A DNA stretch of 64,000 bases from an uncultured Spartobacteria bacterium. GTDB taxonomy: Bacteria; Verrucomicrobiota; Verrucomicrobiia; Chthoniobacterales; Chthoniobacteraceae. The stretch covers positions 62,001 through 126,000 of the forward strand of contig CAIRYQ010000042.1 of NCBI GenBank assembly GCA_903882875.1, written 5' to 3'. The notes below the pieces were generated by a model. That model searched no databases. It was not told the DNA's origin and worked only from the letters and a program-made list of their open reading frames with translations. Of the stretch, positions 1 through 64,000 are shown piece after piece; position 1 is the first letter of the stretch, and each line of letters starts with the position of its first letter. Made by a program: the position numbers and the translations under genes.

Positions 1-654
1 GTCGTCGTCGGGGAACACGAGCAGGTAGGTGAGGTTCGGCATCTTCGCGCCGCCGAGGGCTTCGCCGAAGAGCACGGGCGTGAGGCCCACGCGCTTGAAG
101 ATCGCCAGCTCATGTTCGTTGAACATTTCGATCTTCTTCAAAGCCGCGCGCTCATTGTGGCTCTCGTAGATGCGCAGGTTCAGCAGCCGCGCCTTCGTCG
201 TGTCGGGCTTCGCAAGATGCGGGAATCCCTCGATGGCGCCGAGGAAGGAACTCTCGATGCGGTCGTACACCGGGTCGCTCGCCGGCGCGGCGAGGTAATC
301 GGCGGCGGCGTTTTTGTAATCCGCATCCGCGGCGAGGTGCGAGGAGAGCGTGGCGGCTTCGTCGGGGGACTTGAGGACGATGAGGACGTACACCGCCAGC
401 TTGCCATCCGGCAGCGTCTCGCTGAACACGCCGACCGGCCCGATGCCCGCGCGCCGCAGCGCCGGGATGAACGCCTTGCCGAGATACGTGTCGAGCACCG
501 GCTTCTTCGCGGCGTTCAGCGTATAGGTGCTCAGCTTGTAGTATTCGCGCGCCTTGCCATCGGCGGCGGATGCGGCGTTGGAAAGTGCGGCGAGTGCGGC
601 GGAACCGGCGACGGCCTGCGCGACGGAGGATTGGAGGAAGGTGCGGCGTTTCAT
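1..654 (-). CDS. NIPSNAP-family secreted protein, truncated at the window edge
   Basis: The reverse strand is open from an ATG at 654 to the left edge, 218 codons, with no stop in the window, so the 3' end is missing. The start MKRRTFLQSSVAQAVAGSAALAAL is a twin-arginine-like signal (KRRTFLQ) with a hydrophobic core and an AxA-type site near residue 30. The mature part (YYKLSTYTL, then a second copy around LLNLRIYESHNERA) has the paired ferredoxin-like repeats typical of NIPSNAP proteins of Planctomycetes and Verrucomicrobia. The biochemical role of secreted bacterial NIPSNAP proteins is not established. The family call comes from the motif pattern and is fairly confident; function is open. 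Confidence 0.8.
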   Translation of the reverse strand, partial: MKRRTFLQSSVAQAVAGSAALAALSNAASAADGKAREYYKLSTYTLNAAKKPVLDTYLGKAFIPALRRAGIGPVGVFSETLPDGKLAVYVLIVLKSPDEAATLSSHLAADADYKNAAADYLAAPASDPVYDRIESSFLGAIEGFPHLAKPDTTKARLLNLRIYESHNERAALKKIEMFNEHELAIFKRVGLTPVLFGEALGGAKMPNLTYLLVFPDDD

Positions 655-813
655 GGGCCGCGAGCGATACGCGGTCGCGAACGGGAAGGCAATACCGGGC
701 ATCGCGCGCCCCACCACGCTACGCCTTGCCCAAGACTCCCGAAAACTGCGGACAACGTGATGAGGTACAACAGTTAGGCGATTCGGCTTTGTTCACGGTT
801 TCTTGAACCAAGG

Positions 814-1179
814 TTAGGCATTAAGAGCCTCGACTAGCTGAGGACGCATGACCCACTGAAAATGTGCATCCTCCGGCTGGTCTGGGTTGCTGGTGGCTAG
901 AATCGTAGTCCAAATCTTAGAGCCGTCCTTGCGCTTCTCGGGCTGGAGGCTCAATCGCGCGCCGAGCGTCTTGCCAAGTTGTCCGTATTGTAGATTGGCG
1001 GTACCGTAGTCCGAGTAGCCAGCGGCTTGCGCGAGTTGCGTGGCTGTGAGCGTGTGGTTGGATGCCTGGAAGTGAGCCTCAAGCATGTCGCGCTGCTGCT
1101 TGCTGATGTCTGCGCGACTCGCTAAAAGAGCATTCTTGAAATCTTTGCTGGTAACGGCGTCGCTTGCGGAGTTGTTCAT
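814..1179 (-). CDS. hypothetical protein, possibly a DNA-associated small domain
   Basis: 121 residues from ATG 1179 (MNNSASDAV). The frame stays open upstream to an ATG at 1335, but that part runs into the repeat array and has different composition, so the shorter start is preferred; no Shine-Dalgarno is seen. The middle (LTATQLAQAAGYSDYGTANL) looks like a helix-turn-helix segment and the tail (HFQWVMRPQLVEAL) is well formed. I recall similar domains standing alone or fused to HNH nucleases, but cannot confirm it here. The 21-22 bp array lies directly upstream of its 5' end, so the array could be its control region. No function is assigned. Confidence 0.55.
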   Translation of the reverse strand: MNNSASDAVTSKDFKNALLASRADISKQQRDMLEAHFQASNHTLTATQLAQAAGYSDYGTANLQYGQLGKTLGARLSLQPEKRKDGSKIWTTILATSNPDQPEDAHFQWVMRPQLVEALNA

Positions 1180-1273
1180 AGGTTGATTTATCGGAGTGGA
1201 CGGAGAATCGCCAGTCGTATAGCTGGAAAGGCGGGGATGTCGAGCGGTTCCGGGATGTGCGGAGGCATCATGG

Positions 1274-1468
1274 TTGATGCCGCTCGGTATCAACCATGAT
1301 GCGTTTGGAATCAGCGTTGTTCCGATGGGAATCACCGTTGATGCCCATCCGTATCAATGGTGATGCGTTTTGGTTCATCGTTGATGCGCAGCCGTATCTT
1401 TGATGATGCGTTTTGAATCATCATTGATGCCATCCGGCATCAACGTTGATGCCCTGTGGCATCAATTT
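1274..1468. repeat. non-coding array of 21-22 bp imperfect palindromes
   Basis: Nine degenerate units start near 1274, 1297, 1317, 1338, 1361, 1381, 1404, 1424 and 1446, a mean period of 21-22 bp. The clearest units read TTGATGCC, five bases, then GGCATCAA, a dyad. Alternate units carry TGATGCGTTTTG instead, giving a super-period of about 43 bp (1338, 1381, 1424). All frames contain stops, so it is not coding in its present form. The array fills the gap between the 3' end of the gene ending at 1488 and the 5' end of the gene starting at 1179. A CRISPR is excluded because the units abut without unique spacers. Confidence 0.8.
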
Positions 1469-1487
1469 GGGCGCTTTTTGCCCCGGC

Positions 1488-2105
1488 TCAGGGCTTCTTG
1501 GTGGCGGGCTTGGGGGTGGTGGGGCCGCGGCCGGGGTAGCTGGCCTTGAGGTCGCTGTGGATGTCTTCGGCTCCCGCGGTGCCGGCTTTGGCGGCGAGGG
1601 GGAGGTAGTTGTAGTAGAAGAGGTCGGCGTTGAGCATGTCGGCGCCGGCGACGGTCTGGGTGTCCACGAGGGGCTGGAGGATGGTGTTGACCTTGGCGAT
1701 GATGCGGCCGAGGGCGTCCCATGCGGCCTGCTCCTTGTCGTATTCGGTGAGGTCTATGGTGCCGGGGACGGTGGCGGCCTGCTGGTGCATGTAGTCGCGG
1801 CATTTTTCGTGGAAGGGGAGGCGCTGGTCGCTGAGCTTGAAGTAGCCCGCGCGCTGGTCGTCGGTGATGGTCATGGCAAAGGCGGCGATTTTCGCGATGA
1901 GCGCGTCGGCGGCGGCGATGATGTCGGCTTCCTGCTGGGAGGTGATGACGATGGAGAGGTCGTTCTGTTGCATGGGAGTGTGTTGGTTTTGGTAGGAGCG
2001 CGCGGGCACTTTGCCATCCCAGGTGAACTCAGGGCCCATGTCCCAGCGGAGCGGTTGTCCGTCGGGCAGGGTCATGTCGAATCTGAGGGGTTCCGGCTCG
2101 GCCAT
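1488..2105 (-). CDS. hypothetical protein, about 205 residues
   Basis: The frame ends at 1488. The preferred start is ATG 2105 (MAEPEPLRFDM); ATG 1973 (MQQNDLSIVI) is an alternative, and the frame upstream of 2105 runs into repeat sequence and is rejected. No signal peptide is seen. The body is helical (QQEADIIAAADALIAKIAAFA) with a conserved-looking segment LFYYNYLPLAAKAG and a Lys/Pro-rich tail. I do not recognise the family. It may be a structural or DNA-element-associated protein, but nothing in the sequence decides this. Its neighbours are a tandem-repeat array downstream and an inverted repeat upstream, so the region has accessory character. Confidence 0.6.
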   Translation of the reverse strand: MAEPEPLRFDMTLPDGQPLRWDMGPEFTWDGKVPARSYQNQHTPMQQNDLSIVITSQQEADIIAAADALIAKIAAFAMTITDDQRAGYFKLSDQRLPFHEKCRDYMHQQAATVPGTIDLTEYDKEQAAWDALGRIIAKVNTILQPLVDTQTVAGADMLNADLFYYNYLPLAAKAGTAGAEDIHSDLKASYPGRGPTTPKPATKKP

Positions 2106-2161
2106 GAGGAAATTGCAATGTGGCTCGGGCGGAGGATCAAGATTTATTTTTGAGGCGGGGA

Positions 2162-2253
2162 ATTTCACTACGAAGGGCGGAAAGAAGGTGCATGGAATCC
2201 ATGGGCATCCGCATGTCTCTGCTTTGTGCCCTTCGTGCCCTTCGCAGTGAAAT
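2162..2253. repeat. inverted repeat with 16-bp arms
   Basis: Arms at 2162-2177 (ATTTCACTACGAAGGG) and 2238-2253 (CCCTTCGCAGTGAAAT) pair with one mismatch around a 60-bp spacer. The right half repeats the word TGCCCTTCG twice (2227-2245). On the reverse strand it would read as His-Glu-Gly-His words, which explains a spurious N-terminal extension of the neighbouring gene. It lies between that gene and the tRNA-Thr/tuf promoter. This looks like a small dispersed non-autonomous element; no transposase is nearby. Confidence 0.65.
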
Positions 2254-2336
2254 CCCAAGGCGGCGGCGTGCGGTGCGCGTTTTTTGCCCGGAACGGATGT
2301 GCCAAACGTCGCGTGCAAAATTCGCTGAATTTGGTT

Positions 2337-2364
2337 TTGACAGACAGGGGCAGGTTGCTAGGTT
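2337..2364 (+). promoter_or_regulatory. sigma-70-type promoter for the tRNA-Thr/tuf operon
   Basis: A perfect TTGACA at 2337-2342 is followed after 16 bases by TAGGTT at 2359-2364, preceded by TGC (an extended -10). It is oriented toward the tRNA-Thr at 2502. It is the only good promoter-like pair seen in the roughly 400-base gap and sits where the translation operon needs one. The leader before the tRNA would be about 130 bases. Confidence 0.55.
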
Positions 2365-2501
2365 GCGCGCCCGCTTTTTTGGAAAGAAGCAGCGGAAATT
2401 CCCAACTCGGCCCGGCGATGAACGCCGGAACGGGGCGGGGGTTTTCGCTTTTTTTTCCGAGTGCGGGACTGGCCAAAAGCCGGAACCTGTTCTTTGCATT
2501 C

Positions 2502-2577
2502 GCCTCAGTAGCTCAGTTGGTAGAGCACGTCCTTGGTAAGGACGAGGTCATCGGTTCAATCCCGATCTGAGGCTCCA
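2502..2577 (+). tRNA. tRNA-Thr (anticodon GGT)
   Basis: A 76-base cloverleaf: acceptor GCCTCAG pairs with CTGAGGC, the D-arm is GCTC AGTTGGTA GAGC, the anticodon loop CTTGGTA gives GGT, and the T-arm is ATCGG TTCAATC CCGAT. The 3' CCA is encoded. It stands 62 bases before tuf, the common tRNA-Thr-tuf arrangement, and is probably processed from the same transcript. Confidence 0.95.
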
Positions 2578-2639
2578 TGCCCGCAGGCACCCATTCCAAA
2601 AACTCACAACAACAAACCAACCAACCACACCTAACCACC

Positions 2640-3839
<1,200 letters not shown>

Positions 3840-3907
3840 ACAAACCATTTGCCGATTCACGCGCGGGGTGGAGATTTCCCTCCACTCCGCGCTTTCGGCT
3901 GAAAAAT

Positions 3908-3983
3908 ACGGGAGTAACTCAACTGGTAGAGTAGCGGTCTCCAAAACCGCCTGTTGGGGGTTCGAGTCCCTCCTCCCGTGCCA
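3908..3983 (+). tRNA. tRNA-Trp (anticodon CCA)
   Basis: 76 bases: acceptor ACGGGAG pairs with CTCCCGT, anticodon stem GCGGT/ACCGC encloses CTCCAAA with anticodon CCA, T-arm GGGGG TTCGAGT CCCTC, encoded CCA end. It lies between tuf and secE as in many bacteria and is 27 bases upstream of secE, so it is likely co-transcribed and excised. Confidence 0.95.
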
Positions 3984-4010
3984 CCCGCAGATCCGCCACA
4001 GCCAAAGCCC

Positions 4011-4223
4011 ATGTTCGCAAAAACCGCAAATTTCATCCGCGAGGTAAAGACCGAGCTCCAAAAGGCGACGTGGCCTTGGGATCCGAAGGAAAAAGCCTTC
4101 GGTGCCAAGTACAAGGAGCTCATTGATTCCACCATCGTGGTCATCATCGCGATGCTTCTGCTCGCCGCATTCGTCACCATTTTCGACTTCGCACTCATGC
4201 AGGTCAGCCGGCTGCTTTTCTAA
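4011..4223 (+). CDS. secE: preprotein translocase subunit SecE
   Basis: 70 residues, the short single-span SecE form. It stabilises SecY in the inner-membrane SecYEG channel. The amphipathic N-terminal helix (FIREVKTELQKATWP, with the family's V-x-x-E-x-x-K-x-x-WP signature) is followed by one membrane segment (IVVIIAMLLLAAFVTIF). ATG 4011 directly follows the tRNA-Trp 3' end. The gene is 9 bases before nusG, the usual secE-nusG pairing. Confidence 0.93.
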   Translation: MFAKTANFIREVKTELQKATWPWDPKEKAFGAKYKELIDSTIVVIIAMLLLAAFVTIFDFALMQVSRLLF

Positions 4224-4232
4224 ATTTTACTC

Positions 4233-4802
4233 ATGACCGAAGAACAAAAACGCAAGCAGTGGTTCGTCGTCCACGTCCTTTCCGGACAGGAAAAAAAGAT
4301 CCACGACAACCTCTCGAAACGCGTGAAGACCGAGGAGATGGCGGACTACGTGTATGAGGTCCTGCTCCCCACGGAGCGCGTCTCCGAGGTGAAGCGCGGC
4401 AAGAAGACCGAGACCACGCGCAAATTCTTCCCCGGCTACATCCTCATCAACATGTGGCTCATTGATGAAAACAAGCAGCTCGTGGACAAGACGTGGTACT
4501 TCATCAAGGACACCACGGGCGTGCTCGGCTTCGCCGGCACGAAGGACCGCCCGATCCCGATGATGCAAAAAGAAGTGGACGCCATGCTCGCACAGGTTCG
4601 CGCCAGCGAGGAAAAGGCCCGCCCGAAAGTCGAGTTCACCGTCGGCGAGATCGTGAAGGTCGCGGACGGCCCGTTCCAAAACCAGACCGGCGTCGTCGAG
4701 GAAATAGACCCCGAACGCGGCAAGCTGCGCGTCAGCGTCAGCATCTTCGGACGCGAGACCCCCGTGGACCTCGAATACTGGCAGGTCGAACGCAACGCAT
4801 AA
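4233..4802 (+). CDS. nusG: transcription antitermination factor NusG
   Basis: 189 residues, normal length. NusG binds the RNA polymerase clamp and couples transcription to ribosomes or Rho. The N-terminal NGN domain (about 8-115) begins WFVVHVLSGQE and contains FFPGYILINM; the C-terminal KOW domain (about 130-175) has VGEIVKVADGPFQNQTGVV. The order secE-nusG-rplK is conserved. Start ATG 4233 has an AT-rich leader without Shine-Dalgarno. Confidence 0.95.
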   Translation: MTEEQKRKQWFVVHVLSGQEKKIHDNLSKRVKTEEMADYVYEVLLPTERVSEVKRGKKTETTRKFFPGYILINMWLIDENKQLVDKTWYFIKDTTGVLGFAGTKDRPIPMMQKEVDAMLAQVRASEEKARPKVEFTVGEIVKVADGPFQNQTGVVEEIDPERGKLRVSVSIFGRETPVDLEYWQVERNA

Positions 4803-4872
4803 TTTTTACGCACTAAACACAAACTCCGGGCGCTGAAGCCTCCTCTCACGCCCACCAAACCAAACACTCATC

Positions 4873-5298
4873 ATGGCAAAAGAAATCGTCGGTTCCATCA
4901 AACTCCAAATCCCCGCAGGCGCGGCCAACCCCGCGCCGCCCGTCGGCCCCGCGCTCGGCCAGCAGGGCGTGAACATCATGGCCTTCTGCAAGGAGTTCAA
5001 CGCACGCACCGCCAAGCAGTCGGGCGACATCCTCCCCGTCGTCATCACCGTCTATAAGGACAAGAGTTTCACCTTCATCACCAAACAGCCCCCCGCGAGT
5101 TCGCTTATCAAGAAGGCGCTCAATCTCGCCAGCGGCTCGAAGGAGCCGAACAAGATCAAGGTCGGCAAGCTCACCAAGAAGCAGGTCGAGGAAATCGCGA
5201 AAAAGAAAATGCCCGACCTCAACGCCCGCACCCCCGCCGCTGCCGCGAAGATCATCGCCGGCACCGCGCGCCAGATGGGCGTGGATGTCGAGGCTTAA
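4873..5298 (+). CDS. rplK: 50S ribosomal protein L11
   Basis: 141 residues, the family norm. L11 binds the GTPase-associated centre of 23S rRNA. The N-terminal domain carries the proline-rich [19 protein letters not shown] loop that contacts rRNA and factors. The C-terminal RNA-binding domain contains [15 protein letters not shown] and ends [12 protein letters not shown]. In most bacteria rplA follows within tens of bases; here an intrinsic terminator lies 33 bases after the stop and no rplA is present, so the usual rplKAJL-rpoBC string is broken. Confidence 0.95.
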
Positions 5299-5330
5299 CC
5301 TCGCGTAACCTCCACCGAATCCATTTACAA

Positions 5331-5359
5331 AAGGGGCGGATGAAAGTCCGCCCCTTTTT
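5331..5359 (+). terminator. Rho-independent terminator after rplK
   Basis: AAGGGGCGGA and TCCGCCCCTT pair perfectly across the loop TGAAAG, and the 3' arm runs into a T5 tract. It is the clearest intrinsic terminator in the window and marks the end of the tRNA-Thr/tuf/secE/nusG/rplK transcript. Confidence 0.9.
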
Positions 5360-5427
5360 CGTTTTTTGGATGGGACGGATGTTTCCGTCCATGCCTGCCA
5401 GCTTGCCTGACAAAAGGGCAAATGAGA

Positions 5428-5484
5428 AAGGCAGGAAATCAGGAAATGAGGGCGGATGACTCTCTTTTCCTGTCTTCCTGCCTT
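5428..5484. repeat. purine/pyrimidine hairpin element, copy A
   Basis: Arms at 5428-5446 (AAGGCAGGAAATCAGGAAA) and 5466-5484 (TTTCCTGTCTTCCTGCCTT) pair with two mismatches around a 19-base spacer. The right arm is built from CTTCCTG words. A closely similar element is at 24271-24339. Both lie in gene-poor gaps, which suggests a dispersed family. Confidence 0.65.
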
Positions 5485-5627
5485 CCTGATTCAATTCTTC
5501 CTCCGATCGTCGTCCAGCCGCTCAGGTACGGTTCCATCCGCCGCAGCAGTACGCTGGGAGCAACTTTCAAAATTTCGGAGACCATTCGGAACGCGTCTGT
5601 CACCTTGGAGTGCGGCGGGAAGCGTAG

Positions 5628-5786
5628 CGCCCTGGCGCCTCTGACATTGGTGCCACGGCGGAGAAGAACGGTCTGTCCGATACAGTGCCGGTTCCAGTGG
5701 ACTGGAGGAGGCTCTTTGTCACGCTCTGGACATCGGTCAACGGCGCATGGCAGCCAGCATCCTATTATTACGACAGCACGGAATAG
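5628..5786 (+). pseudogene. possible remnant of a protein-coding C-terminus
   Basis: A 52-codon stretch after a TAG at 5625 reads with protein-like composition (VPVDWRRLFVTLWTSV, then GAWQPASYYYDSTE and a TAG). It has no plausible ATG start. The aromatic-rich end resembles the tail of a secreted or coat-type protein, but I cannot name one. It sits in the roughly 500-base gap between the rplK terminator and the serine hydrolase. A chance open frame is quite possible. Confidence 0.25.
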
Positions 5787-5863
5787 TGGGCAGGCTAATA
5801 TCCACCCCATTTTCGTGTTCAGCTCGATGAGATGCTTGGCGGATATCGAAGGGGAACGCCGCG

Positions 5864-7000
5864 TCATTTTTTCCCGGTCGCCGCTTTCAGTGCGACTGCC
5901 GAGATCTCGTCGCCGATCCATTCCCAGCCGTTGCCAGCGGTGTTGAAAACAGCGACGCACGCGATCTCCGGGCCCGCGTGAAAGACACCGAACAGCCCGC
6001 CGAGATGCCCGCAGTGGCACAGCGCCTTGCCTCCGATTCCCGGCAGTTCGGTCTTCCACACGCCGCCCGCGTATGAGCTGCCGTCCGGCGGAGTCTGCAA
6101 ATGGCTGAACGTTTCTGCCGTGACGAGCTTCGGCTCGCCGGACGAAACCCACGCGGCGAAGTGCGCGAAATCCGTGAGCGAAAGACGGACGCTCGCCGCG
6201 GGCGCAAGCGCGGGCGGGAACTGGTTTTCCGGCACAGGCGACGCGGGCGTGAGCTGGTCGCCGTCGCGGTAGTGGCCCCAGGGCTGGTCAATCTTTCCTG
6301 GTGTCGCCGGTGCGCCGAATCCCGCGGTCTTCAGCCCGAGAGGTGCGAAAATTTTAACACGCATCAGCTCCTCGTAGTCCGAGTCTGCCGCGCGCTCGAT
6401 GATTGCGCCGAGCAGCCCGTAGCCCGAGTTGCTGTATGAAAAATTTCCCGGCGCTTCCGTGGTCGGATTCGCGAGCAGTCTTTTCGCAAAGGCCGCGCGC
6501 TGCTCGCGCTGCGTGCCTTTGCCCACGTCGAGCGTGCGCCACTCCGCGCGCGACATCTGCGGGACGCCGCTGCGGTGCGTGACGAGATGCTCGATGGTCA
6601 CCTTTTTCCAAGCGGGGTCGCATGGCACGCCGGGCAGCGCTTCGGGCACGGTCATGTCCCAGCGCAGTTTCCCCGCGTCCACGAGCATGCCGACGAGGAT
6701 GGCCGTCATGGTCTTCGTGCATGAGCCGATGTGCCAGAGATCGTCGCGCGTCACGCGCACATCGCGATCCACGCGCCGGAGTCCCGTCGCACCGATGGCC
6801 GTGATGCGCCCGCCCTCGATCACCGCCGCAGCGCAAGCCGGCAGCTTGTTTTTTGCGCGCACCACCTCGAGTTCCGCGGAAATGTCCACCGGCTCTGCAG
6901 CCATTGAGGTCTCTCCGAAAACGAAAAACGCAGCCAGCATAAGCATCAGTGCGGGGCCGATCCGTTTCGACGGGCCGCAAAAAAATCTGTGTCCGTCCAT
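5864..7000 (-). CDS. secreted beta-lactamase-family serine hydrolase
   Basis: About 378 residues with start ATG 7000; ATG 6946 is a shorter alternative. The N-terminus has basic residues (SKR) and a hydrophobic run (ALMLMLAAFFVFG), so it is exported. Class C beta-lactamase/esterase motifs are in order: SCTK (nucleophile Ser and Lys of SxxK) in HIGSCTKTMT, YSN in NFSYSNSGYGLLG, and HCG near the C-terminus as the third motif. Such proteins hydrolyse esters or D-amino-acid peptides; true beta-lactamase activity is not implied. The sequence around the start (ATGAACATGGACGGACAC) is made of short repeated words and may not be translated, so the start is uncertain. Confidence 0.85.
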   Translation of the reverse strand: MDGHRFFCGPSKRIGPALMLMLAAFFVFGETSMAAEPVDISAELEVVRAKNKLPACAAAVIEGGRITAIGATGLRRVDRDVRVTRDDLWHIGSCTKTMTAILVGMLVDAGKLRWDMTVPEALPGVPCDPAWKKVTIEHLVTHRSGVPQMSRAEWRTLDVGKGTQREQRAAFAKRLLANPTTEAPGNFSYSNSGYGLLGAIIERAADSDYEELMRVKIFAPLGLKTAGFGAPATPGKIDQPWGHYRDGDQLTPASPVPENQFPPALAPAASVRLSLTDFAHFAAWVSSGEPKLVTAETFSHLQTPPDGSSYAGGVWKTELPGIGGKALCHCGHLGGLFGVFHAGPEIACVAVFNTAGNGWEWIGDEISAVALKAATGKK

Positions 7001-7237
7001 GTTCATCCGCGGTTCAAAATCCCCGTTCATTTTCCTGCCGTGCGCGCCCGCCGATTCTGTGCAGCGATCGGAAAATGGCACGGAGAACGCCACGGCGGGC
7101 ATGCCGGCGGAGTGGAGGAGGGGAGATGCGTTCACGGGTGCGCAGCGTGTTGCGGCGGCGGCAGGCGGACAAGGCGAAAGGCCCGTCGTCCCGCACGCTT
7201 GACTTCCCTCCGCGCCTCCGCGCCAATCCGCGCCCTT

Positions 7238-8089
7238 ATGAAACTCCTCCTCACCCTCGCATTTTGCGCAGCATCGCTCCCGCTCAACGCCGCCGATCCG
7301 CTGCCGGATAATCTCAGGCAGGGCAGCTTCGTCATCGGCTGCCAAGCGTGGACGTTCAACCGTTTCTCCCTCTTCGAGGCCATCGAGAAGACCGCTGCCA
7401 CCGGTGCGAAGACAATCGAATTTTTCCCCGGACAAAAGCTCTCGCCCGAGCAGAAGGACGTGAAGTTCAGTCACGATGCCACGCCCGAGGTGTGGGAGAA
7501 AGTGAAGGCGAAGCTCAAGGAGCACGGCATCACGCCCGTCGCATACGGCGTTGTCGGGCTGTCGAAGGACGAGGCGGTCTCGCGCAAAGTTTTTGAATTC
7601 GCAAAATACTTCGGCATCCGCGTCATCAACACTGAGTCCGTGGACGCGATTGATACTTTCGAGAAGCTCGTGAAGGAATACGACATCAAGGTCGGCTTCC
7701 ACGATCATCCGAAGCGCGAAAAGAATCCCGAATACCGCATGTGGGATCCGAACTACATCCTCTCGATCGTGAAAGATCGCGACCCTCGCATCGGTTCGTG
7801 CGCCGACACCGGCCACTGGGTCCGCAGCGGCCTGAAGCCTGTGGACGCGATCCGCATTTTGAAAGGCCGCATCATGAGCAGCCACCTGAAGGATCTCGAT
7901 GTCGCGCCGAACGGCCACGACGTGGTGTATGGCACCGGCGTGAGCGACGTGAAAGGCATCCTCGACGAGTACGCCGCGCAGGGCTTCACCGGCCCGATTT
8001 CCATCGAGTACGAATACAAGCAGGAGGACAACCTCGCCGAGGCGAAGCAGTGCATCGAATTCGTCCGCGGCTACACGCCGAAGAAGTAG
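7238..8089 (+). CDS. secreted sugar isomerase/epimerase-like TIM-barrel protein
   Basis: 283 residues. The signal peptide MKLLLTLAFCAASLPLNAA is followed by a xylose-isomerase-like TIM barrel: CQAWTFN at the first strand, KTIEFFPG, ITPVAYGVV, VGFHDHPK (metal-type His/Asp), IGSCADTGHW (Asp/His), and GPISIEYEYK (Glu) near the end. These fit the metal-binding residues of the AP endonuclease family 2 fold. PVC bacteria have many exported members and their substrates are generally unknown. The start follows a CCCTT leader with no Shine-Dalgarno. The next gene is 24 bases downstream on the same strand. Confidence 0.85.
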   Translation: MKLLLTLAFCAASLPLNAADPLPDNLRQGSFVIGCQAWTFNRFSLFEAIEKTAATGAKTIEFFPGQKLSPEQKDVKFSHDATPEVWEKVKAKLKEHGITPVAYGVVGLSKDEAVSRKVFEFAKYFGIRVINTESVDAIDTFEKLVKEYDIKVGFHDHPKREKNPEYRMWDPNYILSIVKDRDPRIGSCADTGHWVRSGLKPVDAIRILKGRIMSSHLKDLDVAPNGHDVVYGTGVSDVKGILDEYAAQGFTGPISIEYEYKQEDNLAEAKQCIEFVRGYTPKK

Positions 8090-8113
8090 TTTCGCACCAA
8101 GCGATCCCATTTC

Positions 8114-8749
8114 ATGAAGTCGCTCGTCTCGTTCTTCGCGGCGCTGCTGATTCTTGCACGCCTTGCCGCCGCCGGATCGATCTCGGCCGAAGGTGAAAGA
8201 TTCGTGCGCTTCCTCGATTCCATGCACGTTGAGGAGCACTGGATCGCCGGAGCCATCGTCGAGTGGAAAACTGGTGAGCCGACTGGCAAACCGATCAAGG
8301 ACACCGGGAAGCACACGCATTGCAGCCAGTTCGCCGCCGCCGCGTGCGAGAGGCTCGGCATCTACATCCTGCGCCCACCGGAGCACGGCAGCGTGCTGCT
8401 CGCGAATGCGCAATACGACTGGCTGCCATCCGCAGAAGGAAAGGCGAAGGGCTGGTCGCCGGTGAAGGACGGCTTCGCCGCGCAGACACTCGCGAACAAG
8501 GGGGTAATCGTCGTCGCCGTCTACAAAAATGGCGATCCCAAAAAATCCGGACACATCGCAATCATCCGCCCGAGTGCAAAGAGCGATGCCGAGATCAAGG
8601 CCGAAGGCCCGCAGGTCACACAGGCCGGCGGCACGAACATGAACTCGGGAACGCTCAAGCGCGGCTTCGCGAATCACCGCGATGCGTTTGAAAAAAATGA
8701 GGTGCGGTATTTTTCGCACGCGGTGACTTTGCCCGCCGAGCCGAAGTAG
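8114..8749 (+). CDS. secreted hypothetical protein, possible Cys/His hydrolase
   Basis: 211 residues with a signal peptide (MKSLVSFFAALLILARLAAA). A Cys in HTHCSQFAAAACERLGI starts a helix, as in NlpC/P60 or CHAP-type amidases, and a later KSGHIAIIRP places a His in a strand, the order expected for a Cys-His pair. This is a structural analogy only; I cannot assign a Pfam family. It is 24 bases after the TIM-barrel gene and 60 bases before the permease gene, all on the same strand. Confidence 0.6.
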   Translation: MKSLVSFFAALLILARLAAAGSISAEGERFVRFLDSMHVEEHWIAGAIVEWKTGEPTGKPIKDTGKHTHCSQFAAAACERLGIYILRPPEHGSVLLANAQYDWLPSAEGKAKGWSPVKDGFAAQTLANKGVIVVAVYKNGDPKKSGHIAIIRPSAKSDAEIKAEGPQVTQAGGTNMNSGTLKRGFANHRDAFEKNEVRYFSHAVTLPAEPK

Positions 8750-8808
8750 CCCGCCAAGGGCAGGCGGCGGCTCTCGCCAAATATGCTGGCTTGGTGTAGC
8801 TCCCCTGC

Positions 8809-9564
8809 ATGCCAAACGACAGCCGCCTGCTCACCCGCGCGATCAGCTTCGCGTCCGCGCTGGCGCTCGTGATCGGCATCATCGTCGCGGCGCTGCTCGC
8901 GTTGCCATACCAGTGGAATTGGAAGCCCGCATGGGAATACCGGCGCCTTTTTCTTGCCGGCTGGTTGGGAACGCTCGGCATTGCGGGTGTCGCGTTGCCG
9001 CTCAGTTGCGTGATTGGGCTCGTGCTTGCGCTCGCACGCCGTTCCGCATTCCTGCCGCTGCGCTATTTCTCTCGCGGCTACGTTGAAGTCACACGCGGTG
9101 CGCCGCTGCTCGTGCAGATATTCCTCTACTTCTACGGCTTCGCGAATGTGTTGCATGTGCAGAGCCGCTATATCGTCGGCGTGTTCATTCTGGCCGCGTT
9201 CAGCGGCGCGTATATCAGCGAAATCGTCCGTGCGGGAATTGAGGGAGTCGGAAAATCGCAGCTCGAAACCGCGCGGGCCATCGGCCTCACCACCCGGCAG
9301 ACGTACCGTCACGTCATTTTTCCGCAGGCCATCCGGCAGATTCTTCCTGCGCTTGCCGGACAGTTCGTTTCCCTCGTGAAAGACTCATCGCTCCTTTCCG
9401 TGATCGCTGTCATCGAACTCACCAAAGCCGCGACCGACGTAAATTCATACACGCTCAAGCCGTTCGAGAGCTACCTGCCTCTGGCTCTCGGCTACCTCGT
9501 GATCACGCTGCCGATTTCGCTCTGGACGCAATCGCTTGAGCAGCGTGCGAAATTCGATACCTGA
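8809..9564 (+). CDS. polar amino-acid ABC transporter permease (orphan)
   Basis: 251 residues, HisM/GlnP type. Membrane spans lie near 13-33, 52-75, 95-117 and 205-235. The family's EVTRGAPLLVQIF and the EAA-loop region (ETARAIGLTTRQTYRHVIFPQAIRQILP) that docks the ATPase are present. Such permeases import amino acids with a periplasmic binding protein and an ATPase. Neither partner is in the neighbourhood, so it either works with distant subunits or is a remnant. The next gene starts 15 bases downstream. Confidence 0.88.
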   Translation: MPNDSRLLTRAISFASALALVIGIIVAALLALPYQWNWKPAWEYRRLFLAGWLGTLGIAGVALPLSCVIGLVLALARRSAFLPLRYFSRGYVEVTRGAPLLVQIFLYFYGFANVLHVQSRYIVGVFILAAFSGAYISEIVRAGIEGVGKSQLETARAIGLTTRQTYRHVIFPQAIRQILPALAGQFVSLVKDSSLLSVIAVIELTKAATDVNSYTLKPFESYLPLALGYLVITLPISLWTQSLEQRAKFDT

Positions 9565-9579
9565 TTCGCAGCTTCGGAA

Positions 9580-10182
9580 ATGCTCATCGCCTTCAACAAA
9601 CCATTCGGCGTTCTCAGCCAGTTCACCGACGACGGATCAAAGCACCGTACGCTCGCGGAGTTTGAGTTTCCAAAACACGCCTATCCGATCGGCCGTCTCG
9701 ATGCAGAAAGCGAGGGCCTGCTGCTCCTCAGCGACGAGCCGTTCCTGAACAAGAAACTCCTCGCGCCCGAGAACGCGCACAGCCGCACGTACTGGGCGCA
9801 GGTCGAGCGCATCCCCGCTCGCGAATCGCTCGACGAACTCCAGCGGGGTGTTGTCATCGGCGGTCGCCGCACGCTGTCATGCCGCGCGTGGATGCTCTCG
9901 CCGCAGCCGTTTGTGGTGCCGCGCGATCCCCCGATTCGCTTCCGTAAAAATGTCCCCGATTGCTGGATCGGGCTCTCGCTTGTAGAGGGAAAAAACCATC
10001 AGGTTCGCCGCATGACCGCCGCCATCGGCCACCCGACGCTGCGGCTCATGCGCGTGCAGATCGGCGAACTCGAACTCAGCGGCCTCGCTCCCGGACAGTG
10101 GCGCGAACTCGGTCCCGGCGAACGCGCGCGTGTTTTCGCAGGCCGCCCGCGTTCGCAGGCAACGGTCGTCAGGCGAGCCTGA
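9580..10182 (+). CDS. rluE: RluE-type rRNA pseudouridine synthase
   Basis: 200 residues without an S4 domain, as in RluE, which converts U2457 of E. coli 23S rRNA. It starts directly with FNKPFGVLSQFT and has the catalytic GRLDAESEGLLLL with the essential Asp, then YWAQVE and the C-terminal EGKNHQVRRMTAAIGHPTLRL. RluE versus other small RsuA-family enzymes cannot be decided with certainty. Its 3' end overlaps the convergent exonuclease gene by 14 bases. Confidence 0.85.
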   Translation: MLIAFNKPFGVLSQFTDDGSKHRTLAEFEFPKHAYPIGRLDAESEGLLLLSDEPFLNKKLLAPENAHSRTYWAQVERIPARESLDELQRGVVIGGRRTLSCRAWMLSPQPFVVPRDPPIRFRKNVPDCWIGLSLVEGKNHQVRRMTAAIGHPTLRLMRVQIGELELSGLAPGQWRELGPGERARVFAGRPRSQATVVRRA

Positions 10183-11164
10183 ACTCGAGCTGATTCTCCT
10201 GTGCGAGCGCCCATGCCTCGATCCCGCGGCGGCGCAGGTTTGCGGCAAATTCCGCGGCGAAGCCGTGCACGGTCAGCACGCGTTTTGGCTGCACGAGTTC
10301 GACGTAATGCAGCAACTCGGCGTAGTCCGCATGGTCGCTGAGTGGGAATGCCTCGTCGCAGCGCGCGCGATATTTCGCGCCGGGGTCGAGCGCCCAGCCG
10401 GTGAGGATCGCCGTACGACGCGCGCCGATCTTTTCGAGATCTGCGGATGTCGCCGCGTTTGGCGGAAAGACGAGCACATGCCCTTTTGCCGATGGCGCAC
10501 GGAAGCGCACACCGCCATCGGGAAAGTCCGCGCACAGCTCGCGATGGATCGCCGTCATTTTCCAAACGGATTCGTGCAGCATCGGCGTGAGGCCTGCGTC
10601 GAGCACGATGCGGATGATCTCCTGCGCTTTGCCGAGCGAGTAACCGAGCAGCACGGGCACGGTGTCCGCGTCCAGACTCTCGCGGCAGAAATTTACGATG
10701 CGTGCGGCGACCTCTGCGCGCGGAGGCATGACGTAGCGTGGCAGGCCGAAGGTCGTCTCCATCACGAGCGTATCAGCGCATCGCGATTCGCATCGCTCGG
10801 CGGCGAGGCCCGGCGCGAGCTTGAAATCGCCTGTGTAGAGCAACGAGCCCGCGTCCGTCTCAAAATAGAGCTGCGCCGAACCGAGGATGTGGCCCGCTGG
10901 CAGCAGCGTCGCGCGTCCCCCGGCGTAATCGCGCCTCTCGCCGAATGCCGCGACATGTTCCGTGCGTTTTCCTCCGAGCCGCTCGCGCATGAAGCGTGCA
11001 GTCGCCGCCGTCATCAGCACTTCGCGGTGCCGCGCGATGTGATCGCTGTGTGCGTGCGACACGAATGCGAGCGGCTTCCCGCGTTGCGGATCGAGCCACA
11101 GGTCGTGCGACGGCAGATGCAGTCCGCGCTGGTGGTTGACGTTGATCAAGGGGCGCATCTTCAT
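10169..11164 (-). CDS. MBL-fold beta-CASP exonuclease-like protein
   Basis: About 331 residues from ATG 11164; ATGs at 11158 and 11212 also fit. The HAHSDH motif (about 37-42), LLPAGHILGSAQ, LYTGDFKLA, LSDHADY and HGFAAEF supply the metal ligands of a metallo-beta-lactamase/beta-CASP nuclease. The closest group known to me is the DNA-ligase-associated exonuclease (TIGR04122-like), but no ligase or helicase partner is nearby. It is the last gene of a reverse-strand run behind the DUF2278-like and deoxyhypusine-synthase-like genes. Confidence 0.8.
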   Translation of the reverse strand: MKMRPLINVNHQRGLHLPSHDLWLDPQRGKPLAFVSHAHSDHIARHREVLMTAATARFMRERLGGKRTEHVAAFGERRDYAGGRATLLPAGHILGSAQLYFETDAGSLLYTGDFKLAPGLAAERCESRCADTLVMETTFGLPRYVMPPRAEVAARIVNFCRESLDADTVPVLLGYSLGKAQEIIRIVLDAGLTPMLHESVWKMTAIHRELCADFPDGGVRFRAPSAKGHVLVFPPNAATSADLEKIGARRTAILTGWALDPGAKYRARCDEAFPLSDHADYAELLHYVELVQPKRVLTVHGFAAEFAANLRRRGIEAWALAQENQLEFRLA

Positions 11165-11239
11165 CGCATTCGGAGGGGCACGCGAGTGCGGAGCGAGACT
11201 GCGTTTCGTCATCGGCGTCCGGCCGCCGGTGAATGTGGC

Positions 11240-11836
11240 TCAGGGTTGCCCGCAGAATTTGAAGAGGAACATCTCGGCGTGTCCGTCGCGCAGGTAGAAA
11301 CGGAGCGCGCCGTCGTGGCCGGTGATGTCCGTCTTCACCGCGCAGCTCGCGCGGCGGCTGTGGATCTGGTGCAGGCCCAGATGTTGTGCGCGGTAGATTT
11401 CACCCCACGCCTCGATGCGCAGCGCGGCGCGCGCCCTTGCCATGAGCAGTTCGGCGAGCGGGTCGCGCTCACAGGATTCCCAGCGCGGATGGAACTGTGC
11501 CTCGACGGTTGCGTAGTCGAGCCCCATTGCCTCCTCGATGAACGGCTCAGGCATTCCCGCGTAGCTCGTCTTCACGATCGCCACGCGTACGTGCGCGTCG
11601 AAGTTCGCGTTGCGGTTCGCCCGCGAGAGCGTGTTCACCGAGAGTGTCACCGCACCGCATGGCGGCACGTCGAGCGTGAGCAGCACGTGATCCGCGCGAT
11701 CCGGCACTGCCGAGGCTTCCATCTCCACCTTCGTCAGTGTGCCGACGACGTGCGCGTAGAGCGGCTTGCCGGTCGCGAAAATGTGGCAGACCCAATCCTC
11801 GACCGAACGCTGCTGGCGCGGCGCGTGATCAGGCAT
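11240..11836 (-). CDS. DUF2278-like (YukJ-type) protein
   Basis: 198 residues. The N-terminal half ([14 protein letters not shown]... VTLSVNTLS) and the C-terminal [20 protein letters not shown] and [10 protein letters not shown] fit the pattern I know from YukJ/DUF2278: a GxHDIH motif, a DGxL strand and a final Phe-rich strand. The function of that family is not settled. ATG 11836 overlaps the end of the upstream deoxyhypusine-synthase-like gene by 8 bases, so the two are translationally linked. The family call is moderate. Confidence 0.55.
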
Positions 11837-13019
11837 CGCGCTTCGTCCCCGTCACGCTGCGCCCGCTGCGACCCTTCACGGCCTTCTTCGGCTTCTTCTT
11901 TTTGTCGAGGTCAGTGCGGTGCTCGATTTTCGCGACGCGACCGTGCTTGAAATACATCTCGCGCACTTTTTCCAGCATCGCGTCGCGGCGGTCGTAGAGG
12001 CGCTTGAGCTTGCGTGGCTTCACCTTCGTGAGCGCGTAGGCGGTGATGATGGGCAGGGTGATCGTCGAATCCGCGTAGCACACCACGCAATCGGGGAGAT
12101 TGTCCGGATCGATCTTGCCCCAGCTCACCGCCTCGGCGGGCGTCGCGCCGCTCAGGCCGCCGGTGTCGGGGCGCGCATCGGTGCATTGCAGGAAGTAATC
12201 GTGCCCGCGCTCCTCGATGCCCATGACTTCCTGGATCTGCGGCTCGGTCTGCAGGATGAAATTTTTCGGCGATCCGCCGCCGAGGATGAAGACCGACGAC
12301 TTCTCACCCGAGGACTTCGCCGCATACACGATCGCCGCCGTCTGGTTCACGTCGCGGTTCACGTCCATGAGCAGCTTCGAGTCGCGCAGCGCCATCGCGG
12401 CGACATTCATGCCGATGCTGCTGTCGCCGGGGCTGCTCGTGAAAATCGGCACGCCATAGTGATACGCCGCGCTCAGCACGCTCGTCTCCTTGATGCCGAG
12501 TTTTTTCTCCCGCGCCGAGACGTATTTCCCGAGCAGCCAGTGGAATTCATCCGTCGCAATCGTCCGCTGAAACTCCGCGCCCTGGATCACCTCGCGCACA
12601 AACGCATCCGTATCCAGCAGCACGTCGTAGTCGAACAGCACGTCGTAAATCCGGATGATGCCCTCCTTGCGCAGCGTCACGTCATCGAGGAACGGCGAGC
12701 CCGCATACATCTCCATGCCGAGCCCGTAGTGCATGTCGTGATAGAGGTTCGCGCCCGTCGAGATGATCCAGTCCACAAAGCCCGCCTTCATCAGCGGGAT
12801 GATCGCCGCTTTTCCCAATCCGGCAGGCGTGAGCGCGCCCGTGAGCGACATGCCCACGGTGCCGTTGCCCGCGACCATCTTCTGCGTGAAAAGCCGGCAC
12901 GCCTCGGCGAGCCGCCCGCCGTTGTAGGCCTTGAAGGAATCGTCCACGAGATCGGTGACCGTCCAGCCTTTGCCGATCGACGTTGGGAGCAGACGCGGAA
13001 ATTTTTTGTTCAGAGACAT
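11829..13019 (-). CDS. deoxyhypusine-synthase-like enzyme
   Basis: 396 residues from ATG 13019 ([12 protein letters not shown]). It contains NAD-site features ([45 protein letters not shown]) and the SWGKIDPD segment in which eukaryotic deoxyhypusine synthase carries its catalytic Lys. In eukaryotes the enzyme transfers the aminobutyl group of spermidine to eIF5A; bacterial homologues, where studied, act on small polyamines (homospermidine-type) or are uncharacterised. The C-terminus adds a Lys-rich tail ([15 protein letters not shown]). It heads an operon with the DUF2278-like and MBL exonuclease genes. Confidence 0.88.
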
Positions 13020-13092
13020 CGCCGTGCCGTCTAGGGCGCGCGCGCGCGGGTCAATCGCGCCTGTGTGATGGTTGCAATTTTGCGTGGAAGTG

Positions 13093-13114
13093 GCGCCGAC
13101 TTCCAAGTCGGCGC
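13093..13114. repeat. 10-bp perfect hairpin
   Basis: GCGCCGACTT and AAGTCGGCGC pair perfectly around CC. There is no T tract on either side, so it is not an intrinsic terminator. It lies upstream of the deoxyhypusine-synthase-like gene. Its form resembles the 9-bp palindromes at 22477-22496 and 22653-22672, suggesting a REP-type element. Confidence 0.6.
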
Positions 13115-13192
13115 AAAGCAGAAAATTGGATTGCGGACTTGTGAACGGAAAAGAGAATCAAAAAAACTTTCCGCTTTGGACAGGAATCCAAA

Positions 13193-13205
13193 TTGGAAAT
13201 TCCAA
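13193..13205. promoter_or_regulatory. possible operator palindrome before the small membrane gene
   Basis: TTGGAAATTCCAA is a perfect palindrome ending 12 bases before ATG 13217, overlapped on its left by CCAAATTGG. Its position suggests an operator or a hairpin in the leader, but the segment is AT-rich and this is only suggestive. Confidence 0.25.
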
Positions 13206-13216
13206 CATAGCAGTAT

Positions 13217-13591
13217 ATGACACCAGACCATAGTTCTAATGAGCCGCCTCACCAGTCGCAGGAGGCCCCCAAAAAGGTGATCAATTATTTTGCCATCATA
13301 GGTCTGCTCTGTGCACTTGCCCCTGTATTCATTGAGCCGGAGGGGCTGGCGGGGCCGAGAGGATCATTTGGGGCATTCACCCACTTCCCGCCTGCTGGGT
13401 CGCACATTTGGGTTGAGTGGTTCAAGGGCTTGTTGGGACTCGCGGCCCTATTCCTCGGCGTTCATGGGGCAAACGTCGCCAAGGTGAGGAGAACCGGGCG
13501 CGGTATCGCTATTGCCGCCATAATCTGGGGGATCCTCACCGCGATAGCAAATTTAACCCAAGCCGCGATTTGGAGTGGCATGATACCCTGA
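13217..13591 (+). CDS. small membrane protein of unknown function
   Basis: 124 residues. A hydrophilic N-terminus (NEPPHQSQEAPKK) is followed by three likely membrane segments (near 22-38, 68-84 and 95-118). No catalytic motif is seen and I do not recognise a family. Base composition is less GC-rich than its neighbours. It is a single gene between divergent and convergent reverse-strand units, with a palindrome just before the start. Confidence 0.6.
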   Translation: MTPDHSSNEPPHQSQEAPKKVINYFAIIGLLCALAPVFIEPEGLAGPRGSFGAFTHFPPAGSHIWVEWFKGLLGLAALFLGVHGANVAKVRRTGRGIAIAAIIWGILTAIANLTQAAIWSGMIP

Positions 13592-13791
13592 ATGGAACCG
13601 AGCAGGCTGGTGAAGTTTTCCGCGGGTGCTTGTTGTTTTGTGTTGTCAGTTTGGAGTGAAGGGTGAATGGGAAATTGCGAGTTTGAATCTAGCGCGAGGT
13701 CTCGGCTAAAATTCCGGGCAGGATCGGCATCAGCTTTTTCCGTTGAACAGATTTGGAAATGGATTTGCGGAGGCGCGTGCCTTGCATTCAC

Positions 13792-15009
13792 CTACCGCTC
13801 GTTCCAATAAATCTTCACGTTCTTCGTCGCGCGCCCGGCCGCGATGATGTCGAGCTTCCCGTCGCCGTCGAGGTCCGCGAGCAGGAGGTCTTCGCAGGCC
13901 ATCGTGTTGTCATCAATGAGGTGCTGCGTCCACTTTTCGCCCTGCTCGTCCGGCACGAACATCTTGATGCCGACCTTCGCGCCCTTTTTCTGCATCGCGC
14001 GCCAGCCGACGACGATTTGATCGCGGCCAAGGCCGAGCACGTCGCCGCACGCGAGCGCGTGGCCGTCTTCGAGCGTGGAATCGAGCACGGTGCGTTCCGG
14101 TCCCGGCGTTCCGGGCTGCAGGGGAGTCTGCGGGTAAATCGCGAGTTCGTTCCCGTGCATCGGCTCGATGGTCGCGAGGAAAAGTTTGTCCGCGGACAGC
14201 CAACCCGCGCGCAGTTCGCCCATGCCCTTGAGCGGCGGGGAATATTTCCGGTGATCGATCTCGTGGCGGAAGCCGCCGAGTTCCGCCTTCGCCTCGCCGA
14301 CAGTCAGCCCTTCCTTGCCGCCAATCAGGATCGCCTCGAACGGCTGCTTCTTCGGATCCGGCATCACGTGGAGATTGTGCGTCGCGTGCATGTCGTCGCT
14401 CAGGACTTCCGACTTCCACTCGTCGCGCGGATTCGCCGGCTTCTGATAAGCGATCACTTTCACGCCCTCGCCTTCGCCGTTCTTGTTGCCGCGCCCATGC
14501 AGCGGGACGACGACGAGATCGTAGCGCGGCTTGGCGTGCTCGTTGTTGCCGCGTCGCACCCACTTCATGCGATGCGTCGTCGGCTCGACGCTCGGGAATT
14601 TCACCGCCTCCCACTTCTGCGTCCGGTCCGCTGGCGGGATGAGGTAAAAGACCGCGCCGCTGTTCACCGTATCGCCGGGATTCCACTCCGCGCCGACGGC
14701 GATGGAGCACTTGCCCGAGCCGTCAATGTCCCGCGCCGCGATGCACACGTTGTCGTGCTCGGTGAGATTTTCCGCGAGGACGAACTTCTCCCACGCCACG
14801 CCGCGTTTGCCCGGATTGCGATACCACACGAACTGCTTTTTGTCCGCGAGCAGGATGTCCGGCTTCCCATCGCCATCCACATCCGCGATTGCGAGTCCGT
14901 AGCCAATTTCGATCTTCGTATCGAGATCCTGCGCGGTGAACTTCGGCACCGGCGGCGCGGCAATGGACATGGTGGCAGTGAGTAGGAGAGCAATGGGGAG
15001 TGTCTTCAT
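13792..15009 (-). CDS. secreted FG-GAP/VCBS-repeat protein
   Basis: 405 residues. The signal peptide MKTLPIALLLTATMSIAA precedes a propeller of FG-GAP/VCBS repeats marked by calcium-binding DVDGDGKPDIL (near 43), DIDGSGKCSIAV and DLDGDGKLDII (near 385). These repeats form extracellular beta-propellers for binding or adhesion; Verrucomicrobia and Planctomycetes have many. No enzyme domain is seen. The gene stands alone on the reverse strand. Confidence 0.85.
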   Translation of the reverse strand: MKTLPIALLLTATMSIAAPPVPKFTAQDLDTKIEIGYGLAIADVDGDGKPDILLADKKQFVWYRNPGKRGVAWEKFVLAENLTEHDNVCIAARDIDGSGKCSIAVGAEWNPGDTVNSGAVFYLIPPADRTQKWEAVKFPSVEPTTHRMKWVRRGNNEHAKPRYDLVVVPLHGRGNKNGEGEGVKVIAYQKPANPRDEWKSEVLSDDMHATHNLHVMPDPKKQPFEAILIGGKEGLTVGEAKAELGGFRHEIDHRKYSPPLKGMGELRAGWLSADKLFLATIEPMHGNELAIYPQTPLQPGTPGPERTVLDSTLEDGHALACGDVLGLGRDQIVVGWRAMQKKGAKVGIKMFVPDEQGEKWTQHLIDDNTMACEDLLLADLDGDGKLDIIAAGRATKNVKIYWNER

Positions 15010-15061
15010 ACGCGCGATAATGCCGCGCGCGCGGCGGATGCCAAGCGGTGTGTGTGCGAGG

Positions 15062-15120
15062 CGAATGCCGAATGCCGAAGCCGCGTGCGCATCCGTTCGT
15101 CATCCGTCATTCGTCATCCG
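15062..15120. repeat. short word-repeat cluster at the mazG 3' end
   Basis: GAATGCCGAATGCCGAA (15063-15079) and then CATCCGTCATTCGTCATCCG (15101-15120) are short direct word repeats. The second overlaps the last codons and stop of mazG, so the final MTNDG residues are probably derived from it. See the finding on repeat words in coding sequence. Confidence 0.6.
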
Positions 15121-15924
15121 CTTCACCTCATCCCATATCTCGTCGAGTTCCGTAAGGGACATCTTTTCGAGCGAGAGATTCCTGTCGCGCGCGATGGCTT
15201 CTACTTTTCGGAAGCGCGAGGAGAATTTGTCCGTCGCCTTTTGCAACGCGACTTCGCCGTCCACTTTCAGTTTGCGTGCAAGATTCACGACGGAAAACAG
15301 CAGGTCGCCGATTTCATCCTCCACCTTTTGCGGGTCGGCGAGCACGGCCTCGACCTCGGCGAGTTCCTCGCGGATTTTTGCAATCACAGGCGGCAGCTCG
15401 TTCCAGTCGAAACCGACCTTCGCGGCGCGCTTCTGGAGCTTTTCCGCGCGCAAAAGCCCTGGCAGTCCTTCGCTGATTCCGTCCAGCAGCGACTCTTGCT
15501 TTGCGCCCTTCTCCTCGCGCTTGATCTGCTCCCAGCGCGTACGCACCTCGGTGGAATCCGCGGCGTACTCGGAGCCGAAGACATGCGGATGCCGGCGCAC
15601 GAGCTTTTCCACGATGCCCGTGGCGACGGCGTCGAAATCCCAGCCGCCGCGCTCGCGCGACATCTGCGCGTGGAAGACGACTTGGAGCAGCAGGTCGCCG
15701 AGTTCCTCGCGGAGATTCGCGTCATCGCCCGCGGAGATCGCGGCGGCGACCTCGTAGCCTTCCTCAATCACGCTCGCACGCAGCGTCGCGTGCGACTGCT
15801 CGCGATCCCACGGGCAGCCGTCGGGCGCGCGCAGGCGGGCCATGATTCTCAGCAGTTGATCGAGCGGGGAAAAGCGCGGGTCGAGCGCATCGGCTGCGGT
15901 CTTCGGGAGTGGTGCGTCGGTCAT
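15100..15924 (-). CDS. mazG: nucleoside triphosphate pyrophosphohydrolase MazG
   Basis: 274 residues, the two-domain MazG length. MazG hydrolyses NTPs to NMP and pyrophosphate and can lower (p)ppGpp-linked stress. The first domain has CPWDREQSHATL and the metal-binding REELGDLLLQVVFHA; the second has EEVEAVLADPQKVEDEIGDLLF. The start MTDAPLPKTAADAL is at ATG 15924. The last five residues come from a repeat-rich sequence beyond the conserved end (DEIWDEVK). Confidence 0.92.
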   Translation of the reverse strand: MTDAPLPKTAADALDPRFSPLDQLLRIMARLRAPDGCPWDREQSHATLRASVIEEGYEVAAAISAGDDANLREELGDLLLQVVFHAQMSRERGGWDFDAVATGIVEKLVRRHPHVFGSEYAADSTEVRTRWEQIKREEKGAKQESLLDGISEGLPGLLRAEKLQKRAAKVGFDWNELPPVIAKIREELAEVEAVLADPQKVEDEIGDLLFSVVNLARKLKVDGEVALQKATDKFSSRFRKVEAIARDRNLSLEKMSLTELDEIWDEVKRMTNDG

Positions 15925-15965
15925 CGCGCGCGTTGTATGTAGGAGGGCACGCGGAATCCGCCACG

Positions 15966-16643
15966 CTAAATCTTCCAGTCGCGCCGCGGGCCGAAGTCCG
16001 TGAACTCGCCGTGCAAGTGCATCGCGGCCCAGTATGAGATGCCGAGCACGGCGCCGAGCGTGGAAAAAAGGAAGAACGCCACGATCCAGCCGGGGATCGC
16101 ATTGCTCACGCTGAGCGCATTGTAAAACGAGTGCCAGTCCGTGATCCGCGGCTGCGCGTGGAGGAAGATTTTTGTGACCCACGCGACGATGATGATGATG
16201 AAGATGAAGACGTAGTTGCGCTTCAGCCTGCGCCCGAGCGCCTCGAAGCGCGAAATCTTGAAGCCCGGCATCAGCAGATCCTCGGCGAGCATTTTGCGCC
16301 AGTCGCCCTCGAGCATCGGCGCGTGCTGCATGACCACCGGCACGAGGAAGTGCGCCTCGATCATCCGCACGCGCGCGCGGAACGCATCGTAGAATCGGTA
16401 GCGCCGGGATTCGATCCAGAGCATGATCACGACGACCGCGAGGTTGAACAGGAAGATGATGTGCGGGACGCGCTCGATGGAAAATGCGACGGTGAAAATC
16501 GTGGAGGTCGTGGTGATGGCCCAGTTTGTCGTGGTGTCCAGCCGCGCGCGCCACGCCATGATGCGCCCGACTTCGCCGCGGTAGAAGTGCGACATCGCCG
16601 TGACGTAGTGCCCGTCGGAATGCTGCGGCTGCGGCTCGCTCAT
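15966..16643 (-). CDS. DUF2270 integral membrane protein
   Basis: 225 residues. The pattern HFYRGEVGRIMAWRARLDTTTNWA followed by four hydrophobic segments (near 43-60, 62-78, 145-165, 185-205) fits DUF2270 proteins, predicted inner-membrane proteins without assigned function. The cytoplasmic loop contains RYRFYDAFRARVRMIEAHFLVP, typical of the family. It lies 41 bases upstream of mazG on the same strand and may share its transcript. Confidence 0.8.
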   Translation of the reverse strand: MSEPQPQHSDGHYVTAMSHFYRGEVGRIMAWRARLDTTTNWAITTTSTIFTVAFSIERVPHIIFLFNLAVVVIMLWIESRRYRFYDAFRARVRMIEAHFLVPVVMQHAPMLEGDWRKMLAEDLLMPGFKISRFEALGRRLKRNYVFIFIIIIVAWVTKIFLHAQPRITDWHSFYNALSVSNAIPGWIVAFFLFSTLGAVLGISYWAAMHLHGEFTDFGPRRDWKI

Positions 16644-16725
16644 TCTGCGATCTTCGCGGCACGCGCCCGGGCTTGCGAGTGAAAAGTCCGGCCTTGCGTG
16701 TTCTTCCCGCCCGGCGATGCGATGG

Positions 16726-19700
16726 CTACTTCCCGCCGAGGGGACGCCACACGACTTCCTTTACGACGTTGATCGGGAAGTCGAGCGCCTGGCCGTCGAG
16801 CGTCCTGCACTTCACGCGGTTGTCGGTGATGTGGAGATCGTTCACGGAAAGGAGCCCGCGATCGTGGAAGCGCAGGCGCGGAAAGTGGGCGGCGGACGGA
16901 CGTTCGGGGCCGGGGAAGCGGATCCACGCGACGCGTTTGCCGGGGAGTTCGAGCGGGCCGGCCTCGGAATTCACGGTGACGAGATCGGATGTGATCTTCT
17001 CCACGGTGCCGGCGAAATCGTCGCCGTTTGCGAGGAAAACATTCGGCGCGGATTCCACGGCGTCCTTTTTCTCCGCACCGGCCTCCGGTTCCTTTTTCGG
17101 CTCCGTGTCGGAAGATGCCGGCTTGTCCTTCTCCGCCGCCGCGAGCGCAGGGGAGATCGTGCCGCTCCACGGTGCGAGCCACATGCTGGCGACACGGCCC
17201 TGCACCATCCCGGCCGCAGTGCCGCTGTATGAGGTCGGGGCCGAGAGGGAAAATCCGCATGCGTCGAGAGCTTCTTTTGCCTCGTCGCCCTTGAACGCGA
17301 TTTTCCCGACTTCCTTCCCATCCATAAGCACACGGAAAGTTTTCGCAGGGCGGTCAATCACGAGCGAGACGCGCACCTTTCCTCCGTCGGAGCCGCCCTT
17401 GTTTTCAACTTGGAAATTCTTCGGCGCGCCCACGCGGTTTGCGCGCTGGAAGCCGGGATTGTAATACACGTAGAGATGGGTGCCGTTTGACGAGATCGAA
17501 AAGGTGCGCTCCTCCTTGGAATTGAACAACTGCGCATTGAATGAACGCGACTGCCCCGGCGAGTTGACCTCGAAATTGATTGCATACGCGCCTTCATACG
17601 CGGGCCATTTTTTCGAGAGGAGCTGCTGGCCGTTGCGTGCGCCCACGGGCTTGTAGCTGCCGTCGTGATACGTCCAGGTGCGTCCTGATTTCGCCACGCT
17701 GCCACCGGAGGAAATGCCCGTGCCGAACATCATGCCCGATGCGCGGTTTGGATTCCAGCCGTCGGTCCACGAGTCCGGGCCGCTCGCGCCGTCGGCGAGC
17801 GTGGCGACGGTGAGGGGGTTCAGGTACACGGCGCGCAGCTCGGACATCGGGAATTTCAGCTCCGGCGCGAGATCGGTTTTCATCACGAGCTGCTTTCCGT
17901 CGAGCGAGACGACTTCTCCCTGAAGCCAGTCGCCATTGGCGAGCTTCAGCGCGTTGTCGCCCTTCAGCGGCGCGGATTTCCGTCCGCCTTCGGTGCTGTG
18001 GAAAACGACGCCCGCGATTTTTGCGGAGGGAAATTCGAGCGGCGTCTTCGAGGCTGCGATCTTCCAGTTCACGCCCGTGTCCGCAAAGGGGAGCAGCGCC
18101 TTGCCGGTGAACTGCGTGCCGTCGGTGAGCGTGAGCACGTCGAGGTTCTTTGAGGTCACATCGGCCTGCCCCGCGCGCGGGAAATAATTCAACTCGCGGA
18201 GTGCTGCGAACGGCACCGTGACCTCCGGGCCGCAGCGCGTCGTGAGCGTGAGCGTGTCGCCGTTGCTGCGCGCCTGCGCGGCGCTCACTTCGCTGCCATT
18301 CCTCATCCGCGCCGTCACGATGGCGGGCGGGAGATCCTTCACCGCGGCGGGCGTTGAAAAGCGGATGAAGAGCGTCTTCTCGCGCTTCGCCTTTGCCTCG
18401 GGATTTGCAAAAATGACCTCGCCATCCGTGATCCGATCAATCGTGCCGTCGGTCAGCTTTCCGTCGCTCGCGAGAAGCTGGTCGCCCTTCGCCTCGGCGG
18501 GGCCGGCATCCTTTTTCGGCTCCTGGCCGTCCCATGGCAGGATGCGCACGCGGCCGAGCTGGAACGCGACGCCGGACATCGAGACATGCGGTGAGATCGT
18601 GAATGCCGCGCCGCATTTCGCGAGATCCTCGGGCTTCACTTTCGAGAGCTTCCAGTCGGCGCGCTTCTCGCCGTTCACGTAGATGAGCGCGCGCCCGTTC
18701 ACCCGGTCCACGAGCACGCGGTAGCGAATCGTCTCCGGCTTGTCGCCGGCATTGAACATCGCATTGAACTGCCCGTTCTGCTGCTGGTTCGTGCTGTACT
18801 GGTTTGTGCGCTGGCCGTCGAAATGGCTCCCGAAGATCTGCTGCGGGCTGAACTGCACGTTCAGCGCGCCGACGCCCGACTGATTCACGTCGGTGCAGAA
18901 AAGCTGGAAGCTGAAGTGCTGCATCTGCGCCGGGTAGTTCACATCGAACGACATATCAACCGGGTCGGGCATGCGTCCGAGATTGCGGCCGATCGCACCG
19001 TTCGTGATGCAGCGAAGGAAGCCGTCCTTGTATTCCCACTGCCCGTTGTTGAAGCGCCCGGAACTCCAGCCCGTGAGCCCCGTCGGCCCGTCGTAAATCC
19101 GCGGCGCGTCGCCGTCCGAGATCGTGGCGAATTGAACGTGCTCGCGCGGAATCTCGATGCGCTTTCCCTCGGCCTCGCCCGGAGCGGGGGGCAATGTCAG
19201 CAGCACCGTGCCGTGTTCCATCGTGAGCGCGTCGCCGTAAAAGACGCTGCCGTCGCGCATCTGGAGGAGCACCTTCGGCAGTTGCGTGCCGGCCTTCGGC
19301 GCATTCGCGTCCGTGGCGGACTTGCGCTCCGCAAAAGTGAGCGACGTGATTTCCTGCTCGATCAATTCCAGCTCGCCCTGGCCCTCGCGCTGGAGCTGCA
19401 CGCCCTTCTCCGCGGTGATGCCGAGGATCTTTCCGCCGAATACGTTCCCGTCGCGCAGCGTGACGGTGTCCTTTTCATCCGCGGGATTCTTTGCGCCGCC
19501 AGTGCTCGCAGCAGGTTTTGGGGTGTAGCTGTTTCGGAAATTCACCGTGCCCGGCACGGCCTGGGGCACATTCTGCGCAAAGCCCTGGATGCCGCCGACG
19601 ATCTGCCCGGCCACTGCCGCGTCGGGCGCGGCGGCGAGCTTCGCCTTGATCTCGATGTCCTTGCCGTCGCGGCGCACCGTGAGCTTCACATTCTGCTCCG

Positions 19701-20550
19701 GCTGCGAAGCGCGGATCATCTCGCGGAGCTGCGCATGGTCCTTCGCCTTTTTCCCATCGAAGGTCAGCACGCGGTCGCCTTCCTTCAGGCCCGCCTTGTC
19801 CGCGGGTGAGTCGCCGATCACGTTCAGGATTCCCACGCCCTCGTCCTTCTTGTCCTTCGCCTCGGCGTCGGCAGCGACCGCCGTATCGAGCGTGAAGCCG
19901 AGATAGCCCGGACGCGGATCCTTCCGTGCGAGGGGATTCAGGATCGGCACGGTCGGGAAGCCGGGGAGGAAAATCGCGGGCGGCTGCGTCTTCGGATCGG
20001 GCGCGGCATTTGGCTGCACAGCCGTCGCCGCGCCATTCACGATCACGTTGCCCGCTTGGAACTGAATGTTGCCGCCGCCCTGAATCTGAATGCGCGCACC
20101 GCCCTGAATTTGCACGCCGTTGCCTTGGATGTTGAGTTGCACTCCGCCCTGTGGCCGCACGTTGGCTCCGCCTGGGACATTCGCACCGCCTTGCATCTGG
20201 ATGCGTGCGCCGCCCTGAATCAGCCCCGGCGCAGCGGCATTCGGCGGCGCGCCAGCGCCAGCAGCGGCACCTTGCAACGGCACGGGCGCGCCATTGCCAT
20301 TCTGAAGCTGCACCGCACCACCGCCGCCTGCGCCCTGGATTTGAATGCGCACATTTCCTGCCGCACCGGGATGCAGCGGGCCGAATGGCGCGCCCGGCGG
20401 ACGCTGGAGCATGTGCGGTGCAAGCGGAACCAGAGGTGCGGGCTGCTGCGGGGCTGCCGGAGCCGGAGCGGGTGCGTCGTCCGCAAATGCGCCCGGAACC
20501 GAGCACGCGAGCGCGAGGAGAAAATGGGTGAGGGGATGTCTGCGTTTCAT
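16726..20550 (-). CDS. giant exported PDZ protein with an Ile-Gln-Gly-rich region
   Basis: 1274 residues. The signal peptide (MKRRHPLTHFLLALACSVPGAFA) is followed by a low-complexity zone (about 25-190) rich in Pro, Ala, Gln and Gly, with recurring RIQIQGG/RIQMQGG words. A PDZ domain (about 215-310) contains YLGFTLDTA, SPADKAGLKEGDRVLTFDGK and TVRRDGKDIEI. The rest alternates short beta modules (DTVTLRDGNVFGGKI, LLQMRDGSVFYGD, NGDWLQGEVVSLDGK) with two concanavalin-like domains (one around FSFQLFCTD, one around SFNAQLFNSKEER). There is no protease triad, so it is probably a scaffold or binding protein outside the inner membrane. Confidence 0.75.
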   Translation of the reverse strand: MKRRHPLTHFLLALACSVPGAFADDAPAPAPAAPQQPAPLVPLAPHMLQRPPGAPFGPLHPGAAGNVRIQIQGAGGGGAVQLQNGNGAPVPLQGAAAGAGAPPNAAAPGLIQGGARIQMQGGANVPGGANVRPQGGVQLNIQGNGVQIQGGARIQIQGGGNIQFQAGNVIVNGAATAVQPNAAPDPKTQPPAIFLPGFPTVPILNPLARKDPRPGYLGFTLDTAVAADAEAKDKKDEGVGILNVIGDSPADKAGLKEGDRVLTFDGKKAKDHAQLREMIRASQPEQNVKLTVRRDGKDIEIKAKLAAAPDAAVAGQIVGGIQGFAQNVPQAVPGTVNFRNSYTPKPAASTGGAKNPADEKDTVTLRDGNVFGGKILGITAEKGVQLQREGQGELELIEQEITSLTFAERKSATDANAPKAGTQLPKVLLQMRDGSVFYGDALTMEHGTVLLTLPPAPGEAEGKRIEIPREHVQFATISDGDAPRIYDGPTGLTGWSSGRFNNGQWEYKDGFLRCITNGAIGRNLGRMPDPVDMSFDVNYPAQMQHFSFQLFCTDVNQSGVGALNVQFSPQQIFGSHFDGQRTNQYSTNQQQNGQFNAMFNAGDKPETIRYRVLVDRVNGRALIYVNGEKRADWKLSKVKPEDLAKCGAAFTISPHVSMSGVAFQLGRVRILPWDGQEPKKDAGPAEAKGDQLLASDGKLTDGTIDRITDGEVIFANPEAKAKREKTLFIRFSTPAAVKDLPPAIVTARMRNGSEVSAAQARSNGDTLTLTTRCGPEVTVPFAALRELNYFPRAGQADVTSKNLDVLTLTDGTQFTGKALLPFADTGVNWKIAASKTPLEFPSAKIAGVVFHSTEGGRKSAPLKGDNALKLANGDWLQGEVVSLDGKQLVMKTDLAPELKFPMSELRAVYLNPLTVATLADGASGPDSWTDGWNPNRASGMMFGTGISSGGSVAKSGRTWTYHDGSYKPVGARNGQQLLSKKWPAYEGAYAINFEVNSPGQSRSFNAQLFNSKEERTFSISSNGTHLYVYYNPGFQRANRVGAPKNFQVENKGGSDGGKVRVSLVIDRPAKTFRVLMDGKEVGKIAFKGDEAKEALDACGFSLSAPTSYSGTAAGMVQGRVASMWLAPWSGTISPALAAAEKDKPASSDTEPKKEPEAGAEKKDAVESAPNVFLANGDDFAGTVEKITSDLVTVNSEAGPLELPGKRVAWIRFPGPERPSAAHFPRLRFHDRGLLSVNDLHITDNRVKCRTLDGQALDFPINVVKEVVWRPLGGK

Positions 20551-20585
20551 GGCGTTGGTTTTTCTGAGGGATCAAATACGCGCAT

Positions 20586-21440
20586 TCATCGCGCGATGGA
20601 AGTCTTCTTCAACAGCCGCGCGCTGGTGTCCTTCTTCGCCTCCAGCCACGCGACATTCGATCCGTCATCCGCGAAATGCCGCACGCCCACCTTCTTGATC
20701 ATCGCATCCGCCACCTTCTTCAGCGGCGTGTAGCGCGGGTGATGCGCCTCCTTGTACGGATCGTTGCTCCGCGCGTTGTAGCAACAGATCATGGACCACC
20801 GCGGCTTGTCGGAATCGTTCTTCGCCGAGGCGTGCAGCAGGTTCGAGTGAAAGAACAGCGCATCGCCCGGCTTCATCACGCAATGCACCATTTCGTAGCG
20901 CTTCATCGCCTCGCGCACCCGCTCCATGTCCGCCCCCGCCTGGTCGCCCGTGAGCACATGCTCCACGCGCCCCATGTGGTGCGAACCCTTCAGCACCTGC
21001 ATGCATCCGTTCTCCACCGTCGCCGCATCCACCGCGATGGACACGCTGCACAGGTTCGGCGTCAGCACCCCGTTCTCATACCAGTAGCCGTAGTCCTGAT
21101 GCCACGCCCACGCCCCGCCCACCCGCGCATCCTTCATGATCATCTTCGAGTGGTAGTGATACGCCTCATCGCCGAGCAACTGCTCCACCGCATCCACCAT
21201 CTTCCTGCACCGCGCGAACATCCCGTAGATGCCCTCGCCGGGATGATTCCAAAGCGACAGCCGCACCTTCGCCCCCGTCCCGTCGTCCCGGCTGAACGAA
21301 TGCCGGTCCAGTTCCCGGTCCTCATGCGCCGCCCGGCTGAGCAGCCCCACCTCCTCGCGGTCAAAAAACTTGCGGGCAATGAGGTATCCGTCGCGGTGAT
21401 ACGCGGCGATTTGCTTCGTGCTGAACGATCCCTTTTTCAT
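20586..21440 (-). CDS. phytanoyl-CoA dioxygenase (PhyH) family protein
   Basis: 284 residues from ATG 21440 (MKKGSFSTKQIAAYHRDGYL). The iron ligands appear as His and Asp in AWHQDYGYW and the distal His in FHSNLLHAS; a basic residue in DSDKPRWSM may bind 2-oxoglutarate. These mark a non-heme iron, 2-oxoglutarate-dependent hydroxylase. The WHQDYGYW segment recalls ectoine hydroxylase, but no ectoine genes are nearby and substrates in this family vary widely. It lies 35 bases upstream of the PDZ gene on the same strand. Confidence 0.85.
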   Translation of the reverse strand: MKKGSFSTKQIAAYHRDGYLIARKFFDREEVGLLSRAAHEDRELDRHSFSRDDGTGAKVRLSLWNHPGEGIYGMFARCRKMVDAVEQLLGDEAYHYHSKMIMKDARVGGAWAWHQDYGYWYENGVLTPNLCSVSIAVDAATVENGCMQVLKGSHHMGRVEHVLTGDQAGADMERVREAMKRYEMVHCVMKPGDALFFHSNLLHASAKNDSDKPRWSMICCYNARSNDPYKEAHHPRYTPLKKVADAMIKKVGVRHFADDGSNVAWLEAKKDTSARLLKKTSIAR

Positions 21441-21580
21441 GGCGTGGGGGTGTGGGGTGAAAGGTGAGACTGCCCTCATTCCCTCGCACACATTCCCCGC
21501 CGGTGGAAGCCCAATGCGCGCGTATCGTGGGAACTCAGGGCGTGGAATCCACCTCCATTACCCCAATCGTGGAACCCAAA

Positions 21581-21916
21581 TTACGGTTTCTTTGTCTTGT
21601 CAGAAGTTTTAGCAGAAGATGTTGCGGGTTTGGTTTTGCCGCTGGGAGCAGCAACGGAACGATTGGCGCTTTGTGACTTAACATGAGCGGCATTCCCCTG
21701 TTGATTAGGCTGTCGGCTGGCACCTCTGGATTGTCTCTGGGCCACATTATTCCGCGAATGAGGGCGATGATGGCCGTGCCTTCTAAAGTAGGTGGCATCA
21801 TCAATATCATCATCGTCACCCCCGTCGTTCACGAAATCGGAGTTCAGCGGGGTGGAGGTTTGCTTGGCAGGTGGGCTTTGGAAGCTCGAACAACCCCAAG
21901 CGACAGCCGGAGGCAT
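21581..21916 (-). CDS. small low-complexity secreted or lipoprotein-like protein
   Basis: 111 residues, ATG 21916. The N-terminus PPAVAWGCSSF offers a lipobox-like WGC, but the preceding signal is only nine residues and has no charge, so export is doubtful. The body has an Asp run (DGGDDDDIDD) and an Arg/His/Gln/Ser-rich tail ending in Lys/Thr (KTSDKTKKP). It is 35 bases downstream of the lipocalin-like gene. The region is clearly lower in GC than its surroundings, which hints at recent acquisition. A stop codon closely precedes the start, so it may be a decayed gene. Confidence 0.4.
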   Translation of the reverse strand: MPPAVAWGCSSFQSPPAKQTSTPLNSDFVNDGGDDDDIDDATYFRRHGHHRPHSRNNVAQRQSRGASRQPNQQGNAAHVKSQSANRSVAAPSGKTKPATSSAKTSDKTKKP

Positions 21917-21951
21917 CGCTGCAGCGCTTGGTTATGCCGCTCTTTTGGTCG

Positions 21952-22308
21952 TTAATTTTTGACTCGGTCAAAGACATTGTGATGGTGTCTGCCTTCAGTC
22001 GCAAACTGATTGGCCCGCATATATTCGATCCTGTTAGCCGAATGGCTGCCATCGTTCCAATCAATCAATAATTGGCCGTCTTTGATATGCCAGCGCCCCT
22101 TTGCATGTTCTATGTGCATAGTGTCATCGGTAGAATCAATCGCGTATGAGCCATCCGAAGAAAATGTCAATACGCAGCTCTTGTCTCCATACCACTTGCC
22201 GACGATGAGTCTGGAAAGCGTTTTCTGATCGGGAAGCTTGTCCGCCATGGACACATTGCCGAAGGCAAGGATTGCTAGGATGGTGCAAAGCAAAAGTTTT
22301 GTGCTCAT
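21952..22308 (-). CDS. small secreted lipocalin-like protein
   Basis: 118 residues. A clear signal peptide (MSTKLLLCTILAILAFGNVSMA) is followed by IVGKWYGDKSCVLTFSSDGSY and GRWHIKDGQLLIDW, the alternating strand pattern of small lipocalin-like or META-type barrels that start GxW. Ligand and role are unknown. The composition is relatively AT-rich. It probably forms an operon with the low-complexity gene 35 bases downstream. Confidence 0.65.
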   Translation of the reverse strand: MSTKLLLCTILAILAFGNVSMADKLPDQKTLSRLIVGKWYGDKSCVLTFSSDGSYAIDSTDDTMHIEHAKGRWHIKDGQLLIDWNDGSHSANRIEYMRANQFATEGRHHHNVFDRVKN

Positions 22309-22471
22309 TGTTTTGATGGGGTTTCTGGGTTAGATGGAGTCGCGGTGAAGGGGACCCATGCGCGCGACGCTGCGACGCTTTCAGGAGAAAATGAAACTGG
22401 CAAGGGCAATTTGTCCGACTATTTTTCCGCTGAAGGAGCGGCATCGCTGTAGGGCTCGGCTGGATCCCGGC

Positions 22472-22677
22472 AATAGCCCAGCACTTCAGTGCTGGGGGAA
22501 AGAATGGGAAACCGAGCAAAGTCCCGTCAGGGACGGCAGAATGGCTGCCACGCTCCGCCGCGTCTGCCTTCCGGGCTGCCTTCGGCGGGCTTTCCCGCGC
22601 CGCCCGGTTCTTCCGTCCCTGTGGGACTTTGTTGTCCGGGAGCCCTGCGGGTCCCAGTGCTGAAGCACTGGGCTATT
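22472..22677. repeat. nested inverted-repeat element, about 206 bp
   Basis: The ends are mutual inverted repeats of 25 bases with two mismatches, and each contains its own palindrome: CCCAGCACTTCAGTGCTGGG at 22477-22496 and CCCAGTGCTGAAGCACTGGG at 22653-22672. Inside is a second inverted pair: CAAAGTCCCGTCAGGGACGG (22517-22536) and CCGTCCCTGTGGGACTTTG (22613-22631). No open frame spans it. The layout is that of a REP/BIME-like or MITE-like non-autonomous element; no transposase gene is in the window. Confidence 0.8.
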
Positions 22678-22767
22678 TTCATGGGGTTCCCCGTTTCCGC
22701 CAGGTTGCCGGCACCAGGGTGCGGAGGCGAGGCCGGTCGTGCCGGGAAAACGGGCGGTTCCGATTGA

Positions 22768-23606
22768 ATGACGCTCGCATCCTTTGGGCGGAAGGCTGTC
22801 AGTGGATGGAAAACGGCTTTTTCTCACGAAAAACAGCCGTTTTTCGCAATGGATGCCCTTTTGGGTGCCTCAGAGACGGTTGGAAGTGGCGCAAAGACGG
22901 TCGTCTCTGTGACAGAGTCGGTCGTCTTCCTGACAAAGACGACCGTCTTTGCGATGGAGACGGTAGGATGCGGCTCAATTCCGGCGGGTCTGGGACGAAG
23001 ACGACCGACTCTCTGACAAAGACGACCGACTTCCTGACGAAGACGACCGACTTCCTGACGAAGACGACCGACTCTCTGACAAAGACGACCGACTCTCTGA
23101 CGAAGACGACCGTCTCTCTGACGAAGACGACCGTCTTTGCGCCGGAGACGACTGTCTCCAAGCGCCGGAAATGCGTCGGCGGGGCACATCCCGGAGTCCG
23201 TGCCGGGAATGCGGTCGGCTGCATACCGGGCACGGGGCGGCCTGTGCTTTGCGCGGTTGGCATGGAGGCGCACCTTTCACCGTCAGCCCCGCCGACGGGC
23301 GGTCCGCGCCTGCAATCCTGCGAATGCGGGCCGGATTCCCCGGTGTCTCCCACGGAACCGCGCGGGCACGCTCCGAAACCGGGCGCTGGCTCTGCTCGCG
23401 GCGGGGTGGCCAAATTGCAAGGGTGCGCGGCCTTCATGCCTGCGCTCACGCTTATCCAGCGGCCGCTCGCATCATCGCCGGGCCGGGCGTGGGCGGGGGA
23501 GCCTGTGCGCGCGTCCGGGGCATCGCGCCATTGCGGATTTCAGGCGGTGTCCGGGATTTTCACGGCGCACACGCTGTCGGCGAATGCCTGCAGGTCGGTG
23601 CGGTAG
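22768..23606 (+). pseudogene. heptad-repeat open frame broken by one 20-bp unit
   Basis: From ATG 22768 the frame reads in seven-residue steps (TVGSGAK, TVVSVTE, SVVFLTK, TTVFAME). One short step near 22980-23000 shifts the frame, after which another plus frame continues TKTTDSL, TKTTDFL, TKTTVSL and runs to 23606 through non-repetitive sequence. Several reverse frames are open across the same DNA, so coding direction is not proven. There is no signal peptide and no known domain. It could be a decayed or sequencing-broken gene for a threonine-rich repeat protein, or simply a non-coding minisatellite. Confidence 0.3.
22875..23167. repeat. 21-bp minisatellite, 14 units
   Basis: Units start at 22875, 22896, 22917, 22938, 22959, about 22980, 23000, 23021, 23042, 23063, 23084, 23105, 23126 and 23147. 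The best units read GACGACCGACTCTCTGACAAA or close variants; GACGGTCGTCT and GACGACCGTCTTT units are partial palindromes. One step is 20 bp. Weaker units in the same register extend upstream to about 22791. There are no unique spacers, so it is not a CRISPR. Confidence 0.9.
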
Positions 23607-23974
23607 CTCTCGACCATATCCAGCTTGGAGAACCATTCCGGGAAGCATTGGATGGAGAGCGTGCTGCCTGCGGGTGAGGGGTTCACCTTCAGATGGACCT
23701 TTACGCCGAGGGTCCACTGGTTGCGGCGGAAGCGGACGTGAAATTCGCGCCCACCGGGCATCTCTTCGGTTTCCGTGAAGCGCGGATCCGACAGCTTCGA
23801 GCGCAGCGCCTTTGCCAACCGATCCGCTTCGGTGACGGTGTGGATGAGGATGGTCTTCTTCGCACGCCAGAGATCCGCATCCGTCATCGGCCTTCTGGAG
23901 AGGTAAAGGGCGATGGCGGCACCGCCGAGAGTCACCGCGCAGAAGCCAAGGGCAATGATGTGTGACAGGTGCAT
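23540..23974 (-). CDS. membrane-anchored hypothetical protein
   Basis: 144 residues. A single N-terminal membrane segment (IIALGFCAVTLGGAAIALYL) is followed by a soluble domain starting RRPMTDADLWRAKKTILIHT. Strand-like segments (EFHVRFRRNQWTLGVKVHLKV) suggest a small alpha/beta fold. I do not recognise the family. It follows the 39-residue gene upstream by 12 bases, so the two are probably co-transcribed. Start ATG 23974 has no Shine-Dalgarno. Confidence 0.55.
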   Translation of the reverse strand: MHLSHIIALGFCAVTLGGAAIALYLSRRPMTDADLWRAKKTILIHTVTEADRLAKALRSKLSDPRFTETEEMPGGREFHVRFRRNQWTLGVKVHLKVNPSPAGSTLSIQCFPEWFSKLDMVESYRTDLQAFADSVCAVKIPDTA

Positions 23975-23986
23975 CTCGCGGGGAAA

Positions 23987-24106
23987 CTAGTTGCGGTGCG
24001 ACTTGAAAAAACGGACGCACGCGTGCAATGCCTTGCGCAGCAACTCTTCCACGACGGCAAGGATTGCGAAAACCACGCAGGCAACAAAAGTAAAGACCGA
24101 ACCCAT
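23987..24106 (-). CDS. 39-residue single-span membrane peptide
   Basis: A short frame from ATG 24106 to TAG at 23987 encodes MGSVFTFVACVVFAILAVVE, then ELLRKALHACVRFFKSHRN. It has one hydrophobic helix followed by a basic amphipathic tail, a layout common to small bacterial membrane peptides. It is 12 bases upstream of the gene at 23974 on the same strand. Coding is supported only by composition and position. Confidence 0.4.
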   Translation of the reverse strand: MGSVFTFVACVVFAILAVVEELLRKALHACVRFFKSHRN

Positions 24107-24270
24107 GAAACGGAGTAGGCGCACTAGTAGGGAGTCTGCCTATCTGGCTTAAGTTCAGTGTTCCAGTGAAGATTCAGTTACAAAACAGGCGGGCGACCCC
24201 GAAGCCGGGCGGAGGAGAGCCTGTGAAAAAAGCCAGCCGATGCGTGGCGTGGATGGAGCAGCGGGATGAA

Positions 24271-24339
24271 TTTGGAAGCCAAGAAGCCAGGATGGGAGAA
24301 ATGGACTCGCCTTCTTTTCCTGGCTTCCTGGCTTCCAAA
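24271..24339. repeat. purine/pyrimidine hairpin element, copy B
   Basis: Arms at 24271-24292 and 24318-24339 (22 bases each; left begins TTTGGAAGCC, right begins TCCTGGCTTCC) pair with one mismatch around 25 bases. It is built from GGAAGCCA/CTGGCTTCC words like copy A at 5428-5484. It lies in the 608-base gap 24107-24714, in which I see no convincing gene. Confidence 0.7.
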
Positions 24340-24714
24340 TCCGACTTGTTGCATAGTCTCCGAGTGCAATGTGCGGTCACACTTTCAAGGGCTTCCGCCG
24401 ACTCTCCGGCTTGAAATCGGGCGGTATCAAGGTTCGCAAGCCCACGGTGTGCGGCAGACCGCAGACAACTCCGCGCTCGACCGGAGACGCCCCAGGGCGG
24501 CCAGCACCCACAACCCACAAAACAAGCCTGCCGGTATCCGCCTTCATTTGCCAACGCCTCCGCACTGCCGGAAATCCCTCCGAGATCGCCCTCATCGCCT
24601 CCGCCAGAAAACTTCTCGCCACTGTCAACACCGCCCTTCAGACCCCGCTTTTATCCCTTCCTGTTGAACACCGTTGCTCAGGGACATTCTTGTGCATATT
24701 TTTCCGGGAACCAC

Positions 24715-27700
24715 ATGCCCACACGACCCCCGTTGTTTTTCCCCGCACTGTTATGGTACGCCGCGTCGGGTGTTGCGCTTGCGGGGGCGGTTGATTTCAG
24801 CCGGGACATCCAGCCGCTGCTCTCGGAGAACTGCTACCATTGCCACGGGCCGGATGCGAAGGGGCGCAAGGCGGAGATGCGGCTGGACACGCGCGAGGGG
24901 GTGTTCCGCACAAAGGACGGGGTGACCGTGGTGAAGCCCGGCGACAGCAAGGCGAGCGAACTCATCTCGCGCATTTGCACGACGGACGAGGACGACGTGA
25001 TGCCGCCGGTGAAATCGAACCGCACGCTCACCGCCGCACAGAAGGAGCTGCTGCGCCGCTGGGTGGACGAGGGCGCGAAGTGGGGCGATCACTGGGCGTT
25101 TGTCGTGCCGAAGCGGGCGAAGGAGCCGGGGAGTGTGGAGTTCGGAGTGCGGATTGCGGAGTGGGAAAAGCGCGAGCCTGCGCTCGGTGCGAAGCTACGC
25201 GGGCAGCAGGCGGCGCTCGAAAAATGGGCGAAGAATCCGGTGGATCGTTTCGTTTTGGATCGGCTGTTCGCGGAAGGTCTCGCACCTTCGCCGGAAGCAT
25301 CGCCGGAAAAGCTTTGCCGCCGGCTTTACCTCGACCTCACCGGCCTGCCGCCGACGCCGGAGGAACTTGATGCGTTTCTCCAATCCGCAATCCACAATCC
25401 GCAATCCGCAGTCGAGTCGCTCGTGGACAAGCTGCTCGCTTCCCCGCGTTACGGTGAGCGCATGGTGTGGGAGTGGCTGGAGGCGGCGCGCTATGCGGAC
25501 ACGAACGGCTACCAGGGCGACCCGACGCGTTCGATGTGGTACTGGCGCGATTGGGCGGTGGATGCGTTCAACCGCAACATGCCGTTTGATCAGTTCACCG
25601 TCGAACAGATCGCAGGCGATCTGCTGCCGCAGCCGACGCACGAGCAGCTCGTCGCGACGGGCTTTCATCGCAACCACATGATCAATGGCGAGGGCGGGCG
25701 CATCGCCGAGGAGTCGCGCGTGGAGTACGTGCAGGATCGCGTGGAGACGACGGGGACGGTGTGGCTCGGGCTCACGTTCAACTGCTGCCGCTGCCACGAC
25801 CACAAATACGATCCGTTCACTCAGCGCGAATACTACCAGCTCTTGGCGTATTTCAATTCCATCGAGGAGAGCGGCGCGAACGACGCGGGCGGGCTTGCGA
25901 AGCCGGTGATCAGCTTTGCGTCCGACGCGCAGAAACAGCAGCTCGCCGCGCTGGAGCAAAAGGAGAAGGACGCAAACAAGGCGCGAGCGGAAGTCGAGAA
26001 GCGCATCGGCGCGGATCAGTCGGCGCTCGAAAAGCTGCTGCTCGGGAAGGATGGGAAATTGCCCGACGCAAAGTGGCAGCCGCTCACGCCGAACGAAATC
26101 TACAGCGCAAACGGCGCAACGCTCACGGTGCTCGACGACGGTTCCGTCCGCGCGAGTGGCACGAGCCCGAAGTCGGACGATTACAACGTGACGATCCACA
26201 CGACGCTCGGCGGAATCACGGCGTTCCAGATCGAGGCGCTGCCGGATGATTCGTTCGTGAACAAGGGGCCGGGGCGCTCGGACAACGGCAACTTTGTGCT
26301 GACCGAAGTGTCGCTGCAGGACGGCGGCGCGCCGGTCGCGCTGCATGCGGTGAACGCGGATTTTGCGCAGGGCGGATTTTCCGCGCAGGCGGTGTTCGAC
26401 GGGAGCAAGAAGGGCTGGGCGATCATGCCGCAGTTTGGAAAGGCGCACACGCTGGTCTTTGCGGCGGACAAGCCGCTGCCGAGCGGAGGCACGCGCGCGC
26501 TCGGCTTCCGGCTGTCGTTTGGATTCGGACGCGAGCACACGCTCGGGCGCTTCCGCATTTCCGCGACGACGGACAATTCTGCGCTGCTGCGCGAAGTGCC
26601 GGATGCGATCCGCGGCATCGTCGCGAAGCCTGCGGCGTCGCGCTCGAAAAAGGAGAAGGAAGAACTCACGGCATTTCAATCGGGGACCAGCACCGAACTT
26701 GCCGCGGCGACCAAGGCCGCGGAGGCGGCGAAGAAGGCCAAGGCGGATTTTGAAAAGTCGCTGCCGCGCACGATGATCATGCATGACCGCGAGCAGCCGC
26801 GCGAGACGTTCATCCTCGTGAAGGGCGCCTACAATCAGTTCGCAGACAAGGTCGAGCACGGCGTGCCGGCGAAGCTCGCGCCGCTGCCCGCCGACGCGCC
26901 GAAGAACCGTCTGGCGCTCGCGCGCTGGCTCGTCGCGCCGGAAAATCCGCTCACCGCACGCGTGACGGTGAACCGGCTGTGGCAGCAATTTTTTGGGACG
27001 GGGATCGTGAAGACGGCGGACAATTTCGGATTGCAGAGTGATGCGCCGTCGCATCCCGAATTGCTCGATTGGCTCGCCGTGGAATTCCGCGAGAGCGGAT
27101 GGGACGTGAAGAAGCTCGTGAAGCTCATCGTGACGAGCGCGACCTACCGCCAGTCATCGCGCGTCGCACCGGGAATGGCGGAGCGCGATCCGGAAAACCG
27201 GCTGCTGACGCGCGGCCCGCGCCATCGGTTGCCGAGCTGGATGCTGCGCGATCAGGCGCTCGCGGTTTCGGGATTGCTCGTGGAAAAGGTCGGCGGGCCG
27301 CCGGTGAAGACGTATCAGCCGCCGGGCATCTGGGAGGATGCGACGTTCGGAAAAATCACGTTCGCGCAGGATCACGGCGAGGCGCTCTACCGCCGCAGCC
27401 TCTACATTTTCTGGCGGCGCATCGTCGCACCCACGGTGTTCTTCGACGTGGCAAACCGGCAGAACTGTACCGTGAAAGTCACGCGCACAAACACGCCGTT
27501 GCACGCGCTGGTCACGATGAACGACATCACATTTGCCGAGGCCGCGCGCGCACTCGCGCAACGCACGCTTCTCGCACCGGGCGACGATGCGGCGCGCATT
27601 GCGGCGATGTTCCGCCGCTGCACGGCGCGGGTGCCGGGTGAAGATGAAACGCGCGTGCTGAACGCGCGCGTGCAGTTATTGCGGAGGAGCTACGCGCTGG

Positions 27701-27837
27701 ATGCAGACGCCGCGCAGACGCTCCGCACTGTCGGCGAGAGCAAGGCGGACGCATCGCTCGCTCCGGGGGAACTCGCCGCGTGGACGGGCGTCGCGAGCGT
27801 CGTGCTGAACCTCGACGAGACGCTGAGCAGCGAATGA
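24715..27837 (+). CDS. PSD1 and Planctomycete cytochrome c domain protein (DUF1549/DUF1553)
   Basis: 1040 residues from ATG 24715, with signal MPTRPPLFFPALLWYAASGVALAG. The cytochrome c domain has SENCYHCHG (CxxCH) near residue 40. DUF1549 follows (PVDRFVLDRLF ... LASPRYGERMVWEWLEAARYADTNGYQGD), then a coiled coil (KQQLAALEQKEKDANKARAE), a discoidin-like beta domain (around SDNGNFVLTEVSLQDGG), and DUF1553 at the C-terminus (NRLWQQFFGTGIVKTADNFG ... SWMLRDQALAVSGL). This architecture is almost confined to the PVC superphylum and is linked to polysaccharide degradation, though the reaction is unknown. Two inserts made of repeated words occur near 25131-25164 and 25381-25412. The stop overlaps the next start (ATGA). 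Confidence 0.92.
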   Translation: MPTRPPLFFPALLWYAASGVALAGAVDFSRDIQPLLSENCYHCHGPDAKGRKAEMRLDTREGVFRTKDGVTVVKPGDSKASELISRICTTDEDDVMPPVKSNRTLTAAQKELLRRWVDEGAKWGDHWAFVVPKRAKEPGSVEFGVRIAEWEKREPALGAKLRGQQAALEKWAKNPVDRFVLDRLFAEGLAPSPEASPEKLCRRLYLDLTGLPPTPEELDAFLQSAIHNPQSAVESLVDKLLASPRYGERMVWEWLEAARYADTNGYQGDPTRSMWYWRDWAVDAFNRNMPFDQFTVEQIAGDLLPQPTHEQLVATGFHRNHMINGEGGRIAEESRVEYVQDRVETTGTVWLGLTFNCCRCHDHKYDPFTQREYYQLLAYFNSIEESGANDAGGLAKPVISFASDAQKQQLAALEQKEKDANKARAEVEKRIGADQSALEKLLLGKDGKLPDAKWQPLTPNEIYSANGATLTVLDDGSVRASGTSPKSDDYNVTIHTTLGGITAFQIEALPDDSFVNKGPGRSDNGNFVLTEVSLQDGGAPVALHAVNADFAQGGFSAQAVFDGSKKGWAIMPQFGKAHTLVFAADKPLPSGGTRALGFRLSFGFGREHTLGRFRISATTDNSALLREVPDAIRGIVAKPAASRSKKEKEELTAFQSGTSTELAAATKAAEAAKKAKADFEKSLPRTMIMHDREQPRETFILVKGAYNQFADKVEHGVPAKLAPLPADAPKNRLALARWLVAPENPLTARVTVNRLWQQFFGTGIVKTADNFGLQSDAPSHPELLDWLAVEFRESGWDVKKLVKLIVTSATYRQSSRVAPGMAERDPENRLLTRGPRHRLPSWMLRDQALAVSGLLVEKVGGPPVKTYQPPGIWEDATFGKITFAQDHGEALYRRSLYIFWRRIVAPTVFFDVANRQNCTVKVTRTNTPLHALVTMNDITFAEAARALAQRTLLAPGDDAARIAAMFRRCTARVPGEDETRVLNARVQLLRRSYALDADAAQTLRTVGESKADASLAPGELAAWTGVASVVLNLDETLSSE

Positions 27838-28577
27838 ACCGGAGAGGCCGTGGTGCGAGGGCGTGGAAACTTCTCGCGTGGCTCGCTGCCACCGCGGTCT
27901 TCGGGTGCGCCGCATTTTTTCTGATGAAGCACACGCCGCCGCCAAGACCCACGCCGCCCGTCGAGCCCGAACGCGTCGCGGCTGCACGCTTGCGCTGCGG
28001 AGTGCGCCTGCGGGATGCTTTTGAAAAGGTCGGCGTGCGCTGGCCTGCGGATGAGATTTTCCTGCGCGTGATGAAGCGCGAGCGGCAGCTCGAACTGTGG
28101 GCGCGGAACGAAAGAGGGGAGTCGTTCGTCCTCGTGGAAACGCTGCCGGTGCTCGCGGCATCCGGCGGGCCGGGGCCGAAGCGGCGAGAGGGCGACTTGC
28201 AGGTTCCGGAGGGTTTTTACGAGGTAGTTCGTTTCAATCCGCTCAGCAGTTTTCACCTCTCGCTCGGGCTGAATTATCCGAATGCGTATGATCGCGCCCA
28301 CGCCGATCCTGTTGCGCCGGGATCGGATATTTTCATCCACGGCGGAGCTGCGAGCATCGGCTGCGTCGCGCTCGGTGATGATGGAATCGAGGAGATCTAT
28401 CTCGCGGCCCTCGACAGCCGTGTGCGCCCGGTTCGCGTGCATCTTTTCCCTGCGAAGGTGGACGCGCCGGACTGGCCCGCATGGCGCGATGCGCAGCTTG
28501 CGGAGCACCCGGAATTCCGCGAACTGTGGGATGGGCTGGCCGCGGCATGGACGCGTTTCGGGCGGGAGCGGCGCTGA
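27834..28577 (+). CDS. YafK-like L,D-transpeptidase (YkuD fold)
   Basis: 247 residues. A basic N-terminus and membrane anchor (LLAWLAATAVFGCAAFFLM) lead to a domain with IFIHGGAASIGCVALGDDGIEEIY, which contains the HG...SxGC catalytic His and Cys of L,D-transpeptidases. Upstream FYEVVRFNPLSSFHLSLGLNYPN fits the YafK subgroup, which acts on peptidoglycan cross-links or lipoprotein attachment. ATG 27834 overlaps the upstream stop by four bases, so translation is coupled to the cytochrome protein. Confidence 0.85.
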   Translation: MNRRGRGARAWKLLAWLAATAVFGCAAFFLMKHTPPPRPTPPVEPERVAAARLRCGVRLRDAFEKVGVRWPADEIFLRVMKRERQLELWARNERGESFVLVETLPVLAASGGPGPKRREGDLQVPEGFYEVVRFNPLSSFHLSLGLNYPNAYDRAHADPVAPGSDIFIHGGAASIGCVALGDDGIEEIYLAALDSRVRPVRVHLFPAKVDAPDWPAWRDAQLAEHPEFRELWDGLAAAWTRFGRERR

Positions 28578-28662
28578 ATTTTGATGCCTAAGAAGCCGTG
28601 AGAAGGCATTTGCTTGGAAGGTGGAATCCGCTAGGCTTTCTTCCCCTTTCACCCACATTCCT

Positions 28663-31263
28663 ATGCGCCGAACATTTGCCATCCTTTGTTTTATTCTCGG
28701 AATTTCCCTCGCGCCGTTCCATGCGCGCGCGCAGGGAAATGACGCCGCGCAGCAGCAGTTCGTCGAGGCGTTCCTCGGTGTGAGGAAGGGCGAGGAGCAG
28801 GAAAAGGCGGGCGATGCGAAGGCTGCGCTGGCGACTTACAAGACGGCGCTCGGCACGCTCATGCGGATCAAGGCGGAGAATCCGAAGTGGCAGGCGGACC
28901 TGCTCGATTTCCGAATCAAACGCACGGCGGAGGCGATCGATCGTCTCGATGGTGCGCCAGCCGGAGTCGCGACGATGAAGCCGGGCGGCAACACGGGGAC
29001 TGATCTTTTTGATCCGGGAACGGTGATCCCGCCGCTGCCCAAGGTGACGTCACGCAAGCCGCCGGTTGCGGAGCCTGGGGGCGGTACTGACGATGTGCTC
29101 GCGCCTTTGAAGCAGCGCATGGCCGATCTCGAGGCTCGGCTGAATGAGGCGAATGAGAAGCTCCAGCAGGAGAGGGAAAAGAACACGAAGCTCGCCGCGG
29201 ACATCGCCGAGGCGTTCGACTCGCAGAAGAAGGCCGAGGCTGCGCAGAAGAAGGCGCAGCAGCTCGCGGAAGTCCTCCAGGCGAGCATGCACGAATTGAA
29301 AACCGTGGGCGAGGAGAACGGTGCGCGCGCGAAGGAACTCGAGGCGAAGCTCACTGCGGCGAACCGCTCATCGGCGGAGACGAAGGCGGAACTGGAGGCC
29401 GCGGAGGAACGTGTCAGCCAGTTGCTCTCGCGCTCGAAGAAGATGACCGAAGTCGCCGCCACGGCCGCCACGCTGCCGAAGCAGGTGGACACGCTGAAGG
29501 CCAAGCTCGAAGCGGAGCAGAAGGCTACCGCGCAGCAGGCGGAGCAGGCGAAGAAGCGCGAGGAGGAGCTGAAGACGCAGATCGCCGCGCTCGCAAAGGA
29601 CAAGGCGGAATCCGCAGGGGCCGTCGCGGAGATGAAATCGCTCCAGGCGAAGCTTGACGCCGAATTGAAGACGAGCGCGGGCGAGGCGCAGAAGGCCAAG
29701 AAGCGCGAGGAGGATTTGAAGGGTCAGATCGCCTCGCTCACGAAGGAGAAGAACGACCAGCACGAGGAACTCGTCCGCCTGCGCGAGCTGAACAAGAGTA
29801 CGGACAAGCTCATGGCGGATAATGCGGGCCTGCTGAAAAAACTCGGCGAACTGGAGAAGCAGATCGTCACCTACAAAGCAGGTGACAACCGGGACTCGGA
29901 ACTCGCGATGCTGAGGAAGCAGATCACGGACACGCAGAAGGCGCTTGTCACTTCCGATCAGAAGAATTCCGCGATGCAGTTGGAAATCGGCGATCTCCAA
30001 AAAAAGGTGTCCGAGTATTCAAAACAGATCGCGGAGTTCAAAGCCGACAAGAAGGCGAGCGCCGAGGAGCGCAAGAAGATGGAGGACGAGAACAAGCTGC
30101 TCCAGGGAATCGTGATGCGCGTGCTCCAGGAGGACGCGAACCGCAGCCAGCGGAAAAAGATGATCCAGAGCGAAGTCAGCAAGCTGCACATCCAGTCGGA
30201 TGCGCTGCTGAGGCAGATCAGCTATCTTTCGCAGCCCGTGGTGCAGTTGAGCACGAAGGAAAGGAAGCTGTTCAAAAAGCCGGTCATCGAGGTGCAGGAT
30301 GTGAACACGCTCGTCGCCGTGAAGACCGATTCCGCGCCGCCTGCCGGTGATGGGACGTCGCTCTCGAACACAACCGAACCGCCGAAGGCTGCGCCGGAAA
30401 CGACGGAGCCTGCTCCTGCCGCGAAGCAGCCGGAGCCCGGCGGCACCACGCCGCCGGAGAACGTGAAGCCGACGCCGGAGCCTGCGAAGACCGAACCCGC
30501 AAAAACTGAACCTGCGAAGGCCGATGTTCCGCCTTCCACCGCGAAGACGAAATCCAACGATGATCTGCCGGTGAAGGAGCCCGCGGACACAAAGCCGGCT
30601 GATCCGAAACCCCAGGGCACGAAGCCGACGGAGCCAAAGTCGAACGACACAAAATCGTCGGATCCCGGAAGCACGCCGCCCGTGTCAGGCGGCGGAGTGA
30701 AGCTTCCCTCGGAAGTCCGTGTGATCGCAGATCAGGCCAAGAAGGCATTCGACAGCGAGAAGTTCGCCGAGGCCGAGCGACTGTACGAGAAGACGCTCCA
30801 ACTGGCGCCGAACAATGTTTTTCTCCTCTCAAACGGAGCGGTGACGCAATACCGCCAAGGCAAATACAAGCAGGCCGAGGCGACTTTCAAGAAGGCGCTC
30901 GCCATTGCCCCGGAGGATGCCTTCTGCTGGTCCACGATCGGCATCGTCTATTATCAGGAGGAGAAATTTGACGACGCGGTGAATGCGCTCACGAAGTCTC
31001 TCGCGATCAATCCGCGGAATCCCACGGCGCACAATTATCTCGGCATCACCGCCGCGCACAAGGGCTGGCTGGAGGCTGCGCAAAAGGAACTCGAAAGCGC
31101 CGTGCAGCTCGATCCGAAATACGGCGATGCGTGGTACAATCTCGCCATCGCCCTCGCGAGCAAGACGCCGCCGGACAAGGACGAGGCCCGCAAAGCCTAC
31201 GAAAAGGCCCTCGAATTCGGCGTGCCGAAGAGCCAGGAAATGGAGACGCTGCTCGCGAAGTAG
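28663..31263 (+). CDS. exported coiled-coil and TPR protein
   Basis: 866 residues from ATG 28663. The signal peptide MRRTFAILCFILGISLAPFHARA is followed by a short helical repeat, then a long coiled coil (about 145-520; ADLEARLNEANEKLQQEREK and many similar heptads), a Pro/Lys/Thr-rich linker (about 550-690, with KTEPAKTEPAKAD words) and at least three C-terminal TPRs (SEKFAEAERLYEKTLQLAPN, GKYKQAEATFKKALAIAPED, EKFDDAVNALTKSLAINPRN). It is probably an envelope scaffold or cell-shape protein. Partner and function are unknown. Confidence 0.85.
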   Translation: MRRTFAILCFILGISLAPFHARAQGNDAAQQQFVEAFLGVRKGEEQEKAGDAKAALATYKTALGTLMRIKAENPKWQADLLDFRIKRTAEAIDRLDGAPAGVATMKPGGNTGTDLFDPGTVIPPLPKVTSRKPPVAEPGGGTDDVLAPLKQRMADLEARLNEANEKLQQEREKNTKLAADIAEAFDSQKKAEAAQKKAQQLAEVLQASMHELKTVGEENGARAKELEAKLTAANRSSAETKAELEAAEERVSQLLSRSKKMTEVAATAATLPKQVDTLKAKLEAEQKATAQQAEQAKKREEELKTQIAALAKDKAESAGAVAEMKSLQAKLDAELKTSAGEAQKAKKREEDLKGQIASLTKEKNDQHEELVRLRELNKSTDKLMADNAGLLKKLGELEKQIVTYKAGDNRDSELAMLRKQITDTQKALVTSDQKNSAMQLEIGDLQKKVSEYSKQIAEFKADKKASAEERKKMEDENKLLQGIVMRVLQEDANRSQRKKMIQSEVSKLHIQSDALLRQISYLSQPVVQLSTKERKLFKKPVIEVQDVNTLVAVKTDSAPPAGDGTSLSNTTEPPKAAPETTEPAPAAKQPEPGGTTPPENVKPTPEPAKTEPAKTEPAKADVPPSTAKTKSNDDLPVKEPADTKPADPKPQGTKPTEPKSNDTKSSDPGSTPPVSGGGVKLPSEVRVIADQAKKAFDSEKFAEAERLYEKTLQLAPNNVFLLSNGAVTQYRQGKYKQAEATFKKALAIAPEDAFCWSTIGIVYYQEEKFDDAVNALTKSLAINPRNPTAHNYLGITAAHKGWLEAAQKELESAVQLDPKYGDAWYNLAIALASKTPPDKDEARKAYEKALEFGVPKSQEMETLLAK

Positions 31264-31271
31264 CTGCGCCG

Positions 31272-32183
31272 TTATTTCGTGAGAAAATAGCCGCGCTGCT
31301 TCGCGGTGATCTCGTGGCCGAGGCGTTCGAGCACGGCTAGCATGTCTTCCCACACCTTGCGTTTCTCCGTGTTCGACTGGTTGTGCAGCAGGTAGGCGGG
31401 ATGAAATGTCGGCATCATCGGGATGCCGCGGAATTCCTTCCACGTCCCGCGCATCCGCGTGATGCCCGCATTGTCAATGCCGAGCAGTCCCTCGACGGCA
31501 GTCCCGCCGAGCGCGACGATCACCTTTGGCTGGATGATCTCGATTTGCTGAATCAGGTACGGCTTGCAGACATTCATCTCCGCGGGCGTCGGCTTACGGT
31601 TTCCGGGTTCGCCGGGCGGCATGTTCGGACGGCACTTGAGGATGTTCGCAATGTAAACGTCCGCGCGGCGGAAATTCATAGCCTCGATCATTTTCGTGAG
31701 TGTCTGCCCGGCCTTGCCGACGAATGGCTCGCCGACGAGATCCTCGTCCGCGCCTGGTGCTTCGCCGACGAACATCACCTCCGCATCGGGATTGCCGACG
31801 CCGAAGACGACCTGCGTGCGCGACTGGACGAGGTGAGGGCATTTCGTGCATGCGAGCACGGGGCCGCGGAGCGCTTCGAGTACCGCGGCTTTTCCTGACG
31901 AAGAGGGCGCGGGAACCGGTGCCGCAGGTGCCCCCGTTTTTGTTTCTGACAGCGTTGGAAATTCAATCTTCGGCGCACTCGCGGACCGTCCGCGGGGATC
32001 TGCCGGTGCTGCACTAGTGGGAACAGGCTGTGTGGTGCGGGCTGCTGTTCGAGTCGGCGTCGCAGCCGCCGATGAGGTCGCACGCAACCGTTCGCAGGTG
32101 TGCAGCGATGCCCGCAGGCGGACGCCATTCGCCTGCATCTGCTGCAGTGCGCTGAGGACGATGTCTGTCGGCTGACCACTCAT
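31272..32183 (-). CDS. family 4 uracil-DNA glycosylase
   Basis: 303 residues. A Pro/Ala-rich N-terminal extension of about 100 residues precedes the UDG4 core: [17 protein letters not shown], the active-site [38 protein letters not shown] and C-K-P-Y-L, giving the four Cys of a [4Fe-4S] cluster, then the HPAYLL motif. The enzyme removes uracil from DNA in base excision repair. ATG 32183 overlaps the RluD stop by four bases (ATGA). Confidence 0.92.
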
Positions 32184-33091
32184 TTGAGATCCGCCGGCAC
32201 TCCGGCGGCGATGAAATCGGACGGGATCGGCGCGGTGCAGTCGAGCGGAATTCCGGTGCGCGGATGCGTGAAGCCGAGCTTCCATGCGTGCAGCATCTGC
32301 CGCGTGAAGCCCGCGCGTTTGCCGTACACTTCATCGCCGACCACAGGATGCCCGAGGTGCTTCATGTGGACGCGGATTTGGTGTGTGCGTCCGGTGTGCA
32401 GCGTGCATCGCACGAGCGTGCCGCAGGGCAGTGCGGCGAGCGCGAGCCAGTCGGTCACCGCCTCGCGACCGTCACGTTCGCGTATGCCCATTTTTTGCCG
32501 GTGCACGGGATGCCGCCCGAGCGGGACGTTGACGGTACCTTTCTTTTTTTTGAAAATGCCCGTGCAGATCGCGAGGTAGATCTTGCGCACTTCACGTCCG
32601 GCGAACTGTTCGGTGAGCGACTGGTGCGCTGTGTCGTTTTTCGCGGCAACGAGGCAGCCGCTGGTTTCCTTGTCGAGACGGTGAACGATGCCGGGTCGCT
32701 CGACGCCGCCGATGCCGCTGAGAGATTTGCAGTGGTGCAGCAGCGCGTTCACTAGTGTGCCGCCCGCGTGGCCGGGCGCGGGATGCACGACGAGCCCGGC
32801 GGGTTTGTTGATCACGATCAGGTCTTCGTCCTCAAACAGAATCTCGAGTGCGATGTCCTCCGGCAGATTTTCCGAGGCGACCGCTGCCGGCACGGTGAGG
32901 ACGATTGTTTCGCCACCGCGCAGCTTGCACGAGCGCAGTCTTGGTTCGCCGTTTGCGAACACGCGGCCCTCTCCCATGAGCGACTGGATTCGCGAACGCG
33001 ACAGTTCGCCGATGCGTGCTGCGAGGAAATGATCCAGCCGCGAGCCTGCGTCGGCAGCCTCGGAGACAAATTCAAAGCGCGTCTCACTCAC
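32180..33091 (-). CDS. rluD: RluD-family 23S rRNA pseudouridine synthase
   Basis: 303 residues from a GTG at 33091 (VSETRFEFVSEAADAGSRLD). An S4 domain (about 15-75, DHFLAARIGELSRSRIQSLM) precedes the catalytic domain with INKPAGLVVHPAPGH and HRLDKETSGCLVAAK (catalytic Asp), then TGRTHQIRVHMKHLGHPVVGD. RluD makes pseudouridines in helix 69 of 23S rRNA; RluC or RluA specificity cannot be excluded. GTGA couples it to the upstream glycosyltransferase fusion. Confidence 0.92.
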   Translation of the reverse strand: MSETRFEFVSEAADAGSRLDHFLAARIGELSRSRIQSLMGEGRVFANGEPRLRSCKLRGGETIVLTVPAAVASENLPEDIALEILFEDEDLIVINKPAGLVVHPAPGHAGGTLVNALLHHCKSLSGIGGVERPGIVHRLDKETSGCLVAAKNDTAHQSLTEQFAGREVRKIYLAICTGIFKKKKGTVNVPLGRHPVHRQKMGIRERDGREAVTDWLALAALPCGTLVRCTLHTGRTHQIRVHMKHLGHPVVGDEVYGKRAGFTRQMLHAWKLGFTHPRTGIPLDCTAPIPSDFIAAGVPADLK

Positions 33092-35670
33092 TTGGCGGCG
33101 CGGGGTTTGGCCTGCTCGCCGGAAACGCGTTTCATCGCACAGGTCTTTGCAGCGTGGATGACGAGATCGGCGACGCGGCGTTTCAGTCGGAATCCGCGGA
33201 ATAGCAGGCCCGTCACGAATGCAGCGGAGAGGAGCCACAGCCAGCGATCCTGCGCGTGCGAAAAAATCTGCCGGTAGAGCAGCGTGCTCAGAAGGATCAC
33301 GCTCACGAGGAAAGTCGTCGGCACCATCATCAGGCCGAGGCGTGCGCGTGTGAGGCACTTCGGTCCGCCGTGATATTCGGTGACGGTTGCGACCTTCACG
33401 CTCCACCACACGTTGCCGTACACGAGAACGTCCCACGGTTTCCAGCCCGTGTCCGTCGAGTAGCGCCAGCCTTCGTCTTCGAGGAGTTTCACGGTCTCTG
33501 CGATCAGTGCTTCGCGGCCCTGGCCGGTCTCATTCCAAAAATCGAGCTGCCGCGTGCTGCCCGAATGCGCCTCACGGCCGATGCCCGGCTCGGGCTTCGA
33601 GATGACCGCCGCTGGCGTGCGCTTGAACTTGAGCCAGGTGAAGTAGCGCGCCCAGCCGCGGCCCAGCGGCTGCATGAACGCGAGGAACGCGACGAGCAGC
33701 CGCGCGGCGAGCGTGTCGTATTTCGGCTCGATGCGGATGTTCACCATCCAGCTCAACGCGACGCTGATCGTGCCGAGCAGCATGATCACCGGCACGACGC
33801 GCAGCCACTCGAGCGGGATGCCGAGCACGCCGATGAAAAGCGTGAGCGCGATCCATTCGATGCTGCTGAGATATGCCGCGATCTGCGACTGCTGCGCGGG
33901 GTAGAGCGACTGGAAAAGTCCCTGGCCAAAAACACCGTGGTAGATCAGCGGACGGCTGAACAGCAATGTGAGCCTCGGTGCGCCGTAGATCTGTCCCTTC
34001 CACTTCGCGGTGCCCGTCGGGCCGAAAAAGATGAGATGCTTGAACCGCAGCAGCGCCTCCGCCTCGCCGTAGCCTTCCTGCTGTTTGCGGAATGCCGTGA
34101 GGGTGAAACGCCGGTAGTGCCACACGATTGCGCTCGGCGAAAATGCGACCTCGCCGCCGCTCGTCTGCAGGCGCCAGCAGAAGTCCACGTCGTCGCCCGC
34201 CTTGCGATATTCCGTGTCGAATCCGCCCACGAGATCGAATGCCCAGCGCCAGAACGCCATGTTGCAGCCCGGCACATGCTCCGCAACGGTGTCCGTGAGC
34301 AGCACGTGGCTCGGCCCGCCGGGGCTTGCGGCGACCGCGGCCTGCACCCAGTTCACCGCGGGCGGCGAAATGTTCGGCCCGCCGACACCCGCGTAGTTGC
34401 CGCTCGTGAGCACGGCGATGAGGTAGTAGAGCCAGTCCGCGTCGGGCATGCAGTCGCTGTCCGTGTAAGCGATCACTTCGCCGGACGATGCGTATGCGCC
34501 AACATTGCGCGCATAGCTGAGGCCCATGTTTTTCTGCACGATGCTGACGAAGTGCGGGAGCTTCCGCTCGAACTGCGCGCGGTGTGCCTCCCACTGCTTC
34601 ACAATTTTCTGCGTGTCGTCCTTCGAGCCGTCGTCCACGAGCACGATTTCAAAATCGGGATAGCGCACCTCGTCGAGCGCACGCAGGCAGTCGCCGAGCG
34701 TCTTGCCGCCGTTGTAGCTGCACACGATCACGCTCACTTTCGGATAACGCGCGAGCGGCACGACCGTGGTGATCGGAGCACCGCCGCCGAGCTTTGCCTT
34801 CAGAGTGTGGAAAGCCTTCTTCGGTTTCCGATCCTCGGTGACGAGGCCGAATTTCCAGTCCGTCACCTCGTGCCCGCCCGTGAACCACTCGTCCGTCCAC
34901 GAGAAAAAAATGGTGCCCGCCGCGCCGCCTTTCACGACGACATCAAGATGCCAGTCGAGCACCTCGGCCTGCTTCTCCTCGCCGTTGCGCAGCGTGTCCA
35001 TGCCGAATTCCCCGAGGATCAGCGGCTTTTCCTCCGCGATATTTTGCAGCCGCGCGAGGTAGCGCTCGAAGTCCGCGCGCCGCTCAAGGTACACGTTCAG
35101 CGAGAGAAAATCCACGTTGGCGGGACGCAGATACTCGGTCGGCGGGAAGCTCGCGTAGCTGTAGAGCGGGCGCGGATCCGTCGCGCGCGCGACATCAATC
35201 AGCTTCTCCAAAAAACGTTGCACGCGATCCGCGCCGAGCCAGCGGATGATCGTCGTCGGCACCTCGTTGCCCACGAGGTATGCGAAGATCGCGGGATGCC
35301 CGACATTTCTCCCGACGATCTCGCGCACGACGCGGATGATCTGCTTCATCAGTGATCGCGAGTTCAGGAATTCGACGTGCTGCGTCCACGGAATGCTCAC
35401 CAGCACGCGCAAGCCGAGTTCCGCCGCGAGATCCAGCAGCCAGCGCGCGGGCACATGATACACGCGGATGAGGTTGATCCCCATCTCGCGCATCTGCGCA
35501 AAATCACGCCGCGCCTGTTCCGGCGTGCTCATGAAATCACCGTCCGCATTCAGCCGGAACGGCCCGTACGTCACGCCCCGCAGGAACCACTGCTGGTCGC
35601 CCTCAAAAAAAAACTTCGCGCGGACTTTGATCGGCGGGAGTTCGGCGGCGTGCTTGGTGGGTTCGGACAT
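33088..35670 (-). CDS. fusion of a retaining glycoside hydrolase-like domain and a GT2 glycosyltransferase
   Basis: 860 residues from ATG 35670. Residues about 15-300 form a TIM barrel of the GH2/GH5 type (FLRGVTYGPFRLNADGDF), with candidate acid/base Glu136 in LVGNEVPTT and candidate nucleophile Glu221 in LILGEFGMDT. Residues about 310-560 are a GT2 domain (VSVIVCSYNGGKTLGDCL, LVDDGSKDD, TDSDC near 403-407, HVPGCNMAFWR). The C-terminal 300 residues hold several membrane segments. A membrane-bound synthase with its own trimming or transglycosylating domain is the simplest reading. The product is unknown. Confidence 0.85.
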   Translation of the reverse strand: MSEPTKHAAELPPIKVRAKFFFEGDQQWFLRGVTYGPFRLNADGDFMSTPEQARRDFAQMREMGINLIRVYHVPARWLLDLAAELGLRVLVSIPWTQHVEFLNSRSLMKQIIRVVREIVGRNVGHPAIFAYLVGNEVPTTIIRWLGADRVQRFLEKLIDVARATDPRPLYSYASFPPTEYLRPANVDFLSLNVYLERRADFERYLARLQNIAEEKPLILGEFGMDTLRNGEEKQAEVLDWHLDVVVKGGAAGTIFFSWTDEWFTGGHEVTDWKFGLVTEDRKPKKAFHTLKAKLGGGAPITTVVPLARYPKVSVIVCSYNGGKTLGDCLRALDEVRYPDFEIVLVDDGSKDDTQKIVKQWEAHRAQFERKLPHFVSIVQKNMGLSYARNVGAYASSGEVIAYTDSDCMPDADWLYYLIAVLTSGNYAGVGGPNISPPAVNWVQAAVAASPGGPSHVLLTDTVAEHVPGCNMAFWRWAFDLVGGFDTEYRKAGDDVDFCWRLQTSGGEVAFSPSAIVWHYRRFTLTAFRKQQEGYGEAEALLRFKHLIFFGPTGTAKWKGQIYGAPRLTLLFSRPLIYHGVFGQGLFQSLYPAQQSQIAAYLSSIEWIALTLFIGVLGIPLEWLRVVPVIMLLGTISVALSWMVNIRIEPKYDTLAARLLVAFLAFMQPLGRGWARYFTWLKFKRTPAAVISKPEPGIGREAHSGSTRQLDFWNETGQGREALIAETVKLLEDEGWRYSTDTGWKPWDVLVYGNVWWSVKVATVTEYHGGPKCLTRARLGLMMVPTTFLVSVILLSTLLYRQIFSHAQDRWLWLLSAAFVTGLLFRGFRLKRRVADLVIHAAKTCAMKRVSGEQAKPRAAK

Positions 35671-35739
35671 GTGGGCGGGCCTTTTACGGACGCGGGCACT
35701 CCACCGCAAGCAGACGCGCTCCCGTTTTGCAGATGCCCC

Positions 35740-36999
35740 TCACACCTTCACCCGTTCGATCCGCGCGCCGAGGGCGTTGAGCTTCTCGTCTATGGACTCG
35801 TAACCGCGGTCAATGTGATAGACGCGGTTCACTTCGGTAACGCCGTCGGCCTGGAGACCGGCGAGGACGAGCGCGGCGCTCGCGCGGAGATCGCTCGCCA
35901 TCACGGGCGCGCCGCTGAGCTTTTTTACGCCCTTGATGATCGCCGTGTGGCCGTCGAGCGAGATGTCCGCGCCCATGCGCTTCAGCTCGCTGACGTGCAT
36001 GTATCGCTGCGGAAAAATCGTCTCGCTGATCACGCTGATACCGATCGTGCGGCAGAGCAGCGCGCACATCTGCGCCTGCATGTCGGTCGGGAAACCGGGA
36101 TAGGGCTCGGTGGTGAGGCGCAGCGGCTTCGGGTTGCCGTTGCCGCGCACGGTGACGGAACTCGCGGCGGTCTCGACCTCGTAGCCGCTCTCGCGGACAT
36201 GGGTGATGACGCTCGCGAGGTGCTCCGGCTTCACGCGCTGCAATTTCACCTCGGTGCCCATCATCGCGCCGGCGACGAGATATGTGCCGGCCTCGATGCG
36301 GTCGGGGATCACGCTGTGCTCCGCGCCGTGCAACTCCTTCACGCCCTCAATGGTGATGCGCCGCGTGCCTGCACCCTCGATTTTCGCGCCCATCTTGTTC
36401 AGAAAATTCGCGAGGTCCACGACCTCGGGCTCGGCGGCTGCGCCCTCGATCACGGTCACGCCTTTTGCGAGCGTGGCGGCCATCATCACATTGTCCGTAC
36501 CGAGCACGGTCGGGCCGTTTTTTCCGCGGAGATTCATCTCCGAGCCGCGCAGCGTGCGGGCGGAAAGTTTCACATTGCCGTGCTCGATCACGCTCGTCGC
36601 GCCGAGCGCCTCGAAGCCGCGGATGTGGAGATCGATCGGACGATCGCCGATGACACAGCCGCCGGGAAGCGAGACGATTGCCTTCTTTTTCCGCCCGAGC
36701 AGCGGCCCGAGGACGCAAACGGACGCGCGCATTTTTCGCACGATGTCGTAGGGTGCCTCGGATTTAATTTTCACGGCCTCGACTCGCACGGTGCCGCTCG
36801 CGCGCTCGACACTCGCGCCGAGGTGCGAGAGGATTTGCAGCATGAAATGAATGTCCGAGAGATCGGGCACGTTTGAAATCACGCACGGCTCCTTCGTGAG
36901 CAGCGTGGCGGCGAGGATGGGCAGCGCGCTGTTTTTGCTGCCGGAGATGCGGACGTTGCCGCTGAGCTTGTGGCCGCCGTGAACGAGAATCTTATCCAT
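35740..36999 (-). CDS. murA: UDP-N-acetylglucosamine 1-carboxyvinyltransferase MurA
   Basis: 419 residues, the normal length. MurA adds enolpyruvate to UDP-GlcNAc, the first committed step of peptidoglycan synthesis. The start MDKILVHGGHKLSGNVRISGSKN and the catalytic Cys115 in SLPGGCVIGDRP are typical; the Cys makes it fosfomycin-sensitive in principle. RASVCVLGPLLGR and EPYPGFPTDMQAQMCALL are also family signatures. It is the last gene of the reverse-strand operon and overlaps prmC by eight bases. Confidence 0.95.
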   Translation of the reverse strand: MDKILVHGGHKLSGNVRISGSKNSALPILAATLLTKEPCVISNVPDLSDIHFMLQILSHLGASVERASGTVRVEAVKIKSEAPYDIVRKMRASVCVLGPLLGRKKKAIVSLPGGCVIGDRPIDLHIRGFEALGATSVIEHGNVKLSARTLRGSEMNLRGKNGPTVLGTDNVMMAATLAKGVTVIEGAAAEPEVVDLANFLNKMGAKIEGAGTRRITIEGVKELHGAEHSVIPDRIEAGTYLVAGAMMGTEVKLQRVKPEHLASVITHVRESGYEVETAASSVTVRGNGNPKPLRLTTEPYPGFPTDMQAQMCALLCRTIGISVISETIFPQRYMHVSELKRMGADISLDGHTAIIKGVKKLSGAPVMASDLRASAALVLAGLQADGVTEVNRVYHIDRGYESIDEKLNALGARIERVKV

Positions 37000-37864
37000 G
37001 AGTGGTGATGAGGTAACGGTCGCGCCCCTGCAAATCTTTCAGGATTTTCGCATCGCGAAATCCGTGTGCCGGGAGTTCCGCTGCGAGAATTGCGGGCTGA
37101 TCGAGGCCAAGTTCGAGTGCAAGCGTGCCGCCGTTGCGCAGTTTTTCCGCGGCCTGCGGGAGCAGTCGGCGGATGAGATCGAGGCCGTCCGCACCGCCGT
37201 CGAGTGCTGCGCGCGGGTCGCGCTGCACCTCGGGTTGGAGCGATGCAAGCTCCCCCGTGGGAATATAGGGCAGGTTCGCGACGATGAGATCGAACGGGCC
37301 TTCCGCGGCGGAGAGCAGGTCGCTTTTTGAAAAAATCACGCGTTCGGCGAGGCCGGTGCGCGTGGCGTTTTCGTTTGCGAGCGCGAGTGCGTCGTCGGAG
37401 GCGTCGAGTCCGGTCACTTTTGCGCCGGGCAATGCGAGCGTGAGCGCGAGTGCGATGCAGCCGCTGCCTGTGCCGACATCGGCGATGCGTCCGTTTCTCC
37501 ACGGGCATGCGTCCTCCTTCGACTGCGCGGCGAGCAATTCGCAAAGCTGCTCCGTCTCGGGCCGCGGAATGAGCGCGCGCGCGTCGGACTTCAGCGTGAG
37601 GCCGAGGAATTCCACGGTGCCGAGGAGGTGTTGCAGCGGCTCGCGCTGCGCACGGCGGCGGACGAGTTCGCGAAGAGGCGCGAGTTCGCCTTCGGTGAGC
37701 GGGCGTTCAAACTCGATGTAGAGATCCATGCGCTTTTTTTTGAGCACATGCGCGAGCAGGTGCTCGATGTTGAGCCGCGGACTTTCGACGCCGCTCTTTT
37801 GAAAAAACGCCGTCGTCGCGGTGATGACTTCGAGCACGGTCTTTATGGGCGCGGCCTGGGTCAC
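36992..37864 (-). CDS. prmC: peptide chain release factor N5-glutamine methyltransferase PrmC
   Basis: 290 residues. PrmC methylates the GGQ glutamine of RF1 and RF2. A helical N-terminal domain is followed by PRPETEQL, the SAM-binding IADVGTGSGCIALAL and the motif VANLPYIP. The catalytic motif reads NLPY where most PrmC proteins have NPPY. prfA, often adjacent, is not present. The gene overlaps rsmE upstream by four bases and murA downstream by eight. Confidence 0.92.
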   Translation of the reverse strand: MTQAAPIKTVLEVITATTAFFQKSGVESPRLNIEHLLAHVLKKKRMDLYIEFERPLTEGELAPLRELVRRRAQREPLQHLLGTVEFLGLTLKSDARALIPRPETEQLCELLAAQSKEDACPWRNGRIADVGTGSGCIALALTLALPGAKVTGLDASDDALALANENATRTGLAERVIFSKSDLLSAAEGPFDLIVANLPYIPTGELASLQPEVQRDPRAALDGGADGLDLIRRLLPQAAEKLRNGGTLALELGLDQPAILAAELPAHGFRDAKILKDLQGRDRYLITTHG

Positions 37865-38604
37865 TGCGCGGATTGCAGCTCGTGGTTCAGCACGCTCACG
37901 CAGTAGATCGCGGCGGTCTCCGTGCGCAGAATGATCGGGCCGAGCGTGACGGGCCGACAGCCGTGGCTCTTCGCCAGCGCAACTTCCGCAGGGGTGAAAT
38001 CGCCCTCGGGGCCGATGAGGATCAGCACGCTGCGCGGACGCTTTGCGCCGGTCTCCGCGAGCACCTGCTTGAGCGGACGCGCGTCGCCTTGCAGCGAGCC
38101 GATGAGCATCAGATCAAATTTCTCATTGCGTTCAAAAAGTTCGCGCGGCGTGCAGGGCTTGGCGACGTGCGGGAGGAAATTCTGCCCGCACTGTTTGCAT
38201 GCCTCGATCGCGGTGCGCTGCCACTTTGCCTGCTTGCGGATGTGATCCTCCTCCGCGCCGCGCACGACGGTGCGCTCGCTCATGAGCGGTGCGATTGCGC
38301 CGACGCCGAGTTCCGTCGCCTTCTCGATGATCAGCTCCATGTTTTTCCCCTTCGGCACCGCCTGTGCGAGCGTGATGCGGCAGGGCAGGGGAATTGTTTT
38401 TGTGAGCGAAATTTTCCGCAGTTCCGTCCCGGACTTGCCGTGATTTCCCAGCTCGACCTCCGCCTCGTGTCCCTCGCCGTCGAACACCGTCGCACGCTCG
38501 CCGGGCTTCATCCGCAGCACGTCGAAGGCGTGGTGCGACTCGGACGCATCGAGCGCGAGACGCCCGGGGTTCCAGGCGATGCTGGGAATGTGAAAGCGCG
38601 GCAT
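37861..38604 (-). CDS. rsmE: 16S rRNA m3U1498 methyltransferase RsmE
   Basis: 247 residues. A PUA-like N-terminal domain (ESHHAFDVLRMKPGERATVFDG) precedes the SPOUT domain with KGKNMELIIEKATELGVGAI, ERTVVR, KWQRTAIEACKQCGQNFLP, LIGPEGDFTPAEV and LRTETAAI, the knot signatures of RsmE. It lies two bases after dnaJ and overlaps prmC by four (ATGA). Confidence 0.93.
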   Translation of the reverse strand: MPRFHIPSIAWNPGRLALDASESHHAFDVLRMKPGERATVFDGEGHEAEVELGNHGKSGTELRKISLTKTIPLPCRITLAQAVPKGKNMELIIEKATELGVGAIAPLMSERTVVRGAEEDHIRKQAKWQRTAIEACKQCGQNFLPHVAKPCTPRELFERNEKFDLMLIGSLQGDARPLKQVLAETGAKRPRSVLILIGPEGDFTPAEVALAKSHGCRPVTLGPIILRTETAAIYCVSVLNHELQSAQ

Positions 38605-38606
38605 CG

Positions 38607-39764
38607 CTATTGGAAAAACTCGCGTGCGCGCTCGAAGAAGCTCTTGTGTGCTGGCGGCACCTCGTCGCCGAGCAGCTCGGCGAATTCCTGAAGCTTGTGC
38701 TTCTGCTCGGCGGTCAGCTTTTTTGGCACGGCGATGACGGTGCGCACGTGCAGGTCGCCCATGTCGCCGCTGCCGAGTTCGGGCATCCCTTTTCCGCGCA
38801 GCTTGAAGGTCGTGCCGCTCTGCGTGCCGGCTGGAATTTTCAATGTCGCGTCGCCGTGCAGAGTGTTGACCTTGATCTCGCCGCCGAGCGCCGCCATCGC
38901 GAAGCTGATCGGCAGATCGCAGTAGAGATTCGAGTCCTCGCGCTCGAAAATCTCGTGCTCCTTCACATGGATCACGACGTAGAGGTCGCCCGCCTGACCG
39001 CCGCGGACGCCGGCCTCGCCGTTGCCCGTGCTGCGCAGGCGCGAGCCGTCCTCGATGCCCGGCGGGATTTTCAATTTGATGCGCGTGCTCTGTTCCGAGC
39101 GGCCTTCGCCGCGGCATTCGCCGCAAGGCTTCTCGACGGTCTGCCCGGTGCCTCGGCAGCGGGGGCACGTCTGCGCGACCTGAAAAAATCCGCGTGATGT
39201 CACGACCTGGCCGCGGCCTCCACAGGTGCTGCACGTCACCACGCGCGAGCCCTTTTCCGCGCCGGTGCCGTGGCACGCGGTGCAGGCGCTTGGCTTGGAG
39301 ACTTCGATTTCCTTTTCCGCGCCGAATGCCGCTTCCTCGAGCGTGATCTGCATGTCGTAGCGCAGGTCGCTTCCGCGCTGCCGGCTCTCTCGCTCGTTTT
39401 TGCCGCCTCCACCGCCGCCGAAGAACTGCTCGAAGATATTCCCGACTCCGCCACCACCGCCACCGAACACATCGCGGAAGATGTCCATCGGATCGTGGAA
39501 TCCTGCGCCGCCACCACGGGCACCGCCGCCCTGCGCGAACGCTGCGTGGCCGTAGCGGTCGTAGGCCGCGCGCTTGTCGGGATCGGAGAGCGCCTCGTAC
39601 GCCTCGCCGAGTTCCTTGAAGTTGTCCTCGGCCGTCTTGTCGCCCGGATTTTTGTCCGGGTGCAGCTTCACCGCGAGCTTGCGGTAGGCCTTCTTGATTT
39701 CATCCGCCGCCGCGCCTTTGGCAACGCCGAGAATTTCGTAGTAGTCGCGTTTGTGTTTGGACAT
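38607..39764 (-). CDS. dnaJ: molecular chaperone DnaJ
   Basis: 385 residues, type I DnaJ. The J domain (1-70) holds HPD in LHPDKNPGD; a Gly/Phe-rich segment follows ([13 protein letters not shown]); four zinc-binding CxxCxGxG motifs ([32 protein letters not shown]) and the C-terminal substrate domain complete it. It works with DnaK and GrpE. grpE is 13 bases upstream; dnaK is not in the window. Confidence 0.96.
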
Positions 39765-39777
39765 TCGAGTTTGGGCG

Positions 39778-40320
39778 CTAGGCTGCGGGTGCGCCCTTGC
39801 TCACGACCACCATCGCCGCGCGAAGCAGACGGTCGCGCAGGCGGAAGCCGCGGCGGAGCTGCCGGATGATTTGTCCCTCGGGTGCCTTTGCGTCCTCCTC
39901 CTGGCTCACGGCTTCGTGAAGGTTCGGATCGAATTTCGTGCCGACGGTCTCGATCACTTCGACGCCGCTGCTGCTCATGAATTCCTTGAGCTGCCGCTCG
40001 ATCATTTCCATTCCCACGACGATCGGCGATTTCGGATCGCCCTTGCGCACCTCCATCATGCCGAGGTCGAAATTATCCAGCACCGGCAGCAGCCGCTCGA
40101 GCAGCACGGCCTGCGCGCGCTTGAAATCCTCGTCGCGTTCGCGGGCGACGCGCTTGCGGTAGTTGTCGAGATCGGCGGTCGCGCGCATCGCGGCGTCTTT
40201 CCACTTTGCGGCCTCGGCCTCCGCGGCGTCGAACGGATCGAGCGCCTCGGTCTCCGCATTGGCGGCGTTGGGTTCGGCTGTTTCGGGTTTTCCCGTAGTG
40301 TCCACGTTTGGTGTGCTCAT
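39778..40320 (-). CDS. grpE: nucleotide exchange factor GrpE
   Basis: 180 residues. A disordered acidic N-terminus leads to the dimerising helix ([23 protein letters not shown]) and the beta domain with [15 protein letters not shown] and a basic end. GrpE releases ADP from DnaK. ATG 40320 overlaps the stop of the SpoIIE phosphatase gene (ATGA), so chaperone expression is translationally tied to a signalling protein. No HrcA/CIRCE site is visible. Confidence 0.93.
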
Positions 40321-41732
40321 TTTTTCAAGATGGTGATCAGTGTGATGTCGTCGTGCGGCGGCTGGTCGCCGATGAAGGCTTTCACGTCACTGGTGACGCG
40401 CTGCACAATGCCGGCTGCGCCTTCGGATGCGCTCGCCTGGACAGAGCGAATCATCGCTTCCAACCCGAACTCGTCCCCGTTCCGGTCTTGCGCCTCGGTG
40501 ACGCCGTCGGTGTAGAGGATCAGACAGTCACCGGGTTCGAGGAACAGGGAAAATTCGTTTGTGACCCTATTGAACGCGCCACCGCTGTCAATGCCCACAG
40601 CCATGCCCGGCGGGTTCACCTTTGTGACGCTCTTGTCCGCGGCGCGGTACACGAGTGGCGCGTCGTGGCCCGCACGCACGAGGCGGATTTCATTGCCACG
40701 CCGATCCATCACGACGTATGCGAGCGAGATGAACATGTCCTCGCGGATGTCCGGGTAAAGCTGCGCGTTCAGCTTGCGGATCACCTCCGCCGCGGTGCCT
40801 TCGCCGCGCGCGAGAAGGCGCAGGGCGGTGCGGGTCATCGCCATCAGCAGCGCCGCGGGGATGCCCTTGCCCGACACGTCCGCGACCACCACGCCGGTGC
40901 GATCTTCATCGAGCGGGATGTAGTCGAAATAATCGCCGCTCAGGTAGCGCGCCGGCATGTTCGTGCCCGCCACATTGAAGCCCTCGATCACGGGCGGCTC
41001 GCTCGGCAGCAGGATGCGCTGCACCTCGTTGGCGATGTTCAGATCCTTTTCGATCTGCTGTTTCTCGGCGGCCTCGTGGTGGAGAAATGCGTCGAACAGC
41101 GAAAACGCCGTCTGCTCCGCGAGCGCCTTGAACGTGTTGAAATGCTCCGGCCCGAACGGCTGGCTCTTGCCCGAGCGCGCGAGCGCGAGCACGCCGAGAT
41201 TCTGCCCCGCGTACACGAGCGGTGCGATGAATGCCGAATTCACCCCGTAGGCGAGCAGTCGCTCCAGCCGTGCGTCCGTGGGCAGCAGCGAGATCACATT
41301 TTTTTCCGCGAGCGCGAGGCCGATGAGGCCCTCGCCGACTTTCACCGCCTGGAGCCGGATTTGCGCGTGGACGGAAGTCATCGCGGAGCCGACGATTTTC
41401 GGCAGCTCGACAAAGGGCGGCGATCCTTTCGAGACGTATGTCGGCTGCAGCACGGTGCCCTTCACGTTCGTGAGGTAGAGCGTGCCGCCGTCCGCCTCGA
41501 GGATTCGCAGCGCACCCTCGACGATGCGCCCGTCGAGATCGCCCGCGTGCGAATCGTCCTTCAGCGCCTCGCCGATCGCGTGGAGGAAATCGAACACACG
41601 CCTTTCCTCCGTCTGGATCTTCACCTTCTCGCGCATCAGCTCCGTGACTTGCCGCCGGTGAAGCCGCCCGGCCTTGATGCTCCACCCGACTGTTGCGACG
41701 AGCGCGGTGGAGAGGATGAATTCGGCCAGCAT
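40317..41732 (-). CDS. membrane-anchored GAF and SpoIIE-type PP2C phosphatase
   Basis: 471 residues from ATG 41732. One N-terminal membrane helix (FILSTALVATVGW) precedes a coiled linker, a GAF domain (about 55-205; ILEADGGTLYLTN, GLIGLALAEKN) and a PP2C/SpoIIE phosphatase (about 235-470) with GDYFDYIPLDEDRTGVVVADVSGKG, RAGHDAPLVY and LYTDGVTEAQD, which supply metal-binding Asp residues. These enzymes usually dephosphorylate anti-sigma-factor antagonists. No such partner is adjacent. It heads the operon with grpE, dnaJ, rsmE, prmC and murA. Confidence 0.9.
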   Translation of the reverse strand: MLAEFILSTALVATVGWSIKAGRLHRRQVTELMREKVKIQTEERRVFDFLHAIGEALKDDSHAGDLDGRIVEGALRILEADGGTLYLTNVKGTVLQPTYVSKGSPPFVELPKIVGSAMTSVHAQIRLQAVKVGEGLIGLALAEKNVISLLPTDARLERLLAYGVNSAFIAPLVYAGQNLGVLALARSGKSQPFGPEHFNTFKALAEQTAFSLFDAFLHHEAAEKQQIEKDLNIANEVQRILLPSEPPVIEGFNVAGTNMPARYLSGDYFDYIPLDEDRTGVVVADVSGKGIPAALLMAMTRTALRLLARGEGTAAEVIRKLNAQLYPDIREDMFISLAYVVMDRRGNEIRLVRAGHDAPLVYRAADKSVTKVNPPGMAVGIDSGGAFNRVTNEFSLFLEPGDCLILYTDGVTEAQDRNGDEFGLEAMIRSVQASASEGAAGIVQRVTSDVKAFIGDQPPHDDITLITILKK

Positions 41733-41923
41733 AGGATTTTGCGGGCGGTGAAAATGAGTCCGCCCATGCCCCGGCTGCAAGCATTGGATTTCATTCGCGC
41801 GTCTTGAAGGGCCGAAGACGTGCGTGGCGCGTCAACGCCGATCGCCGCGATTTCCGGCACGCGAACAGGCGCGCGTGGCCAAAGCTCTTGACGCTCCCGC
41901 GACTGTGGCGACGATGCGCGGAC

Positions 41924-42622
41924 ATGCGATTTCAGACATTTTATGAAGGGCGGCACTTTCTCCTGCCCGCGCTCGTGGTGACAATTTTCGGCGCCTGGCT
42001 CTCGGCGGACTGGCTCGGCTGGCTGTGGGTCACGGTTCCCGCGGCGCTCGTGTTTGTGTTCTGCGCGAATTTTTTCCGCGACCCGGATCGTGCCGTGCCG
42101 GGCGGCACAGACATCGTTGTTGCCGCAGCGGATGGGGTCGTGGACGCGATCGAAGTCGTCGAGGAAAAGGAAGTGCTCGGGCGCCCGTGCAGGCGCGTGA
42201 GCATTTTTCTGAATGTCTTCGACGTGCATGTGAACCGCGCGCCCATCGCCGGACGCATCATCTACACGCAACACCATCCCGGCACGTATCTCGATGCGCG
42301 CGATCCGTACTGCCACCAGAAAAACGAGGCGCTCACATGGGCCTTTGCCGGCGAGCGCTCGACGCTCGTGGTGCGGCAGATCACCGGCGCGATCGCGCGG
42401 CGCATCGTGCCGTGGAGCAAGCTCGGTGCGACCGTCGAGAAGGGGCACCGCTTCGGCATGATCCGCTTCGGCTCGCGGACGGACATTTTCTTTCCGCTCG
42501 ACGCCGAGATCCTCGTGAAGATCGGCGACCGCGTGGAGGGTTGTTCGAGCATCATCGCGCGCCTCGCCGCGCCGGATCCGTGCTACGTTGCGAATGCGGG
42601 GATGCCCGCGATTTTGATCTAA
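41924..42622 (+). CDS. psd: phosphatidylserine decarboxylase proenzyme
   Basis: 232 residues, the short Psd form. Two membrane segments at 13-26 and 31-48 are followed by NFFRDPDR, FLNVFDVHVNRAPIAG and IRFGSRTDIFFP. The Gly-Ser of the last motif is the self-cleavage site that generates the pyruvoyl group. The enzyme makes phosphatidylethanolamine. The start ATG 41924 has no Shine-Dalgarno. pssA follows after 10 bases, giving a complete phosphatidylserine-to-PE pathway. Confidence 0.93.
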   Translation: MRFQTFYEGRHFLLPALVVTIFGAWLSADWLGWLWVTVPAALVFVFCANFFRDPDRAVPGGTDIVVAAADGVVDAIEVVEEKEVLGRPCRRVSIFLNVFDVHVNRAPIAGRIIYTQHHPGTYLDARDPYCHQKNEALTWAFAGERSTLVVRQITGAIARRIVPWSKLGATVEKGHRFGMIRFGSRTDIFFPLDAEILVKIGDRVEGCSSIIARLAAPDPCYVANAGMPAILI

Positions 42623-42632
42623 CGCCCCCGCA

Positions 42633-43532
42633 ATGACCGAGAACCAACCACCCAGCGCGGCGAAGAAGGAGCACGATGACGGCTCGCCGAAAATCTACCT
42701 CCTCCCGAATCTGATGACCGCGGGGAATCTCTTCTGCGGATTTCTCGCGACGCTGAAAATTCTTCACGGCACGCTCGCGGTCAGCACCGCGCAGATCAAG
42801 GCCAACGCCGCTGCGCAGGCCGCAGAGATGGCCCGCGCGCTCGACGCGGGGAACCACGACTTCAAGATGGCGATCTGGTGCATCCTCGCGGCGTGCATTT
42901 TCGATCTGCTCGACGGACGGCTCGCGCGGCTCGGCGGGACGGACAGCCCGTTCGGCCGTGAGTTCGATTCGCTGGCGGACATCGTGAGCTTCGGCGTCGC
43001 GCCCGCGCTGCTCGTGAGCCGCGTGGTGCTGCGCGAATTCGACCGGCTCGGCTGGCTCGTCGCTTCGGTCTATCTCGTCTGCGGCGCGATGCGTCTCGCG
43101 CGCTTCAACTGCATCGCCGCTTCCGGCGTGCCGGGTGCGGGCAAGGATTTCAAGGGCTTCCCGATTCCCGCCGCGGCCGGCCTCGTCGCGAGCATCACGC
43201 TTTTCATGCTGTGGCTGAACAACGACCGCCTCGAGCAGAGCCTCACGAAATGGGTGCTGCCGCCGCTGTTGCTGTTCCTCTCGTGGATGATGTTCAGCGG
43301 TTTCAAGTATCCTAGCTTCAAGGCGATCAACTGGCGCACGACGCGCACCATCCCGAAGTTCATCGGCATCGTCTCCGTGATCAGCCTCACGGTGATGTAT
43401 TACCAGTGGATGCCGGCGGTGATCTTCATCACGTATCTGCTCTACGGCTTCCTGCGCCCGTTTCTCTCGCGGAAGATCAAGGAGGGGATCGAGGATGAAA
43501 TCGAGGACGACGACGAACACGAAAGCCCGTGA
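42633..43532 (+). CDS. pssA: CDP-diacylglycerol-serine O-phosphatidyltransferase
   Basis: 299 residues. The CDP-alcohol phosphotransferase motif is intact (DLLDGRLAR, then GREFDSLAD, with the four Asp in D-x2-D-G ... G-x3-D-x3-D). About eight membrane segments are predicted, the first near LPNLMTAGNLFCGFLATL. The acidic tail (EIEDDDEHESP) is unusual but harmless. It forms phosphatidylserine from CDP-DAG and serine for Psd, encoded just upstream. Confidence 0.93.
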   Translation: MTENQPPSAAKKEHDDGSPKIYLLPNLMTAGNLFCGFLATLKILHGTLAVSTAQIKANAAAQAAEMARALDAGNHDFKMAIWCILAACIFDLLDGRLARLGGTDSPFGREFDSLADIVSFGVAPALLVSRVVLREFDRLGWLVASVYLVCGAMRLARFNCIAASGVPGAGKDFKGFPIPAAAGLVASITLFMLWLNNDRLEQSLTKWVLPPLLLFLSWMMFSGFKYPSFKAINWRTTRTIPKFIGIVSVISLTVMYYQWMPAVIFITYLLYGFLRPFLSRKIKEGIEDEIEDDDEHESP

Positions 43533-43596
43533 CGGGTGTTGATCCGATCGCCGCAATAAATCAGATCGTGTGAGTGCGAGTGCCCGGCGTTGGACG

Positions 43597-44223
43597 TTAA
43601 TCTTTGTGCACTTCAGCAGAACCGTCCACGCCGGCGAGTTCAGGATAAAGCTTCTCCACGCACCGCGGGCAGATGCCGTGTGTGAATTCCGCTTCGCTGT
43701 GCGCGGCGATGTATTTCTCGATGATGTGCCATTCGCCTTCCTCATCCCGAATTTTGTTGCACGAGGCGCAGATGGGAAGGAGGCCGCTGAGAAGCTTCAC
43801 CTTCGCGAGCGCGGCCTCCAGTTCGATGACGAGGCGACGGACTTCAGACTCCTTGGCGTGCTTGTAGAGCGCGACCTCGATGGTGACCTTGAGCTCGCGG
43901 GCTTGGAAAGGTTTCAGGATGTAGCCGAAGGGCGCGGCGTTGAGGGCGCGTTCGAGCGTGGCCTCGTCGGAATGCGCGGTGAGGAAGACGACGGGAATGT
44001 CGTCGTCGCCGCGGATGGCGCTGGCGGCGGTGATTCCGTCCATGTCGCCGCGCAGGAGGATGTCCATGAGGACAAGGCCGGGCTTCAGTTCCTCGGCGAT
44101 CTTCACGGCGTCGGCCGCGTTGTCCGCGATGCCCACGACTTCGTGACCCAGGGAAAGCAATTCCCTTTTCAGATCGAGCGCGGTGATGGCTTCGTCTTCC
44201 ACGATCAGGATTCGGGTGCTCAT
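43597..44223 (-). CDS. response regulator with a C-terminal CxxC-CxxC domain
   Basis: 208 residues. The receiver domain (about 3-120) has the acidic pair in VEDEA, the phospho-acceptor Asp in LVLMDILLRGDMDG, the Thr in VFLTAHSD and Lys in ILKPFQ. A helix links it to a small domain with CASCNKIRDEEGEW and THGICPRCVEKLYPEL, probably a zinc-binding unit common in bacterial receiver proteins. There is no DNA-binding domain. It lies 25 bases after the ethylene-receptor-like kinase gene and is its likely phosphate target. Confidence 0.9.
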   Translation of the reverse strand: MSTRILIVEDEAITALDLKRELLSLGHEVVGIADNAADAVKIAEELKPGLVLMDILLRGDMDGITAASAIRGDDDIPVVFLTAHSDEATLERALNAAPFGYILKPFQARELKVTIEVALYKHAKESEVRRLVIELEAALAKVKLLSGLLPICASCNKIRDEEGEWHIIEKYIAAHSEAEFTHGICPRCVEKLYPELAGVDGSAEVHKD

Positions 44224-44248
44224 GGCAGGATGGAGTTTTGGATTCTGC

Positions 44249-46117
44249 TCAGGGATTTGGAGTGGAGCCGGTTTGCTCCGGGGGGCGGTGCCCGGCGGGC
44301 CAGCGGATGGTGACGCTGGTTCCAGCGGGCCCAGTTTGAATTTCCCGCTGTCCGCCGATTTGTCGAGTGAGACTTTCCACCAGATCAATGCCGATCCCCG
44401 CGGATTGTTCGGGCGAAAAATCCGGCGGCATGCCGGGGCCGTCGTCCTGCACGGTCAGTTCGTGCATCTCCTCGCCCGCGCGCAGCCGGACGGTGAGCAC
44501 GCCGGAGCGGCCGCCGGCAAAGCCGTGCTTCATAGCGTTGATCATCAGTTCGCTGGCGATGAGGCCGAGTGGGATTGCGGTATCGGGAACGAGTTCGAGC
44601 CGGTCGCGCTGGAGGTCGAGCCGAACGCGGGTTCCGATTTCGGCACTCGATCCGAGGATCATCCGCGTCATCTCGGCAAGATAGTCGCCGAATTCGAGCC
44701 GCGCAAACTGGCCCGTGCCATACAGCCGTTCATGGATGAGCGCCATCGCGCGGATGCGGTTCCGGCATTCCGCAAAGACACCCTTCTGCACCGGATCATG
44801 CAGCTTTTCAGAGTGCAGGCTGAGCAGGCTGGAAATCACCTGCATGTTGTTCTTCACGCGGTGATGGATCTCCCTGAGCAGCATCTCGGACTGCTCCAGC
44901 GCGGCCTGCTGCTGCGCCTCGAAGCGTTTGCGCTCGGTGATGTCGATGATGGATGCGAGCACAAACGCGCCTTCCCCGGTGCGGACGGGATTCAGGCCGA
45001 TCTCAATCGGCACTTCCGTTCCATCCTTCCTGCGCCCGAACAGATCGCGCCCGGCTCCCATCGGCCGCGCCGAGGGCGTATGGAAAAAATCGCCGCGATG
45101 GCCGGGATGCGCGGCGCGGTAGCGTTCCGGCACGAGCATTTCCACGGGCTGATTCAGCAGGTCTTCGCGCGCGTAGCCGAAGAGCCGTTCGACCTGCGAG
45201 TTGACCAGTGTGATCCGCCCGTGGCTGTCCGCCATGAGCATCGCATTGGGCGCCGCCTCGACGACCAGGCGCACATGCTCCAGCGCCGCTTCGCGTTCGG
45301 TTTCGATCTTTTTGCGCTCGGTGATGTCACGGAGGAATCCCGTGAACAGAGGCGTGCCGTCCGAATCAATTCGCGTGATGAAGACTTCGGTCAGGATTTC
45401 AGTCCCGTCGGCACGCCTTGCGGGCAACTCGATCAGCCGGCGCATCACCGCGTCATGGCCCGTGGCGAGATGCCGCACAAGACCGGCCCGGTGCGCCGCA
45501 CCCAGCCGCTCGGGGATGATCAGTCCGGCCATTTCCCTGCCGACCGCGGCATCAGCGGAGTAGCCGAAGATGCGTTCCGCCGCCTTGTTCCATTCGACCA
45601 CCTTGCCGCTCTGATCCATGGTGATGATCGCATCGAGTGACGCGCCGAGCACCGCGGACTCAAACGCCTCAAGTCGCCGCAGTGCAGCCTCGGCCGTTTT
45701 CTTTTCCTCGATTTCGCGGAGCAGTTCCGCGTTCACCTCGGCCAGTCCGGGCAGGTGGAGCGCTTTTGGCATTGCGCGGATCAGCGCAAACACCGTCGCC
45801 CACGAGACAATCGCCGTCACCACTTTCATCGCGCCGGAAAGGCGGTACCACGGATGCCAGAAGATCGTCGCCTCGATGAGATGCCCGATGCCGCACGAAA
45901 AAATGAATGCGCCGAAGAGCCAGAAGATCGGCGGGAACGGCAGGTTCTTCCGCTTGAGGATGAAGTAAACGAGGACCACGGGAATCGCGGCGTACGCTCC
46001 GAAGATGGCCACATCCGAGCACACATGCACCCAGCCGTGAACATCGGACCAATCCCCGCACTGCCATCGCGGGGGAAAGCCGTCCGTGCTGAACAGATGC
46101 CGGAGGAATTCAGGCAT
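44249..46117 (-). CDS. ethylene-receptor-like membrane histidine kinase with two PAS domains
   Basis: 622 residues. Three membrane helices (about 30-110) closely match the copper/ethylene-binding domain of plant ETR1: Asp35, Tyr42, Ile45, Pro46, Ile72, Cys75 and His79 sit at ETR1 positions 25, 32, 35, 36, 62, 65 and 69 with identical spacing, and MKVVTAIVS keeps the later Lys. Two PAS domains follow (about 150-270 and 275-395), then a HisKA_2 domain with phospho-acceptor His in LREIHHRVKNNMQVI and an ATPase domain (NAMKHGF, DDGPGMP). Ethylene binding is an inference. The response regulator follows at once. Confidence 0.9.
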   Translation of the reverse strand: MPEFLRHLFSTDGFPPRWQCGDWSDVHGWVHVCSDVAIFGAYAAIPVVLVYFILKRKNLPFPPIFWLFGAFIFSCGIGHLIEATIFWHPWYRLSGAMKVVTAIVSWATVFALIRAMPKALHLPGLAEVNAELLREIEEKKTAEAALRRLEAFESAVLGASLDAIITMDQSGKVVEWNKAAERIFGYSADAAVGREMAGLIIPERLGAAHRAGLVRHLATGHDAVMRRLIELPARRADGTEILTEVFITRIDSDGTPLFTGFLRDITERKKIETEREAALEHVRLVVEAAPNAMLMADSHGRITLVNSQVERLFGYAREDLLNQPVEMLVPERYRAAHPGHRGDFFHTPSARPMGAGRDLFGRRKDGTEVPIEIGLNPVRTGEGAFVLASIIDITERKRFEAQQQAALEQSEMLLREIHHRVKNNMQVISSLLSLHSEKLHDPVQKGVFAECRNRIRAMALIHERLYGTGQFARLEFGDYLAEMTRMILGSSAEIGTRVRLDLQRDRLELVPDTAIPLGLIASELMINAMKHGFAGGRSGVLTVRLRAGEEMHELTVQDDGPGMPPDFSPEQSAGIGIDLVESLTRQIGGQREIQTGPAGTSVTIRWPAGHRPPEQTGSTPNP

Positions 46118-46261
46118 GGCTTACCGGTCGCGGCGGGTGAATGCGGTTTCAAGCCCAAACTTCTGCAAACCCATCCGGCAGGAATCGCACTGCAAAGTGG
46201 CCGCCCGTGTGAACCGCCACTCGTTGCGTGGTGACGGTGCAGAGAGGAACCTTGCCGGGCC

Positions 46262-47338
46262 TTACAGCACCTTGTTCGCGTCGTCGCCGAGAAACATGCG
46301 GAAGCGGTTCTTATCAATCGCCTTCATGTAGGCCTCGACGGGGCTGACCTTGCCTTGCTGCATCACGCTCCAGATCGCGTCGTCCATGAACTGCATGCCC
46401 TCACCTTTTCCGCCGACGAGCACATCCTGAAGTTTCTGCGTCGCGCCCTCGCGGATGATGGATGCGGCGGCGGTGTTCACGACGAGGATTTCATTCACGG
46501 CGAGCCGACCGCCGGTGTCGCAACGTTTCAGCAGGAGTTGCGCGACGACGCCGCGCAGGGAGTTCGCGAGCATGGTGCGGACCTGCGACTGCTGGTCGGA
46601 GGGGAAGACGTCCACGAGACGGTCCACGGTTTTGCGCGCGTTGTTCGTGTGCAGCGTGCCGAAGACGAGCAGGCCGGTCTCGGCGGCGGTGAGCGCGAGT
46701 TGGATCGTCTCAAGGTCGCGCATTTCGCCGACGAGCACGATGTCCGAATCCTCGCGCAGCGATGCCTTCAGGCCCTGCGAAAATGTCGGCGTGTGCTCGG
46801 GCACTTCGCGCTGCGTGATGATGCTTTTCTTGTTCACATGCACGAATTCGATCGGCTCCTCGACGGTGATGATGTGCCGCGTCTGGTTCGAATTGATGTA
46901 GTCAATGAGCGCCGCGAGCGTCGTGGATTTTCCCGAGCCGGTCGGGCCGGTCACGAGCACCATGCCGCCCCGCAAGTGGCCGAAGTTCTTCACGACCTCC
47001 GGGATGCCGAGCTGTTCGAGCGTCATGATCTTCGTCGGGATGAGACGGAAGACGCAGCCGAGGCCGTTGCTCTGCTTGAGGAAATTGCAGCGGAAACGCG
47101 AGTCCGCGTTCATCTCGTAGGCGAAGTCGAGGTCGCCGCTTTCGATGAATCGCTTCCATCGCTCGGGGCCGCTGATTTCGCTCATCATGTAGGCCATCTC
47201 CTCGCGCGTGAGCAGTTCCTCGCGGATGGGCTTCATCTCGCCGTGATGCCGGATCTTCGGCGGCGATCCTTCGCCGAGGTGGAGATCGGACGCGCCCGCC
47301 TGCACGAGGACTTCGAAGAATTGGTCAATGTAGGCCAT
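46262..47338 (-). CDS. pilT: PilT-family type IV pilus retraction ATPase
   Basis: 358 residues. It starts YIDQFFEVLVQAGASDLHL, a PilT hallmark. Walker A is GPTGSGKST, the Asp box is HIITVEEPIEF, Walker B VLVGEMRDLETI, and the His box GTLHTNNA. PilT hexamers power pilus retraction and twitching. It is paired with a second family member 53 bases upstream, as PilT/PilU often are. No other pilus genes are nearby. Confidence 0.93.
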   Translation of the reverse strand: MAYIDQFFEVLVQAGASDLHLGEGSPPKIRHHGEMKPIREELLTREEMAYMMSEISGPERWKRFIESGDLDFAYEMNADSRFRCNFLKQSNGLGCVFRLIPTKIMTLEQLGIPEVVKNFGHLRGGMVLVTGPTGSGKSTTLAALIDYINSNQTRHIITVEEPIEFVHVNKKSIITQREVPEHTPTFSQGLKASLREDSDIVLVGEMRDLETIQLALTAAETGLLVFGTLHTNNARKTVDRLVDVFPSDQQSQVRTMLANSLRGVVAQLLLKRCDTGGRLAVNEILVVNTAAASIIREGATQKLQDVLVGGKGEGMQFMDDAIWSVMQQGKVSPVEAYMKAIDKNRFRMFLGDDANKVL

Positions 47339-47367
47339 TGGGAGAAGTTGAGAGGTGAAAGTTGAGT

Positions 47368-47396
47368 GTTGAGAGAAAGAAACCGTGCCTCTCAAC
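47368..47396 (-). repeat. 8-bp stem hairpin at the end of the upstream pilT-like gene
   Basis: GTTGAGAG (47368-47375) pairs with CTCTCAAC (47389-47396); the right arm overlaps the last codons and stop of the gene ending at 47392. The region 47345-47375 is made of TTGAG words also seen before thiC (59598-59613). There is no T tract, so it is not a classical terminator. Confidence 0.4.
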
Positions 47397-48534
47397 TCTG
47401 CAGAAGATGCTGCCGCATGACGGCCTTTTGCTCGCAGCGCTGGTAGCATTCTTCCTTGGAGATCAGGCCCTGCTGGTAAAGTTCCAGGAGCGAATCGTCC
47501 ATGAGCTTCATGCCCATTTTTCCGCCGGTCTGCATCACGCCTGGGAGCATGAAGGTCTTGCCGTCGCGGATGCACGCGGCGACGGCCTCGGTGCGCATGA
47601 GGACTTCGAGTGCGAGCACGCGGCCCTTGCCGTCGGCGCGCGGGACGAGCTGCTGCGAGATGATTCCGCGGAGCGATTCAGCAACCATCACGCGGATCTG
47701 GTCACGCTGATCCACGGGGAAAACATCCAGCACGCGATCCAGTGTGCGCGCGGCGCTGCCGGTGTGGAGCGTCGCGAGCACGAGATGGCCCGTCTCGGAT
47801 GCGGTGATGGCGAGTTGGATCGTCTCAAGGTCGCGCATTTCGCCGACCATGATCACGTCCGGATCCTCACGCAGCGCGCCGCGGAGGGCGTGCGAAAATC
47901 CTTTCGTGTGCGTGTGGACCTCGCGCTGCGTGACGTGGCAGTTCTTCGACGGGATCACGTATTCGATCGGATCCTCCAGCGTGATGATGTGGTCGTGCCG
48001 CGTCTCATTCACGTAGTCCACCAAGGCGCTGAGAGTCGTGCTTTTTCCGCAGCCCACGGAGCCGGTGACGAGGATGAGGCCGTTCTGATATTGCGTGAGC
48101 ATTTTCAGGCTCTGCGGCAGCCCGAGTTCGTCCATCGTGCGGATCTTCGTGTTGATGATGCGGAAGACAATGTCGATCCCGAGCCTGTGGCGCACGACGG
48201 ACGCACGGAAGCGCCCAAAATGGGTGGCGTAGGCAAAGTCCACATCGCCGCGATCGTGCAGGAGCTTCTTTTGGGAATCGTCGAGGAATCCCATCGCGAG
48301 CCGCTCGGTGTCCGCCGCGGTGAGCATCGGCGAGTGGAGCGAGATCGGTTCCAGGATTCCGTTGCGCCGCCACGTCGGCAGGCAGTTGACGGGGAGGTGG
48401 ATGTCCGACGCACCGGATTCCTGCCCTTTGCGGAGGTAGTCGTCCACATGGTTGAGCATCGGTGCCGATGCTTCGGAGATGACCGCGACGGAAGAGTCGT
48501 GGGGCTCGTGTGCCTGAGGGTGGTTCGGATCCAT
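47392..48534 (-). CDS. second PilT/PilU-family ATPase
   Basis: 380 residues. A 30-residue N-terminal extension precedes LRKGQESGASDIHLPVN. Walker A reads GSVGCGKST, Asp box HIITLEDPIEY, Walker B IMVGEMRDLETI, His box ATLHTGSA. It is more divergent from canonical PilT than its neighbour and may be PilU-like or serve a different secretion machine. Its last codons overlap a short hairpin. Both genes are on the reverse strand. Confidence 0.9.
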   Translation of the reverse strand: MDPNHPQAHEPHDSSVAVISEASAPMLNHVDDYLRKGQESGASDIHLPVNCLPTWRRNGILEPISLHSPMLTAADTERLAMGFLDDSQKKLLHDRGDVDFAYATHFGRFRASVVRHRLGIDIVFRIINTKIRTMDELGLPQSLKMLTQYQNGLILVTGSVGCGKSTTLSALVDYVNETRHDHIITLEDPIEYVIPSKNCHVTQREVHTHTKGFSHALRGALREDPDVIMVGEMRDLETIQLAITASETGHLVLATLHTGSAARTLDRVLDVFPVDQRDQIRVMVAESLRGIISQQLVPRADGKGRVLALEVLMRTEAVAACIRDGKTFMLPGVMQTGGKMGMKLMDDSLLELYQQGLISKEECYQRCEQKAVMRQHLLQS

Positions 48535-48595
48535 TATTTCGGAAAAGCGGCGAGACAGCTAGAGAGCTTCGGAACGAAATCAAATCAAGCTTTGC

Positions 48596-49006
48596 TCACG
48601 GTTTCGGCGGCTCGTCGTGCGGCTCCGGTTTTTCCCGGCGCTGGAAACGCCGCAGAATTTCCGCGAGGCCGCCGCCTACGATGTCGGAAAAAAACGGGCG
48701 GGCGAAATTGACCGCAAATTTTGCGGCGGAAAAAATCGCGCCGATTTTTCCGGCCGCGCCGAGCACCTTGCCGGTCGTTCTTTCGACGAAGACCGTCTTC
48801 TTCCGCGACGGCAGCTTTGAGAGGATGAAGCCGAAGATCGCCGCGCCGCTGAGCCACGCGGGCTTGTGGCGCTTGAAGCTCTCCTTTGCGCGCGCCGTCA
48901 CGTCGAGACTGCGGCGGAGCGCCTCACCGGTCGCGGACAGCCGTGCGCGCGCAGCCGTGAGTTCGGCTACGATTGCGAGTTTGTCCTGTTCTGCTGGTCC
49001 AGCCAT
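48596..49006 (-). CDS. small hypothetical protein of a membrane-stress-type cluster
   Basis: 136 residues. A helical N-terminus (LAIVAELTAARARLSATGEAL) leads to hydrophobic segments WLSGAAIFGFILSKL and KIGAIFSAAKFAVNFARPF with a Pro/Glu-rich tail. I do not recognise a family, but the position after DUF883 and DUF1469 genes resembles the third member of E. coli yqjDEK-type clusters. It overlaps the upstream gene by 40 bases. Confidence 0.65.
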   Translation of the reverse strand: MAGPAEQDKLAIVAELTAARARLSATGEALRRSLDVTARAKESFKRHKPAWLSGAAIFGFILSKLPSRKKTVFVERTTGKVLGAAGKIGAIFSAAKFAVNFARPFFSDIVGGGLAEILRRFQRREKPEPHDEPPKP

Positions 49007-49395
49007 TCCTGATCCTTCTTAAGCTCGGCGGTGGTGATGGGAAAGAGCGTTGTGCCGAGTTTTGATTTGAGCGCGAGCACGAGGACGAGCACGCCGAGAA
49101 AGTGCAGCGCGGCCATCACGAGCGAAGCCCACACCCAGCCGTTCGCCCCGCCGAATGCCTTCGCAAGCAGGAACACGATCGCGAGACATGCGAAGAGCCA
49201 GCCGAACGCGCCGAGCACCACCGCCGCGCCCGCGATGATGAGCAGCTTGAAGCTGTGCGCCGCCGCCTCGCGGCCTTCGAGCGATGCGAGCCGCAGCCGT
49301 GCCGATGCGTATTGAGCACACGCCGCGAGGAAAATCCGCGCCCTCCCGACCACGCCCGAAGTCCCGCTGTCGGGCGATGGTTCAGTCCCGGCCAT
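48967..49395 (-). CDS. phage-holin-like superfamily III protein (DUF1469, YqjE-like)
   Basis: 142 residues. Two hydrophobic helices (LLIIAGAAVVLGAFGWLFACLAIVFLL, and WVWASLVMAALHFLGVLVLVLAL) with amphipathic flanks (QYASARLRLASLEGREAA) match PF07332-type proteins such as YqjE. They are inner-membrane proteins usually beside YqjD/ElaB proteins. True holin function is not implied. Confidence 0.8.
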   Translation of the reverse strand: MAGTEPSPDSGTSGVVGRARIFLAACAQYASARLRLASLEGREAAAHSFKLLIIAGAAVVLGAFGWLFACLAIVFLLAKAFGGANGWVWASLVMAALHFLGVLVLVLALKSKLGTTLFPITTAELKKDQEWLDQQNRTNSQS

Positions 49396-49401
49396 GAGTC
49401 G

Positions 49402-49671
49402 CTAGCGACGGAAGATCAGCCCGATCACAAAGCCCACGCCGAGCGCCGCGAGGACGCTCTTCGTCGGATGTTCGCGGACGTAATTTTCGATTTCCTTCTG
49501 CACGCCCTGCGCCTTTTCCTTCCACTCGCCCGCGATGCCGCCCGCGCGCTCGCGGAATTCCCGCGCAGCCTCCGCCGCCGCGTCGCGCATTTCCGCCGCG
49601 GCAGCACGCGCGTGCGCCTTGGACGCTTCAAAATGATCCTGGTTTCCGTTGTCGGCAGTTTGGTCGCTCAT
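49402..49671 (-). CDS. DUF883 (ElaB/YqjD-like) ribosome/membrane-associated protein
   Basis: 89 residues: a long amphipathic helix ([25 protein letters not shown]) and a C-terminal tail anchor [17 protein letters not shown]. ElaB/YqjD proteins of E. coli tether ribosomes to the membrane in stationary phase. ATG 49671 overlaps the infA stop by four bases, so this protein is translationally coupled to initiation factor 1, an interesting pairing for a ribosome-binding stress protein. Confidence 0.85.
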
Positions 49672-49886
49672 TGTTCGCGGAAGATGATTCGGGCTTTGGT
49701 GAGATCGTAGGGCGACATCTCCAGTTCGACTTTGTCGCCGGGGACGATGCGTATGAAGTTCTTGCGCATCTTGCCAGAGATATGTGCGAGGAGGACGTGA
49801 CCGTTGGCGAGTTCGACCCGGAACATGGTGCCGGGGAGCACGTCCTTCACGATTGCTTCGGTTCGGATGCAGTCTTCTTTCGACAT
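49668..49886 (-). CDS. infA: translation initiation factor IF-1
   Basis: 72 residues, exact family length. The S1-like OB fold reads [53 protein letters not shown]-1 occupies the ribosomal A site during initiation. It is usually found in ribosomal-protein operons or alone; here it is the first gene of a reverse-strand cluster with DUF883, DUF1469 and a hypothetical membrane gene. Confidence 0.96.
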
Positions 49887-50025
49887 GAAACGCGCGGGAC
49901 TTGTGCCGTTGTTCCGGCGGAAAATCAACAACGGAATGGAGCGTCCGCGGGATGGCGACCGTCGGCACGTTGTGCGTGCGGACGGGGGAAAACTTTGCCG
50001 CGCGACACGTCCGCTCCGGGCCGGA

Positions 50026-50640
50026 TCAGCGACCTTCGCCGAGGAACGGATTCGTCCGCCATTCGATGCCGAGGGTCGTCGCGGGGCCGTGGCCGGGGAG
50101 CACTTTCACGTCGTCGCCGAGCGGCCAGAGTTTTGCGCGGATGCCGTCGAGCAGGAGCTGGTGATCGCCGCCGGGCAAATCCGTGCGGCCGATGCTTCCG
50201 GCAAAGAGCACGTCGCCGCCAAAAAGGAAGCGTTCCTTTTCCTCGAAAAAACACAGGCTGCCGGGGCAGTGGCCGGGCACGAGCAGCACGCGGAAGTCGA
50301 GGCCTTCGACGGTGAGCTTCGACGTTTCCTCGATAAGAAAATCCGCGGCGACCGGCTCGATTTCCCAATTCATGCCGAAGCGTTTGAAGTAGCCGGGCTC
50401 GGTGAGCATTTCCGCGCCGTCCGCGTGATAGCCGACACGGCAGCCGTGCTCGCGGCGGATGGCGGCGGCGTCCCACACATGGTCAATGTGCGCGTGCGTG
50501 AGCAGCAGCGTGCCCACGCGGAAGCCGCGTTTTTTCAGCCACGCGAGGGCGGTCTGCGGCGCGTCAATGAGGATGCCGTGCGCGGACAGGAAGAAGCAGT
50601 TCGTGTCGAAAATGCCGCCGGTGTGGATTTCGATTTTCAT
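50026..50640 (-). CDS. MBL-fold hydrolase, glyoxalase II-like
   Basis: 204 residues. The fold signature is complete: [42 protein letters not shown] and [11 protein letters not shown] provide the two-zinc ligands. GRTDLPGGD is typical of the hydroxyacylglutathione-hydrolase-like branch that includes YcbL; the natural thioester is not known. It is divergent from the tail-specific protease gene across 115 bases. Confidence 0.88.
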
Positions 50641-50755
50641 GAATGGGCGCGACACTCGCGACGTGGGCGGGGCGTGTCGAGCGCGAGAATTACGCTGTGA
50701 TCTCCTTGCGATCCGGGTGAACTCTGCCAATCTCGCAACCCGGTATCACTATCCC

Positions 50756-52972
50756 ATGAACGTCATCCGCTGTCTCACCCTGTCGGTCGCAAGTCTCATC
50801 GCATTCACGCCGACCGTCCGGGCCGGCAGCGAGGCGGACTTCAAAAAAATCGCACCGAAGGTCGCGCAGACCGTCGGCGAACTGCTGGAAAAGGCGCACT
50901 ACAGCCGCCGCCGGCTGGACGACACGGTGTCGAGGCAGTTCCTGAAAAATTACCTCGAGCGGCTCGACTACAACCATCTCTTTTTCACGCAGAAGGATAT
51001 GGACGGCTTTTCTGCGAAATACGCGACGACGCTCGACGACAGCATCATGGCCGGCGACCTCGACCCGTCGGTGAAAATTTACGACGTGTACCGCAAACGC
51101 GTGGAGGATCGCGTGGTGAAGGTGAAGGCGCTGCTCGGTGAGAAGTTCGACTTCAACGGCACCCGGAGCGTGGAGATCAACCGGCAGAAATCGCCGTGGC
51201 CGAAGGACGAGGCCGAGGCCGACCAGATCTGGCGCGACCGCATCGAGGGCGAACTGCTGGATCGCACGCTGATGAACGACAAGGTCGAGACGCCGGTGAA
51301 GGTGGTCGGGCGCCGCTACGACCAGCTCCTCCGCGGCCTGCACGAGCAGACGAACGAGGACGTGATGGCGGGATTCCTGAGCGTGCTGTGCGAGACCTAC
51401 GACCCGCACTCCGAGTACATGAGCCGCTCGCAGATGGATAATTTCAACATCAACATCAGTCTCCAGCTCGTCGGCATCGGCGCGGTCCTCGTGAGCGAGG
51501 AAGGCTACGCAAAAATCCGCGAACTCGTCCCCGGCGGCCCGGCGGATCTGAGCGGGCGCATCAAGGTCGGCGACCGCATCAGCGCCGTTGCGCAGGGGCC
51601 GGGGGACTTTGTCGAAACCGTGGACATGAAGCTCGACAAGGTCGTGGAGATGATCCGCGGCAAGGAGGACACCGTCGTGCGGCTGCGGACGATTCCGGCG
51701 AATGCGACTGATCCTTCGGCGCGCAAGGTCGTGGAGATCACGCGCAAAAAAGTGCAGCTCAAGGAACAGGCGGCGAAGGCGGAAATCGTCGAGCGCACCC
51801 TGGCCGATGGCAAGACGGCACGCATAGGCTGGATCATCCTGCCTTCCTTCTACGCAGACATGCAGAAGTCCGGCGGCAAGAGTACGACGAAGGACGTTCT
51901 GGTGCTCCTCGAAAGGCTGAAGAAGGAGAACATCCAGGGCCTCGTGATGGATCTCCGGCGCAATGGCGGCGGCTCCCTTGAGGAAGCCGTGAATTTGACG
52001 GGCCTCTTCATTAAAAGCGGCCCTGTCGTGATGGCGCGTGACAGCAACAACCGCAACTCGGTGCTCCGCGACAAGGACAAGGCGATTCACTATGATGGCC
52101 CGATGCTCGTGGTGACGAACAAACTGAGCGCATCCGCCAGCGAGATTTTCGCCGCCGCGCTGCAGGACTACAACCGCGCGGTGGTCGTGGGTGACTCGAC
52201 GACGTTCGGCAAGGGCACCGTGCAGACGATGGTCGAGCTTGGAAACATCATCCCGCTTTCGCTCAGCGGAAAGGCCACCGGGAATGAGGCCGGCGCACTG
52301 AAGCTCACCATCCAGAAATTTTACCGCATCTCGGGCGGCTCCACGCAGCTTCAGGGCGTGGCGGCGGATGTGAAGCTGCCGTCGCTCTGGGACCAGTCGG
52401 ACATCGGCGAAGTCGCGCTGAAAGGCCCGATGCCCTACGACACGATCGATCCCGTCGCGTACGACAAGTGGGATCGCCCGCTGTTCAAGCCCGAACTCAA
52501 GCAGCGCTCCGCCGCGCGCATCGCCGCGGACGAGGAGTTCCAGTGGATTCTGGAAGACATGGCGCGCATGAAAAGTCGCGTGGCAGAGAACAAAGTCTCG
52601 CTGAATGAAAAATCCCGCCGAGCCGAACTCGACGAGGACAAGGCTCGCAAGGAAAAGCGCACCGCTGAACGTGCGAAGCTCAAGCATTCGGAGGAAAAAG
52701 TGTACAGCGTGACCCTCGACAATGCGGCCGAACCGGAGCTCCAGCTCAAGAAGGAGAAAAAGATCGTGAAGGAAACCGGCGAGAAAAAGGACGGCGACAC
52801 CAAGCCTGCCGACGGCGAGGATGAGGACGCCGAATTCGCAGCCGATGACGCCGCCTCGAAGCTGGATCCGATTCGCAGCGAGAGCATCAACATCCTCAAC
52901 GACCTGATCGAACTCAGCCGCACGCCGCCTGCGACAGCCTCCTCGGAAAAGACCACCGCCGCCTCGAAATAG
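50756..52972 (+). CDS. periplasmic tail-specific protease (Prc/CtpA type)
   Basis: 738 residues. The signal peptide (MNVIRCLTLSVASLIAFTPTVRA) leads to the Prc N-terminal helical domain (LRGLHEQTNEDVMAGFLSVLCETYDPHSEYMS), a PDZ domain (about 245-340, PGGPADLSGRIKVGDRISAV) and the S41 protease core: RNGGGSLEEAV, catalytic Ser in NKLSASASEIFAAAL and Lys in FGKGTVQT. A charged Lys/Glu-rich C-terminal extension resembles Prc's DUF3340. Prc trims lipoproteins and peptidoglycan hydrolases. Confidence 0.93.
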   Translation: MNVIRCLTLSVASLIAFTPTVRAGSEADFKKIAPKVAQTVGELLEKAHYSRRRLDDTVSRQFLKNYLERLDYNHLFFTQKDMDGFSAKYATTLDDSIMAGDLDPSVKIYDVYRKRVEDRVVKVKALLGEKFDFNGTRSVEINRQKSPWPKDEAEADQIWRDRIEGELLDRTLMNDKVETPVKVVGRRYDQLLRGLHEQTNEDVMAGFLSVLCETYDPHSEYMSRSQMDNFNINISLQLVGIGAVLVSEEGYAKIRELVPGGPADLSGRIKVGDRISAVAQGPGDFVETVDMKLDKVVEMIRGKEDTVVRLRTIPANATDPSARKVVEITRKKVQLKEQAAKAEIVERTLADGKTARIGWIILPSFYADMQKSGGKSTTKDVLVLLERLKKENIQGLVMDLRRNGGGSLEEAVNLTGLFIKSGPVVMARDSNNRNSVLRDKDKAIHYDGPMLVVTNKLSASASEIFAAALQDYNRAVVVGDSTTFGKGTVQTMVELGNIIPLSLSGKATGNEAGALKLTIQKFYRISGGSTQLQGVAADVKLPSLWDQSDIGEVALKGPMPYDTIDPVAYDKWDRPLFKPELKQRSAARIAADEEFQWILEDMARMKSRVAENKVSLNEKSRRAELDEDKARKEKRTAERAKLKHSEEKVYSVTLDNAAEPELQLKKEKKIVKETGEKKDGDTKPADGEDEDAEFAADDAASKLDPIRSESINILNDLIELSRTPPATASSEKTTAASK

Positions 52973-52988
52973 CGGGTGCCGCGGCGGG

Positions 52989-53699
52989 CTACGGAGCGCG
53001 TCGTGTCATGCTGGTCACGCCGCGGATCGCATCCAGCGTGGAGCGGACTTGGGAGAGCAGTTTCTCCTGCGTGTAGGGCTTGGGCAGGAATCCGCGCAGT
53101 CCCTGGCTCAGCATTGCACGCACTTTTTCCTGCTCCGCAAATCCGCTGCTGAGCATCACGGCCACCTTCGGATTGATCTCGCGCAGCGCGTCGAACACCT
53201 CCGAGCCGTCCATGATCGGCAGCGTGAAGTCGAGGATCACGATATCCACCTCGTTCTTGAGCTGCTTAAAAATCTCCAGCGCCTGAAACGGCTCCGTGGA
53301 AGTCACCACGCGGTATCCAGCATCGGTGAGCATCCGCTTGGCGATCGTCACGATCAGCACATCGTCGTCAATGATGAGGATCAGCTCCTTCGTCCCGGCC
53401 GGGTTGTCAATCGCCACCGTGGAATGTCGCGGCGTCTGCGATGCGGCGGTAGCCGGAGCCGCGTCGCCCGCGGGCGGCGACGACTGGAGCTGGTGGCCGC
53501 CGAGCCGGGCCGCCATCTGCCCGGTGACATTCTTGGCCCTTTCGAGGCTCGTCCGCAGGAATGCAAAATAGCGCATCCCTTCGGGGCTCGATTCGCACAT
53601 CGGCTCAAGGACGCTGGACGACTCGGAGATGACCTGGAGAAGATTGTTCAGGTCATTCGCGGCCGTCTGGAGCCATGCATTTTCGGAGTCGGAAGCCAT
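52989..53699 (-). CDS. receiver protein with a degenerate DHp-like N-terminus
   Basis: 236 residues. The first 70 resemble a histidine-kinase dimerisation helix (TAANDLNNLLQVISESS), but the phospho-acceptor His of the usual AHDLNN motif is Asn15. After a Pro/Ala linker, a full receiver domain follows with LIIDDDV, phospho-acceptor Asp in DIVILDFTLPIMDG, LSSG and LPKPY. It cannot autophosphorylate and lacks an ATPase domain; it may dimerise with kinases or act as a phosphate sink. It converges on the protease gene with 16 bases between. Confidence 0.85.
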   Translation of the reverse strand: MASDSENAWLQTAANDLNNLLQVISESSSVLEPMCESSPEGMRYFAFLRTSLERAKNVTGQMAARLGGHQLQSSPPAGDAAPATAASQTPRHSTVAIDNPAGTKELILIIDDDVLIVTIAKRMLTDAGYRVVTSTEPFQALEIFKQLKNEVDIVILDFTLPIMDGSEVFDALREINPKVAVMLSSGFAEQEKVRAMLSQGLRGFLPKPYTQEKLLSQVRSTLDAIRGVTSMTRRAP

Positions 53700-53852
53700 C
53701 GGGATTTTTTTCAGGTTCCCCGCTCGGTCTTGGCCCGACTCTGCGGCATGACGCCGAGAAACCGGGCACGAAACCGCGCCGAGTCTTTCAAGCTAAAGCA
53801 GCTTTGGTTCTGGATGCCCAATGAAAATGTTCGTGGCGGAAAAAAGCGCGGC

Positions 53853-54311
53853 TCAGATCCGAATCCCGAAAAAGTCCCGAAAGACTTCGGCATACACTTC
53901 GCGTTTCATCTCCGGCAGCCACTCGCACCGGAAATCCTCCGGCACGATCCATTTCCACGCACGGAACTCCGGGTGCTTCGTGTCCACGTCAATCTTCGAG
54001 TCGTCCGCGAGGAAGTCGCACAGGAAATACGTCTGGTCCTTCCCGTCGTGGCCGCGCTTCTTTCCGCCGTTGAAAAGGTAGCGGTAGCCGCCGCGCCTGC
54101 TCACGATCCGGAAGTCGGCCGCATCAAGCGAAATTTCCTCCCACAGCTCGCGCACGAGCGCCTCCTCGGGCGTCTCGCCGTCGTCAATTCCGCCCTGCGG
54201 AAACTGCCATGCGCCGGGGATCGTCGCGCGCTCGCAGATCAGGATTTTTCCGTCGCGGTTGCGCAGGATGCCTGCGACGTTCGGCTGGTAGGTCGGTTCG
54301 GACTTGCTCAT
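53853..54311 (-). CDS. Nudix hydrolase, RppH-like
   Basis: 152 residues. The Nudix box is complete: GGIDDGETPEEALVRELWEEIS fits G-x5-E-x7-REUxEExGU. The surrounding PNVAGILRNRDGKILICER, WQFPQGG and YFLCDF fit RppH or diadenosine polyphosphate hydrolases, which start mRNA decay by removing 5' pyrophosphate. Its start overlaps the start of the divergent neighbouring gene by two bases (54310-54311), so both lack an independent leader. Confidence 0.88.
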   Translation of the reverse strand: MSKSEPTYQPNVAGILRNRDGKILICERATIPGAWQFPQGGIDDGETPEEALVRELWEEISLDAADFRIVSRRGGYRYLFNGGKKRGHDGKDQTYFLCDFLADDSKIDVDTKHPEFRAWKWIVPEDFRCEWLPEMKREVYAEVFRDFFGIRI

Positions 54312-54779
54312 GAACTTCAGAAAAATCGCGCTCTTGTTCGCAGGGATCACACTCGTCGCCGCACTCTGGCTGCGCTGGTGGTTGCAGCCAGAACGCCAGA
54401 TTCCGCGCGCGCAAGCAAGGCTTCTGTCGGTGGTCGAGCGGCGCGATTTCGATGCAATGGCCGCGATGATCAGTTCCTCGTACCGCGACCGCTGGCAGCA
54501 CGACAAGACGGCGGTGCTCGAACAAAGCCGCCAGGTTCTCGGCCAGTTTGTCACGCTGAAGATCACGCGCGAGCCGCGGGACCTCCGCTCCGTTTCAGGC
54601 ACATGGTTCCTTTCGGAAAAATCACACTTGGCGGAATCGGCGGCCCGCTCGCGATGGCCGCGCGCGACACGGTGAACGGGCTGCGCGAGCCATTCGTGAC
54701 GGAGTGGCGGCAGCGCAGCAAGAAGCCGTGGGACTGGGAACTGATGTCCATCGTAAACTCGGAGTTGGAGTTGCCGTGA
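54310..54779 (+). pseudogene. small membrane-anchored protein gene with an apparent frameshift at an A5 run
   Basis: From ATG 54310 (MNFRKIALLFAGITLVAAL, one membrane helix) the frame continues with RLLSVVERRDFDAMAAMISSSYRD, like a small NTF2/DUF4440-type domain, to GTWFLSEK, then degenerates and stops at 54675. In another frame, starting at the A5 run 54617-54621, protein-like sequence resumes (KITLGGIGGPLAMAARDTV ... DWELMSIVNSELELP) to TGA at 54779. One added A joins both parts into about 156 residues. This is a sequencing error, a true mutation or slippage at the A run. Confidence 0.75.
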
Positions 54780-54939
54780 TGGCCGGAGCCTGGTCCGCTC
54801 ACGGCATGGCAGGCACGGAACCGGGGCACGGGTTGCAGTTCGGAAGTCGCGTTCTGTTACGGAAAAATCCACCGAAGCGTGCGTGCTGTGCGCAGATGCG
54901 GCATTGCACCGCGCGCCGATGTTCGCTTTTGCTCGCAGC

Positions 54940-57900
54940 ATGAACGTGATCCTCCCGCGCATCCCGCGTCCGCTTTTCAAAATCGCATTCGCCGCACTCG
55001 TGTTTGCTGTAGCGTGTGTGCGCGCGGAGGTGGATCAAAATGATCCCGCCGCCGAACTCGCGAGCTTCAAGCTGCCCGAGGGTTTCGAGGCGAATCTCTT
55101 CGCGAGCGAAAAGGACGGCGTGGTGAAGCCGATCCAGATGCGCTGGGATTCGCGCGGGCGGCTGTGGGTGCTCGGCTCGACGACGTATCCGCAGCTCAAG
55201 CCCGGCGAGGAGCCGAACGACAAGATCATCATCCTTGAGGACACGAAGCACACGGGCCGCGCGGACAAGACAACGGTCTTCGCCGACGGGCTGCTCATCC
55301 CGACCGGGCTTGAACTTGGCGACGGCGGCGCGTACGTGGGCGAGGGGACAAAGCTGCTGTTTTTGAAAGACACGGACGGCGACGATCGCGCGGATGAAAG
55401 GCGCGTGGTGCTGCGCGGCTTTGGCACCGGCGACAATCATCAGAATATCAATTCGTTTCGCTGGAGCCCCGGCGGTGAGCTGTTTTTTTCGCAGGGCTTG
55501 CACGGCTTCGCGCGCGTGGAGACGCCGTATGGAATCGTCGGCAATGATGAGGCGGGACTGTGGCGCTTGCGTCCGCGCGAGCTGCGGCTCGATCCATTCT
55601 ACGGCGGCAGCGGCGACCCGCAGAATCCGTGGGGCTTTGCATGGACGGAGTGGGGGATGCCACTCGTCGTCGCGGGCAACAACGGCGGCATTTCATTCCC
55701 GCTGCCCGAGATGGTGCGCGGTCGCAAAATCGGCACGCGGCAGAACATCTGGGTGAATGCGCGTTCGCGGAAATCGAGCGGGCCGGAGATCATCCGCTCG
55801 GCGCATTTTCCGCCGGAGTGGCAGGGCGTGATGCTTTCCGGCGGCTACATCAACAACGCGGTGTGGGCGCTGAAGATCGAAGACGACGGTGCGGGCTTCC
55901 GCATCACGGATCTGCCGCCGTTCATCACGAGCACGCACGGCAGCTTCCGCCCGGTGGACGCGAAGCTCGGCCCCGATGGCGCGCTCTATCTTTGCGACTG
56001 GTATAACCCGATCATCGGCCACTACCAGGCGAGCTTCCGCCATCCCGATCGTGACAAGGCGCACGGGCGAATCTGGCGCATCACCTACAAGGGCCGTCCG
56101 CTCAATCAGCCGCCGAAAATCGCAGGTGCGAGCGTTGCGGAGCTGCTGGAAAATTTGAAGAGCGACGACACTTGGACGCTTTACCAGACGAAGCGCGAAC
56201 TCGGCGCGCGGCCCACGGCGGAGGTGATCGCCGCGCTGGAAAAATGGATCGCGCCACTGCAGGGCCGCGACCTCGCGACGGAGCGCGCGCTTTACGAGGC
56301 GCTCGGTGTTTTCGAATGGCACGAGTCACCCGAGCCCGCGCTGCTCGCACGCCTGCTCGGTGCCGCGAAACCCGACGTGCGTGCGTATGCCGCCGGCGTC
56401 GCAGCGCGTTGGGCGGATCGTTTGTCCACGGGGCCGGATGCACTCGCGCTGCTCGCGCCGCTTGTGTCGGATGAAAACCCGCGCGTGCGTCTCGCCGCAG
56501 TCGTCGCGCTCGCAAACATTCCGCGCGCGGAATCGCTTTCGCTCGCGCTGCGTGTGATTGATCGCGGCGCGGACAGCTTCACGGAGCTTGCGCTGCGGCA
56601 GGCGGTCTTCGCGCTGAAGCCGCACTGGCTCCCCGCGCTGAAGGCTGGCAGGCTCGGCATCGAGGACAAGCCCGCGCTCGTCGCGTTTCTCGCGAAGGCC
56701 GATGCGACCGAGGATTCGCTCGGTGCGCTGCGCGGTTTGCTGTTCAAGGGCCAGTCGCAGCCGCCGTTTCATCTCGCTGCGGAAATTCCGCTCACATCGC
56801 AGTCGCTGCTCGCGGTGCTTGCATCCGTCGGCACGCCCGACGATCTCGCGGGCCTTCTCTCGCCTTTCCGCTTTTCCGATGCGAATGCATCCGCTGAGGC
56901 GCGAGACTCTGCGCTTCGAGACGCGCTGGCCGCCGTCGCGGAGAACTGCGCCGCGCGCAAGCTGCGCCCGAGCGGCGATGTCGAAGCCGCTGTGCGCGCG
57001 CTTTGGAATTCCGATCAGGCGGGCGCGCGCGCGGGCGCGGCGTTGCTCGCTGGCGCGCTGAAGATCGAGGCACTGCGCAATCCGCTCTCCGAGACGGCGG
57101 AGAAAGGCGCGCCGGAGTTGCGTGCGTTTGCCGTGCTCGGTCTCGCCGGGCTCGGTGGAAAGGACGCGCCTGCGTTGCTCGCGAGGCTCGCCGAGACTGG
57201 TGAACCGTTCAGCGTTCGTGAGGCTGCCGTGCGCGGGTTGAGCCGATCCGCTTTGCAACGAGCCGCGCAAGTCGTCGCCGCGAGCCTCGCGAATGAAACC
57301 GACGAGCCGCGCATCCGCGCACTTTGTGTCGCAGTTTTCGACCGCAACGGCGGTGCTGACGCACTCGCTGCGGCGCTCAAGACAACGAAGCTGCCTGCGC
57401 CAGCCGCGCGGCGTGTGCTCGACGTGCTGAACAACGCCGGCCAGTCGCGCCCGAAAGTCGTGGAGGTGCTGCGCGAACTCGCGGGCTTCGCCACGTCGCT
57501 GCCTGCGAACGATCCCGCATTCGTCGCCGCGCTTGTCGCCGAGGTGCAGCAGAAGGGCGACGCAAAGCACGGGCGCGAAATTTTCCGCCGCGCGGAACTC
57601 GCCTGCACGGGCTGCCATCGCATCGGCGACGAAGGCGGCACCATCGGCCCGGCGCTCGATGCGATTGGCTCGGGGCAGCCGGTGGATTTCATCATCGGCG
57701 CGGTGCTGCAGCCGCAGAAGGAAATCAAGGAGGGCTACGAGGCGATGGAGGTGACGACGAAGGACGGGCGCATCATCACCGGCTACCGGGTGAGCGACGA
57801 CGGCGGCACGCTCGTGCTGCGCGACATCGCGACCGGCGGGCAGACGCGCCTCGCGCGAGAGGAGATCACCGGGCGCAAACTCATCGGCTCGCTGATGCCG

Positions 57901-57975
57901 AGCGGACTCGTGGATCGCCTGAGCCGCGAGGACCTGCGCGATCTGTTCCGCTATCTCTCCGGCTTGGGAAAATAG
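54940..57975 (+). CDS. PVC-type heme protein: dehydrogenase-like propeller, helical repeats, cytochrome c
   Basis: About 1011 residues from ATG 54940 (MNVILPRIPRPLFKIAFAAL, signal peptide); ATG 54919 is possible. A sorbosone/glucose-dehydrogenase-like propeller (about 30-370; PIQMRWDSRGRLWVLGSTTYPQ, DGDDRADERRVV, GPDGALYLCDWYNPIIGHYQ) is followed by HEAT-type helical repeats (about 450-860) and a C-terminal cytochrome c domain with CTGCHRIG near 885 and the PVC heme-binding tail (VTTKDGRIITGYRVSDDGGTL). Such proteins occur mainly in the PVC superphylum and are thought to oxidise sugars, but substrates are unproven. Confidence 0.93.
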   Translation: MNVILPRIPRPLFKIAFAALVFAVACVRAEVDQNDPAAELASFKLPEGFEANLFASEKDGVVKPIQMRWDSRGRLWVLGSTTYPQLKPGEEPNDKIIILEDTKHTGRADKTTVFADGLLIPTGLELGDGGAYVGEGTKLLFLKDTDGDDRADERRVVLRGFGTGDNHQNINSFRWSPGGELFFSQGLHGFARVETPYGIVGNDEAGLWRLRPRELRLDPFYGGSGDPQNPWGFAWTEWGMPLVVAGNNGGISFPLPEMVRGRKIGTRQNIWVNARSRKSSGPEIIRSAHFPPEWQGVMLSGGYINNAVWALKIEDDGAGFRITDLPPFITSTHGSFRPVDAKLGPDGALYLCDWYNPIIGHYQASFRHPDRDKAHGRIWRITYKGRPLNQPPKIAGASVAELLENLKSDDTWTLYQTKRELGARPTAEVIAALEKWIAPLQGRDLATERALYEALGVFEWHESPEPALLARLLGAAKPDVRAYAAGVAARWADRLSTGPDALALLAPLVSDENPRVRLAAVVALANIPRAESLSLALRVIDRGADSFTELALRQAVFALKPHWLPALKAGRLGIEDKPALVAFLAKADATEDSLGALRGLLFKGQSQPPFHLAAEIPLTSQSLLAVLASVGTPDDLAGLLSPFRFSDANASAEARDSALRDALAAVAENCAARKLRPSGDVEAAVRALWNSDQAGARAGAALLAGALKIEALRNPLSETAEKGAPELRAFAVLGLAGLGGKDAPALLARLAETGEPFSVREAAVRGLSRSALQRAAQVVAASLANETDEPRIRALCVAVFDRNGGADALAAALKTTKLPAPAARRVLDVLNNAGQSRPKVVEVLRELAGFATSLPANDPAFVAALVAEVQQKGDAKHGREIFRRAELACTGCHRIGDEGGTIGPALDAIGSGQPVDFIIGAVLQPQKEIKEGYEAMEVTTKDGRIITGYRVSDDGGTLVLRDIATGGQTRLAREEITGRKLIGSLMPSGLVDRLSREDLRDLFRYLSGLGK

Positions 57976-58167
57976 CCGATGGCGAATGGCGGGCGGCGTG
58001 TTCGCTGGTGATCATGCGCGCCCGGTGCAAATCGGACGTAGAAAGTTGAGCGCTGGACGATGGACGTTTGGCCCGTCGCAGGCGTGTGACGCCAACATGC
58101 GAAATTTTGCCCCATGAGTCCGGTGAGCGGGCATGAACGTCAAACCTCCAACCAAAGAGGCGAGGAG

Positions 58168-58242
58168 TGGTGCCAGGGGGGAGGATTGAACTCCCGACCT
58201 AGGGCTTATGAGTCCCCCGCTCTACCACTGAGCTACCCTGGC
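58168..58242 (-). tRNA. tRNA with CAT anticodon (Met elongator or Ile-lysidine type)
   Basis: 75 bases on the reverse strand: acceptor GCCAGGG/CCCTGGC, anticodon loop CTCATAA, T-arm GGGAG TTCAATC CTCCC, discriminator A and encoded CCA. The anticodon stem has an A-G mismatch next to the loop. The CAT anticodon may decode AUG, or AUA after lysidine modification; the sequence alone does not decide. It lacks the three-GC-pair initiator stem. It lies 84 bases downstream of the thioredoxin-like gene on the same strand. Confidence 0.92.
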
Positions 58243-58326
58243 GTTGCGTTTTGGGCCGCGAAAAATAGCGGCGACTTTCCGCGTGGCAAGCGCGGAGTTC
58301 GCTTCAATCTCGCGAGTATGCGCGGG

Positions 58327-59274
58327 CTACTTGGCCGGCTTAACGGCCGGTCCCTTTGAGAGCATTTCCTTCACGCGTTCCTCGATCTGCGCGGCCTGCT
58401 TGCCTTCCTCGGTGGAGGCGTCGAGCGTCTTCACTTCGCCCATGAGCTTGAGCACGGTCTCGTTGTCCTGCGGCGGGCGATAAACGTGAAGCAGGGAGAG
58501 AAGTGCGATCTGCTTTTGGTTCGCGGTGAGCTTCGGGTGTGCAGCAATAAATTCATCCGCCTTCTTGCGTGCCGCTCCGGATCCGTCCTTGCCTGCGACG
58601 GTTCCGATTTCACCCTGCAAGGTTGCGATGTCCGCCTTGAAGCCCATCGCTGAACCGATGCCCGTTTCGTCCTTCGGATCGAGTGCCGTAATTTCGGAGA
58701 TCACTTTCGAGTAATGCTGCGCTACGAGATCCTCGTTCAGCACCTTCAGTCCTGCGGCGAGGAACTTCGCCTTCTCCACGCCCTGCGCGCCTTCGGCCTT
58801 TTTCCAAGCCTCATCGCGCTTGGCCTTCACGGCGCGGAGTTCGTCGAGATGCGGGAGATATTTTTCCGGACCGCCGGGCTGGTAGCCGGTCTGCGCGTAG
58901 GGGCGTCCCTGCGCGTCAGCGAGCACGATGCTCGGGAAACCCTGGATGCCGAACTGCGTCTGGAGCTTCGTATTTTGCTCCTGCGTCTCCTTGGAGAGCT
59001 TCGATTTGTTCTGCGGGAAATCTATTTCCACGAGGACGAAATTTTTCGGCCCCACCGTCTTGAACGCGTCGAGGTCGAACACTTCCTTGCGCAGCTTGAT
59101 GCACCAGCCGCACCAGTCCGATCCGGTGAAATCAATGAGCAGATCCTTGCCCTCCTTTGCGGCGGTTGCCTTGGCCTGTTCAAAGTCGCTGACCCACAGG
59201 TCTCCGGCGGCGAATGTGGAAGCGGTGAGAGTCCACGCGGTGGTGGCGACGACGAGGGAACGCAGGATGTTCAT
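58327..59274 (-). CDS. secreted thioredoxin-like protein
   Basis: 315 residues. The signal peptide MNILRSLVVATTAWTLTASTFAA precedes a thioredoxin domain (about 25-150) with DFTGSDWCGWCIKLRKEVF, whose CGWC is the redox pair, and FGIQGFPSIVLADAQGRP with the cis-Pro. A C-terminal helical domain of about 160 residues follows, without recognisable motif. The WCGWC form is frequent in exported thioredoxin-like proteins of Verrucomicrobia. Its likely role is periplasmic disulfide reduction or cytochrome maturation. Confidence 0.88.
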   Translation of the reverse strand: MNILRSLVVATTAWTLTASTFAAGDLWVSDFEQAKATAAKEGKDLLIDFTGSDWCGWCIKLRKEVFDLDAFKTVGPKNFVLVEIDFPQNKSKLSKETQEQNTKLQTQFGIQGFPSIVLADAQGRPYAQTGYQPGGPEKYLPHLDELRAVKAKRDEAWKKAEGAQGVEKAKFLAAGLKVLNEDLVAQHYSKVISEITALDPKDETGIGSAMGFKADIATLQGEIGTVAGKDGSGAARKKADEFIAAHPKLTANQKQIALLSLLHVYRPPQDNETVLKLMGEVKTLDASTEEGKQAAQIEERVKEMLSKGPAVKPAK

Positions 59275-59287
59275 TCAGTCTCGATAG

Positions 59288-61603
<2,316 letters not shown>

Positions 61604-61638
61604 GGCACGAACAAAGTAGACGGTAGGTAAGAATTAGT

Positions 61639-62655
61639 ATGTCAGACGAAAAAGGTTTCCCTAAATTCTCCTCCTCGCAGCGCACAGGTGCCGTAGGCCT
61701 TACTGTGGTGACGAAGCTCGTCGAAACCGAGTTGAAGTGGATATTTAAACCTAACCACCAAGAGAATGACTTTGGCATTGATGGCTACGTTGAAATTGTT
61801 CGCGAGGACGGCGCCGTGTTGGGGCGAAGCTTTGCGCTGCAAATTAAAACTGGGAAAAGCCATGTCGCGAAGACTTCGGAACAGGGATTCTTACTCTACG
61901 GTGAACTGAAGCACCTTAACTATTTTGTTAATTCGCCTGTTCCTGTCGCGCTTGTTTGGGTCGATGAGGCGGAAAACAGGGCGTGGTGGGTTCATGTGAC
62001 ACCTCACGCGGTCCGGATGACCGAAAAAGGTTGGTCAATTCTGATTCCAATAAATAATCGCTTCGATTCTTCGAGTAGTAAGATTTTGGCTGAGTTAGCT
62101 GGATCTACTGACGACTACATTCCATTACTCGAAAGGCTTAGCATGATTAGGCAAGCAGCTTGCCAATCTGGCGGTGTCCTGTTCTTGGTTACCAAGGAAG
62201 AGGTAAATAGTGGCGATGTCTCGCGACTTCGTGATTTTTTTCGGATGTTTGAATCCGCGCCTGATATTTTACCTCATATTCGGGGTAAGTTTTTATTGGC
62301 TGTTCATGGCTGGGATGATGATCCTAGGGAAATATACGAAATCCCAAAAGTCAGGGCTTGGTTTGCCAAAGCGGAAAAATCGGTGCTTGGATGGAGTTAC
62401 TACTTAGACTTAGATTCTCCGTATTCCACTTTTCGGGCATTTTACGCCTGCACTTGTAGGATAACTCGACGGGAGACTTCCGATGACGGAACAAGGCAAA
62501 TGCTCTATTTTTCAAAAAAGGAGCGGAAGGCCTTTATTATACGCCATTTTCGTTGGTTAAATCATTTTACGAAGAAGCACCAAATCTCTTTGTCTGTGAA
62601 CAAGGAGATTTCTGACGCTATGGCAAAAATAGTCGTTGGCTTCAGTGCTCGTTGA
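61639..62655 (+). CDS. DUF4365-domain protein, candidate accessory/defence nuclease
   Basis: 338 residues. The N-terminal 150 residues match DUF4365: ENDFGIDGYVEIV, then GRSFALQIKTGKS, which supply the D...E..QxK of a PD-(D/E)xK nuclease-like fold, followed by the family's HLNYFVNSPVPVALVWVDE. The C-terminal half (about 170-338) is unrecognised and rich in basic aromatic segments (FIIRHFRWLNHFTKKH). The gene is visibly AT-rich compared with thiC and uses different codons, so it is probably acquired. DUF4365 genes are often found in defence or mobile regions. No methylase or helicase partner is next to it. Confidence 0.75.
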   Translation: MSDEKGFPKFSSSQRTGAVGLTVVTKLVETELKWIFKPNHQENDFGIDGYVEIVREDGAVLGRSFALQIKTGKSHVAKTSEQGFLLYGELKHLNYFVNSPVPVALVWVDEAENRAWWVHVTPHAVRMTEKGWSILIPINNRFDSSSSKILAELAGSTDDYIPLLERLSMIRQAACQSGGVLFLVTKEEVNSGDVSRLRDFFRMFESAPDILPHIRGKFLLAVHGWDDDPREIYEIPKVRAWFAKAEKSVLGWSYYLDLDSPYSTFRAFYACTCRITRRETSDDGTRQMLYFSKKERKAFIIRHFRWLNHFTKKHQISLSVNKEISDAMAKIVVGFSAR

Positions 62656-62707
62656 TTTTTACTGAAACGCACGCTGCTAGTTTTCGCCTTATGCGCATTC
62701 TGTGATG

Positions 62708-62803
62708 CAACCCCGGTGGGGTTGATGATTCTTTGTGCGCAGGCCCGTGGTAGACGCTCGTGCGGCGCGCCAGCCATGGGCTGAATGATGGAATCCCGTT
62801 GGG
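62708..62803. repeat. cluster of three short hairpins between the DUF4365 and esterase genes
   Basis: CAACCCCGGTGGGGTTG (62708-62724), CAGCCATGGGCTG (62771-62783) and a TCCC-GTT-GGGA stem (about 62793-62803) lie within 100 bases. None has a T tract. Similar CCC/GGG hairpins form the nested element at 22472-22677, suggesting related mobile sequences. The gap 62656-62906 contains no convincing gene. Confidence 0.55.
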
Positions 62804-62906
62804 ACTATTTGCCGGCTGAGAGTGCGAATACACTCCACAATCCTTGCGCGGGTCCGCTTTACTTCCCCGCGCACCGATTTCCCACCGACTCACTTTCTCC
62901 TTCACG

Positions 62907-63779
62907 ATGATCTCCCATTTTTTCGCCATCTTCCTCTTTGTCGGAACCACCTTTGCGCAGGCGGCGGCTCCGACGGTGGAGGTGTGGCCGGAAGGGAAGA
63001 TGCCGGGGAAGGGCGCGAATGCACCCGAGGCGGAGGTGCCGCGGAATGACGGCTTTCACCGCATTACCAATGTCAGCCGGCCCACGTTGACGCTGTTTCC
63101 GGCGCAGCGGAAAGCGGGCGCGGCGGCGGCGCCGGCGATGATCGTCTGTCCCGGCGGCGGGTATGGCTACACGGTCATCGACAAGGAGGGCACCGAGATC
63201 GCGGCTTGGCTGAACTCCGCCGGGATCAGCGCGCTGGTGCTGAAGTATCGCACGCCGAACAACCGCGCCGGGGCGCTGCAGGATGCCCAGCGCGCCCTGA
63301 GCCTCGCCCGCGAGCGCGCCGCGGAATGGAACGTCGATCCGCAGCGGCTCGGCATCATCGGCTTTTCCGCCGGCGGCAATCTTGCGGCGAAGGCGAGCGC
63401 GCCGCTGGAGGAGCGGAGCTACCCCGCCATTGATGCGATCGATCGGCAAAGCTGCCGGCCGGACTTTGCCGTGCTCGTTTACCCGGCTTACCTCGACGCC
63501 CCACGCGACAAGGTCGGGGCCGGCCACGTCGCGCCGGACCTGAATCTCAAGGCGAAGATCCCGCCGACGCTCATCGTCCACAGCGAAGACGACAAGACCC
63601 ACGTGGTCGGCAGCAAGGTCTATCACGCCGCGCTCGACGAGGCGAAGGTGGCGCATGAGTTCAAACTCTACCCCACCGGCGGCCACGGCTACGGCCTGCA
63701 TTGCAAAGGCGACGCCCGCGCCTGGCCGGACGACACGCTGAAGTGGCTGCAAAAGGTGCTGCCGACGCTTGGGAAGTGA
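62907..63779 (+). CDS. secreted alpha/beta-hydrolase (esterase, BD-FAE/acetylxylan-type)
   Basis: 290 residues from ATG 62907. The signal peptide (MISHFFAIFLFVGTTFAQA) precedes an alpha/beta-hydrolase fold: CPGGGYGYTVIDKEG oxyanion-hole region, nucleophile Ser in GIIGFSAGGNLAAK, Asp in HSEDDKTHVVGSK and His in TGGHGYGLHCKG. These match exported carbohydrate esterases of the BD-FAE or acetylxylan esterase type. The substrate is inferred from the family only. Confidence 0.88.
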   Translation: MISHFFAIFLFVGTTFAQAAAPTVEVWPEGKMPGKGANAPEAEVPRNDGFHRITNVSRPTLTLFPAQRKAGAAAAPAMIVCPGGGYGYTVIDKEGTEIAAWLNSAGISALVLKYRTPNNRAGALQDAQRALSLARERAAEWNVDPQRLGIIGFSAGGNLAAKASAPLEERSYPAIDAIDRQSCRPDFAVLVYPAYLDAPRDKVGAGHVAPDLNLKAKIPPTLIVHSEDDKTHVVGSKVYHAALDEAKVAHEFKLYPTGGHGYGLHCKGDARAWPDDTLKWLQKVLPTLGK

Positions 63780-63909
63780 GTAGGGGGCTTGGCTGCGGAT
63801 GGGTGTCGGAATTATCCGATTAAAACATCGGGCGATGGCGGCTTTTTTTCATTTCCCCTCTAAAGCCTCTCGCGGAATACAGGAAAAGGCTGCGATGTAA
63901 TACCTTTTT

Positions 63910-64000
63910 GGCGGATGAATGCAGCTCGGAGGTCGATTCTTATAGCAAAAAGGCGGATAACTGGAGCTTGGAGGTCACTTTCTGCACCTCCAAGACGGTC
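63910..64000 (+). repeat. 21-bp-period region, truncated by the window edge
   Basis: In 21-base steps from 63910, 63931, 63952, 63973 and 63994, units begin GGCGGAT, GGTCGAT, GGCGGAT, GGTCACT and ACGGTC; the first and third, and second and fourth, are alike, so the strongest repeat is 42 bp (GGCGGAT at 63910 and 63952; GGAGGTC at 63928 and 63970). CTTGGAGGT (63967-63975) and ACCTCCAAG (63986-63994) form a hairpin. Two frames are open to the edge, one with an ATG at 63915 (NAARRSI, LIAKRRI) and one without a start, reading SKKADNW SLEVTFC. It may be the start of a larger array or repeat protein. Confidence 0.6.

What the first reader, a model, noticed from the sequence alone, without database searches (positions are those of the whole stretch)
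22875..23167. 21-bp minisatellite readable as heptad peptides in several frames
Fourteen units keep a 21-bp register with only one 20-bp step, and weaker units extend it upstream. It is read as KTTDSLT-type heptads on one strand and SVVFVRE-type heptads on the other. The repeats include palindromic GACGACCGTC cores. Such a regular array could encode a threonine-rich surface fibre, or be a DNA-level element with a period of two helical turns. The single off-length unit breaks the plus frame.
Basis: partly seen in the sequence, partly recalled or inferred. Interest (0 to 1): 0.75.

Follow-up and report, generated by a model that had tools for sequence, protein, structure and literature searches.

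The report
Dispersed 21-bp palindrome-repeat element, non-coding
The repeat is not a gene for a threonine-rich fibre but the core of a roughly 400-base non-coding element found three times in this bacterium, one of dozens of tandem arrays in its genome that almost all share a repeat length of 21 bases (two turns of the DNA helix) although their sequences differ.

Summary
The array is real: 14 units at 22872-23164 with one 20-bp step (TRF score 231; best of 300 shuffles 64). It is the core of a ~400-bp intergenic element (about 22803-23203) with two paralogues in the same genome (74% and 71% identity) that share head and tail. It does not look coding: differences between paralogues fall evenly on the three codon positions, the single-base frame break differs between copies, and there is no protein family match. 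Units are imperfect palindromes (RAGAC-GACC-GTCTY): 81% of arm positions pair, against 34-48% with the arms slid. Within-unit covariation is not above shuffles.

The surprise is genome-wide. In 1.08 Mb of this genome, 27 of 30 tandem clusters of 60 bp or more have period 21 (or a multiple). Nearly all are intergenic, with array-specific sequence, often dyad-symmetric. Relatives carry 21-bp arrays of other sequence; a Tannerella MAG carries the same dyad at seven or more loci.

Best reading: a minisatellite-bearing dispersed element, like BrickBuilt of Porphyromonas gingivalis, whose period keeps dyads on one face of the helix. Its function (phased protein sites, hairpins, or none) is inferred, not shown. 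New variant of a known kind.

The parts
22803..23203 (+). whole dispersed element (head, 21-bp units, tail); two paralogues in the same genome at G000:C121:18.75-19.15 kb and G000:C8:30.33-30.71 kb
   Evidence: own-genome search 74% and 71% identity; three-way alignment A1 shows conservation starting at GGATGGAAAACGG and ending near 23203
22803..22871 (+). head: diverged units with A/T-arm dyads (22810-22821 AAAACGGCTTTT; 22829-22844 AAAAACAGCCGTTTTT)
   Evidence: conserved in all three copies; 85% identical to the C121 copy over 59 bp, and no isolated head copies found; inverted repeat I11
22872..22976 (+). first five units, partly in the opposite (GGTC) orientation
22977..22996 (+). 20-bp unit (one-base deletion that shifts the frame); shared with the C8 copy, absent from C121, which has its own 20-bp unit elsewhere
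22997..23164 (+). eight 21-bp units of GACC orientation, consensus RAAGACGACCGWCTYYCTGAC
   Evidence: TRF 92% matches; pattern search
23165..23203 (+). tail (CGGAAATGCG...), conserved mainly with the C121 copy
1261..1465 (+). second array of the same class, unrelated sequence: dyads NGNATCA-N4-TGATGCN alternating 21 and 22 bp
   Evidence: dyad p<0.005
21952..22308 (-). left neighbour, 118-aa DUF5640-like protein (below cut-off)
23540..23974 (-). right neighbour, 144-aa protein with no family match and no match in the other nine genomes of the genus

Best explanation
This is the minisatellite core of a ~400-bp, non-coding, non-autonomous dispersed intergenic element. It belongs to a genome-wide class of tandem arrays that share a 21-bp period but have array-specific unit sequences, often with an imperfect dyad in each unit. 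SHOWN: three paralogous copies with shared head and tail; intergenic position; absence of coding signals; fixed 21-bp period in 27 of 30 tandem clusters sampled; dyad symmetry in this and several other arrays. INFERRED: units multiply and are homogenised by slippage or unequal recombination in whole-unit steps; the element spreads by copying into other intergenic sites; and 21 bp (two turns of 10.5 bp) is kept because it puts every dyad on the same face of the helix, most likely as a phased row of sites for a dimeric or polymerising DNA-binding protein, or as phased hairpins.
For: Three copies with head and tail. Flat codon-position differences. No significant period-3 variability in any array tested. 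27 of 30 TRF clusters of 60 bp or more in 1.08 Mb have period 21 or a multiple; more arrays in a further 360 kb. Nearly all are intergenic in an ~87% coding genome, with no preferred flanking-gene orientation. Dyads beat position-permuted units at p<0.005 in 7 of 24 arrays and in arrays of two congeners (L018, L152). The dyad in this family pairs 80.6% of cells against 34-48% when slid. There is no 3-bp or 10.5-bp sub-period; lag 21 stands alone. 21-bp arrays of other sequence occur in relatives, and the same dyad in 21-bp register with leader and tail at seven or more loci of a Tannerella MAG.
Against: Per-unit compensatory change is not above shuffles, and most arrays show none (W and C8 with their heads are exceptions at z 4.7 and 4.4), so the dyad may be inherited rather than maintained. 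About half of the arrays have no significant dyad. No terminal inverted repeats were seen at the element ends. No binding protein, transposase or transcript is identified. The helical-phase argument is inference: common descent of all arrays from one 21-bp ancestor would also give a shared period.
Confidence: 0.6

Rival explanations
1. Neutral minisatellite. All arrays descend from one or a few 21-bp arrays that spread and then diverged; slippage keeps the period, and there is no function.
For: Array sequences form loose families (AGAC..GTCT, ATCA..TGAT, GGGGCCC, TTGGCAA). No array at the PhyH neighbourhood in congeners, though synteny there is not kept. No within-unit covariation in most arrays. 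Flat substitution pattern.
Against: Strongly diverged arrays (L063:1024-1520, 48% mean column variability) show no off-length step over 23 units. Dyads recur in arrays with unrelated sequence more than permuted units give.
Confidence: 0.3
2. Structured RNA: the array is transcribed and forms hairpins (terminator-like, mRNA-stabilising or sRNA).
For: RNA folding z -7.0 and -7.4 on the two strands, as one long stem. One array (L053) has GC-rich dyads followed by TTTTT in nearly terminator form.
Against: Both strands fold equally well, as expected of any dyad repeat. No preference for convergent genes or a strand. No Rfam family for the array. RNA loops would tolerate indels, but spacing is rigid.
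Confidence: 0.2
3. Protein coding: threonine-rich KTTxxLT heptads of a surface fibre.
For: Open frames on both strands. In the Tannerella MAG the KTTVFxE frame is unbroken over all 46 units and third positions vary most outside one free codon.
Against: Frame broken in all three copies of this genome. Flat codon positions. No Pfam match. In Tannerella no consistent start codon, and period-3 is not significant (p=0.30). A 21-bp palindromic repeat is open in many frames by construction.
Confidence: 0.05

Closest known systems
BrickBuilt, minisatellite-bearing MITE of Porphyromonas gingivalis (Klein 2015, PMC4596501)
   Same: Tandem direct repeats without spacers, flanked by conserved leader and tail, many copies per genome, always intergenic, variable repeat number, no gene inside
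   Different: Unit is 23 nt of another sequence there and 21 nt here; BrickBuilt has IS5-type terminal inverted repeats, none seen here; here many unrelated unit sequences share one period across the genome; no reported palindromic unit in BrickBuilt
21-bp AAAGACGACCGTCTTT elements of a Tannerella MAG (JAISMO01; G474)
   Same: Same 21-bp register and nearly the same dyad; leader, units and tail repeated at seven or more loci
   Different: Leader and tail differ; no off-length units; third positions of one frame vary most
REP/BIME and GTAG/CGTC palindromic repeats (PMC3733652)
   Same: Short palindromes in intergenic clusters; Opitutus terrae (Verrucomicrobia) is rich in GTAG REPs
   Different: REPs are 20-40-bp single or paired stem-loops with a tetranucleotide tag and one family sequence; here strict head-to-tail 21-bp arrays with array-specific sequence
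PARCEL (palindromic amphipathic repeat coding elements, PMC2996958)
   Same: Tandem repeats whose DNA has dyad symmetry, scattered across phyla
   Different: PARCELs encode a 25-residue motif (75 bp) in open reading frames; here 21 bp and non-coding
Iteron arrays of plasmid replication origins (general knowledge)
   Same: Direct repeats near two helical turns
   Different: Chromosomal, dozens of unrelated arrays, no Rep gene adjacent

Membership tests
BrickBuilt-type minisatellite MITE | tandem repeats without spacers inside conserved leader and tail, at several loci | tested here: met
   three copies with shared head and tail
BrickBuilt-type minisatellite MITE | intergenic location only | tested here: met
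   gene prediction around the arrays; weak ORFs overlap two of the three copies
BrickBuilt-type minisatellite MITE | terminal inverted repeats related to an insertion sequence | tested here: not met
   no TIR pair at the borders
BrickBuilt-type minisatellite MITE | target site duplications | not tested
   borders are diffuse and no empty site was found
BrickBuilt-type minisatellite MITE | 23-nt unit of the BrickBuilt sequence | tested here: not met
   period is 21 with exact TRF support; the BrickBuilt unit sequence itself was not compared
Repeat-protein gene (threonine-rich fibre) | conserved reading frame across copies | tested here: not met
   single-base steps at different places in the copies
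Repeat-protein gene (threonine-rich fibre) | third-position bias of substitutions | tested here: not met
Repeat-protein gene (threonine-rich fibre) | recognised protein family or translated product | tested here: not met
   no Pfam match; proteomics not available
CRISPR array | repeats separated by unique spacers | tested here: not met
   units abut head to tail
REP/BIME | tagged palindromes of one family with a RAYT transposase | tested here: inconclusive
   palindromes present; the tags and a RAYT gene were not searched for
Structured RNA family | match to a curated RNA family over the array | tested here: not met
Plasmid iteron array | adjacent replication initiator gene | tested here: not met
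   neighbours are PhyH, DUF5640-like, unknown, and PSD1/PSCyt; no match to plasmids

The most novel reading that the evidence does not exclude
A lineage-wide class of intergenic arrays in which the two-helical-turn spacing of dyads, rather than any sequence, is what is selected: a scaffold on which a chromosomal DNA-binding protein assembles along one face of the helix at dozens to about a hundred loci per genome, with similar arrays of 21-22 bp in Bacteroidota and other phyla.
Probability: 0.2. Interest if true: 0.85.

Novelty: new variant of a known kind. Interest (0 to 1): 0.55.

Why it matters
Bacterial minisatellites normally come in many unit lengths. A genome in which nearly all non-trivial tandem arrays share one unit length, with unrelated sequences, points to a physical rule or a common replicating ancestor, and both are testable. 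Such arrays also break assemblies (several lie at contig ends) and create false open reading frames and false protein similarity: here heptads such as KTTVFVA, open on both strands, produced significant tblastn matches between genomes.

Tried and rejected
Surface-fibre coding: rejected by codon-position, frame and Pfam tests. CRISPR and plasmid iteron: rejected by anatomy and neighbours. Phage or plasmid origin: no blastn match in those collections; the 8 viral contigs pattern hits lie mostly in readable heptad frames or are chance, not this element. Known RNA family: only sub-threshold miRNA-like noise over the repeats. 10.5-bp or 7-bp sub-periodicity (A-tract curvature, heptanucleotide repeats): absent. 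My first impression that the diverged array L063:1024-1520 is made of covarying dyads was not borne out. Within-unit compensatory change as proof of hairpins: not supported. Orthologous-locus comparison: three congeners have the PhyH gene, but neighbouring synteny is lost, so it says little. Whole-genome download was not available.

Full report
What is there. The finding is confirmed. A head-to-tail array of 14 units runs from 22872 to 23164 with one 20-bp unit at 22977-22996. TRF scores reach 231, while the best of 300 dinucleotide shuffles of the surrounding 1.3 kb scored 64. Weaker units continue upstream to about 22803. The unit is AAAGAC-GACC-GTCTYT plus five bases: arms that mirror each other around a four-base centre that does not (GACC, or GGTC in the first units, which lie in the other orientation).

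It is a dispersed element. Searching the window's own genome with the array gave two further copies, on contigs C121 (74% identity) and C8 (71%). The three align from a shared head (GGATGGAAAACGG...) through the units to a shared tail, about 400 bp in all. The head is not found alone. Each copy lies in an intergenic stretch, though the crude gene finder calls weak ORFs over parts of the C121 and C8 copies. The element has no terminal inverted repeats that I could see.

It does not look coding. Differences between copies are spread evenly over codon positions. The one-base deletion that makes the 20-bp unit is shared by the window and C8 copies but lies elsewhere in C121, so the frame is not kept. 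None of the arrays tested shows significant period-3 variability. The heptad peptides and the two long array ORFs have no Pfam match.

It is one of many. I fetched 1.08 Mb of the 5.78-Mb genome and ran TRF: of 30 clusters of 60 bp or more, 27 have period 21 or a multiple of it. A further 360 kb gave more. By extrapolation the genome holds on the order of 100 arrays (inference). A few, such as L078, L079, L092 and L093:81-754, lie in coding sequence; the rest are almost all intergenic in an ~87% coding genome, with all flanking-gene orientations. Unit sequences differ between arrays (TCCGATCGGATATGCGGCGTT, AACCAGCCGGGGCCTTCCCCG, TCCGAGCTTTTTGCTCCGAGC and others). A second array of this kind lies in the same window at 1261-1465, with 18-bp palindromes alternating at 21 and 22 bp. 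No 3-, 7- or 10.5-bp sub-period is seen; the autocorrelation is confined to 21 and its multiples.

Dyads. Compared with arrays whose unit positions were permuted, dyad symmetry is stronger at p<0.005 in 7 of 24 arrays and at p<=0.035 in 11. Three of the seven are the paralogues described here. Two arrays of congeners are also significant (L152, L018). About half are not. For the 37 distinct units of this family, 80.6% of arm cells pair against 34-48% when the arms are slid, but pairing is no better than after dealing the 3' letters anew among units. So the dyad is a property of the consensus, and its upkeep by compensatory change is not shown. Including the diverged heads, the window and C8 arrays do exceed the shuffles (z 4.7 and 4.4), but heads and bodies are two different sequence groups, so I do not lean on this. 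Both strands fold into one long stem (z about -7), as a dyad repeat must.

Relatives and strangers. DNA search found no copy in 96 relatives, and the exact core pattern none in 387 other genomes of the phylum. A translated search found 21-bp arrays of other sequence in the same genus (G001 with many, G007, G009) and order (G041); sampled DNA added G002, G014 and G016. The G001 unit CAGACGATTGTCTCCGTGACG resembles the window family. A scan of 84,980 species genomes for the core at 20-22-bp spacing hit 40 loci, with no title that names Verrucomicrobia. Several are 21-22-bp palindrome arrays in Bacteroidota: Prevotella RUG759 with paired arrays GTGAC-N4-GTCAC of 22 bp near mraZ and elsewhere, a Bacteroidaceae MAG, and a Tannerella MAG. 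These loci were picked by a partly palindromic pattern, so they are biased toward dyads. The Tannerella MAG carries AAAGACGACCGTCTTT units in strict 21-bp register at seven or more loci with their own leader and tail. There the KTTVFxE frame is unbroken and third positions vary most, but no consistent start codon exists and the period-3 signal is not significant. I leave open whether the likeness to this element reflects transfer or convergence.

How it most likely works. Units are added and lost in whole-unit steps by slippage or unequal exchange, the element spreads to other intergenic sites, and the shared 21-bp period is either inherited from a common ancestor or held because two helical turns put every dyad on one face of the DNA for a bound protein or hairpin series. 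Head, tail, copies, non-coding character and the genome-wide period are shown; the last steps are inferred. Neutral slippage with common descent is the strongest rival.

Compared with the known. The closest described kind is BrickBuilt of Porphyromonas gingivalis (PMC4596501): 23-nt tandem units with leader and tail, 19 intergenic copies in one strain, IS5-type inverted ends, and bidirectional promoter activity in E. coli. The element works like that in architecture but is not filed as a member: unit length differs and terminal inverted repeats were not found. PARCELs (PMC2996958) are 75-bp coding repeats. Literature searches found no description of a 21-bp array class in Verrucomicrobia; the library holds open-licence papers only.

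Limits. Gene calls come from a simple hexamer model of my own. The genome is a draft, and several arrays lie at contig ends, so copy and unit numbers are lower bounds.

Noticed in passing
window 1261-1465: Second phased palindrome array, dyads NGNATCA-N4-TGATGCN with the centre alternating in orientation; a related array lies at L068:419-555.
   Followed up: partly
window 22475-22690: REP-like inverted pairs (CCAGCACTTCAGTGCTGGG / CCCAGTGCTGAAGCACTGGG and CCCGTCAGGGACGG / CCGTCCCTGTGGGAC) next to the array; both sides match Acido-Lenti-1 RNA (RF01687) just below its cut-off, and one is terminator-like.
   Followed up: no
L209:4639-4930 and L233:804-1068: Prevotella RUG759: two adjacent 22-bp arrays with the same arms GTGAC/GTCAC but different centres, repeated in opposite orientation on another contig; one copy lies upstream of mraZ.
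   Followed up: partly
L208:190-431: Bacteroidaceae array in which unit arms change from GGTG..CACC to GACG..CGTC while pairing is kept; stops in all six frames.
   Followed up: no
L144:7103-7251: Distant genome of the phylum with TTTCCAATGATTGGAAA palindromes at a 31-bp spacing (about three helical turns).
   Followed up: no
L053:9880-10166: Array of GC-rich dyads each followed by TTTTT, nearly a tandem of intrinsic terminators between convergent genes.
   Followed up: no
L062:1-252, L078:2-187, L018:1-404: 21-bp arrays at contig ends, so true array lengths are underestimated and they fragment the assembly.
   Followed up: no
L002:2120-2537: Small HNH-like ORF downstream of the C121 copy; not tested against families.
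   Followed up: no
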